Shown: positions 1 through 40,826 of the stretch, piece after piece
Position numbering within the stretch: position 1 is the first letter of the stretch
Layout of the letters: every line of letters starts with the position of its first letter
Position numbers and translations under genes: made by a program
Assembly: GCA_020846875.1 (NCBI GenBank)
Contig: JADLDB010000166.1
Span: 1-40,826, forward strand
Origin: Myxococcales bacterium
GTDB taxonomy: Bacteria > Myxococcota > Myxococcia > Myxococcales > Myxococcaceae
Reading direction: 5' to 3'
DNA: 40,826 nt
Notes under the pieces: generated by a model
What the model saw: the letters and a program-made list of their open reading frames with translations, nothing else
The model's database searches: none
Told to the model about the DNA's origin: nothing

Positions 1-146
1 GAGTGGGAGGCGGCACGGGCGGAGGCGGCGGAGTGGGAGGCGGAACGGGCGGCGGCGGAGTGGGAGGCGGCACGGGCGGAGGCGGCGGAGTGGGAGGCGG
101 AACGGGCGGCGGCGGAGTGGGAGGCGGAACGGGCGGCGGCGGCGGT
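1..146. repeat. Gly-rich coding tandem repeat (30/27-bp units)
   Basis: Five head-to-tail units start with GTGGGAGGCGG at 3, 33, 60, 90 and 117. Lengths alternate 30, 27, 30, 27 and then 30 bp, so the first four form two copies of a 57-bp composite repeat. The repeat is in frame and encodes Val-Gly3-Thr-Gly(4-5) blocks. It runs off the left edge, so the true copy number is unknown. Such low-complexity arrays expand and contract by slippage and are difficult to assemble. Confidence 0.9.
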
Positions 147-1415
147 GACCTGGACGCAGGCACGGGCGACGGCGGCATCATCGGCCCAAGCCAGGTCACC
201 CTCACCATCTCAGCCGATGGCGGAACGACGGGACAGATCATGTGGCTGGACGGCAACGTCGCCTGCGCTGGGCCGGGGCCCTGCACTCTGCTCGTCGACG
301 CGGGCACGGAGCTCACGCTGCGTGGAGTCCCCGGGAGGTTCGGCGTGCTGACGGGCTTCACCGGTTGTGCCCAACCCGCGCACGGGCTCTGCCAGCTCAC
401 CGTGAGCGGGAGCCCGACCATCGTCGCGACGTTCGATCGCCCCAACCTGGCCTTCGTCACGTCGAATGCCTTCCCGGTGGGCAGCTTCGGCCTGGATGGC
501 GGCGACGCGATCAACGTCGCCAACTCAATCTGCGCGGAGCACGCGGCGGACGCGGGTCTCCCTGGGAACTTCATCGCCTTCCTCGCGCGGCAGTCTCCCA
601 ACCGCAACCCGTTTTCGGTGCTCGCGACCGCTCGTGGGTGGATCCGCGTCGACGGGAAGCCCGCCTTCGACGTCCTGAACGACAGGACGGCCGACGACCT
701 CCTCTACCCGGTCGTCCTGACGGAAGGAGGCACCGCCGTGGGTTCTGCTGAAATCGCCACCGGGCTCAACGACGACGGCACGATCGGAAACACCTGCGGG
801 AACTTCACCGCCAGCGGCCAGCTCTCGATTGGGCAGGTCGCATGGGGCGGCGACCACTGGTACGCCGTCTATTCCGGCGGGGCCTGCGTTGTGATCAACT
901 ACCACCTGGCCTGCTTCGGCACCGATCGCTACGTCCCGGTTCAGGTCGACCGGAGTATTTCTACCAACCTCGTCTTCGTTACGTCCTCGGCCTGGCGCGT
1001 GGACGGTGGAGTGGCCGCAGCGGACGCCCGCTGTGCGGCCGAAGGCGCGGCCTTGACTCAATCCGACGCGGGGACATTCGTCGCCTTTCTCTCCTCTTCG
1101 TCGGAGGAGGCCTTCGATCGGCTGGGGACCTCGCCTCGGCCCTGGGCACGCACAGACGGCGTCATCGTCATCCCGGACCCCACCGAGTTTCGAGACCGGA
1201 CCACTTCCCTCGACGCGCCCTTCAGCAACCTGGAGAACACGTACTTCTGGGTGGGTTCCACCTCAGAGAGTTGCAGCGATTGGTCCAACAGCTCCGGTGC
1301 CGTCCCCCGGCGCGGGCGGGCCTTCGACACGACCTCCGAGTGGTACAGCTTCATCAGCGGCCCCAACGTGCCGTGCTCGAATCTCGCGACGCGCCTCGCC
1401 TGCTTTCAGCTGTGA
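3..1415 (+). CDS. Gly-rich surface protein with two C-type-lectin-like repeats (5' partial)
   Basis: The reading frame is open at the left edge, so the true start, and probably a lipoprotein signal, lie outside; 470 codons are visible. Order: a Gly/Thr-rich linker (residues 1-48), a short beta-rich segment resembling divergent InlB-type repeats (about 65-148, with paired cysteines), then two related modules (about 150-310 and 322-470). Each module begins NLxFVTSxA, has a conserved AFLxxxS segment and WxRxDG, and ends in LACF. This resembles the DUF1554/endostatin-like lectin fold of secreted bacterial proteins. The role is probably cell-surface or extracellular binding; the ligand is unknown. 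The domain assignment is by pattern and moderate, while the duplication is visible directly. Confidence 0.8.
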   Translation: MGGGTGGGGGVGGGTGGGGVGGGTGGGGGVGGGTGGGGVGGGTGGGGGDLDAGTGDGGIIGPSQVTLTISADGGTTGQIMWLDGNVACAGPGPCTLLVDAGTELTLRGVPGRFGVLTGFTGCAQPAHGLCQLTVSGSPTIVATFDRPNLAFVTSNAFPVGSFGLDGGDAINVANSICAEHAADAGLPGNFIAFLARQSPNRNPFSVLATARGWIRVDGKPAFDVLNDRTADDLLYPVVLTEGGTAVGSAEIATGLNDDGTIGNTCGNFTASGQLSIGQVAWGGDHWYAVYSGGACVVINYHLACFGTDRYVPVQVDRSISTNLVFVTSSAWRVDGGVAAADARCAAEGAALTQSDAGTFVAFLSSSSEEAFDRLGTSPRPWARTDGVIVIPDPTEFRDRTTSLDAPFSNLENTYFWVGSTSESCSDWSNSSGAVPRRGRAFDTTSEWYSFISGPNVPCSNLATRLACFQL

Positions 1416-1452
1416 TCGTCCACCGCGTCAGCTTCCCCGGCCCCTTCCGTCG

Positions 1453-1481
1453 TTGACACACCCGGCGGCATTCCGTACAAG
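1453..1481 (+). promoter_or_regulatory. Promoter of the tRNA-Leu gene
   Basis: TTGACA at 1453-1458 and TACAAG at 1476-1481 are separated by 17 bases, a good housekeeping-sigma promoter. The expected transcription start near 1488 lies a few bases before the mature tRNA 5' end at 1494. It lies in the 78-base gap after the preceding gene. Confidence 0.75.
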
Positions 1482-1493
1482 CCCGCCCGCTTC

Positions 1494-1577
1494 GCCCAGG
1501 TGGCGGAATTGGTAGACGCGCTAGATTCAGGGTCTAGTACTGGCAACAGTGTGGAGGTTCGAGTCCTCTCCTGGGCA
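1494..1577 (+). tRNA. tRNA-Leu (anticodon CAG)
   Basis: The 84-nt gene has a 7-bp acceptor stem (GCCCAGG at 1494-1500 with CCTGGGC at 1570-1576) and discriminator A at 1577. The anticodon stem is CTAGA/TCTAG, with CAG at 1528-1530 in a 7-base loop. There is a long class II variable arm and a T-loop GGTTCGAGTCC. CAG reads CUG leucine codons, the main leucine codon in a genome this GC-rich. The CCA tail is not encoded; the next bases are TGG. The gene is a self-contained unit with its own promoter and terminator. Confidence 0.97.
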
Positions 1578-1578
1578 T

Positions 1579-1616
1579 GGGGAACCGGTGGAAACGCCGG
1601 TTCCCCTTCGTGTTTT
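1579..1616 (+). terminator. Intrinsic terminator after tRNA-Leu
   Basis: A perfect 10-bp stem (GGGGAACCGG at 1579-1588 with CCGGTTCCCC at 1597-1606) with an 8-base loop is followed by TTCGTGTTTT. It begins two bases after the tRNA 3' end, which fits termination of the tRNA transcript before the lipoprotein gene at 1632. Confidence 0.8.
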
Positions 1617-1631
1617 CGGGGCCCTCTCGTC

Positions 1632-2147
1632 ATGCGCACCGCCGCCCTGCTCTTCCTCGTGTCGCTGTCTGCGTGTCCCACCGTCAGCGACGATTTACCC
1701 GGGTACCTCTGCCAGGTCACCGTGGAGGAGCTCCAGGACGGCTGCGCGCCTGGCCGCACCACCGGTGACGGCGGCGTGCAGTGGCTGGGCGTGCGGGAAG
1801 ACGGTGGCCTCGCCTTCACGGTTGCCGACCAGGTGAAGTACGGGCCCACGCGCAGCGGCGAGGTGCTGATCGGCGTCTCCCGCGATCAGGTGCCCCCGCT
1901 CGACGGAGGCATCGTCCAGCTCGGCCCCGAGGCCGCCTGCCGCGGGCTCCTCGGCGGGTGGATCGCGCTGGACGGCGGGCTGCAGCTCAACCAGCAGTGG
2001 CCCGGCCTCGACGTGTGCCCCGGCGCGCCGGTGTACGCCCCGCAGACCTCGTGCGTGGCCGTGCGCCAACTGATCTTCACGCCCATCCGGGAGTGCCCGC
2101 AGCGCTGCGTGGTGCTGACCGGCGACGGGGCCACCTGCGACTGCTAG
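1632..2147 (+). CDS. Small secreted lipoprotein, unknown function
   Basis: 171 residues. The N-terminus is a short hydrophobic signal ending in lipobox LSAC with the lipid-acceptor Cys at residue 15, so the product should be exported and lipidated. The mature part has about nine cysteines, several in the last 40 residues, ending CDC, which suggests disulfides outside the cytoplasm. No family is recognised. ATG 1632 was chosen because it opens the signal peptide; the frame extends upstream, but that stretch lies inside the tRNA and its terminator. The gene converges with the TPR lipoprotein gene, and its TAG stop is the first triplet of the palindrome at 2145-2310. Confidence 0.75.
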   Translation: MRTAALLFLVSLSACPTVSDDLPGYLCQVTVEELQDGCAPGRTTGDGGVQWLGVREDGGLAFTVADQVKYGPTRSGEVLIGVSRDQVPPLDGGIVQLGPEAACRGLLGGWIALDGGLQLNQQWPGLDVCPGAPVYAPQTSCVAVRQLIFTPIRECPQRCVVLTGDGATCDC

Positions 2148-2310
2148 AGCGCCGATCAGGTTGGCGGACCGAGTGACGTCGGTGAGCTGCGAGCAGACCA
2201 AGGCGCGACGAGGGAAGAAGCTGCTGGTGGGCAGCTGACCGAGGAGCACCGACGGGATGCGACGCAAAATCGCCGATGTCACGACGGGAGCCAACCTGTT
2301 CGGCGCTCTA
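2145..2310. repeat. 166-bp imperfect palindrome between convergent genes (MITE- or terminator-like)
   Basis: Terminal arms 2145-2165 and 2290-2310 are 21-bp inverted repeats with one mismatch. A second paired block (2173-2185 with 2270-2282) is complementary in plus-strand RNA if two G-U pairs are allowed. An innermost 6-bp hairpin lies at 2219-2224/2231-2236. All three share exactly the same centre (2227.5). Both flanking genes end at a TAG formed by the element's ends. Terminal TA dinucleotides would suit an IS630/Tc1-type miniature element, but no longer target duplication is seen. A bidirectional terminator is the alternative. Confidence 0.7.
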
Positions 2311-3609
2311 GCGGTGCTTCATGATGATCACGCCTGGGCGCTTCTTCTTCGCCGTGCTGCCGCCCTTGAGCTGCTTCTTGATCTTCAGGTACTCGCCATT
2401 CTTGGGGTCGCGCCGCAACGCCTCGTCGATCAGCTTCATGCCGCGATCGACGTTGGCCCACGTCTCCGCGTAGTGCCTGGCCAGCGCCACCTTCTCCTCG
2501 GCGCTGATCTCGTTCAAGAAGAACAGCCGCTCCAGCGCCTGCATCGCGTCGGCCTTCTGCTTGCGCACGTCGTAGATCCGCCACAGCCGTGAGAGGGCCG
2601 GCGCGAAGTTGGGATCGGTCTTGAGCGCCGCCTCGAAGTCGAGCACCGCCTGCGCCTGGTTCTGCTGCTCCTCCATCGCGCGGCCCCGCACGTACAGCGC
2701 CCGCGCCCACCTGGGCTGCTCGGCCAGCACCTGATCCACCAGCAGGAGCGCCTCCCCGCTCTCGCCCTGGAGCAGCTTCGTCTCTGCCAGGAGCGCCTGC
2801 AGCTCGGGATCCTTCGGCCGCTCGCTGCTCACCTGCTGCAACAGCGCCGCGGCGTCGTCCTGACGGCCCAGCTCGTTCAAGACCCGCGCCCGCAGGGCCA
2901 CCACCGGCACCGTCTTCGCGTCGTCGCCGGCCAGCATGTCCAGATCCTGCAGCGCCAGCTCCGCCTGGGCGTTGGCGAAGAAGTACTTCGCCCGCAGGAC
3001 GCGCGCGCTGACGAGAGCCGCGTTCTCCTGAAGCAGCCGATCCATCAGCTTCGCCGCGAGCAGCTCGTCGCCCCGCGCCAGCAGCACCTCGGCCTCCACC
3101 ACCTTCGCCTCGGGATCATCGGGGCTGCGGCTCTGGATCACCGCCAGCGTCTTGAAGGCCTCGTCGATGCGGCCGGCGTGCGCCAACAGGCGCGTCAGAT
3201 CGCGCACCTCGGGATCGGTGAGCAGCTCCAGATCCCTCAGGGCCAGCAGCTCGGTGATCGCGCTGTTCACCTGGTTCATCTTGAGGAACAGATCCGCCCG
3301 AGCGCGCTTGAGGCTGGGATCCTGACCGCCCACCTGCTCGGCCTGCTTGAGCGTCAGCGCCGCGCCCGTTTCGTTGCCCGCCGCCCGGTAGGCCTCGGCC
3401 AGGTTGAGGTACAGGCTGATGTCGTCGGGCTGCAGCGAGATGGCCTGCTTGAAGAGCGGCACCGCCTTCTCAGGGCGCCCCTTCGCCACCTCGGCGCGCC
3501 CTTCGGCCAACAGCGAGCTGGCCGACTGGACCTTCGCGCGTTGCTCAGTCTTCTGCGGCTCCTCGCACCCGAGGACGGCCAGCAGGAGCCCCACCTGAAG
3601 TGCGCGCAT
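2308..3609 (-). CDS. TPR-repeat lipoprotein
   Basis: 433 residues from ATG 3609, the start that opens a lipoprotein signal (cleavage before Cys15, VLGC). The frame continues upstream to 3723, but that extension overlaps the divergent gene and lacks a signal. The mature protein is almost entirely helical repeats with the TPR spacing of Ala, Leu and Gly (for example LAEGRAEVAKGRPEKAVPLF near the N-terminus), about ten units. The C-terminus is basic (GGSTAKKKRPG). TPR lipoproteins of this kind are scaffolds for periplasmic or outer-membrane assemblies; no specific partner is indicated. It diverges from the gene at 3646, leaving 36 bases for both promoters. Confidence 0.8.
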   Translation of the reverse strand: MRALQVGLLLAVLGCEEPQKTEQRAKVQSASSLLAEGRAEVAKGRPEKAVPLFKQAISLQPDDISLYLNLAEAYRAAGNETGAALTLKQAEQVGGQDPSLKRARADLFLKMNQVNSAITELLALRDLELLTDPEVRDLTRLLAHAGRIDEAFKTLAVIQSRSPDDPEAKVVEAEVLLARGDELLAAKLMDRLLQENAALVSARVLRAKYFFANAQAELALQDLDMLAGDDAKTVPVVALRARVLNELGRQDDAAALLQQVSSERPKDPELQALLAETKLLQGESGEALLLVDQVLAEQPRWARALYVRGRAMEEQQNQAQAVLDFEAALKTDPNFAPALSRLWRIYDVRKQKADAMQALERLFFLNEISAEEKVALARHYAETWANVDRGMKLIDEALRRDPKNGEYLKIKKQLKGGSTAKKKRPGVIIMKHR

Positions 3610-3645
3610 CGGGCCCCACGGTAGCGATGTTAGAGTGGCTCGTCG

Positions 3646-3987
3646 ATGGACCCGTTCGTCCGCCGCCTCGTGGAGCGCCTCTTCGAGCCCGGCCACCCCC
3701 TGTCCCGCAACCGGCACTTCCACACCTTCGAGAACGCCGAGGGGAAGCGGGCCCTGCGGATCCGCCGCCGGCTGGAGGCGCTCCAGGAGGCGATCGACGA
3801 CTGCCGCGCCGCCGGGAAGCTGCCCCGGGTGAAGCGATCCACGGACGAGGACGGCCTGGTGACGGTCGAACTCCGGCTCGAAGGTACCCAGGGCACGCGC
3901 ACCACGTACCTCGAGGGCGACGAGTTCGAGCTGCTCCTGCGGCTCCCCGGCGTTCGCGAGGCGCTCGACGGCTCAGAAGCGATCTGA
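3646..3987 (+). CDS. Conserved-looking small cytoplasmic protein, unknown function
   Basis: 113 residues, charged, with no signal or membrane segment. The N-terminal half is helical and Arg-rich (FVRRLVERLF, RALRIRRRLEALQEAI); the C-terminal half alternates polar and hydrophobic residues in a probable beta pattern (GLVTVELRLEG, TRTTYLEGDEFELLLRL). Third-position G/C bias is strong, supporting a real gene. ATG 3646 is 36 bases from the divergent TPR gene. Its stop lies inside the 3' end of the convergent response-regulator gene, with 15 bases shared. I do not recognise the family. Confidence 0.65.
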   Translation: MDPFVRRLVERLFEPGHPLSRNRHFHTFENAEGKRALRIRRRLEALQEAIDDCRAAGKLPRVKRSTDEDGLVTVELRLEGTQGTRTTYLEGDEFELLLRLPGVREALDGSEAI

Positions 3988-5520
3988 CACCGGCTGGGCC
4001 GGGCGGGACACCGGCGGCGGCGTCATCACCATCTCGGGCAGCTCCGGCGTGGGCGGCTGCATCGCCGCCAGCAAGAGCGTGCGCACCGCGCTGGCCAGAT
4101 CGCTGCCCACCACCGCCGCACCACCGGGTGCGTTGCGCAGGGCCACCGGCACCAGCTCACTGGTGATCAGCCCTCCCGAGGCGTTGCGCGCGGCGATCAC
4201 CAGGGGCAGGCGCAGCTCGAAGGCACAGAAGCGCGCCAGCTTCAGCACCGCGTCGTTGTCCTCCATCACCAGCGCGCCCAGCGCCGTGGCCAGGAAGGGC
4301 CGCCACAGGGGCCGCGCCGCCTCCGCCGCCGGGACCATCACGAAGTCCACCTTGAGCACCTCGGAGACGTCCAGCCGGCCGATGGTGCCGAAGCTCGATC
4401 GCAGGCACGCCGGATCGCTCGAGGACAGCACCAGCCCCGGCTGCGTCCGCGCGAACCACCGGGCGGCGTTGGCGCCTCCCCCGCACACCACGATCTTCGC
4501 CACCAGCGCGTTGCGGGCCGGCTTGCCGCGCATCAGCCGGGCGCGCAGGGCGTGGACCTCCGCGGCGCCGAGCAGCGGCCCCTCGTTGGTGGCCGTGCCC
4601 TGGTGCCGCTGAATGACGCCCTTCTGCAGGAGCGTCGTCACCGCCCCGAGGATGTCCAGATCCGGCGCGTCGGCCAGATCGAGCACCTCGGACAGGCGGC
4701 GCGGCTGGGAGAGGACGCGGAGGAGCTCCTTCGTCACCGGGTGCGGATCGACGGGCAGCGCGCCGTCCGGCACCAACGCCAGCACCTGACCAGCAGGAGG
4801 CAGCGCGCCCATCAGCCGCCCTCGCTCGTCCGACTGCCGCATCCCCTCCAGCAGCGCGTCCTCCATGGTGCGCTCGATGCGCGCCCGCCCGGGCGGAGGG
4901 CCCGGCATGAAGGCGAAGCTGCCTTCCCGCCAGCCGATCAGCCGGAACATCGCCTTCTCGCCGTCCACGTCGCCCGCGCGCGCGTTCACCGGCTTGCCCG
5001 ACGCGATGTGCAGCTCGCCCCGCTGCTGCCCGTAGGACAGGGTCAGCTTCCCGGTGCGCTTGTTCATCGCCAGGATCTGCAGCAGATCCGCCAGCGGCAG
5101 CTGGGACAGGCTGCCTTCGATCTCCCGCGCGTCGCCCCGCAGCTCCTTCGCCGCCTCGCTGCGCCGGCACAGGTGATCGATGCGGGACAACACCTCGTCC
5201 AGGTTGAAGGGCTTCTGCAGCACGCCCTCGCGGAAGCGCCGCAGGCGATCGGCGTCTCTGGACGAGGTCGTCACCACCACCGGAATGTCCTCGGTGCGCG
5301 GGTTCGTCTGGAGGATGGAGACGAAGTTCCTCGCCTCGATCAGCGTGCAGGCCTCGTCGAAGAGGATCACGTCGGGGTGCCGCAGCACCGCCACCTCGAG
5401 CGCCTTGGAGCCGTCGGGGGCGTACTGCACCTGGTAGCCCTTGGTTCGCAGCGCGCGCGTCAGGCTTCGCGCGGCGGCGAGATCGGGATCGGCGAGGAGG
5501 ACTTTGCGCGCCTGGGACAT
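3973..5520 (-). CDS. Response regulator with DUF4388 and a degenerate GTPase-like C-terminus
   Basis: 515 residues. A receiver domain (about 5-120) retains the acidic pair D11/D13, phospho-acceptor D55, T84 and K103, so it should accept phosphate. Residues about 132-230 match the DUF4388 (PatA-like) pattern (IEGSLSQLPLADLLQIL, GKLTLSYGQQRGELHIASGK). Residues about 338-500 resemble the small GTPase-like module found behind DUF4388 in Myxococcota, but the P-loop position reads GGGANAAR (347-354) with no Lys-Ser/Thr, so GTP binding is unlikely. No DNA-binding output domain is seen, so signalling probably runs through protein contacts. It starts 4 bases after the GGDEF-like gene's stop, which makes an operon with dapF. 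Confidence 0.85.
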   Translation of the reverse strand: MSQARKVLLADPDLAAARSLTRALRTKGYQVQYAPDGSKALEVAVLRHPDVILFDEACTLIEARNFVSILQTNPRTEDIPVVVTTSSRDADRLRRFREGVLQKPFNLDEVLSRIDHLCRRSEAAKELRGDAREIEGSLSQLPLADLLQILAMNKRTGKLTLSYGQQRGELHIASGKPVNARAGDVDGEKAMFRLIGWREGSFAFMPGPPPGRARIERTMEDALLEGMRQSDERGRLMGALPPAGQVLALVPDGALPVDPHPVTKELLRVLSQPRRLSEVLDLADAPDLDILGAVTTLLQKGVIQRHQGTATNEGPLLGAAEVHALRARLMRGKPARNALVAKIVVCGGGANAARWFARTQPGLVLSSSDPACLRSSFGTIGRLDVSEVLKVDFVMVPAAEAARPLWRPFLATALGALVMEDNDAVLKLARFCAFELRLPLVIAARNASGGLITSELVPVALRNAPGGAAVVGSDLASAVRTLLLAAMQPPTPELPEMVMTPPPVSRPAQPVSDRF

Positions 5521-5524
5521 GGGA

Positions 5525-6925
5525 TCAGTACGGCTGGAGGTCGTATTCGGCCTGCAGCTTGGAGACGAGCCCCTCCACCAGCGTGGGATCGCTGGTGTGG
5601 AAGCCCCAGGTGGCGCCGCGCCCGCGCCGCTGCAAGAGCGCGTAGGCCGAGCCGTCGCCCAGCCAGATCAAGAACTCGTGGCGGTTGAGCCGCTCGTCTC
5701 CTTCGAGGAAGACGGGGGTGAGCGCGTGGTGCTCGGAGAGATCGGCGCGGCGGCCGATGGCGTACACCCGGGGCGCGAAGTCCGGCGGGGCGTGCTCCAG
5801 CGCGCGGACGATGGGCAGCTCCGACTTCACCACCGGCCCGCCGAGGTAGACGAGGCCGCGGGCCATCGGCTCTCGCAACAGGTCGCGCGCCACCTCGGTC
5901 TGCAGTTCATCAAACAACACGTCGGCCACTTTGCCGCGGCGCGACGGTTCCCCCGGCGTCTCCGGCAGCTTCGGGGACTTGGAGCTCCCCAGCAGCAGCT
6001 CCAGCTCGTCCCAGAAAGGCAACGGCTCCAGGCGCAGGTGGGCGTGCAGCGATCCCCGCCGCTCCTCCATGCGCTGCCGGCAGCACACCAGCAGCTCGTC
6101 GAAGTCATCGCCGTCGCGGGGGAAGGTGGCGGCGCCCCCGGTGAGGCCAAACGGCACCTTCGCCTCCAGCGCGCGCGCGTCGGGCTCGTCGTGCACCGCG
6201 GCCAGCGCCCGGCGCAGGAACATCAGGCCGCCGAAGAAGTCCGTCTCCGGGAGCAGGACGTGGAACTCCTGCTCCGTGGCTCGCGCCACCACGTCGGAGT
6301 CGCGGATGATCTGCGAGATCACGCGCAGGACGATCTGCTGCGCCTGGCGAACGCTGTCGTGTCCCACCCGCGCGCGGATCTGCGGCAGGTTGTCCAGCGA
6401 GAAGGTGAGCAGCGAGAAGGCGCGGCCGTAGCGGCGGGCCTTGTAGATCTCCTTGGTGGCGTAGTCGGTGAAGTACGACAGCGTGTAGGCGCCGGTGTCC
6501 CGATCCCGCAGCCCCTGTCGCTGCAACTGCACGAAGCGCAGCGCCGTCTTGAGCGCCGCCGCGCCAAACTGCCCCAGCACGCGCAGGGGTGAGGTCAGCG
6601 CCTCGGCGAACTCACCTGACAGGCTGTCCCCCAGCTGCACCAGGCCCTGCAGATCGCCCGCCTCCGTCACCAGGGGCACCAGCAGCGCGTTGCCCGCGCG
6701 CCACGGCTGGCCCTGGACCAGCGAGGGATCGACCAGCTCCGGCAGGACGCCGCGATCGATGAGGCCCCGCCACGCCCGCAGCCGCAGGCCGACGCGCTCC
6801 CCCGACACCCACAGGGCCGCCGACTGGGCGCCGCAGAAGTCGCAGAGCTCGACCAGGATCTTCTCCTGGAGCGCTTCGATCTCCGAGATCGCCACCAGGT
6901 GGAGGCACCGCTGCTCGAGGGTCAC
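5525..6925 (-). CDS. GAF domain protein with degenerate GGDEF domain
   Basis: 466 residues from GTG 6925, whose bases overlap the dapF stop (GTGA), indicating translational coupling. The frame runs further upstream but only inside dapF. Residues about 1-130 look like a GAF sensor (CDFCGAQSAALWV, LLVPLVTEAGDLQGLVQLGD). Residues about 140-290 have the GGDEF fold pattern (DRDTGAYTLSYFTDY, RRYGRAFSLLTFSLDN), but the signature position reads ATEQEF (216-221). It has lost the glycines needed for c-di-GMP synthesis, so it is probably a catalytically dead regulatory domain. The C-terminal 170 residues are unassigned. It is followed by the response-regulator gene, a likely partner. Confidence 0.82.
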   Translation of the reverse strand: MTLEQRCLHLVAISEIEALQEKILVELCDFCGAQSAALWVSGERVGLRLRAWRGLIDRGVLPELVDPSLVQGQPWRAGNALLVPLVTEAGDLQGLVQLGDSLSGEFAEALTSPLRVLGQFGAAALKTALRFVQLQRQGLRDRDTGAYTLSYFTDYATKEIYKARRYGRAFSLLTFSLDNLPQIRARVGHDSVRQAQQIVLRVISQIIRDSDVVARATEQEFHVLLPETDFFGGLMFLRRALAAVHDEPDARALEAKVPFGLTGGAATFPRDGDDFDELLVCCRQRMEERRGSLHAHLRLEPLPFWDELELLLGSSKSPKLPETPGEPSRRGKVADVLFDELQTEVARDLLREPMARGLVYLGGPVVKSELPIVRALEHAPPDFAPRVYAIGRRADLSEHHALTPVFLEGDERLNRHEFLIWLGDGSAYALLQRRGRGATWGFHTSDPTLVEGLVSKLQAEYDLQPY

Positions 6926-7734
6926 GGCAGCACCCCCTCGAAGACGAAGGCCACCGGGCCCCGCAGCCACACCTGGGAGCGATCGGCGGCCACCTTGATC
7001 TCCAGCACCCCGCCCGGCAGCTCCACCGGCACCCAGGCGTCGAACGGCGCCCGGCCCGCCAGCGCCGCAGCGGTGACGGCGGCGCACGCCCCTGTCCCGC
7101 ACGCCAGGGTCAACCCGACGCCCCGCTCCCACACGGTCACCCGCAGGCCTCCGTCGCGGCGCGGCTCGACGAACTCCACGTTGGTGCGCTCGGGGAAGGA
7201 CGGGTGGCGCTCGAGGCCGGGGCCCAGCCGCGCGGCTTCCGACGGCGGAGTGTCCAGCAGCACCAGGTGCGGGTTGCCCATGCTGACCGCCGTGCCGGTG
7301 AGGCCCTCGATCGCCTTTTGAAGGAAGGGCCCTCCCCCGGGGAGGATGGGGGACTCCAGGCGGGCCGGCCCCATCGCCACGGTGACGGCGTGCACCCTGC
7401 CGTCGCGCCAGTCGATGTCGCAGCGCAACAGCCCGGCTCCGGTGGCGACGTCCAGCGTCCTCGGCTGGCTGCCCTGCCGCTCGGCCACGTGCTTCACCAC
7501 GCAGCGCAGGCCGTTGCCACACATCTGGGCGATGGAGCCGTCGGCGTTGTGCACCACCATGCGGCCCGCCGCGCCCGGCTCGGGGAGGATGGTGAGGACC
7601 CCGTCTGCCCCGAGGCCGAAGTGGCGATCACACAGGCGGCGCGTCGTCTCGGCGTCGAGGTCGCGCCCGGACGCGCGGCGATCGAGCACGACGAAGTCGT
7701 TGCCCAGCCCGTGGTACTTGAAGAACGGCTCCAA
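6922..7734 (-). CDS. dapF: Diaminopimelate epimerase
   Basis: 270 residues, usual family length. It interconverts LL- and meso-diaminopimelate for lysine and peptidoglycan synthesis in the cytoplasm. The N-terminus FFKYHGLGNDF is the family hallmark. Both catalytic cysteines are present: C72 in MCGNGLRC and C212 in ACGTGACA; SMGNPH near 151-156 is also typical. The start codon is TTG at 7734: an in-frame stop lies just upstream, AGAAGG is suitably placed 8 bases before it, and the GLGNDF motif would sit too close to any later start. It is the first gene of a unit with two signalling genes, an unusual companion set. A 9-bp inverted repeat (7751-7759/7776-7784) lies in its leader. Confidence 0.95.
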   Translation of the reverse strand: MEPFFKYHGLGNDFVVLDRRASGRDLDAETTRRLCDRHFGLGADGVLTILPEPGAAGRMVVHNADGSIAQMCGNGLRCVVKHVAERQGSQPRTLDVATGAGLLRCDIDWRDGRVHAVTVAMGPARLESPILPGGGPFLQKAIEGLTGTAVSMGNPHLVLLDTPPSEAARLGPGLERHPSFPERTNVEFVEPRRDGGLRVTVWERGVGLTLACGTGACAAVTAAALAGRAPFDAWVPVELPGGVLEIKVAADRSQVWLRGPVAFVFEGVLP

Positions 7735-7785
7735 GACGCGGCCCTTCTAGCCGGAAGCGGCACGTCCAGCGAGGGCGCTTCCGGA

Positions 7786-7823
7786 CAAAAGACGAGGGGC
7801 GCCACCGTGCGGTGACACCCCTC
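7786..7823 (-). terminator. Intrinsic terminator after the PhaB-like gene
   Basis: On the minus strand a 13-bp helix (7811-7823 with 7794-7806, two G-U pairs, 4-base loop) is followed by CGTCTTTT. The stem pairs cleanly only in minus-strand RNA, which sets the direction. It separates the PHA gene group from dapF. Confidence 0.75.
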
Positions 7824-7842
7824 TTTGGAGCGCCGGCGATCG

Positions 7843-8589
7843 TCAGAAGGAGATTCCGCCGTCCACGTCGATCGTCTGGCCGGTGAAGTAGTCGCACTCC
7901 ACGATGAACTTCACCGCCTGCCAGATGTCCTCGGGCTGGCCGATGCGGCCGACGGGGATCTTGTCCACGAAGGCGGCCAGCGCCTTCTGGTTCATCCCCG
8001 CCGTCATCGGCGTCTCGATCATCCCCGGGGCCACCGCGCCGACGCGCACGCCGAAGGAAGCGAACTCGCGCGCCCAGGTGACGGTGTTGGCCGCCAGCGC
8101 CGCCTTGGCCGACACGTAGTTGGACTGCCCCCGGTTCCCGTGCCGGGCGATCGACGACATGTTGACGATCACCCCGGGGCGCTGCTCGGCGGCGACCATC
8201 TTCGCCGCCACCTCGCGCACCATCAGCGTGGCGCCGGTGAGGTTGACGTTGATCACCGCCAGGAACTGCTCGGTGGACATCTTCACCACCTGGCCGGTGG
8301 CCTTGTCCTTCTTCACCAACAGCCCGTCGCGCAGGATACCCGCGTTGTTGATGAGCCCGTTGAGGCCCTTCATCTGAGCGGCGGCCCAGTCGACGAAGGA
8401 CACCACGTCGGCCTCGTTGGAGACGTCCAGCTTGCGCCGGTGAATGCCCTTCGGCAGCGCCTCCAGCGCGGCCTCGTTCACGTCGCCCACCGTCACCTGC
8501 GCGCCGGCCTCCAACAGCCGCTTCGCGAAGTGCGCGCCCATGCCCTGGGCGCCGCCGGTGACGATCATCTTCATGTCCTTCAGTTGCAT
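7843..8589 (-). CDS. phaB: Short-chain dehydrogenase, PhaB/FabG-like 3-oxoacyl-CoA reductase
   Basis: 248 residues, standard SDR length. Cofactor motif TGGAQGMG at 11-18, NNAG at 81-84, catalytic Ser about 145, Tyr158 and Lys162 (YxxxK). The C-terminal VDGG is typical of FabG/PhaB reductases. Its likely role is NAD(P)H-dependent reduction of acetoacetyl-CoA to (R)-3-hydroxybutyryl-CoA, inferred from its place directly after a PHA synthase-like gene; a fatty-acid FabG role cannot be excluded by sequence. ATG 8589 has a strong AAGGAGAGG site (8592-8600) and overlaps the upstream gene's end by 10 bases. A terminator follows. Confidence 0.85.
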   Translation of the reverse strand: MQLKDMKMIVTGGAQGMGAHFAKRLLEAGAQVTVGDVNEAALEALPKGIHRRKLDVSNEADVVSFVDWAAAQMKGLNGLINNAGILRDGLLVKKDKATGQVVKMSTEQFLAVINVNLTGATLMVREVAAKMVAAEQRPGVIVNMSSIARHGNRGQSNYVSAKAALAANTVTWAREFASFGVRVGAVAPGMIETPMTAGMNQKALAAFVDKIPVGRIGQPEDIWQAVKFIVECDYFTGQTIDVDGGISF

Positions 8590-9563
8590 GTCCTCTCCTT
8601 CATCCAGGTGATCAGCGTGGGGTAGAGCTTCTGCGAGGCCTTGCTGCCGACGACGGCCCCGACGTGACCCCCGGGGACGTTGACGACCTGCGTGTTGCCT
8701 GCTCCCACGGCGGAATTCAAGGCGACCGCGGCGTTGGGCGGGCAGATGGTGTCCTTCTCGGCGGCGATGGTGAGGACCGGGCAGGTGATCTGCCTCAACT
8801 CGACGCGCTTGCCGGCGACCCAGTGCTTGCCCTGCACCAGCAGGTTCCGCTGGTACAGCTCGTCGATGTAGGTGGTGTACGCGGCCGCGGGGAAGGCGAC
8901 GTTGTCGTTGGCCCAGTGATCGAGCGCCTCGAAGGACGCGCGGAAGGCCGGATCGAACCACTTGTCCAGCACCCCGACCCACTTGGCGGCGTTCTGGGTG
9001 GGCCGGAGCAGCATGAAGCCGGCCTGCATCTGGTGCGGCGCAACATTGCCAGCCTCGGCGATCGCCTCCGCGTCGAACCAGCGGGGATCGGTCATGTGGC
9101 CCAGCATGCCGGCGTGGCTGAAGTCCACCGGCCCGAGCAGGTTGACGAAGCCGGCGTAGTGCTGCGGGTACAGCGCGGCGTGGACGGAGGAGAGAGTCGC
9201 GCCCATGCAGTAGCCCAGGACGGTGACGCGGCGCTTCCCCGTCTCGCGCCTCACCCGGCGGATCATCCGCTCGAGGCGGGCCACGGCCTCCTGCCAGGTG
9301 AAGTAGCGATCGTGCGCCTCGGGGGCGCCCCAGTCGAGGCACCAGGTGTCGAGGCCGGCGCCGACGAAGGACTCGGCCACCGAGCTGCCCTTGCGCAGAT
9401 CGAGCACGTACCAGCGGTTGATCATCGACGGCACGAGCAGCACGGGGGCCGCGTCGGCGGGCGTGGCGTTCCCTGCGGGGAGAAAGCGGTAGAGGCTGGC
9501 CGGGCCGTCTTCCAGCACGGTCGAGCGCGGGGTGGGCATGAGGGACGCGGGCGCTTGCAGCAC
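8580..9563 (-). CDS. phaC: PHA synthase-like protein (class III size), copy 1
   Basis: 327 residues with an alpha/beta-hydrolase fold. The nucleophile elbow is GYCMG with Cys119 replacing the lipase Ser, the hallmark of PHA synthases. Asp271 (AAEKDTICPP) and His300 (PGGHVG) complete the triad. LLVPSMINRWYVLDL and DWGAPE are family signatures. The length fits the catalytic subunit of class III/IV synthases (about 350), which need a small partner; the phasin gene upstream could supply it. The GTG start at 9563 has GGAG 8 bases upstream; the later ATG at 9539 has no such site. It polymerises 3-hydroxyacyl-CoA on granules. It overlaps the PhaB-like gene. Confidence 0.88.
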   Translation of the reverse strand: MLQAPASLMPTPRSTVLEDGPASLYRFLPAGNATPADAAPVLLVPSMINRWYVLDLRKGSSVAESFVGAGLDTWCLDWGAPEAHDRYFTWQEAVARLERMIRRVRRETGKRRVTVLGYCMGATLSSVHAALYPQHYAGFVNLLGPVDFSHAGMLGHMTDPRWFDAEAIAEAGNVAPHQMQAGFMLLRPTQNAAKWVGVLDKWFDPAFRASFEALDHWANDNVAFPAAAYTTYIDELYQRNLLVQGKHWVAGKRVELRQITCPVLTIAAEKDTICPPNAAVALNSAVGAGNTQVVNVPGGHVGAVVGSKASQKLYPTLITWMKERTCN

Positions 9564-9666
9564 GAAAAGGACTCCTCGGCGGGGTGGAAGACGCCGGCCG
9601 CGACCGCCGGTGAGGCAGCCGCGGCGAGCAGGTGAGTGGACTTCCTCGGGGGAAACCCGCGGGCCT

Positions 9667-9945
9667 TCAGCGGGCGTAGAAGTCCATCGCCTTCTTGCTG
9701 TTCTCCAGCGACAGCTTGCGGAAGTCGGCCGCCAGCTCGTTGACGTAGTTGAAGCCCGTCTTGGCGAACTCCGTCATCTCGTCGAGCTGGTTGTTGCCGA
9801 ACTCGATCCACTTCGCGTGGGCCTTCGCGGCCTCGTCGTACAGCTGGCCCAGGCGGGCGCCCTGATCCTCGACGGCCTTCTTCCAGTACTCCATGCCCGG
9901 AACGGCCTGCTGCACCTGCGAAGCCACGGTCTTGGTCTCAGCCAT
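9667..9945 (-). CDS. Phasin-like PHA granule protein
   Basis: 92 residues, all helical, no signal. Amphipathic heptad-like stretches (GMEYWKKAVEDQGARLGQLY, FAKTGFNYVNELAADFRKL) match phasin-family proteins that coat PHA granules and influence synthase activity. ATG 9945 is preceded by AGAGGA. The gene lies between the PhaR regulator and a PHA synthase-like gene on the same strand. It has its own promoter and an upstream candidate PhaR site, the classical arrangement in which PhaR represses phasin until granules titrate it away. It may instead act as the small subunit of the class III-like synthase. Confidence 0.8.
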   Translation of the reverse strand: MAETKTVASQVQQAVPGMEYWKKAVEDQGARLGQLYDEAAKAHAKWIEFGNNQLDEMTEFAKTGFNYVNELAADFRKLSLENSKKAMDFYAR

Positions 9946-10001
9946 TGTCTTTCCTCTTTCTGCGAGAGCATTCCGGGCGTCCAGTCGTCCGGAGCGGGCG
10001 C

Positions 10002-10029
10002 AATGTACGCAGCCGCAGCGCAGCGTCAA
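10002..10029 (-). promoter_or_regulatory. Promoter of the phasin gene
   Basis: On the minus strand TTGACG (10029-10024) and TACATT (10007-10002) are separated by 16 bases. The spacer is unusually TGC-rich (CTGCGCTGCGGCTGCG), which matters because characterised PhaR proteins bind TGC-rich DNA. The leader to the ATG at 9945 is about 50 bases. Confidence 0.6.
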
Positions 10030-10036
10030 GCGGAAT

Positions 10037-10052
10037 TTGGTGCAGCGCACAA
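10037..10052. promoter_or_regulatory. Candidate PhaR operator, phasin side
   Basis: TTGGTGCAGCGCACAA is an imperfect palindrome with core TGC-AGC-GCA. It matches the site at 10579-10594 at 14 of 16 positions when that site is read on the other strand. The CTGCN3GCAG-type recognition reported for PhaR of alphaproteobacteria shares the TGCN3GCA core. It ends 8 bases upstream of the phasin -35 element. Assignment to PhaR is inference. Confidence 0.5.
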
Positions 10053-10061
10053 CGACCGGTG

Positions 10062-10556
10062 TCATTTCCGGCGCTTGCCCAGCGATCTCTTCAGCTCGTC
10101 CAGCTCGCGGCGCAGCACGTCGACGTCGGACGGGGGCGGAGCCGGGGGAGCGGGCGCCAGCGCAGGCTGGGGCCACCCGCCGTAGCCCTGCCCTCCCGCC
10201 ATGAAGGAGGCCAGCTGCGCGAAGGGGTTGAAGGGCATGAGCGTCTGGCTGGTCTTCTTCGCCTGCAGGTAGAGTTCCAGCGCGCCCTGGACGTAGCGGC
10301 CGAGGAAGTCGGCCAGCACGTCGTCTCCGAGGCGAATCAGCTGGTGGAGCAGAGGCGCGGGCAGGAGCGTGTCGGCGCCCCGGCCCTCGATGATGATCTG
10401 CGTCAGCGTGGGCTGGGTGAGATCGGCGCCGCTCTTCGCATCCACCACCTTCACCTCCGCCCCGTCGCGGATCCGCTGGGTCAGATCCTCGAGGGTGATG
10501 TAGCGGCTGGACTCGGTGTCGTAGAGGCGGCGGTTTCCGTATTTCTTCACGAGCAT
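10062..10556 (-). CDS. phaR: PHA synthesis regulator PhaR
   Basis: 164 residues. The N-terminal 60 residues match the PHB/PHA accumulation regulator DNA-binding domain (LVKKYGNRRLYDTESSRYITL, with the typical VKKYxNRRLYDT block). The middle (about 65-115) resembles the PHB_acc domain that senses polymer or granules. A Pro/Ala-rich linker and a short C-terminal coiled coil (VDVLRRELDELKRSL) follow. Known family members repress phasin and often their own gene, and release DNA on binding PHA. It diverges from the lipoprotein gene at 10726. The 16-bp motif 22 bases upstream of its start suggests autoregulation. Confidence 0.92.
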   Translation of the reverse strand: MLVKKYGNRRLYDTESSRYITLEDLTQRIRDGAEVKVVDAKSGADLTQPTLTQIIIEGRGADTLLPAPLLHQLIRLGDDVLADFLGRYVQGALELYLQAKKTSQTLMPFNPFAQLASFMAGGQGYGGWPQPALAPAPPAPPPSDVDVLRRELDELKRSLGKRRK

Positions 10557-10578
10557 GGCAGCACCCTCTCACGTTGCC

Positions 10579-10594
10579 TTGTGCGCCGCAACAA
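10579..10594. promoter_or_regulatory. Candidate PhaR operator, phaR/lipoprotein divergent region
   Basis: On the minus strand this reads TTGTTGCGGCGCACAA, differing from the phasin-side copy at two of 16 positions, both outside the conserved TGC and GCA triplets. It is 22 bases upstream of the phaR start and 6 bases upstream of the -35 of the divergent operon, so one bound protein could affect both directions. Confidence 0.5.
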
Positions 10595-10600
10595 CAAGGC

Positions 10601-10629
10601 TTGACGGGCGCGCCGGCTTCGCGCATAAG
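10601..10629 (+). promoter_or_regulatory. Promoter of the lipoprotein/hydrolase/PHA gene run
   Basis: TTGACG at 10601-10606 and CATAAG at 10624-10629 are 17 bases apart. This gives a leader of about 90 bases before the GTG at 10726. It is the only good plus-strand promoter seen before the closely packed genes that run to 18201. Confidence 0.6.
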
Positions 10630-10725
10630 CGGCCCCGGCGTTTCGCGGGTGCACAATCGCGCCTGGTGCGGGTGGATTTCGGCGGAGCGGCGGCGTATGG
10701 GCACCTTTCTTCGGAGGTCTTCTCG

Positions 10726-11697
10726 GTGCGCTGTCTGAGTCTGTTCGCCTGTGCCGCCCTGGCGGGGTGCCCCGGGCCCTCCGTCGATTGTCGGGTGGGG
10801 GCCGACTGCGCCAGCGGCGTGTGCCGAAGCGACGGAACCTGCGCGCCGGTCGACGCGGGCGTGGGTGGAAGCGGTGGCGGCGAGACCGGCGGAGGAACGG
10901 GTGGCGGGGGCTCCTCCGGCGGCGGGATGGGAGGCGGCTCGGGCGACGGGGGCACTCCCGACGGCGGTACGGACGCTGGCATGCCCGTCGGCTGCCAGCC
11001 CAACCGCGACGGCGTGGTGCAGCGCAGCGAAATCTTCCTGCAGCCCGGGCTGCGCGCCACCTTCCTCACCAGCGGCGCCGCGACCTTCGACACCGCGGGC
11101 ACCGCGCAGGCGGACGGCGGGCGCTTCTGGGACTTCTCCACGGCGCTCTCGGGCGATGCGTCGAGGCTGGTGGAGACGCGCTCGGTGCAGGGCACCTGGT
11201 TCGAGGCCGAGTACCCCGACGCCGGCTACTACACCGAGCTCGGCCAGGGCACGGAGCTGCTGGCCGTCTTCGGCGCCACCCCCGACGGCCTCTACCTGCA
11301 GGGCGTGGTGAGCACCACCGACGATCTCTTCTCCACCCGCGTGCGCTACTCGCCGTGGGTGAAGGTGCTGCAGTTCCCCCTGCGATCCGGCGACACCTGG
11401 TCCACCACCACCAGCGTCAGCGGCCGGTTCAACGGCGTCGTCCTCGGCATCCAGAGCGAGACGTACGCCTCGCAGGTGGACCGCGTGGGCGACGCGAAGA
11501 CGCCGTACGCCACCTTTGGCTCGCTGCGGGTGCGAACGGTGATGAACCGGACGATCAACTTCGTGCCCACGCTCACCCTGCGCACCTTCACCTGGGTGAC
11601 CGAGTGCTTCGGCTCCATCGCCACCGCACAGTCGCAGGACAACGAGACCTCCACCGAGTTCACCGACGTGAAGGAAGTGCGGAGGCTGTCCCCGTGA
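10726..11697 (+). CDS. Lipoprotein with Cys-rich head and Gly-rich linker, paralogue A
   Basis: 323 residues from GTG 10726, which has GGAGGT at 10713-10718. The signal ends in LAGC (Cys15). A short Cys-rich motif follows (VGADCASGVCRSDGTCAP), then a Gly-rich linker (45-85) typical of myxobacterial surface lipoproteins. From Cys90 (CQPNRDGVVQRSE) to the end (ECFGSIATAQSQDNE) it parallels the lipoprotein encoded at 14165, so the two are paralogues. The body looks beta-rich. Function unknown; exported and lipid-anchored by prediction. It is the first gene of a unit and its TGA overlaps the next GTG (GTGA). Confidence 0.8.
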   Translation: MRCLSLFACAALAGCPGPSVDCRVGADCASGVCRSDGTCAPVDAGVGGSGGGETGGGTGGGGSSGGGMGGGSGDGGTPDGGTDAGMPVGCQPNRDGVVQRSEIFLQPGLRATFLTSGAATFDTAGTAQADGGRFWDFSTALSGDASRLVETRSVQGTWFEAEYPDAGYYTELGQGTELLAVFGATPDGLYLQGVVSTTDDLFSTRVRYSPWVKVLQFPLRSGDTWSTTTSVSGRFNGVVLGIQSETYASQVDRVGDAKTPYATFGSLRVRTVMNRTINFVPTLTLRTFTWVTECFGSIATAQSQDNETSTEFTDVKEVRRLSP

Positions 11698-12584
11698 TCC
11701 GCGCGCTCGCCCACGCCTCCCTGTTCCTGGCGCTGGCGGGCTGCCTGTCGTTCCACAACGGCCCCATGCCGGGCGAGCCGGACAAGGCCACCTTCACCCA
11801 GGTGGAGGGCACCCGGGTGCGCTACCTGGACGTGGGCCAGGGTCCGCCGGTGGTGCTGCTGCACGGCTTCGCCTCGTCCATCGAGAACTGGGCGCTCGTC
11901 ATCCCTGAGCTCTCCAAGACTCACCGGGTGATCGCGCTCGACCTGCGCGGCTTCGGCTGGACCGATCGGCCGGTCGCCGACTACTCGCCTGCGGCCCAGG
12001 CGGCGATGGTGAAGGCGCTGCTGGACGAGCGCGGCGTGGGGCCGGCGGCGATCGTCGCCCACTCCTGGGGCTCGTCGGTGGCCCTGGCCTTCGCGCTGGC
12101 ACACCCGGACCGCGTGACGAAGGTGGCCCTGTACGACGCCTGGGTCTACGAGGATCAGCTGCCGTCGATGTTCCACCTCTCCCGCGCCAAGGGGCTGGGC
12201 GAGGTGTTGTTCGCCCTCTTCTATTCTCAGCGCGCGGACGAGCGGATCACCCAGGGCTTCTACGATCCCTCCGTCGTCACCCAGCAGCTCGTCGACGACG
12301 TGGAGGTCGCCTTCGCGCGGCCCGGCACGAAGGCGGCGGCGCTGGCCACGGTGCGAGGCATGGACTTCACCGAGGTAGAGGCGAAGTACTCCTCCATCAA
12401 GGCCCCCACCCTGCTCCTCTTCGGCCGCGAGGACGTGGTGACACCGCCTTCGATCGGCGAGCGGCTGGTGCGGCAATTGCCCAACGCGAAGCTGATCGTC
12501 TACCCGCGCTGCGGCCACTTCCCCATGCTGGAGGCGGCCCCCGAGTCCACCCGCGAGCTGCTCCGCTTCCTGGAGGCGCCGTGA
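11694..12584 (+). CDS. Lipoprotein alpha/beta hydrolase
   Basis: 296 residues from GTG 11694, coupled to the previous gene by a GTGA overlap. The signal ends in LAGC (Cys17), so the enzyme should face the periplasm or cell surface. The catalytic triad is Ser124 in AHSWGSS, Asp247 (GREDVVTPP) and His275 (CGHFPM); the oxyanion motif is LLHGFASS. This is the epoxide-hydrolase/haloperoxidase-like branch of the superfamily; the substrate cannot be read from sequence. Its place between lipoprotein and outer-membrane genes in a run that ends in PHA genes raises ester or oligomer cleavage as a possibility. That is inference only. Confidence 0.85.
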   Translation: MIRALAHASLFLALAGCLSFHNGPMPGEPDKATFTQVEGTRVRYLDVGQGPPVVLLHGFASSIENWALVIPELSKTHRVIALDLRGFGWTDRPVADYSPAAQAAMVKALLDERGVGPAAIVAHSWGSSVALAFALAHPDRVTKVALYDAWVYEDQLPSMFHLSRAKGLGEVLFALFYSQRADERITQGFYDPSVVTQQLVDDVEVAFARPGTKAAALATVRGMDFTEVEAKYSSIKAPTLLLFGREDVVTPPSIGERLVRQLPNAKLIVYPRCGHFPMLEAAPESTRELLRFLEAP

Positions 12585-14161
12585 AGCGCCTCCTCGCCGC
12601 GCTGGCCTTCGCGCTCGCAGCAAACGCCTCCGCCAGCGGCCTGGCCGATCACGGCGAGGATCTGTTCAAGCGCGAAGAGACGACGGTGAAGCTGACCGGC
12701 TTCTTCCGGGTCCGCGGCGACTGGCTTCACAACCTCGATCTGGATCGCGGCACCACCCCGTCGGGCCGGCCGCTGTACCCCGTACCGCTGGGCGATCCGA
12801 CCGCGCAGGACCTGTTCGTCGCCGACATGCGGCTGCGCACGGATCTGGCCATCTACGCGCCGTTCGCGGCCGCGGCGGTGAAGGTGCGCGCCGACCTGGT
12901 CGACGACCTGGTGCTGGGATCCACGCCGGCGCTCTCACCCGGCACGGGCACTGCGCCCACGCCAGCCGCGTCCCCCGGGCAGGTGCCCAACACGCTGCTG
13001 CGGATCAAGCGCGCCTACGGCGAGGTGCTGACGCCGATCGGCTACTTCGCCGCGGGCCGCATGGGGAACCTGTGGGGCCTGGGCATGTACGCCAACGGCG
13101 GCGACTGCCTGGACTGCAACCTCGGCGATCAGGCGGATCGCCTCGCCTTCGTCACCGCCATCGCCGGGCACCTGTGGGCCTTCGCCTACGACTTCAGCTC
13201 GGTGGCGCCCACCCAGTTGCGCAAGGACTCGCAGCGATCCCTGGTGTTCGATCCGTCCTCCAACGTCTCGTCCTTCACCTTCGCGCTGATGAACATCAAG
13301 GATCCGCTGGCCCGCGAGCGGCGGCGCAAGGCGGGCCGCTGGACCTTCGAGTACGGCGCCTACCTCTCCTACCGCTGGCAGAAGAACGACATCCCCGAGG
13401 CGTACCTGGTGGTGGCCCAGCCGCGGGCGTTGACGCCCTCCTCGGTGATGGAGCGCGGCTTCCGCGCGGGCGTGGTGGACGGCTGGTTCCGCCTGCAGAC
13501 GCCGCTGTTCCGGCTGGAGGCCGAGGCCGCCTTCGTGCTGGCCGAGTCAGCCCAGGCCTCGCTCATCCCCGGGGCGCTGCTGCGCGATCCGGTGCAGGCC
13601 TTCCAGGCGGGCGCGGCGGTGGAGCTGCAGTTCGGCACCGAGGCAGACTTCTTCACCGGCGGCGTCAACACCGGCCTCGCCAGCGGCGATCCCGCGCCCG
13701 GCTTCGGCGCCTTCCCTCCGTCGGGCAGCACGCCGACTCCCGGTGAGCTCGACGCGCCCCAGGTGGATGTGCCGCGCGACGTGCGGGTGGACAACTTCCG
13801 CTTCCACCCCGACTACCGGATCGATCGCATCCTCTTCGCGGAGATCATCGGCACCGTCACCGACGCCTTCTACGTGAAGCCCTGGGCCCGGGCGCGACTG
13901 CTGCAATTCACCAGCTCACAGCTAGGCCTCAAGGTGGACGGGACGCTGACCCGCGCGCTGTTCGCGTCCTCGACGCCGGGCAACGACGCGTCCCTGGGGG
14001 TGGAGCTGCACGCCGCGCTCTCGTGGGACAGCAAGGACGGCTTCGACGTGCTGGCCGAGTACGCGGTCCTCTTTCCCCTGGCTGGCCTGGACAACCCGGC
14101 GCAGGGACTCTCCGCCCAGCCGGCACAACTGGGCCGCGTTCGCCTGGCCTGGAGGTTCTGA
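12581..14161 (+). CDS. Outer-membrane-type beta-barrel protein (TIGR04551-like)
   Basis: 526 residues from GTG 12581, overlapping the hydrolase stop as GTGA. An N-terminal signal peptide (KRLLAALAFALAANASAS) lacks a lipobox. The body alternates hydrophobic and polar residues in strands with aromatic girdles (LTGFFRVRGDWLHN, WTFEYGAYLSYRWQ, FDVLAEYAVLFPL) and ends in Phe (VRLAWRF), as outer-membrane barrels do. It resembles the TIGR04551 family of Myxococcota, which has no established function; that assignment is from memory and moderate. A pair of cysteines (GGDCLDCN) is unusual for a barrel. Neighbouring lipoproteins may form a complex with it. Confidence 0.72.
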   Translation: MKRLLAALAFALAANASASGLADHGEDLFKREETTVKLTGFFRVRGDWLHNLDLDRGTTPSGRPLYPVPLGDPTAQDLFVADMRLRTDLAIYAPFAAAAVKVRADLVDDLVLGSTPALSPGTGTAPTPAASPGQVPNTLLRIKRAYGEVLTPIGYFAAGRMGNLWGLGMYANGGDCLDCNLGDQADRLAFVTAIAGHLWAFAYDFSSVAPTQLRKDSQRSLVFDPSSNVSSFTFALMNIKDPLARERRRKAGRWTFEYGAYLSYRWQKNDIPEAYLVVAQPRALTPSSVMERGFRAGVVDGWFRLQTPLFRLEAEAAFVLAESAQASLIPGALLRDPVQAFQAGAAVELQFGTEADFFTGGVNTGLASGDPAPGFGAFPPSGSTPTPGELDAPQVDVPRDVRVDNFRFHPDYRIDRILFAEIIGTVTDAFYVKPWARARLLQFTSSQLGLKVDGTLTRALFASSTPGNDASLGVELHAALSWDSKDGFDVLAEYAVLFPLAGLDNPAQGLSAQPAQLGRVRLAWRF

Positions 14162-14164
14162 CTC

Positions 14165-14995
14165 GTGAGGACGTTCCCGCTCATCGCCCTCGCTCTCTTC
14201 GCCGCGTGCGGCCCCAACCGCACGCACCCGGACCGGGACGCCTACCAGCCCGCCGAGGTGGTGCCGCTGGAGTGCGTGCCCAACCTGGACGGGGTGATCG
14301 AAGCCACCGAGCTCAAGACGGCCTTCGGCGTCCCTGTCTCCTACCTGGTGAACCCCGCGGGGGGCACGCGGCCGGTGGACGTGGTGGGGGCGGTGAACCC
14401 GCAGGGCCAGCTCGTGTGGGACTACGCGGTGGACTACGCCGATGATCAGGTGGCGAAGCTCCAGGCCGCGGCGCCGGCCGGCAAGTGGTGGGCGTCGTCC
14501 TTCCCCGCGGCGCAGTTCACCACCCCGCTCGATCTCGGCGGGCGCATCGACGGCGTGTACTCCAACGACGGCTCCAACCTGCTGCTGCTGGGCTACGCGT
14601 CCAGCGTGGAGAGCCCGCCCGAAGGAAAGACGCTGGTCATCTACACCCAGCCGGTGGCGATCTTCCGCTTCCCGCTGCAGGCCCCGAAGGAGTGGATCAG
14701 CGTGGGCGAGGTGCGCAACGCCACCGTGCGAGGCCTGCCCTTCGCCGGGCGCGACACCTACACCATCAAGGTGGACGCCGCGGGGATCATGGAGCTGCCG
14801 GACCTCTCCTTCACCCAGGCGCTGCGGGTGCGCACCACCACCCTCATCGAGCCGTCGGTGGGCGCCTCCATCGTCCGCCGGCAGGTGGGCTGGGTGTTCG
14901 AGTGCTTCGGCGAAGTGGCCCGGGCCACCGCCCCTGACAACGAGATGAACGACGACTTCACCACCGCCGCCGAGCTTCGTCGGCTCGGCCTCTGA
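14165..14995 (+). CDS. Lipoprotein, paralogue B
   Basis: 276 residues from GTG 14165, three bases after the barrel gene's stop. The signal ends in FAAC (Cys15). It lacks the Gly linker of paralogue A but shares its start block (C37, CVPNLDGVIEATEL against CQPNRDGVVQRSEI) and its end block (ECFGEVARATAPDNE against ECFGSIATAQSQDNE), with the same distance logic between them. The family is unknown. The pairing of two paralogous lipoproteins around a hydrolase and a barrel suggests a four-part envelope assembly. The PHA genes follow after 32 bases on the same strand. Confidence 0.75.
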   Translation: MRTFPLIALALFAACGPNRTHPDRDAYQPAEVVPLECVPNLDGVIEATELKTAFGVPVSYLVNPAGGTRPVDVVGAVNPQGQLVWDYAVDYADDQVAKLQAAAPAGKWWASSFPAAQFTTPLDLGGRIDGVYSNDGSNLLLLGYASSVESPPEGKTLVIYTQPVAIFRFPLQAPKEWISVGEVRNATVRGLPFAGRDTYTIKVDAAGIMELPDLSFTQALRVRTTTLIEPSVGASIVRRQVGWVFECFGEVARATAPDNEMNDDFTTAAELRRLGL

Positions 14996-15027
14996 TTGAG
15001 AAACCAACGACGAGAAGGAGCACGACA

Positions 15028-15321
15028 ATGGACCTTTGGGATTCGTGGAAGAAGGGCTTCGACGCCTGGGAGAACCGCACCGCCGCGCTCATGGAGCAGG
15101 TGCTGAAGAGCGAGTCGGTGTTGATGCCGATGGGGGCGCTCCTGACCGCGACGATGAAGGCGAAGGCCGCGTCCGACAAGGCGATCGCCGAGACCTGGGA
15201 GCGCATGGGCCTGCCCACGCGCCGTGATCAGGAGCGCACGCTGCACGCGCTCAACCAGATCCAGAGCCGGCTCATCGATCTGGAGGAGAAGCTGGACGCG
15301 CTGGAGAAGAACCGGAACTGA
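15028..15321 (+). CDS. PhaE/phasin-like small PHA protein
   Basis: 97 residues, helical, no signal, with GAAGGAG before the ATG. The N-terminus WDSWKKGFDAWENRTAALME is amphipathic. The C-terminus GLPTRRDQERTLHALNQIQS leads into a coiled coil; LPT/S-R followed by a heptad tail is a known ending of PhaE and related phasins. It probably acts as the small partner of the PHA synthase two genes downstream, or as a granule coat protein. It has only general similarity to the phasin at 9667, so each synthase has its own small neighbour. Confidence 0.72.
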   Translation: MDLWDSWKKGFDAWENRTAALMEQVLKSESVLMPMGALLTATMKAKAASDKAIAETWERMGLPTRRDQERTLHALNQIQSRLIDLEEKLDALEKNRN

Positions 15322-15361
15322 GTCGACCGAGGGGACGCCCCTCACCGCAGCGGAGTCGCAC

Positions 15362-17092
15362 ATGGACATCACCCCCTACCTCGAGCTCAAGCCCGCCCCG
15401 CGCTCCGTCTTCGACAGCCTGGCGGAGCGTTCCACCCGCGTCCGCTTCATGCTCCCCACACCCGACGGAGACTGGAAGGCCGTCACCTGGGGCGCGTACG
15501 CGAAGATGATCAAGCACGCGGCGCTCTTCCTCGCCTCGGCGGGCCTCAAGTCCGGCGATCGCGCGGCGATCTTCGCGCCCAACGCGGTGGAGTGGATCAG
15601 CGCGGCGATGGCGATCGAGTCGGCCGGCGGGGTGCTGGTGCCGATCTACCCAGCCAACACCGCGCCGCAGGCGGCCTACGTCGTCTCCCACTCGGATACG
15701 AAGATCCTCTTCGTGGACACGCCGGCGCTGCTCTCGCGCGTCTTCGAAGCGTGGGGCGACTACGCGCAGGTGAGCACCATCGTGACGCTCTCGCAGCTGG
15801 AGGCGGGGCCGATCATCGAGGCCCTGCGCGCGAAGGGCGTGACGGTGCCGCCGGTGGCCGAGGTGGAGCGCAAGCTGGTCACCTGGAGCAAGGTGCAGTC
15901 CCTCGGCGCCGCGCGCGACCAGGAGGCCCCGCAGGAGTTTGGGCGCCTGCTCGACTCGGTGTCGCTCGATCAGGTCGCGCAGATGCTCTACACCAGCGGC
16001 ACCTCGGGCAACCCCAAGGGAGTGCCCCTCACCCACCGCAACGTCGGCATCAACGGGCAGGACTGGCTCAAGTGCAACGCGCCGCTGCTCGAGGAGAACG
16101 ACGTCGATCTGATGTGGCTGCCGATGAGCCACATCTTCGGCTTCGGCGAGGCGTGCCTGGGCAACACCTTCGGGTGGACCACCTACATGACCGATCCGGT
16201 CAACGTGATGAAGCTGCTCCCCGTGGTGCGGCCCACCGTGTTCATGAGCGTTCCCGTGCTGTGGGAAAAGCTGGCCATGGCGGCGGCCACCGAGGCGGAT
16301 CCGGCGAAGCGGCGCGCGAAGCTCGCCGAGGGCACGGGTGGCAACCTGCGCTTCTGCCTGTCCGGCGGCGCGGGCCTCAAGCGCGAAGTGAAGGACCTGT
16401 TCCACCAGAACGGCCAGCTGATCGTCGAGGGGTACGGCCTGACGGAGTGCTCGCCGACGCTCACCTTGAACCGCCCCGACGCCTTCCGGTTCGACTCGGT
16501 GGGCAAGGTGCTGCCGTCGGTGCAGGTGAAGCTGGCGGAGGACGGGGAGATCCTCGCGAAGGGGCCCAACGTCTTCTCCGGGTACCACAAGGATCCTTCC
16601 GCCACGAAGGAGGCCTTCACCGACGACGGCTGGTTCAAGACCGGCGACGTGGGTCGCTTCACCGACGACGGCTTCCTGCAGATCATCGATCGCAAGAAGG
16701 ACATCCTGGTCACCGCGGGTGGAAAGAACGTGCCGCCAGCGAACATCGAGCTCCGCTTCCGGGACGATCCCCTCATCGCCCACGTGGTGGTGTACGGCGA
16801 CGCGAAGCGCTACCTGGTCGCGGGTGTGTGGCTCAACGACGCCGCGGTGGCGGCGCACCTGAAGCAGCAGGGGGTGAATGACTCCGGGAAGGCCGAGGCG
16901 ACCAAGGCGCTGATCCAGAAGCGGCTCGACGAGGTCAACGCGCAGTTGGCCAGCTTCGAGTCGTTGAAGAAGTTCGTGATCATCGACACGCCGCTGACCG
17001 TGGAGGGCGGGCTCTTGACCAGCACCCTCAAGGTCCGGCGCAAGCAGGTGTACCAGGCCTTCGGCAAGAAGTTCGAGGAGCTCTACGAATGA
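15362..17092 (+). CDS. Long-chain acyl-CoA ligase (AMP-forming)
   Basis: 576 residues of the ANL superfamily. P-loop YTSGTSGNPKG at 210-220, GYGLTE at 357-362, and the C-terminal hinge and catalytic region GWFKTGDVG, IDRKKDILVTAGGKNVPP are intact. It activates a fatty or 3-hydroxy acid to its CoA thioester through an acyl-AMP intermediate. Set between a PhaE-like gene and a PHA synthase gene, it probably supplies or salvages monomers, which is inference. ATG 15362 has GGAG 7 bases upstream; its last bases overlap the synthase start (ATGA). Confidence 0.9.
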   Translation: MDITPYLELKPAPRSVFDSLAERSTRVRFMLPTPDGDWKAVTWGAYAKMIKHAALFLASAGLKSGDRAAIFAPNAVEWISAAMAIESAGGVLVPIYPANTAPQAAYVVSHSDTKILFVDTPALLSRVFEAWGDYAQVSTIVTLSQLEAGPIIEALRAKGVTVPPVAEVERKLVTWSKVQSLGAARDQEAPQEFGRLLDSVSLDQVAQMLYTSGTSGNPKGVPLTHRNVGINGQDWLKCNAPLLEENDVDLMWLPMSHIFGFGEACLGNTFGWTTYMTDPVNVMKLLPVVRPTVFMSVPVLWEKLAMAAATEADPAKRRAKLAEGTGGNLRFCLSGGAGLKREVKDLFHQNGQLIVEGYGLTECSPTLTLNRPDAFRFDSVGKVLPSVQVKLAEDGEILAKGPNVFSGYHKDPSATKEAFTDDGWFKTGDVGRFTDDGFLQIIDRKKDILVTAGGKNVPPANIELRFRDDPLIAHVVVYGDAKRYLVAGVWLNDAAVAAHLKQQGVNDSGKAEATKALIQKRLDEVNAQLASFESLKKFVIIDTPLTVEGGLLTSTLKVRRKQVYQAFGKKFEELYE

Positions 17093-18201
17093 AGCGGATC
17101 ACCAACCTGCTGGGCCTTCTCACCCGGCCGAAGCCCCAGGTGGGCCTGACGCCCGCCGACGAGGTCTTCGCCGAGAACAAGTGGCGGCTCTTGCGCTACC
17201 GCGCGCGCCCCGAAGGGTTGGCCTTCCACACCCCGATCCTCCTGGTGCCGTCGCTGATCAACCGGCACTACGTGCTGGATCTGATGCCCGGGAAGTCCTT
17301 CGCCGAGTACCTGGTGGCGCAGGGCTTCGACGTCTTCTGCATCGACTGGGGCACCCCCGGGGACGAAGACCGCTTCGTCACCTTCGACGACGTGGTGGAC
17401 GGCTACCTGGGCCGCGCGATCCGCCAGGCCGCCAGGCACGCGCCGGGCGAGCAGGTGCACCTGCTGGGCTACTGCATGGGTGGATCGCTCGCCGCCATCC
17501 ACGCGGCGGTGCACCCGGATCGGCTCGCCAGCTTCGTCGCCCTCGCCGCGCCCGTCCGCTTCAAGGACGACGGCCTCCTGTCGCGGTGGACCAACACCAG
17601 GGGCTTCGACGTGGACGTGCTGGTGAGCGCCGCGGGCAACGTGCCCTGGCAGTTGATGCAGTCGGCGTTTCACCTGCTGCGGCCGACCCTCACCCTGTCC
17701 AAGGCGGTGATGCTGATCGACCGGGCGTGGAACGACGAGTTCCTCGACGGCTTCCTCGCCCTCGAGACGTGGGGCAACGACAACGTGTCCCTGCCGGGGG
17801 AGTTCTACCGGACGTACATCCGCGCGCTGTACCAGGACGACGGGCTGGTCTCCGGGCGCTTCGCGCTGCGCGGACGGAAGGTGGACTTGAAGAACCTCAC
17901 CTGCCCCACGCTGGCCGTCACCTTCGAGCACGACTCCATCGTCCCGGCCGCCAGCGCCGCGGTGCTGCTCGAGGTCGCCGGCGCGAAGGTAAAGCAGCAC
18001 CTCCACCTGCCGGGCGGACACGTCGGCGCGGTGGTGTCGAAGCACGCCGCCAAGACGCTGTGGCCGCAGCTCACGGCCTTCTTCGTGCAGCACGAGGTGC
18101 GGGCGAAGGCCGGCACTCCGGCGCCCGCCAAGGCGACCGAGAAGCCCGCGGCGAAGAAGGTGAAGCGGCCAGTGCCCAGGGAGGGCCGGGCGCGCAGCTG
18201 A
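17089..18201 (+). CDS. phaC: PHA synthase (class III-like catalytic subunit), copy 2
   Basis: 370 residues. Nucleophile elbow GYCMGG with Cys129, Asp282 (FEHDSIVP) and His311 (LPGGHVG) form the synthase triad. LLVPSLINRHYVLDL and IDWGTPGDEDR are family hallmarks also present in copy 1. The last 40 residues are a Lys/Ala/Pro tail (TPAPAKATEKPAAKKVKRP), not usual for the family, which could bind nucleic acid or granule surface. ATG 17089 overlaps the ligase stop (ATGA), indicating coupled translation. It polymerises 3-hydroxyacyl-CoA, probably with the PhaE-like protein. It converges with the cyclase gene, 3 bases apart. Confidence 0.9.
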   Translation: MKRITNLLGLLTRPKPQVGLTPADEVFAENKWRLLRYRARPEGLAFHTPILLVPSLINRHYVLDLMPGKSFAEYLVAQGFDVFCIDWGTPGDEDRFVTFDDVVDGYLGRAIRQAARHAPGEQVHLLGYCMGGSLAAIHAAVHPDRLASFVALAAPVRFKDDGLLSRWTNTRGFDVDVLVSAAGNVPWQLMQSAFHLLRPTLTLSKAVMLIDRAWNDEFLDGFLALETWGNDNVSLPGEFYRTYIRALYQDDGLVSGRFALRGRKVDLKNLTCPTLAVTFEHDSIVPAASAAVLLEVAGAKVKQHLHLPGGHVGAVVSKHAAKTLWPQLTAFFVQHEVRAKAGTPAPAKATEKPAAKKVKRPVPREGRARS

Positions 18202-18204
18202 CAC

Positions 18205-20757
18205 TCAATCGTCGGACGGGCCGTCGTACACGCCGTCCCAGGTGTCGGCTGGCCCCCGCACCGCGTAGTGCTGGCAGCGCCTCACGTACCGCGCGACCAC
18301 CATGTCCTTTGGCCGCGCTTCGGCCAGCGCCTTGAAGCCCGCCAGCGCGTCGGTGAAGCGGCGCTCACGCCACGCGATCAGCGCCTTCTCGAAGTCCATC
18401 AGCCAGCCGGCCTCCGTCTTCGAGTCCTCCTCGCGGCCGATCAGCTCGAAGATCTTCACCGGGGCAGAGGCCCGCCCCAGCCGCAGCAGATCGACCTGCC
18501 GGAAGCGGAAGCCTTCCCCCGCCTCCACCACCACCTCCTCGCCCACCAGGATCGCCGCGCCGTAGCGCTTGGCCAGCGCCTCCAGCCGGAAGGCCGTCGC
18601 CACCGGCTCGCCCATCACCGTGTAGTTGATCCGGTGGATGGTGCCCATCTCCCCCACCACCGTGGGGCCCGTCTCGATGCCCGCGCGCATGAAGAGGCTG
18701 CGGCCCAGCGCCTTCTCCCAGGCCTCCCGCTTCGCCTCGAACTTGTCGCGCATCTCGAGCGCCGCCTCACACGCCACCGCGGCCTGGGTGGGCAGCTCCA
18801 CCGGCGCGCCCCAGAAGCACATCAACCCGTCGCCCAGGTACTTGTCGACGTGGCCGGCGCTGTCGACGATCACCGGCGTCATCTCGGTCAGGTACTCGCG
18901 CAGCGCCTGCACCACGTCCTCGGGATCCTTCTCCTGCGCCACCGCGGTGAAGCCTTCGATGTCGCTGACGTAGATGGTCAGCTCCCGGCGCTCCGGGTGC
19001 AGCCGCGCCAGATCCCGCTCCACCTTGCGGAACACGTCAGCGCGCACCGCGCCGCCCAGGGCGCGCACCACGAATTCACGCAGGCTCTGCTCCAGCGCCC
19101 GCGCGTAGCCCAGGGACGCGAAGAACGTCAGCGCGCAGGCGAGCAACGGCGTGGCCATGGCCACCCACCGCTGCTGCGAGACGAGCATCTGCCGGGCCAC
19201 CAGCGCGTAGAGCGCCGCCACCACGGCGATCGTCACCACCCACGCCAGCCACCCCGGCCGGCGCACCAGGCTGGACCAGGCCAGCGCCAGCACCGCGCCG
19301 ACAAAGGCGAAGATCACCGTCAGCCACAGATCCAACTCCGGGGGCACCCGCTGGATCCCCTGGCTGCGGAGCAGATCGACGATCGTCTGCGCGGTGATCG
19401 CCGCGCGGGACATGGCCCCCACCGGTGTCTGAACGCGGCGGCCCTCGTCTCCCCGCTCGTCGGCGAAGACCACTACCCGCCCGGACAGCTCGTTGTCGTG
19501 GTGCCGCACGCCGCGCGCCGCCTCGTCGTCGCGCCGGTTGACCAGCAGCCGCCACGCGGGGATCGCCCGCTTCATCGGCCCCCGGCTCCCGGCAGAGGCC
19601 TCGTCGTCCGAGAAGCGCAATACGAGGAATCCCTGCGCGTCGATGGGGACCGAGAACTTCCCCACCTCCAGGCGCCCGTCGGTCACCTTGAGCTCCGTGG
19701 TCTCGGCCAGCCGCATCGCCGCCTGCAGCGCCACGGCCCCCATGGACACCCTTCGGCCGTCACGCTCCGTCCCCGCCACCAACAGGGGCGTCGCGCGCAC
19801 CACCCGATCCGCGTCGGCCAGCTCCGAGATCGCCCCGAGTCCCGCTTTCCCGGTGAGCAGCGGCGGCACCGGCACGTCCAGGGACACCGCGCGGGGCAGC
19901 GCGTCTACGTCCAGCCCCACCACCTTCACGGTCGCCAGCTGACGCGCCAGCCACTCGCGATTGACCGCCCACGCGTCGTCTCCCGGCGTCAGCGGGCGCA
20001 GCACGGCGCTCCCCGGCACGTCCAGCGCCGCAGCCAGTTCGCGCCCCTTCGCTTCGCTGGAGGCGCCGGCCCACACCAGCCGGCGATCGCCCGCCTCCTC
20101 GACCCACGCCGGAACCTGACGTGTGAGGACTCGCTGCACCACCGGCAGCGCCGCGGCCGGCGTGCCCACGTCCGCCACCTTCACCAGGTAGGGCAGCAGC
20201 GCCCGCTCCGGGAGCCGGCGCTGCCGGCCGGACCACTCGAAGCCGAGGATCACCTTCCCCGCGTTCTTCTCGAGGTAATCGGCGAAGAGCTCGTCGTCTC
20301 CCTTCCGGTTCTCCCCGCGGCCCTGGGTGAAGCGATGAGGGGACACATCGGCGAGCGACTCGTCCACCACCACCAGGGACGCACCTTCCTTCAGGGCCTG
20401 ATCCACCAACTGCCCCATCAGCTCGCGAGGCCAGGGCCGCATCGCCCACTCCGGGCGCTCCGACTCGCGGGCGTTCACCATCGTCTCTTCGTCGACGGTG
20501 ACCAGCACCACGTCGTCCACCCGCTCGGACGCGGCGCCCAGCTCGCGGGCTCGCCAGTCGTAGGTGGCCCACTCCAGCCGCTCCACCCACAGGCGCAGCA
20601 CCGCGTGCCAGCGGGGATCCTCGCCCAGCTCGGTCCGCTGCAGCCGGTACCAGGCGATCGGCGCCAACAGCCCCCCGAAGACGAAGGCCCAGAAGAAGGC
20701 CACGCCGAACTTGCGGACCAGGTGCAGGGTCGTCGAAGGAAGGGGGTTCGTCGCCAC
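18205..20757 (-). CDS. CHASE2 adenylate/guanylate cyclase
   Basis: About 850 residues. One N-terminal membrane segment (about 17-36), an extracytoplasmic CHASE2 sensor (about 45-470), three membrane helices (about 478-495, 503-521, 531-550), then a class III cyclase domain (about 590-775). Metal-binding Asp599 (SDIEGF) and Asp643 (LGDG) are present, and Lys639/Thr713 fit ATP specificity. However, the usual VN asparagine is Ala720 (EPVATAFRLE), so activity may be impaired. A short helical tail follows. GTG 20757 is the best available start, lacking a clear ribosome site; TTG or a later GTG (20703) are alternatives. Only 27 bases separate it from the divergent lipoprotein gene. Confidence 0.85.
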   Translation of the reverse strand: MATNPLPSTTLHLVRKFGVAFFWAFVFGGLLAPIAWYRLQRTELGEDPRWHAVLRLWVERLEWATYDWRARELGAASERVDDVVLVTVDEETMVNARESERPEWAMRPWPRELMGQLVDQALKEGASLVVVDESLADVSPHRFTQGRGENRKGDDELFADYLEKNAGKVILGFEWSGRQRRLPERALLPYLVKVADVGTPAAALPVVQRVLTRQVPAWVEEAGDRRLVWAGASSEAKGRELAAALDVPGSAVLRPLTPGDDAWAVNREWLARQLATVKVVGLDVDALPRAVSLDVPVPPLLTGKAGLGAISELADADRVVRATPLLVAGTERDGRRVSMGAVALQAAMRLAETTELKVTDGRLEVGKFSVPIDAQGFLVLRFSDDEASAGSRGPMKRAIPAWRLLVNRRDDEAARGVRHHDNELSGRVVVFADERGDEGRRVQTPVGAMSRAAITAQTIVDLLRSQGIQRVPPELDLWLTVIFAFVGAVLALAWSSLVRRPGWLAWVVTIAVVAALYALVARQMLVSQQRWVAMATPLLACALTFFASLGYARALEQSLREFVVRALGGAVRADVFRKVERDLARLHPERRELTIYVSDIEGFTAVAQEKDPEDVVQALREYLTEMTPVIVDSAGHVDKYLGDGLMCFWGAPVELPTQAAVACEAALEMRDKFEAKREAWEKALGRSLFMRAGIETGPTVVGEMGTIHRINYTVMGEPVATAFRLEALAKRYGAAILVGEEVVVEAGEGFRFRQVDLLRLGRASAPVKIFELIGREEDSKTEAGWLMDFEKALIAWRERRFTDALAGFKALAEARPKDMVVARYVRRCQHYAVRGPADTWDGVYDGPSDD

Positions 20758-20784
20758 CGGGGGCAAGACTATGCTGCTCCGGAC

Positions 20785-21663
20785 ATGAAGACCCCTTCCA
20801 ATCTCGTCCGCCTCACGCTCTGCCTGGCTCTGCTCCTCCTCATCCCCGCGGCGTGCGATCTGAACCAGTTGACCGCCAGCGAAGTGGCGGTGGCCACGGT
20901 GCTGTCCACCCCACCGATCGAGCTGCGGGGCGAGGCGGTGGCGGGCCAGGGCCTCGACGCCGGCCTGCCGGCCCTCGACGGCGGGCTGCCCTTCGACGCG
21001 GGCGTGACGATCCCCAAGCAGACGCTGGTGACGCTGTACTTCGGGAACAAGGGGCCGGGCCTCGATCAGGCGCCCACGGGCATCACCGGCGCGAGCGTCA
21101 CGCTGCAGGAGGTGGGCGGCCCCACCTTCACCCTCGAGGAGGTCGGCGACGGCACCTACGCGCTGGGGGATGCGGGCTTCGCGTACAAGAGCGGCGCCAC
21201 CTACGACTTCAGCATCGCCCACAACAACGCCACCTACCTGGCCGAGGTGGCCAACGTGCCGCAGGAGGAGCGGGTGCCGCAGTTCCACCCTGCCGCCGGC
21301 TACGTGGAGCTCACCGCGGGCCAGCCGTTTGCCTTCACCCGGCCCGAGCCGCCCGCCGGGCAGAACAGCCCGCTGGGCTTCGTGAGCGTCTTCCCGGTGG
21401 ACTCGTCGAGCGGCAAGGGAGACCCCACCTACACCAACCTGCCGCAGACGCCGCTGCAGTTCCTCAAGCTGGTGGTGGCGCCTGGCGACTGGACGAAGCA
21501 GCAGATGGAGATCCCGGGCACCGCCTTCCCTCTGCCGGACAAGAACTACGTGATCATCCTGCAGTCCGCGAAGCTGGGCGGCCCCAAGTCCAGCAACCTC
21601 TTCACCGGCAGCGCGATCATCGCCGGCGCGGCGGACGTGGCGATCGTCAAGACGAGGCCCTGA
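20785..21663 (+). CDS. Lipoprotein, unknown function
   Basis: 292 residues. A hydrophobic signal (LTLCLALLLLIPAAC) gives a lipid-acceptor Cys24; the lipobox has Pro at -3, which is atypical. The mature part carries an Asp-Ala-Gly segment (GLDAGLPALDGGLPFDAG), then a beta-rich region resembling carboxypeptidase-regulatory or Ig-like folds (GASVTLQEVGGPTFTLEEV). No enzyme motif is seen. It diverges closely from the CHASE2 cyclase gene, so the two may be co-regulated, possibly a surface protein paired with its sensor. The long antisense frame upstream of 20785 is not part of it. Confidence 0.72.
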   Translation: MKTPSNLVRLTLCLALLLLIPAACDLNQLTASEVAVATVLSTPPIELRGEAVAGQGLDAGLPALDGGLPFDAGVTIPKQTLVTLYFGNKGPGLDQAPTGITGASVTLQEVGGPTFTLEEVGDGTYALGDAGFAYKSGATYDFSIAHNNATYLAEVANVPQEERVPQFHPAAGYVELTAGQPFAFTRPEPPAGQNSPLGFVSVFPVDSSSGKGDPTYTNLPQTPLQFLKLVVAPGDWTKQQMEIPGTAFPLPDKNYVIILQSAKLGGPKSSNLFTGSAIIAGAADVAIVKTRP

Positions 21664-21672
21664 GAGGCGCCG

Positions 21673-22749
21673 TCAGGCTCGGCCGAGTTCCAGCTCCAAG
21701 CGCCCGGCCAGCTTCAGCTTGAGGAGCGCGCCGGTGATCTGCTCCGCCTCTTCGCGAGACAGCAGGTTGCGGAAGCCGTACCCCTCTTCGAGTTCCGCTT
21801 CCAGCACCGGCCCGCGGCTCACCCAGCGCACGAAGCGTGGGCCTTCCGCCGCGCTGATCGCCAGGAGCAGGTAGCCCTTGAGCGGCCACACCTCGGGCTG
21901 CGCGTCGAGGAGCAGGCGCAGGCGCATCGGCGAGGGGCGCAGCTCTTCAGAGGGCACGCCTTCGTCCGGGTAGAGGGAGGTGGGCCCGGTGAAGACGTCG
22001 TCGGTGGAGTCGTCGAAGAGCGCCCCGTAGCGGCTGGGGATGCGGCCGGTGAAGGTGAAGAACAGGGCCAGCGCGTCGTCGGGCCCGGGCCGCTCGAGGT
22101 GGAGGATGCGGTGATCTGGCACCACGGTGCGCGGGAACAGCCTCACGTACGGGGGAGCCAGGCGGACCCTGGCCTCGATGCGCTCGCGCGCGGTGGCCCT
22201 CAGCTGCGCCGCGGCTCGCTGGTACGCCTCGGCGGCGGCCTGCTCCTCCGCGGCCAGGCGCACCCTCGCCGTCTCCAGGCGCGCGCGGGCCTCGGTGAGG
22301 AAGTGATCGACGGCGGTGGCGTCGCTGGCGGCCACCAGGGCGTCGGGCTGGGGCGCGGACGGCGGGGGGGGCGGGATCTCTGCAGCGGAGCGCACCGCGC
22401 CCAGGAGCAGCTCGCCCTGCTCGTCCAGGCGCCGCCGCTCCTGATCGAAGCGCAGCCGATTGCGGGCGTGGGCCGCGCGCACCTCGTCCCAGGCCTCATA
22501 CGTCGACTCGATCGTCTCGAGGCTGCGAGACAGGGCGAGCGCCTGGCTGACGGCGGCGCCGGAGTCGAGGTCCACCGCCGGAGGCTCGATGATCGACGGT
22601 CCCAGCGACACCGCCGGGAGCTTCGTTGTGCCCGCGGGCCGCCTCGGCTCCTTCTTGCGTGCGGACGACTTCGGAGCGCGAGCGCGAGGCGGAGCCTTTC
22701 CCGCGGCGCGCTTGCCGGTCGGGCGGCGGCTGGACTTCCGCGCTGCCAT
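21673..22749 (-). CDS. Basic-tailed coiled-coil protein, unknown function
   Basis: 358 residues from ATG 22749 (GTG at 22752 is equally possible; the upstream stop overlaps both). The N-terminal 40 residues are Lys/Arg/Ala/Pro-rich like histone H1 tails (GKRAAGKAPPRARAPKSSAR). A long helical, probably coiled-coil region follows (about 80-195), broken by IPPPPPSAPQP. The C-terminal 150 residues look globular (PPYVRLFPRTVVPDHRILHL, GYGFRNLLSREEAEQITG). No family is recognised. It is the last gene of a coupled six-gene unit of small membrane proteins, which hints at an envelope or stress link. Confidence 0.65.
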   Translation of the reverse strand: MAARKSSRRPTGKRAAGKAPPRARAPKSSARKKEPRRPAGTTKLPAVSLGPSIIEPPAVDLDSGAAVSQALALSRSLETIESTYEAWDEVRAAHARNRLRFDQERRRLDEQGELLLGAVRSAAEIPPPPPSAPQPDALVAASDATAVDHFLTEARARLETARVRLAAEEQAAAEAYQRAAAQLRATARERIEARVRLAPPYVRLFPRTVVPDHRILHLERPGPDDALALFFTFTGRIPSRYGALFDDSTDDVFTGPTSLYPDEGVPSEELRPSPMRLRLLLDAQPEVWPLKGYLLLAISAAEGPRFVRWVSRGPVLEAELEEGYGFRNLLSREEAEQITGALLKLKLAGRLELELGRA

Positions 22750-23036
22750 CACACCACGCGGGGCGGAGTGGTCGCGGGCGCGCCCTTCGACTCGGCGGGG
22801 CCATTGGCTTCACCGCGGCCGATGCGCTGCTTCAAGTCGCTGCGCAGCTCACGCCCGGGCTTGGGGGCCAGCATCAGGCCCAGGCCCACGCCCACCAGCA
22901 CGCCCGCCCCGAAGATGGCCAGCGAGGTGACCACCTTGTCGCCCGCGCTGCGCCGTGACTCCAGGCCGACCATCTCCAGCAGATCGTCCTTGTCCACGTC
23001 CGGCAGTTTGCTCCTCAGGCTGCGCCACATGTTCAT
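22749..23036 (-). CDS. YtxH-like membrane protein
   Basis: 95 residues. One membrane segment (AIFGAGVLVGVGLGLMLAP, about 41-59) followed directly by PKPGRELRSDL is the YtxH signature. The N-terminal 35 residues are polar. YtxH proteins are small membrane proteins of unclear role, often stress-induced. ATG 23036 overlaps the previous stop (ATGA) and is preceded by GAGGAAGGA; an ATG two codons later is possible. Confidence 0.75.
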   Translation of the reverse strand: MNMWRSLRSKLPDVDKDDLLEMVGLESRRSAGDKVVTSLAIFGAGVLVGVGLGLMLAPKPGRELRSDLKQRIGRGEANGPAESKGAPATTPPRVV

Positions 23037-23437
23037 TCCTTCCTCGAGCCGTTCGGCTCGCCAGGGGCTCGTGCCTCTTCCGGTTCCTGCATCCTCGACA
23101 CCAGGCCGTCGACGGCCGCTTCTGCCACGTCGAGCAGGCGATCTCGCACCGCGGGGATGGCCGCCAGCTTGGCGCCCAGCCGCAGGAGCCGCATGGTGGT
23201 GGGCGTGAAGAGCCCCCCGCCCAGTACGTACCCGACGCCCAGCGCCGCGGCGACCATGCCATAGGGGCTCTGCTCCACCTTCTCGGTCAACCCCACCGCG
23301 TCCGACACGCCGTTGAGCGCGGAGTTGGCGTTGTGGGCCAGCTCCTTGAGCTGCTCGCCCAGCTCCTGGGCCACCAGCGGGGCCGCGCCCTTCGCCGCGC
23401 GAGCGGTGGAGGTGTCGCCGTCACCGTCGCCGCTCAT
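23033..23437 (-). CDS. Small membrane protein of the YqjD/ElaB-like type
   Basis: 134 residues. A helical N-terminal region with Ala/Leu periodicity (ELGEQLKELAHNANSALNGV) leads to a Gly-rich membrane hairpin (PYGMVAAALGVGYVLGGGLF, about 59-78), then a soluble helical tail. The layout, but not a firm motif, resembles DUF883/YqjD inner-membrane proteins. It overlaps both neighbours by ATGA junctions, so it is translated as part of the chain. Confidence 0.62.
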   Translation of the reverse strand: MSGDGDGDTSTARAAKGAAPLVAQELGEQLKELAHNANSALNGVSDAVGLTEKVEQSPYGMVAAALGVGYVLGGGLFTPTTMRLLRLGAKLAAIPAVRDRLLDVAEAAVDGLVSRMQEPEEARAPGEPNGSRKE

Positions 23438-23649
23438 CGCCGGGCCGCCCATCGGCCGATCAGAAACCCCAGCGCCGCCGCGCCCAGCAGGCACGTGCCC
23501 GGGTTCTCCCGGATGAAGGCCTTCACCCGCTCGTTGGTCTCCGTGAGGCGCTCCGCCGCCTCGGCCAACTGCGGGCCCAGCCGCTCCTTCACCGCGTCGA
23601 GGGGCTCGGGAGTCTTCGGGGCCGCTTCGGTCTTCGGTGTGGCGTCCAT
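23434..23649 (-). CDS. DUF883/YqjD-like membrane-anchored protein
   Basis: 71 residues. A helical head (LGPQLAEAAERLTETNERVK) ends in the DUF883 signature RENPGTCLLGAAALGFLIGR, a C-terminal membrane anchor with terminal Arg residues. E. coli relatives (ElaB, YqjD) are inner-membrane proteins linked to ribosomes in stationary phase. ATG 23649 lies 15 bases after the DUF3618 gene; its stop overlaps the next ATG. Confidence 0.7.
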   Translation of the reverse strand: MDATPKTEAAPKTPEPLDAVKERLGPQLAEAAERLTETNERVKAFIRENPGTCLLGAAALGFLIGRWAARR

Positions 23650-23664
23650 GCATCGTCCTTTCCC

Positions 23665-23931
23665 TCAGCGGCGGGAGAGCAGCCGCGCCAACCCATAACC
23701 AGCCAACAGCGCGCCGCCCAGCGTCAACACCGGGTGCCTTCGTACCGCGTTCCTCACCGCCGCGCGAACGCGAAGCGCGGGGGACAGCGTGAGTTCCAGG
23801 GCGTCCAACTGGGCGGACACCTTGTGGCGTGCCTGCTCGAGGCGGGCGCGCACCTCGTCGGCCGTCGCGCCGCGAGCGGCCAGCCGCGAGGCAGGGGCCT
23901 TCACCAGGTCCGCCGGCGCATCCGCGCTCAT
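23665..23931 (-). CDS. DUF3618 family membrane protein
   Basis: 88 residues. TADEVRARLEQARHKVSAQL followed by DALELTLSP is the DUF3618 pattern; a single membrane segment (VLTLGGALLAGYGLARLLS) closes the protein with terminal arginines. It lies in the usual neighbourhood for this family, beside holin-like and DUF883 proteins. ATG 23931 overlaps the upstream stop (ATGA). Confidence 0.72.
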   Translation of the reverse strand: MSADAPADLVKAPASRLAARGATADEVRARLEQARHKVSAQLDALELTLSPALRVRAAVRNAVRRHPVLTLGGALLAGYGLARLLSRR

Positions 23932-24335
23932 GCCGCACCTTCCTTCGGGGCGCCCTCTTCGGTGCCGTCCTGGCGGTGCAGCACCATCGCGCGCGTCGCC
24001 TCCAGCTCGGTGACGGAGGCGGTGAACAGCTTCCGGCCGCCGAGCTGCTTCCCGGCGACGGCGATGCCGAGGATCGCCCCCAGCAGGTTGACGCCGCCGA
24101 CGATCAGGAAGGCGAGATCCGTGGCCATCACCCGGGCCAGGGCCAGCGCGCCCGCCACACACAGGAAGCCGTAGCCGACCAGCACCAGCGGCGCGAGCGC
24201 GGCGATCACCGCCACCCGGGCGCCGACGAAGCGGGCGTCGTCCTGCAGCTCCAGCTTCGCGAGGCGGATGTGCTGGGCGGTCAGCTCGCTCAAGCCGTCG
24301 AACAGCTCGCGCAGTTGCGTCCCCAGGCTCGACAC
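23928..24335 (-). CDS. Holin superfamily III-like (DUF1469) membrane protein
   Basis: 135 residues from GTG 24335, chosen because AGGGG lies just upstream and the family N-terminus (LFDGLSELTAQHIRLAKLEL) follows at once; the frame does extend to a TTG at 24389. Two membrane helices (about 38-60 and 70-92) flank a short loop, matching the phage holin 3-6/DUF1469 family. Despite the name, chromosomal copies occur with DUF3618 and YtxH genes and not with lysis genes, as here. It is the first gene of the unit and diverges from the aminopeptidase gene with 53 bases between. Confidence 0.72.
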   Translation of the reverse strand: MSSLGTQLRELFDGLSELTAQHIRLAKLELQDDARFVGARVAVIAALAPLVLVGYGFLCVAGALALARVMATDLAFLIVGGVNLLGAILGIAVAGKQLGGRKLFTASVTELEATRAMVLHRQDGTEEGAPKEGAA

Positions 24336-24388
24336 GGCCCCTACATTACCCGATGAAAGCCGAGTATCGATGACATACGGTCCCTCCA

Positions 24389-26965
<2,577 letters not shown>

Positions 26966-27073
26966 CTAGCCTCCCCCACCGCTCGCGCGACGGGTCAGCC
27001 GGGTCTCTTCGGCGGTGCGCCGGACCGAGGCGCCTCCCCGCGCCCGGCGCCAGAGCGCCATTCCCGACGTAGT

Positions 27074-28069
27074 TCAGACGCGCTCGAGCAGCGCGCCGGC
27101 CCAGGTGAGGCCGGATCCGACCACGCACAGCGCCACCGCGTCCCCCAGCGACGGATCGTCCCAGCGCTCGCTCATCACCGACGGCGCACCCGACGCGCCG
27201 ACGTTGCCGCGTCGATCGACGTTGAAGACGTGACGCCCGTCCGGCACCTCGCAGCGGCGGGCCACCGCCTCCAGCATGCGCAGGTTCGCCTGGTGTCCGA
27301 TGAAGGTGAGGCCCGCGGCCGTGCGCCCCGGCGTCTCAAGGTACTTCCCCCGCAGCACCTCGTACGTCTCGCTGGCGCGCTTCACGGCGAACTTCTGCAC
27401 CTCGGCGCCCTGCTGGGTGAAGTGACCGAAGCGCGGCACCTTCACCTTGTCCGCCCCGGCAGGATCGCCCTTCAAGTACGTCTCCGTCACCTTCCACGGC
27501 CCGGGCACCCGCGGCGACACGACGGCAGCCGTCGAGCAGTCGCCCCACAGCACGCAGGCGCTGCGATCGGCGTAGTCCACCACCCGGGTGGAGTTCTCCG
27601 GATTCACCAGCAGGATGAAGTCCGGCAGCTTCTCGGGTCGCATCGCCTCGAGGAAGTACAACTGGCTGGCGAAGCTGGAGCATGCGCTGGCGATGTCCAG
27701 CGACGGCCCGTCGATGCCCAGCTCCTCCGCCACCCGGTTGGCCTCGGCGGGAATGCACTCGTCCGGCGAGCAGCTCCCGGCCAGCACCATGCCGATGTCC
27801 TTCACCGTCAGCTTCGCCCGCTCCAGCGCCCGCTTCCCTGCCTCCGCCCCCGTCTCGGCGTTCGACATCGTCGCCGCTTCGATCGCCAGGCGGGGATCGC
27901 GATTCTTCGTCTGGCGAATGTAGTCGAGCGGCAGCACCGTGTGCCGGGCCTTGATCCCCACCCGCTCGATGATCCACTCGTCGTTGGTCCCGATGTCCAG
28001 GGACTCGAGGAACGCGTTCGTCACCACGTTCTCAGGGTGGAAGTGGCCGATGGCGTGAAGATAGAGCAC
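27074..28069 (-). CDS. 3-oxoacyl-ACP synthase III (FabH)-like enzyme
   Basis: 331 residues. The triad of KAS III enzymes is present: Cys130 (DIASACSSF), His259 (IGHQANLRM) and Asn289 (GNVGASGAP). It condenses an acyl-CoA starter with malonyl-ACP or another acyl group. The N-terminus differs from standard FabH and the gene is not next to other fabs, so a specialised role (starter selection, hydrocarbon or lipid synthesis) is possible. The start is GTG 28069. A possible promoter on the minus strand is TTGAAA (28135-28130) with TTAGGA (28112-28107), 17 bases apart, but the -10 is poor. Confidence 0.85.
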   Translation of the reverse strand: MLYLHAIGHFHPENVVTNAFLESLDIGTNDEWIIERVGIKARHTVLPLDYIRQTKNRDPRLAIEAATMSNAETGAEAGKRALERAKLTVKDIGMVLAGSCSPDECIPAEANRVAEELGIDGPSLDIASACSSFASQLYFLEAMRPEKLPDFILLVNPENSTRVVDYADRSACVLWGDCSTAAVVSPRVPGPWKVTETYLKGDPAGADKVKVPRFGHFTQQGAEVQKFAVKRASETYEVLRGKYLETPGRTAAGLTFIGHQANLRMLEAVARRCEVPDGRHVFNVDRRGNVGASGAPSVMSERWDDPSLGDAVALCVVGSGLTWAGALLERV

Positions 28070-28177
28070 GGTGAGCGGTTCTCCCCCTCAGCGGGTAGAC
28101 GCGCCGTCCTAACCGGTCCCCCGGCCTCATTTCAAGACCGGAGAGTCACGCTATTACATTCGTCAGCCTTTGGGACG

Positions 28178-29509
28178 TCAGGGCTCGCGCCACATCACGA
28201 CGCCCGGCTTCAGGTTGGCGTTGGCGCGGTTGTCGTAGTGGAAGATCAACGTCAGCTTCCCCGGCGCGTGTTGCCACATCGACAGCCACTCGCCGCCGAA
28301 CTGCACGGGAGAGCCGGTGGGCGCGCAGGTGGTGAAGGTGACGCCGTCGTCGGACTTCGCCAGCTTCGGCCCCCCGCACATGATGAGCGCGCCGTTGGCG
28401 GCGAAGTTGCCCGCCACCCGCGTCCGCCCCGACGCCTCGGCCGTGAGGGCCTGGTAGTACCGGGTGGAGTGGAACGTCACCCCGTTGCCGTTGCGAGGCA
28501 TGGCCACGGGCGTGGACCAGGTGACGCCCAGCCCATCGGTGCCCTTCGCGTAAAAGAGCTCGGGGCTCTGATCGTTCATCGCTGCAGGCTCGACGTTGCG
28601 CAGGTGGAAGGCGACGTGCGGCACCTTGCCCACGAAGACCAGCGTCACCGACGGACGGCGACCCGGCTGGGACACGTCCACAGCGCCCGAGGTGGCGATG
28701 GGATTGACGCTGCCCGCGCCCGGACGCCAATAGACCAGCTCGGCCAGCCCCCCCAGCCGATCCTGGAAGAAGGCGACCGCCGGCAGCCCGTCGGAGTCGA
28801 CCGCCACCGACACCGGATCCTGCAGCGCCATCGCGCCCGGGGCCTTCTCCTCGGTCCAGGAGGCGCCGTCCGAGGCCCGGCGCCGCAGCACCAGCTCACT
28901 GCCCTGCACGTAGGCCAGCTCCGTCAACCCACCGTGCATCACCAGGCTGGGGTTGGACACCGCCGCGGCGCCGCCCACCGGCGAGACGCTCTGCAGCGAG
29001 AAGTTGGCGCCGTCGTCGTCGCTCCACGCGTAGCGGATCACGTTGTCGGTGAAGCGCACGTAGGCGATGCCGATCCTCCCAGTGCTCGAGTCCCGGGCGA
29101 CGCTCACCTGCCGGAGGGGATGGGCGACGTCGACCTCACCCACCACCTCGATCTGCTTCGGGCTGGTCCACTCGGGGACGCTGCCGTTCCACCGGGTGAA
29201 GAAGAGCCGCGTGTCCTGGCGGAAGTCGTCGCCGTTGGGATCGTCCTCCAGGTAGGCGACGAGCGGGTGGCCGTGCTGGTCAGGCGCCGACGACACCGAC
29301 ACCCCCAGCCGGGTCTTCAGCGTCGCGCCCGTCGGCAGCTCCTCGATCACCGACCAGCCGGTGGGCGGATCGTCCCCTCGGGGCCAGCCCGCGTCGACGC
29401 CCGCGTCCACTCCGGCGTCCTCTTCCGTGCCCGCGTCCTGGACGGTGGTCCTCTTCGGACAGGCGGTCAGCAGCGCGACGACGGCCAACGACGCGACGAA
29501 CCGGATCAT
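28178..29509 (-). CDS. Lipoprotein with sialidase/BNR-like beta-propeller pattern
   Basis: 443 residues. Signal peptide with lipobox LTAC (Cys17), then an Asp-Ala-Gly linker (EEDAGVDAGVDAG). The rest has repeating strand patterns with SxDDGxxF/W-type turns (WSDDDGANFSL, AKSDDGVTFTTC, RASDGASWTEE), as in BNR or Asp-box propellers. No catalytic residues of a true sialidase can be assigned, so it is more likely a surface binding protein. The gene stands alone upstream of the KAS III-like gene on the same strand with a 108-base gap. Confidence 0.7.
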   Translation of the reverse strand: MIRFVASLAVVALLTACPKRTTVQDAGTEEDAGVDAGVDAGWPRGDDPPTGWSVIEELPTGATLKTRLGVSVSSAPDQHGHPLVAYLEDDPNGDDFRQDTRLFFTRWNGSVPEWTSPKQIEVVGEVDVAHPLRQVSVARDSSTGRIGIAYVRFTDNVIRYAWSDDDGANFSLQSVSPVGGAAAVSNPSLVMHGGLTELAYVQGSELVLRRRASDGASWTEEKAPGAMALQDPVSVAVDSDGLPAVAFFQDRLGGLAELVYWRPGAGSVNPIATSGAVDVSQPGRRPSVTLVFVGKVPHVAFHLRNVEPAAMNDQSPELFYAKGTDGLGVTWSTPVAMPRNGNGVTFHSTRYYQALTAEASGRTRVAGNFAANGALIMCGGPKLAKSDDGVTFTTCAPTGSPVQFGGEWLSMWQHAPGKLTLIFHYDNRANANLKPGVVMWREP

Positions 29510-29538
29510 CTAGACACTCCCTTGCAGCGTTCGAGTCT

Positions 29539-30687
29539 TCAGGCCCCGGCGGCCTTGAGGATTTCCCGGGCGATCACCACGCGCTGGATCTCACTGGTGC
29601 CCTCGTAGATCGTCTGGACGCGCGCGTCGCGCAGGTAGCGCTCCACGGGGAACTCGTCGATGTACCCGTACCCGCCGTGGATCTGCACCGCCTTGTCGCA
29701 GACCTTGTTGCTCATCTCCGAGGCGAACAACTTCGCCATCGACGCCTCGCGGGTGAAGGGCCGCTTCGAGTCCTTGAGGAAGGCGGCGCGCAAGGTGAGC
29801 AGCTCGGCGGCCTGCTGCGAGGTGGCCATGTCCGCCATCATGAAGCGCAGCGCCTGGAAGTCGCCGATCGCGTGGCCGAAGGCGTGGCGCTCCTTCGAGT
29901 ACTTCACCGAGGCCTCGAGGGCCGCGCGGGCGACGCCGCACGCCTGGGAGGCGATGCCGATCCGCCCGCCGTCCAGCGCGATCATCGCCAGCTTGAAGCC
30001 GTCACCCAGCTTGCCCAGCAAGTGAGCGTCGGTGAGCTCGACGTTCTCGAGGATCACCTGCACGGTGTTGGAGCCGCGCAGGCCCAGCTTGTCCTCGGGC
30101 TTCGAGTACGAGAGGCCCGCCGTCCCCTTCTCCACCAGGAAGCAGGACAGGCCCTTGTTCCCGTCGTTGGAGGTCCGCGCCCACACCACCAGCACCCCCG
30201 CGTACTGGCCGGAGGTGATCCACTGCTTGGTGCCATTCAAGATCCAGCGATCGCCCCGCTTCACCGCGGTCGTCTTGCCCGCGCCGGGGTCCGATCCTGC
30301 GTGCGGCTCCGACAGCGCGAAGGCGCCGGCCACCAGCTTGCCGTTCACCAGCTCGGGTACGTACTTGCGCTTCTGCGCCTCGGTGCCGATCTGGCAGATC
30401 AGCTCGCTGGACATGTTGGTGACGGCCATGCCCACCGAGGTGGACGCGCAGGCGTGAGAGATCTCCATCATCGCCAGGGCGTAGCTGACGGCGCCGGCGC
30501 CGGCCCCCCCGTACTCCTCGGGCACGTTGACGCCCAGCAGCCCCAGCTCGCCCATCTGCCGGTACACGTCGACGGGGAAGCGCTCCAGCCGATCGGTGTC
30601 GCGAGCGCGCGGGGCCACCACGTCCCGCGCGAAGGTGCGCGCGGTGTCGCGGATCAGCCTCTGCGTCTCGGTGAGCTCGAGCTCCAC
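29539..30687 (-). CDS. Acyl-CoA dehydrogenase, copy 1
   Basis: 382 residues, typical of short/medium-chain acyl-CoA dehydrogenases. Flavin and substrate motifs are intact (FALSEPHAGSDPGAGKTTAV, WILNGTKQWITSG, QIHGGYGYIDEFPVERYLRD). The catalytic base is Glu362 in IYEGTSEIQ. It introduces a 2,3 double bond into acyl-CoA, passing electrons to ETF, in fatty-acid or butanoate breakdown. It begins one base after the small gene upstream (30689), so it is in the same transcript as the second dehydrogenase at 31129. Confidence 0.93.
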   Translation of the reverse strand: MELELTETQRLIRDTARTFARDVVAPRARDTDRLERFPVDVYRQMGELGLLGVNVPEEYGGAGAGAVSYALAMMEISHACASTSVGMAVTNMSSELICQIGTEAQKRKYVPELVNGKLVAGAFALSEPHAGSDPGAGKTTAVKRGDRWILNGTKQWITSGQYAGVLVVWARTSNDGNKGLSCFLVEKGTAGLSYSKPEDKLGLRGSNTVQVILENVELTDAHLLGKLGDGFKLAMIALDGGRIGIASQACGVARAALEASVKYSKERHAFGHAIGDFQALRFMMADMATSQQAAELLTLRAAFLKDSKRPFTREASMAKLFASEMSNKVCDKAVQIHGGYGYIDEFPVERYLRDARVQTIYEGTSEIQRVVIAREILKAAGA

Positions 30688-30688
30688 G

Positions 30689-31126
30689 TCAGTGCACGGC
30701 CTTGAGGTTGAACGGGAACTCGATCGGGTGATCCTTCCCGTCGGGCGGCTTGGGGAAGGCCATGGTGGACAGCACCGCGACGACGCAGTCGTGCAGCTTG
30801 GAGTCCTTCAGCGTCGACTCCTTCTTCTTCACCGCGGCCTTCTTCACCACGCCCTCGCCGGTGATCACCCAGGCCGTCTTCAGCGAGCCTTCCACCTTCT
30901 TGCTGCCCTTGTTCGCCATCGACTCCTCGTAGCAGCCCTGGATCTGCGGCTGGTACGACAGCACCACCTGCTTGATGGAGTCGGGGGTGAAGGGCAGCTT
31001 GGAGATGTCCGGGCCGGCCGGCTTCTCAGGCTGGGCGATCGCGTCCTTCACCAGGTTCTTCATGGTGTCGGACTTCGGGGCGGGATCCTGCGCGAGCGCG
31101 ACGGCGACGAGGAGCGTGGTGATCAT
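30689..31126 (-). CDS. AgmX/PglI C-terminal-domain protein
   Basis: 145 residues. The N-terminus MITTLLVAVALAQ is a short signal peptide. The body matches the AgmX/PglI C-terminal pattern of Myxococcota: QIQGCYEESM, a GSLKTAWVITGEGVV strand, STLKDSKLHDCVVAVL and FPKPPDG, with the two conserved cysteines spaced about 50 residues. These domains occur on gliding-motility and envelope proteins; here it is alone. It sits between two acyl-CoA dehydrogenase genes with 1- and 2-base gaps, an odd location for an exported protein. Confidence 0.72.
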   Translation of the reverse strand: MITTLLVAVALAQDPAPKSDTMKNLVKDAIAQPEKPAGPDISKLPFTPDSIKQVVLSYQPQIQGCYEESMANKGSKKVEGSLKTAWVITGEGVVKKAAVKKKESTLKDSKLHDCVVAVLSTMAFPKPPDGKDHPIEFPFNLKAVH

Positions 31127-31128
31127 GG

Positions 31129-32271
<1,143 letters not shown>

Positions 32272-32323
32272 GGGGGCGCCTCTAGCACTTGTGGGGGCGG
32301 TGTGCAGCGGTAGCCTCTGCGCC

Positions 32324-32464
32324 GTGAAGCGCCGGTTGGGCAAGGAGCGGCTCTTCACCCCGGAGGAGCGCGGCGCGCGGGCGATCGGCACCGTCCCGAC
32401 CGGGTGTCCCAGCTACCAGGCGCGCCGTGAACCGACCGCCGCGAAGCCGACCGTCTTCCTCTAG
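32324..32464 (+). pseudogene. 5' part of a reading frame interrupted by TAG
   Basis: From GTG 32324, 46 codons with strong third-position G/C bias run to TAG at 32462-32464. The same frame continues without another stop to 32782, with equal codon bias immediately after the TAG (DCPDYDVETVKKW). This suggests one 152-codon gene broken by an in-frame amber codon, through mutation, sequencing error or, less likely, readthrough. The product is unrecognised; it is basic with a GCPSYQARR motif. A separate short gene is the alternative. Confidence 0.45.
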
Positions 32465-32482
32465 GACTGCCCCGACTACGAC

Positions 32483-32782
32483 GTGGAGACCGTGAAGAAG
32501 TGGGTGGGCGAGCAGAACGCGTACACCCGACCCGAGGTGATGGAAGGAGTGCTGCGGGCGCTCAAGGAGCGCGACGGCGGCATGACCGAATTGGTGGTGG
32601 GCGAGCGCTGCGGCATCACCATCCCCTCGCGCTACGCCTGCGAGCACTCGGGCTTCGACGCCATGCTGGAGCGCGTGGGGGGGGTGAAGCGATCGCTCTC
32701 GATGCTCAAGCGCAAGCTGACCGGCAAGCCGTACCAACGGCCGGGCACGACGGAGCGCGGCGACGGCGAGCCGGAGGTGTAA
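32483..32782 (+). CDS. Unknown small protein, possibly the 3' part of an interrupted gene
   Basis: 99 residues if started at GTG 32483; no clear ribosome site precedes it, which favours its being the continuation of the frame at 32324. The sequence is helical and charged, with a ERCGITIPSRYACEHSGF segment carrying two cysteines. The tail is basic (RSLSMLKRKLTGKPYQRP). No signal or membrane segment. No family is recognised. It converges with the enoyl-CoA hydratase gene. Confidence 0.5.
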   Translation: METVKKWVGEQNAYTRPEVMEGVLRALKERDGGMTELVVGERCGITIPSRYACEHSGFDAMLERVGGVKRSLSMLKRKLTGKPYQRPGTTERGDGEPEV

Positions 32783-32832
32783 CGCCCAACGACGCAGAGG
32801 CCGTCCGAGCGCGCGGGCGCCTCGCCTCTTCC

Positions 32833-33609
32833 TCAGGTGCCCTTGAACTCGGCGGCGCGCTTCTCCACGAAGGCCTTCATGCCTTCGCGCTGATCGGCGG
32901 TGCCGAAGAGCAGCGCGAACGCCTGGCGCTCCAGCTCGTTGGCGTCCTTGAGGGGAAGATCCGCCCCGTGCTCGATCACCCGCTTGGCCTGGGACACGGC
33001 CACCGGGCCGCGCTTCGCGATCGTCCCCGCCACCTTCCTGCAGTGGCCGAGCAGCTCCGCCGCCGGCAGCACCTCCAGCACCAGGCCGATCTCTTTCGCC
33101 TTCGCCGCGTCGATCATCTCGCCGGTGAAGATCAGCTCCTTCGCGCGCGCCTTGCCCACCAGCCGGGTCAGCCGCTGCGTGCCGCCGAAGCCGGGGATCA
33201 CCGCCAGCGTCACCTCCGGCACGCCCAGCTTCGCCTTCTCGCTCGCGTAGATCAGATCGCAGGCCAGCGCGAGCTCGCAGCCGCCGCCCAGCGCGAAGCC
33301 GTTCACCGCCGCGATGGTGGGGACCTGCAGCGCCTCGAGCGAGGCCAGCACCCGGTGCCCCATTTGCGCGAAGATCAACGCCTGCGCCGTCGTGTACTGC
33401 GTCATCTCGCCGATGTCGGCGCCCGCCACGAAGGCCTTCTCGCCCGCACCGGTGAGGATCACCGCCCGCAGCGCGCCGTCGTGGGCGACCCTGGTGATCG
33501 CCTCCTCGAGCTCGCGGAGCACCTGCTGGTTCAGCGCGTTCAACGCCTTCGGGCGATCGATGGTGATCACCGCTACTGCGCCGTCGAGCTCGAGTCGAAC
33601 GAAGTCCAT
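32833..33609 (-). CDS. Enoyl-CoA hydratase (crotonase family)
   Basis: 258 residues, standard crotonase length. Both catalytic glutamates are present: Glu112 (GGGCELALACD) and Glu132 (PEVTLAVIPGFGGTQRL); the oxyanion segment FVAGADIGEM is also typical. It hydrates 2-enoyl-CoA to 3-hydroxyacyl-CoA. It is encoded 13 bases downstream of 3-hydroxybutyryl-CoA dehydrogenase, the next step of the same pathway, so the pair likely serves beta-oxidation or the crotonyl-CoA/butanoate route and can feed hydroxyacyl-CoA to PHA. Confidence 0.94.
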   Translation of the reverse strand: MDFVRLELDGAVAVITIDRPKALNALNQQVLRELEEAITRVAHDGALRAVILTGAGEKAFVAGADIGEMTQYTTAQALIFAQMGHRVLASLEALQVPTIAAVNGFALGGGCELALACDLIYASEKAKLGVPEVTLAVIPGFGGTQRLTRLVGKARAKELIFTGEMIDAAKAKEIGLVLEVLPAAELLGHCRKVAGTIAKRGPVAVSQAKRVIEHGADLPLKDANELERQAFALLFGTADQREGMKAFVEKRAAEFKGT

Positions 33610-33622
33610 GGGAGTTTCCCTT

Positions 33623-34471
<849 letters not shown>

Positions 34472-34502
34472 GGCGGCCTCGTACCCCCGGCCTGCGGGAG
34501 TT

Positions 34503-34859
34503 TCAACGCGGCCGTGACAGCTCGATCACCAGGCTCGTGTCCGAGCCGGGATCGAAGTCCTGCTGGAAGCTGGCAGTCCCCGCGTCCGCCAACCACACGC
34601 TCGCCACGGCGCGGTGCTGGCCCCGCTCGAGCGGCAGCTTGAGCTCGGGCTCGCTGGTGAGCCCCGCGGGGCTCGTGAATTCCTGTCGCCCCAGCAACGA
34701 GTCCTGATCCCAGATCTGCACCTCCAGCCGCCGCACGTCGGCGTACTGGAGGGGGAGCCGCCAGGTGATGGTCCGCTCTGACGCCAAGAAGCCGAAGCCG
34801 CTGCGCCACAGCACGAAGCCGAGCCCCAGGAGGATCAAGAATGGCAGGCGCTTCTTCAT
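34503..34859 (-). CDS. Small membrane-anchored protein, unknown function
   Basis: 118 residues. One N-terminal membrane segment ([20 protein letters not shown]) anchors a beta-rich domain ([33 protein letters not shown]) that should face the periplasm. No motif is recognised. It lies 12 bases after the preceding unknown gene, within the unit headed by the Mrp ATPase gene. Confidence 0.65.
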
Positions 34860-34871
34860 CGCGGCCGAGCG

Positions 34872-35378
34872 TCAGTCGCTTTCGGGCGGCGGCTCCTCGT
34901 CGCGCTTCTCGGACTTCTTCTTCTTGTCGCTGGCGTACTTCGTGCGCAGCTCGTTCACCGACACCTTCGGGAGCAGCGACGGCGCCTCGCCCTTCACCCG
35001 ATCCGGCACCAGCTTCACCTCGGCGCGCACCTCGATGGTCATCCCGGCGATCATCTTGAGCAGCTCGTCGCGCAGCCGATCGGACTGGAGAAGCTTGCGC
35101 ACCTCTTCGCTGACGACGCGCCCGATCTCGTCCTTCGTCTTGTCTGCCTGGGACACCAGGAAGGTGAGCGCCTCCTTGGGCAGCTTGAGCTGGCCCGCCA
35201 GCCTGCGAATGCCTTCCTCGGACATGAAGACGGCGCCCAGCCCGGCCCAAGCCATGCGGCGCACGAAGTCGGGCACGAAGCCCTTCTTCTCGTCACCCAC
35301 CTCGTCAGAGTCGGTGTCGAGCGGATCTTCCGGAGGCAGCTCGTCGATCGCCATGGGCAGATCCCACTCTACTCTCAC
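34872..35378 (-). CDS. Conserved-looking charged protein, unknown function
   Basis: 168 residues from GTG 35378, which overlaps the Mrp stop as GTGA; ATG 35354 is the alternative. An acidic N-terminus (LPPEDPLDTDSDEVGDEKK) precedes a helical core (FVRRMAWAGLGAVFMSEEGI, KTKDEIGRVVSEEVRKLLQ), and an amphipathic strand (MTIEVRAEVKLVPD). The tail is Lys/Glu-rich. The helical core recalls phasin-like or membrane-surface proteins, without a firm match. Its coupling to Mrp is conserved in pattern with other coupled pairs in this window. Confidence 0.6.
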   Translation of the reverse strand: MRVEWDLPMAIDELPPEDPLDTDSDEVGDEKKGFVPDFVRRMAWAGLGAVFMSEEGIRRLAGQLKLPKEALTFLVSQADKTKDEIGRVVSEEVRKLLQSDRLRDELLKMIAGMTIEVRAEVKLVPDRVKGEAPSLLPKVSVNELRTKYASDKKKKSEKRDEEPPPESD

Positions 35379-36460
35379 GCCGTCTGGATGTTGATTTTCG
35401 GCGCCTGGCGCAGGGTGTTCTCCTGAGAGACCCTGGCCGCCACCTTGCCGGCGATGTCCATGAAGGCCTTCGCTTCGGCGCTGTCCGGGTGGGCCACCAC
35501 CACCGGCAGGCCTTGATCGCCGCCCTGGCGGATCTTCAGGTCGAGCGGCACGTCGCCGAGGTACGCCATGGCCATCAAGTCGGCGGCCTTCTTCCCGCCG
35601 CCGGTGTCGAAGATGTGAGTGCCCTTGCCGCAGTGCGGGCAGAGGAACTGGGACATGTTCTCGACGATCCCCAGCACGGGGACGCCCAGCTTGTCGAACA
35701 TCTGCTTGGCGCGCACCACGTCGGCCAGCGCCACGTCCTGGGGCGTCGTCACCAGCACCGCGCCCGAGCTGCGCACCTGCTGCGCCACGGTGAGCGGTAC
35801 GTCGCCCGTCCCCGGAGGCAGATCCATCACCAGGTAGTCCAGCTCGCCCCAGCTCACGTCGCGCACCAACTGCATCAGCGCCCCGTGGATCATCGGCCCG
35901 CGCCAGATCAGCGCCTGGTCGGCCTCGACCAGGAAGCCGATCGACATCACCTTCAGGCCGTGGGCCTCGAGCGGCTCCAGCGTCTTGCCGTCGCGCGACA
36001 CCGGCTTGCGGCTGATGCCCGTCATCACCGGCATGGACGGCCCGTAGAAGTCGGCGTCGAGCAGCCCCACCTTCGCCCCGTGGCGCGCCAGCGCGCAGGC
36101 CAGGTTGAGCGCCAGCGTGGACTTGCCCACCCCCCCCTTCCCTGCGCCCACCATCACCACGTTCTTCACGCCGGGCAACAGCGCGTCCTTCGAGGCGCCC
36201 ATCGGCGCGGCGCGCACCTTCGCCGTCATCTCCACGGCTACCGTGCCGATGCCGGGCAGGGCCTTGAGCGCGCTCTCGGCCTGGGCCTTCAGTTGATCCT
36301 TCACCGGGCAGGCCGGCGTGGTGAGCTCGATCTTCAGCGACACGTCTGCGCCGGTGATCTTCAGATCCTTCACGAAGCCGGCGGTGACGATGTCGACGTT
36401 GAGATCGGGGTCCATCACCTTCGACATGGCTGAGAGGACGTCTCGTTCCTGAATGCTCAT
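35375..36460 (-). CDS. mrp: Mrp/ApbC iron-sulfur carrier ATPase
   Basis: 361 residues. An N-terminal MIP18/DUF59 domain (about 5-80, PDLNVDIVTAGFV, TTPACPVKDQ) precedes a deviant Walker A P-loop GKGGVGKS at 107-114 and switch motifs DLPPGTGD. The CPHC motif (C274/C277) is the inter-subunit cluster site. It binds and transfers Fe-S clusters to target proteins in the cytoplasm, driven by ATP. It heads a minus-strand unit with two unknown genes and two butanoate enzymes, and diverges from the glycosyltransferase gene. Confidence 0.93.
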   Translation of the reverse strand: MSIQERDVLSAMSKVMDPDLNVDIVTAGFVKDLKITGADVSLKIELTTPACPVKDQLKAQAESALKALPGIGTVAVEMTAKVRAAPMGASKDALLPGVKNVVMVGAGKGGVGKSTLALNLACALARHGAKVGLLDADFYGPSMPVMTGISRKPVSRDGKTLEPLEAHGLKVMSIGFLVEADQALIWRGPMIHGALMQLVRDVSWGELDYLVMDLPPGTGDVPLTVAQQVRSSGAVLVTTPQDVALADVVRAKQMFDKLGVPVLGIVENMSQFLCPHCGKGTHIFDTGGGKKAADLMAMAYLGDVPLDLKIRQGGDQGLPVVVAHPDSAEAKAFMDIAGKVAARVSQENTLRQAPKINIQTA

Positions 36461-36486
36461 GAGGGTTCCTGTTGGAGGAATCGCAG

Positions 36487-38283
36487 GTGTCCCATACGGT
36501 CGGGCGCCGCGCCGCGCAAGGGAACGACGCCGTGAACTACTTCATCTCGGGGATCATCAAGCTCGCGCTGCTGGAGGGCTCGATCGGTCTGCTCCTCCTC
36601 GATCGGGTGCTGGGGGATCGCTACCTCACCGCCCGCAGGCGCGCCTTCGGGCTGTTCGCGGGGGCGATGGTCTTCGCCTGGGCGAACTACGGGGCCCTGC
36701 GGCACGGGGTCAGCATTCCCTACGCGCTCCTGTTGCTCCCCATCATCCTCGCCTGCGCGTGGCTGGTGCAGGCCGCCTTCGGCGCCCCGGAGGAGCTGTC
36801 CGAGCGGATGAAGGGCTTCCGCAAGCAGGCCGGCGGCTTCCTCAAGGGCCCGCGCGGCGCGAAGGTGATGGCGGTGGCGCTGTCCTCGGCGCTGGTGCTG
36901 GGCTGGGTGGGCTGGGGCATCAACGTGAAGGCCAACGTGCTGGTCCACCCCTGGGAGCAGTTCCACTTCTACCTGGGCGCCGCCCACCAGAAGCAGCTCG
37001 GCTACTTCAACATCTACAAGGCGGCGATCCTCGCGGACCGTGAGACGGTCAACGTGCTGGGCGGGATCCAGAAGACGCGGGAGCTGACCACCTTCGAGGA
37101 GATCCCCGTCTCGGTGGCGCTCGCGGACGAGCAGGCGGTGCGCGCCCGCTTCACCGACGAGGAGTGGGCGGCCTTCAAGGCGGACTGGGCGGCCATGGCC
37201 AACGCCTGGCGGATCGACTGGTCGCGGGTGATGAACGATCACGGCAACTCCAACTCGCCGGCGTGGTCGATCGTCGCGCACCCGCTGACGAAGGTCTTCC
37301 CCGTGGGCACCTCGGGGCAGGCCTGGCTGGGCTGGCTGGACATGATCTTGATGATCGTCCTCTGGCTGTTCGCCTGGCAGTGCTTCGGTCACCGGGTGGC
37401 GGCGATCGGGCTGTTCATGTGGGCCGCGGAGCCGCTCGTGTTCGACTACCTCTCGGGGAGCCTGCTCCGCTGGGACTGGCTGTTCGCCCTGGGGATGGCG
37501 GCCTGCTTCCTGAAGAAGGAGCGCTACGGGGTGGCGGGCGCCTTCTTCGGCTACGCGGTGGCCACCAAGCTGTTCCCGCTCTTTTTCGGCGTGGCGATGG
37601 CGATCGCCGCCTTCTTCGAGTGGCGGAAGACGCGAAAGATCCGCCCCGAGCACCTCCGCTTCCTCAAGGGCGCGGTGATCGCCGGAGGGCTGGCGGTGGT
37701 GGTGAGCGCGGCGCTGTTCGGCTTCAACACCTGGGTGGAGTACGCGCAGCGGATCCAGGTGGCGCAGGTGGAGAAGTACTACTCCATCCAGTACTCGCTG
37801 AAGACGGTGTACCTGCAGTTCATCACCTCGGGCCCCTCCGAGTGGATCCAGGGGATCTTCCCCTCGGAGATCAAGCAGGCCCGGCCGGATGTGGACATCA
37901 AGGACTACGGCTTCGGCTACTGGGTGGCGCGGCTGCTCTTCACCGCGCTGATCGCGATCCTCCTCCGGCGGGCGAACGATCTGGAGGCGTTTCTCTTGGG
38001 CCCCCTGCTCGTCTTCACCTGGCTCACGGTGAACATGTACTACTGGAACATGCTGGGCCTGACGGCCATGGGCCTCGCGCTGCGGAAGGAGCGGCCGCCG
38101 TTCGCGATGCTGATCGGCCTGCACTTCATCTTCATGGTCTTCTACCTGTACCAGCACCTGAACCGCGGGGCGTCCGAGGGCTACGCGGTGGCGTGGATGA
38201 TCGCCGTGGGGATCATCGCGGCCGCCTGGTACGAGTGGAGAGACGCGAAGAAGGCCGCCGCGCCACAGCCCGTGAAGGCGTAA
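36487..38283 (+). CDS. Multi-spanning membrane glycosyltransferase (GT87/DUF2029-like)
   Basis: 598 residues from GTG 36487, which has GGAGG 8 bases upstream; TTG 36472 and GTG 36532 are alternatives. About ten to twelve membrane helices are visible. The segment GAFFGYAVATKLFPLFFGVA resembles the KlyP-type motif of GT87 polyprenol-phosphate-mannose-dependent transferases, and a large loop (about 140-265) faces outside. It likely moves a sugar from a lipid carrier to an envelope acceptor. Family assignment is moderate. It diverges from the mrp gene with 26 bases between and is followed by the acyl-CoA-binding protein gene. Confidence 0.75.
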   Translation: MSHTVGRRAAQGNDAVNYFISGIIKLALLEGSIGLLLLDRVLGDRYLTARRRAFGLFAGAMVFAWANYGALRHGVSIPYALLLLPIILACAWLVQAAFGAPEELSERMKGFRKQAGGFLKGPRGAKVMAVALSSALVLGWVGWGINVKANVLVHPWEQFHFYLGAAHQKQLGYFNIYKAAILADRETVNVLGGIQKTRELTTFEEIPVSVALADEQAVRARFTDEEWAAFKADWAAMANAWRIDWSRVMNDHGNSNSPAWSIVAHPLTKVFPVGTSGQAWLGWLDMILMIVLWLFAWQCFGHRVAAIGLFMWAAEPLVFDYLSGSLLRWDWLFALGMAACFLKKERYGVAGAFFGYAVATKLFPLFFGVAMAIAAFFEWRKTRKIRPEHLRFLKGAVIAGGLAVVVSAALFGFNTWVEYAQRIQVAQVEKYYSIQYSLKTVYLQFITSGPSEWIQGIFPSEIKQARPDVDIKDYGFGYWVARLLFTALIAILLRRANDLEAFLLGPLLVFTWLTVNMYYWNMLGLTAMGLALRKERPPFAMLIGLHFIFMVFYLYQHLNRGASEGYAVAWMIAVGIIAAAWYEWRDAKKAAAPQPVKA

Positions 38284-38309
38284 CGTCCCCTCACCCGAAA
38301 GGACTCCCC

Positions 38310-38570
38310 ATGGCCCTCGCCGATGACTTCGCCTCCGCCCAGGAGCGCGTGAAGACGCTCAAAGCCCAGCCCTCCAACGACACGCTGCTGGAGCTGTACT
38401 CGCTGTTCAAGCAGGCCACCGTCGGCGACGTGCAGGGCAAGCGCCCGGGGATGCTGGATCTCAAGGGCCGCGCCAAGTTCGACGCGTGGACCGCGCGCAA
38501 GGGCCTCGGCAAGGACAGCGCGATGCAGCAGTACGTCGCGCTGGTGAACAAGCTGCTCGCGGGAGCGTGA
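38310..38570 (+). CDS. Acyl-CoA-binding protein (ACBP)
   Basis: 86 residues, the full length of the four-helix ACBP domain. LLELYSLFKQATVGD, the KAKWDAW-equivalent GRAKFDAWTARKGLGKD and SAMQQYVALVNKL are diagnostic. It binds medium/long-chain acyl-CoA in the cytoplasm and buffers its supply. ACBP is eukaryote-typical but known in some bacteria, including Myxococcota. AAAGGA precedes ATG 38310. The surrounding acyl-CoA enzymes and PHA genes give it an obvious context. Confidence 0.92.
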   Translation: MALADDFASAQERVKTLKAQPSNDTLLELYSLFKQATVGDVQGKRPGMLDLKGRAKFDAWTARKGLGKDSAMQQYVALVNKLLAGA

Positions 38571-38612
38571 GCTGGCAAGAACAACGCAAGAGCTTCATTG
38601 GAGGGCGAGGCG

Positions 38613-40760
38613 ATGTCGGAAGTGGATCGGATCAGGGCGAAGATCGAGCGAGTGGTGCCAGATGAAGACGAGCGAGTGGCAGCCCTCAGGGTGCTGGCCT
38701 TCGCGGTTGAGAATGCCGACGATGAGCGACCCAACGGTTGGTACCTGAGGGAAACCTCTCGGGGGCTCTCTCTGTTTGCGGGTCGCCTTTTCGCGTGCGG
38801 GATCCAGCGGGGACGCTTGGGGCTCAGCGTTCTGGGCCCGGTAGACGACGAAACAAGAGCTCACCTGGGCGCGGATGCCGAGGACGATGAGCAGTTCAGC
38901 GCCGTACCGGGCGGACTCTTGGTCTGGATCCACATCGAGAAGGCGGCCCAGGCCCTCGGCTTGCTCGGGGCGCAGTTCGAGAAGTTTGTCGACGAGGCCA
39001 TGGCCCGTGTTCGCCGGAAGGTCAGTACGGACTCACACAGCCCCGATGCCCTTGCGTACCTCTCGTCGGTCGTTGGGCGCGAGTTGCCTCAGCCTTCGAC
39101 CGCGGACGAGGATCTTGCGCCAGACGAGTCCGCGGAGGCCGGCGAGGACGACCTTCAAGCACGCGATCCCAAGGTCCGTGGGCGCGCTCCGCTCTTTAGT
39201 CATTCACAGGTCCCGATCGGGGCTCTCCTGAGCGAGATCCAAGGGAAGACGCTTGCCTTGCCCGACCTGCAACGTCCGTTCGTCTGGGAAGACACCAAGG
39301 TCCGAGACCTCCTGGACTCGATCTTCGTGGGCTTCCCGGTTGGCACTCTGGTGCTGTGGCACACTGCGGATGGCAAGGACGCGAAGCTCGTAGGGGGGGC
39401 TCCTGATTCGCTGCGCGCGAACACACTCATCATCGATGGCCAGCAGCGGTTGACTTCCCTCTTTGCGGTAATGCGAGGGGCCGAGGTGACTGAGAGGGAC
39501 GGCTCCAAGAGGACGATCACCATCGCCTTCCGCCCACGCGATGGCAGGTTTGAGGTTGCGAGTGCGGTGACCGCCAAGGATCCAGAGTTCCTGCCGAACA
39601 TCACGGAACTCTGGAGTTCCACGCGCATGAAAGGTCAGATCCGCCGCGAACTGCTCGCCGCCCTGAGGGCGCAAGGCCGCCAGGTCGATGATGCGTATGA
39701 GGCCGCAGTCGAAGAGAACCTCGACCGCGCGCAGGCGATCACCGAGTACCAATTCCCGGTCGTTCGAATCCAACAATCCTCAAACACGGCGGAAGCGAAC
39801 GATGAGGACGTCGCCGAGATCTTCGTCCGGATCAACAACCAGGGGAAGCGGCTCGGCCAAGCAGACTTCGTCTTGACGCTGCTGTCCGTGTTTCAAGGTG
39901 ATCTCCGGGATCGAATCGAGCGCCGTGCGGTCGAGATGTCACAGGACGCCGTCATCGAGCTTGATACTCAGCAACTACTTCGGGCCACGTGCGCGGTTGG
40001 CTTCAGCAGAGCGAAAATGTCGTCCATCTATCGGTTCCTGCGCGGAATCGACCCCGCGACAGGCGACACCAATGTTGAGAATCGGCAGAAGCGGATCGCG
40101 ACGCTTCGAGCGGCCAGCGAGGAGTGCCTCGACGCCACCCGGTGGCGCGACTTCATGTTGCGAGTTGTGCGCGCCGGCTTGGTGAACCAGGCCCTTGTCG
40201 CATCAAACAACGCGATCGTGAATGGCTACGCCTTCTACGTCCTGGGCCAGCGGCTCGCGGTTTCGAAGCCCCAGTTGGAGGAGGTCATTTCGCGCTGGCT
40301 CTTCGGTACTCTGCTTTCGGCTCGGTACTCCGGCTCTTCAGAGACCGTCTTCGAAAAGGACCTGGCCCGTATCGCTCCCCTGGCACAAGGCCAGGGCGAG
40401 CAGTTCGTGCGAGCGCTCGACGACACGCTGAACGAGCGACTCACCAGTGACTTCTGGGGACAATCTCTGGTCATGTCCTTGGAAACTCAGCGAGCGCGCT
40501 CCCCTGCGGCGCTCGGATTCAGGGCGGCTCAAATCGTCTTGGGCGCGAGGGCCCTGTTCTCGGACCAGCCGCTGCGAAACCTCCTTGCGCCACTGGGTCA
40601 AGGAAGCCGCGCTGCTGCAGAGGCACATCACCTTTTCCCCAAGGCGTTCCTCTCATCCTGCGGCGTGACCGAAAGACGTCGCATCAACCAGTTCGCAAAC
40701 CGTAACCGTTCAGGGGGTGGGTTGAGGCCCGGATCGGCGCATGCGACTTCTGGCGCATGA
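38613..40760 (+). CDS. DUF262/DUF1524 (GmrSD/SspE-like) defence nuclease with extra N-terminal region
   Basis: 715 residues from ATG 38613 (GGAGG 8 bases upstream). DUF262 (about 200-450) has LPDLQRPFVW (216-225) and the nucleotide-binding/hydrolysis motif IDGQQRLTSL (274-283), and EIFVRINNQGKRL. The C-terminus carries the DUF1524 HNH-type motif AHHLFPKAF (His672/673) and INQFAN. Relatives (GmrSD, SspE) cut modified phage DNA. Residues 1-190 are not part of the usual family. The last 20 residues look out of frame. Third positions are less G/C-biased than in neighbouring genes, consistent with acquisition by transfer. Confidence 0.85.
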   Translation: MSEVDRIRAKIERVVPDEDERVAALRVLAFAVENADDERPNGWYLRETSRGLSLFAGRLFACGIQRGRLGLSVLGPVDDETRAHLGADAEDDEQFSAVPGGLLVWIHIEKAAQALGLLGAQFEKFVDEAMARVRRKVSTDSHSPDALAYLSSVVGRELPQPSTADEDLAPDESAEAGEDDLQARDPKVRGRAPLFSHSQVPIGALLSEIQGKTLALPDLQRPFVWEDTKVRDLLDSIFVGFPVGTLVLWHTADGKDAKLVGGAPDSLRANTLIIDGQQRLTSLFAVMRGAEVTERDGSKRTITIAFRPRDGRFEVASAVTAKDPEFLPNITELWSSTRMKGQIRRELLAALRAQGRQVDDAYEAAVEENLDRAQAITEYQFPVVRIQQSSNTAEANDEDVAEIFVRINNQGKRLGQADFVLTLLSVFQGDLRDRIERRAVEMSQDAVIELDTQQLLRATCAVGFSRAKMSSIYRFLRGIDPATGDTNVENRQKRIATLRAASEECLDATRWRDFMLRVVRAGLVNQALVASNNAIVNGYAFYVLGQRLAVSKPQLEEVISRWLFGTLLSARYSGSSETVFEKDLARIAPLAQGQGEQFVRALDDTLNERLTSDFWGQSLVMSLETQRARSPAALGFRAAQIVLGARALFSDQPLRNLLAPLGQGSRAAAEAHHLFPKAFLSSCGVTERRRINQFANRNRSGGGLRPGSAHATSGA

Positions 40761-40826
40761 CCAGGAGACTCCCCGAGACGTTGGAAGCGAAGGTTGAGCG
40801 GGTGGTGCGCGAGCATCTCGCCGAGC
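40757..40826 (+). CDS. Start of a further frame, or displaced 3' end of the DUF262 gene (partial)
   Basis: ATG 40757 overlaps the DUF262 stop (ATGA), and 23 codons with strong G/C third positions run off the right edge (TRRLPETLEAKVERVVREHL). The same frame is open and equally biased back to about 40706, so it may really be the continuation of the DUF262 gene after a frameshift at the G5 run 40713-40717. The LEAKVERVV stretch resembles the start of the DUF262 protein (IRAKIERVV). Confidence 0.35.
   Translation, partial: MTRRLPETLEAKVERVVREHLAE

Follow-up and report, generated by a model that had tools for sequence, protein, structure and literature searches.

The window analysed here is the whole of contig C166, a 40,826-nt stretch of a 7.06-Mb genome from the myxobacterial order. 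Seven genes, designated A to G, follow one another on its forward strand from 10726 to 18201, overlapping or lying no more than 40 bp apart, with a PHA gene group on the opposite strand across the spacer preceding A (Table 1). Re-reading of the window showed the gene order and the coordinates proposed for A-G in the first-pass annotation to be correct. The junctions, described there as gaps of 40 bases or less with three GTGA/ATGA overlaps, measure -4, -4, +3, +32, +40 and -4 bp. A gene for a CHASE2-adenylate/guanylate cyclase (18205-21195) is convergent to G; it adjoins G in genomes G096 and G105 as well, and not generally.

Table 1. Features of the A-G locus. Positions are those of the window unless preceded by the name of another locus.
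Feature	Position	Strand	Description
phaB	7843..8589	-	Acetoacetyl-CoA reductase-like SDR; adh_short_C2 4e-47
phaC1	8580..9563	-	Second PHA synthase; TIGR01836 1e-66
Phasin-like small protein	9667..9945	-	Position beside phaR conserved; no Pfam match
phaR	10062..10556	-	Divergent regulator gene; PHB_acc_N 1.3e-26
PhaR-type operator (predicted)	10578..10594		CTTGTGCGCCGCAACAA; exact match to YTKNTGCRNYGCANMAR (PMC12849132)
Promoter toward A	10601..10629	+	TTGACG, 17 bp, CATAAG
Second conserved element	10672..10697	+	GTGGATTTCG-N10-GGCGTA; one exact genome copy
Gene A	10726..11697	+	Lipoprotein; 4-Cys N-terminal segment, Gly/Asp-rich linker, C-terminal domain common to D
Junction A/B	11694-11697		GTGA overlap
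Gene B	11694..12584	+	Lipoprotein alpha/beta hydrolase; Abhydrolase_1 5.5e-35
Junction B/C	12581-12584		GTGA overlap
Gene C	12581..14161	+	Outer-membrane barrel, TIGR04551 family, PHA-linked subfamily; C-terminal aromatic residue
Junction C/D			Gap of 3 bp
Gene D	14165..14995	+	Lipoprotein, paralogue of A core domain
Junction D/E			Gap of 32 bp
Gene E	15028..15321	+	97-aa PhaE-like protein; PF09712 29.5 bits (cut-off 25.7)
Junction E/F			Gap of 40 bp
Gene F	15362..17092	+	AMP-forming acyl-CoA ligase; AMP-binding 1.5e-65, AMP-binding_C_3 6e-09
Junction F/G	17089-17092		ATGA overlap
Gene G	17089..18201	+	PHA synthase PhaC2, class III-like; TIGR01836 7e-84
MFS gene	L087:5302-6498
MFS gene	L097:5178-6395
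MFS gene	L138:5099-6424

Control region and transcription of the unit

Exact matches to the published PhaR operator consensus, YTKNTGCRNYGCANMAR (PMC12849132), occur four times in the 7-Mb genome, one of them in the spacer between phaR and A; the other three lie at G000:C62:24841-24857, C66:25822-25838 and C174:4032-4048. When 47 phaR-A spacers were compared, a 17-bp palindrome (TTGTTGC-RNY-GCAACAA) scored above 8 bits in 45 of them, against 0.75 in shuffles, the motif having been fitted on the same 47 spacers that were then scored. Its centre falls mostly 13-17 bp upstream of the -35 start, with a second group positioned 42-51 bp downstream. A TTGAC sequence is oriented toward A in 46 of the 47 spacers and toward phaR in four; a -10-like hexamer is found 16-18 bp from it in 33 spacers (0.84 in shuffles). 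This conservation backs both the single promoter and the PhaR-type operator that had been proposed ahead of A. The GTGGATTTCG-N10-GGCGTA element further downstream also directly precedes A in many close relatives, and in genome G110 it precedes E.

The locus combines two features expected of a PhaR regulon, a linked PHB_acc_N-type PhaR and a consensus-matching operator at the promoter. The arrangement is unlike the PhaR-controlled phaP1 phasin promoter of Ralstonia eutropha (PMC12849132) in that envelope genes would be driven besides PHA genes. We infer that PhaR acts on the unit as a repressor.

A scan of positions 9900-18500 returned no forward promoter satisfying the consensus rule, while a scan of the same segment for terminators gave four sites against 3.1 expected by chance, none of them between C and F. 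Both scans are empty between 14161 and 15028, the interval in which a promoter or terminator would have spoken for two separate units, and they revealed no signal of its own for E-G between C and E. An Rfam search of the region gave no match.

Conservation of the unit across the Myxococcota

Every one of 117 genomes of the order encodes a member of TIGR04551, in most cases with an identity to C of about 35%. In contrast, the distinct subfamily to which C belongs (48-71% identity) occurs in 11 of the 117. Orthologues of PhaC2 (at least 60% identity) are likewise found in 11 genomes, ten of which also carry the C subfamily; in nine of these ten, the two genes share a contig and are separated by about 2.9 kb, as in the window. 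In the tenth, G008, they are on separate contigs, with A-E on one and F-G on the other. The core TIGR04551 paralogue, of which all 117 genomes have a family member, is found at G000:C9:181322-182908 (617.5 bits); its neighbours on contig C9 are housekeeping-like and uninformative.

A wider set of loci was collected by a profile search with D only, over one genome per species in about 85,000 species. Since the search used D alone, the resulting set is not biased toward PHA genes. It yielded 78 loci, all from Myxococcota-type organisms, including Minicystis rosea DSM 24000, Sandaracinus, Labilithrix, and Kofleriaceae and Bradymonadaceae records; in the wider phylum, 35 of 195 genomes carry D. 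Eleven gene profiles were then run over the 78 loci, each count taking in only loci with enough DNA. The A-B-C-D block is intact in every scorable locus (C in 75/75, B in 70/70, A in 62/62). E follows D in 67 of 76 loci, F is present in 56 of 64 and G in 48 of 56; phaR lies close by in 52 of 53 and is divergent in 50. Median intergenic gaps across the loci amount to a few bases, and D identity falls as low as about 40%. An all-against-all comparison of the other open frames revealed no similar conservation in the flanks of the block. Chance adjacency is therefore rejected, the block being kept across the phylum while the flanks vary. Distance correlations between genes range from 0.4 to 0.8; as no species tree entered the calculation, they carry little weight. 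The link between the envelope genes and phaC across the Myxococcota is supported by these counts, E-F-G following D in most loci. The proposal that envelope and PHA genes belong to a single unit, conserved and under joint regulation, which is a candidate for an undescribed system, is strongly supported.

Variant loci produced a more detailed picture. In L103, L106 and L096, E-F-G are missing after D and a different PhaC/PhaZ-like gene lies between phaR and A, only 5 bp from A in L103; L106 and L096 have an additional ligase-like and synthase-like gene upstream. L143 carries a weak PhaC-like gene (26 bits) immediately 3' of D, and in G025 two copies of D and a phasin-like frame precede a gene similar to it (read by eye). 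Because these PhaC-like genes are not orthologous to G and yet adjoin A-D in all five cases, they support the tie of A-D to PHA. In Minicystis rosea, A to F are present, phaB comes next after E-F, and the synthase lies across phaR. L126 keeps phaR and lacks E-F-G. No PHA gene is seen in L101, L104, L118 or L156, though in these four the DNA ends on the side where phaR is expected. G110 apparently has E-F-G without A-D, with a membrane protein of no Pfam family in their place and a contig break in between, which suggests that the two halves are separable. Six loci (L087, L094, L097, L102, L129 and L138) contain mutually related MFS-type frames between phaR and A. The three that were scored are MFS_1 members, and their nearest models are organic-anion symporters, far under the cut-offs. 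In the majority of loci, no gene for an inner-membrane transporter is linked to the unit.

The encoded proteins

Pfam and NCBIfam searches confirmed the identities of B, E, F and G, whereas Pfam has no family for A or D, nor for C even at E up to 1, so that C has no OprD or FadL family match. A PHROGs search with A, C, D and E gave no match either. Sequence comparison showed A and D to be paralogous, with 29% identity at E 7e-30 and a probability of 100 in the profile-profile alignment, a point absent from the first-pass annotation; relative to D, A carries an additional Cys-rich segment and linker. The lipobox of A is LAGC, its Cys being present in 63 of 64 aligned rows. In D, the lipobox Cys15 is found in 77 of 78 rows, and Cys37, Asp42, Gly43 and Cys247 in all 78. 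Both proteins have a CxPNxDGxIxxxE-type motif, like a partial EF-hand loop (14273-14311 in D, 10993-11031 in A), and a common second invariant Cys close to the C-terminus. The model of D (pLDDT 82) aligns in VIA-align to YmcC-like lipoproteins with borderline Z of 7-8.6 (best 8.6: 4.2 A over 169 residues); Foldseek found nothing below E 0.04.

In B, the lipobox Cys17 and the Ser124-Asp247-His275 residues are invariant among 66 homologues. Scores against curated PHA depolymerase models do not reach the cut-offs (81.4 of 300 bits for NF050089, 38.5 of 250.6 for TIGR02240). Its PDB matches include the alpha/beta hydrolase 6i8w, which we take to be the membrane phospholipase PlaF. In six loci (L148, L150, L151, L153, L154 and L155) B seemed at first sight to be lost; it is present there, fused in frame to C within a single open frame (for example, L153:7374-10016) that reads lipobox-hydrolase-linker-barrel. 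These fusions argue for B acting at barrel C. If the barrel is oriented as is normal for its kind, the hydrolase would lie on the periplasmic side.

C scores 301.8 bits against TIGR04551, just over the curated cut-off of 300. Its low-confidence model (pLDDT 59.6) resembles 18-strand porins, MOMP and Occ/OprD giving Z of 16-17.6 and the exporter AlgE about 15; Foldseek puts AlgE first, while VIA-align puts the Occ/OprD and MOMP porins above it. On this model, the predicted 18-strand barrel would be like the substrate-specific porins of the Occ/OprD and BenF type (Z up to 17.6), from which C differs by its membership of TIGR04551.

The PHA part of the locus is like class III PHA synthase operons in its PhaC Cys-Asp-His residues, PhaE-like partner, PhaR-type operator and nearby phaR, phasin-like and phaB genes. 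Unlike in these operons, four envelope genes come first, an acyl-CoA ligase gene separates phaE from phaC, and G, at 281.7 bits, is under the curated TIGR01836 cut-off of 365.3. E, at 97 aa, falls short of the PhaE subunit of about 40 kDa typical of class III: it aligns to positions 230-304 of 311 in the PhaE family model, that is, to the C-terminal part only. This smallness is conserved (median 97 aa across 69 loci) and unusual for a PHA synthase partner; no solved structure is related to E by sequence. The catalytic Cys129-Asp282-His311 of G is invariant among 55 homologues. The best family matches of F are long-chain fatty-acid ligases. A PhaC-like hydrolase is also paired with an acyl-CoA ligase in the NCBIfam PRK07868 fusions, presumably mycobacterial; here, F and G are separate genes, and G scores only 69.5 bits against PRK07868.

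A possible route from external esters to storage polyester

At the level of sequence, the unit and its predicted control by PhaR are well supported, as are its conservation, the operator, the promoter, the intact catalytic residues and the fusion of B to C. We hold the conserved, PhaR-linked unit with high confidence, and uptake into storage with moderate confidence. As for the complete scheme, in which A-G are a PhaR-controlled operon leading from the capture of external esters to storage polyester, we give it an even chance. Formation of polyester granules would cause PhaR to leave the DNA, relieving the promoter ahead of A. Lipoprotein hydrolase B, held at barrel C, would cleave an ester at the outer membrane, and the barrel, possibly with lipoproteins A and D, would pass the released acid. 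An inner-membrane transporter, part of the unit in some loci, would import the acid, ligase F would convert it to a CoA ester, and mini-PhaE E and synthase G would polymerise this product. PHA synthases use hydroxyacyl-CoA as substrate, hence the simplest substrate of F, and probably the one taken up, is a hydroxyacid. Import is favoured by the presence of ligase F, by the MFS gene that some loci add and by the porin-like fold predicted for C. Against the pathway stand the generic nature of B as an alpha/beta hydrolase and of F as an acyl-CoA ligase, and the weak model of C, which the exporter AlgE matches too, together with the apparent separation of the halves in G110 and the lack of a linked transporter in most loci.

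PhaR regulons include genes beyond PHA metabolism (PMC12542648), and A-D could be a general nutrient uptake system that shares the PhaR promoter and handles a substrate that is no PHA precursor. The lack of specific features in B and F and the splitting of the two halves in G110 would fit such coupling by regulation only. However, the genes share one unit phylum-wide, only a few bases apart and with ligase and synthase among them, and the module recurs next to non-orthologous PhaC-like genes, which makes this rather doubtful. The envelope set might also work outward, exporting or processing polyester oligomers or hydroxyacids at the surface, for example to build a matrix or to supply short-chain PHB to the envelope: AlgE is the first Foldseek match of C, and an ester leaving through the barrel could be trimmed by the lipoprotein hydrolase located there. 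We consider this direction unlikely, since an ATP-using acyl-CoA ligase suits import, the VIA-align ranking favours Occ/OprD and MOMP, and no polymer exporter for the inner membrane is linked.

Scavenging of lipids would make B a phospholipase- or lipase-like enzyme and F a fatty-acid ligase whose acyl-CoA reaches PHA indirectly, via beta-oxidation. The family matches of F and the similarity of B to 6i8w agree with this. Like FadL-FadD uptake with secreted lipases, the unit has a hydrolase, an outer-membrane channel and an acyl-CoA ligase in series; unlike it, all are joined in a single unit with a PHA synthase under PhaR control. There is no FadL-type channel, beta-oxidation gene or phaJ in the unit, and lipid scavenging appears quite improbable.

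Ester capture into storage, our preferred reading, can be extended, albeit tentatively, to the phylum as a whole: an outer-membrane esterase-porin complex would capture hydroxyacids that feed storage polyester directly, with granule formation inducing the unit via PhaR. Such acids might include (R)-3-hydroxyacids derived from the polyester or the lipid A of prey. The A-G unit is found in a Bradymonadaceae MAG (L144), and in Bradymonas, from a neighbouring predatory group, PHA builds up during predation (PMC7460792). Most Myxococcota bins from activated sludge are reported to contain PHA genes (PMC11821767).

The individual parts are of known kinds. What looks new is the way they are combined and the constancy of this combination across the phylum, along with the mini-PhaE and the fusions of hydrolase to barrel. 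Our search of the open-access literature found no paper on TIGR04551 or on an envelope-PHA operon. PHA synthesis is usually regarded as intracellular and supplied by central metabolism, and the unit suggests an undescribed route linking the cell surface to carbon storage. Cultured carriers exist, such as Minicystis rosea. If the route is real, it may provide enzymes for polyester production from external acids, it would give functions to families that have none (the A/D lipoproteins and TIGR04551), and it would explain how predatory Myxococcota store the carbon of their prey.
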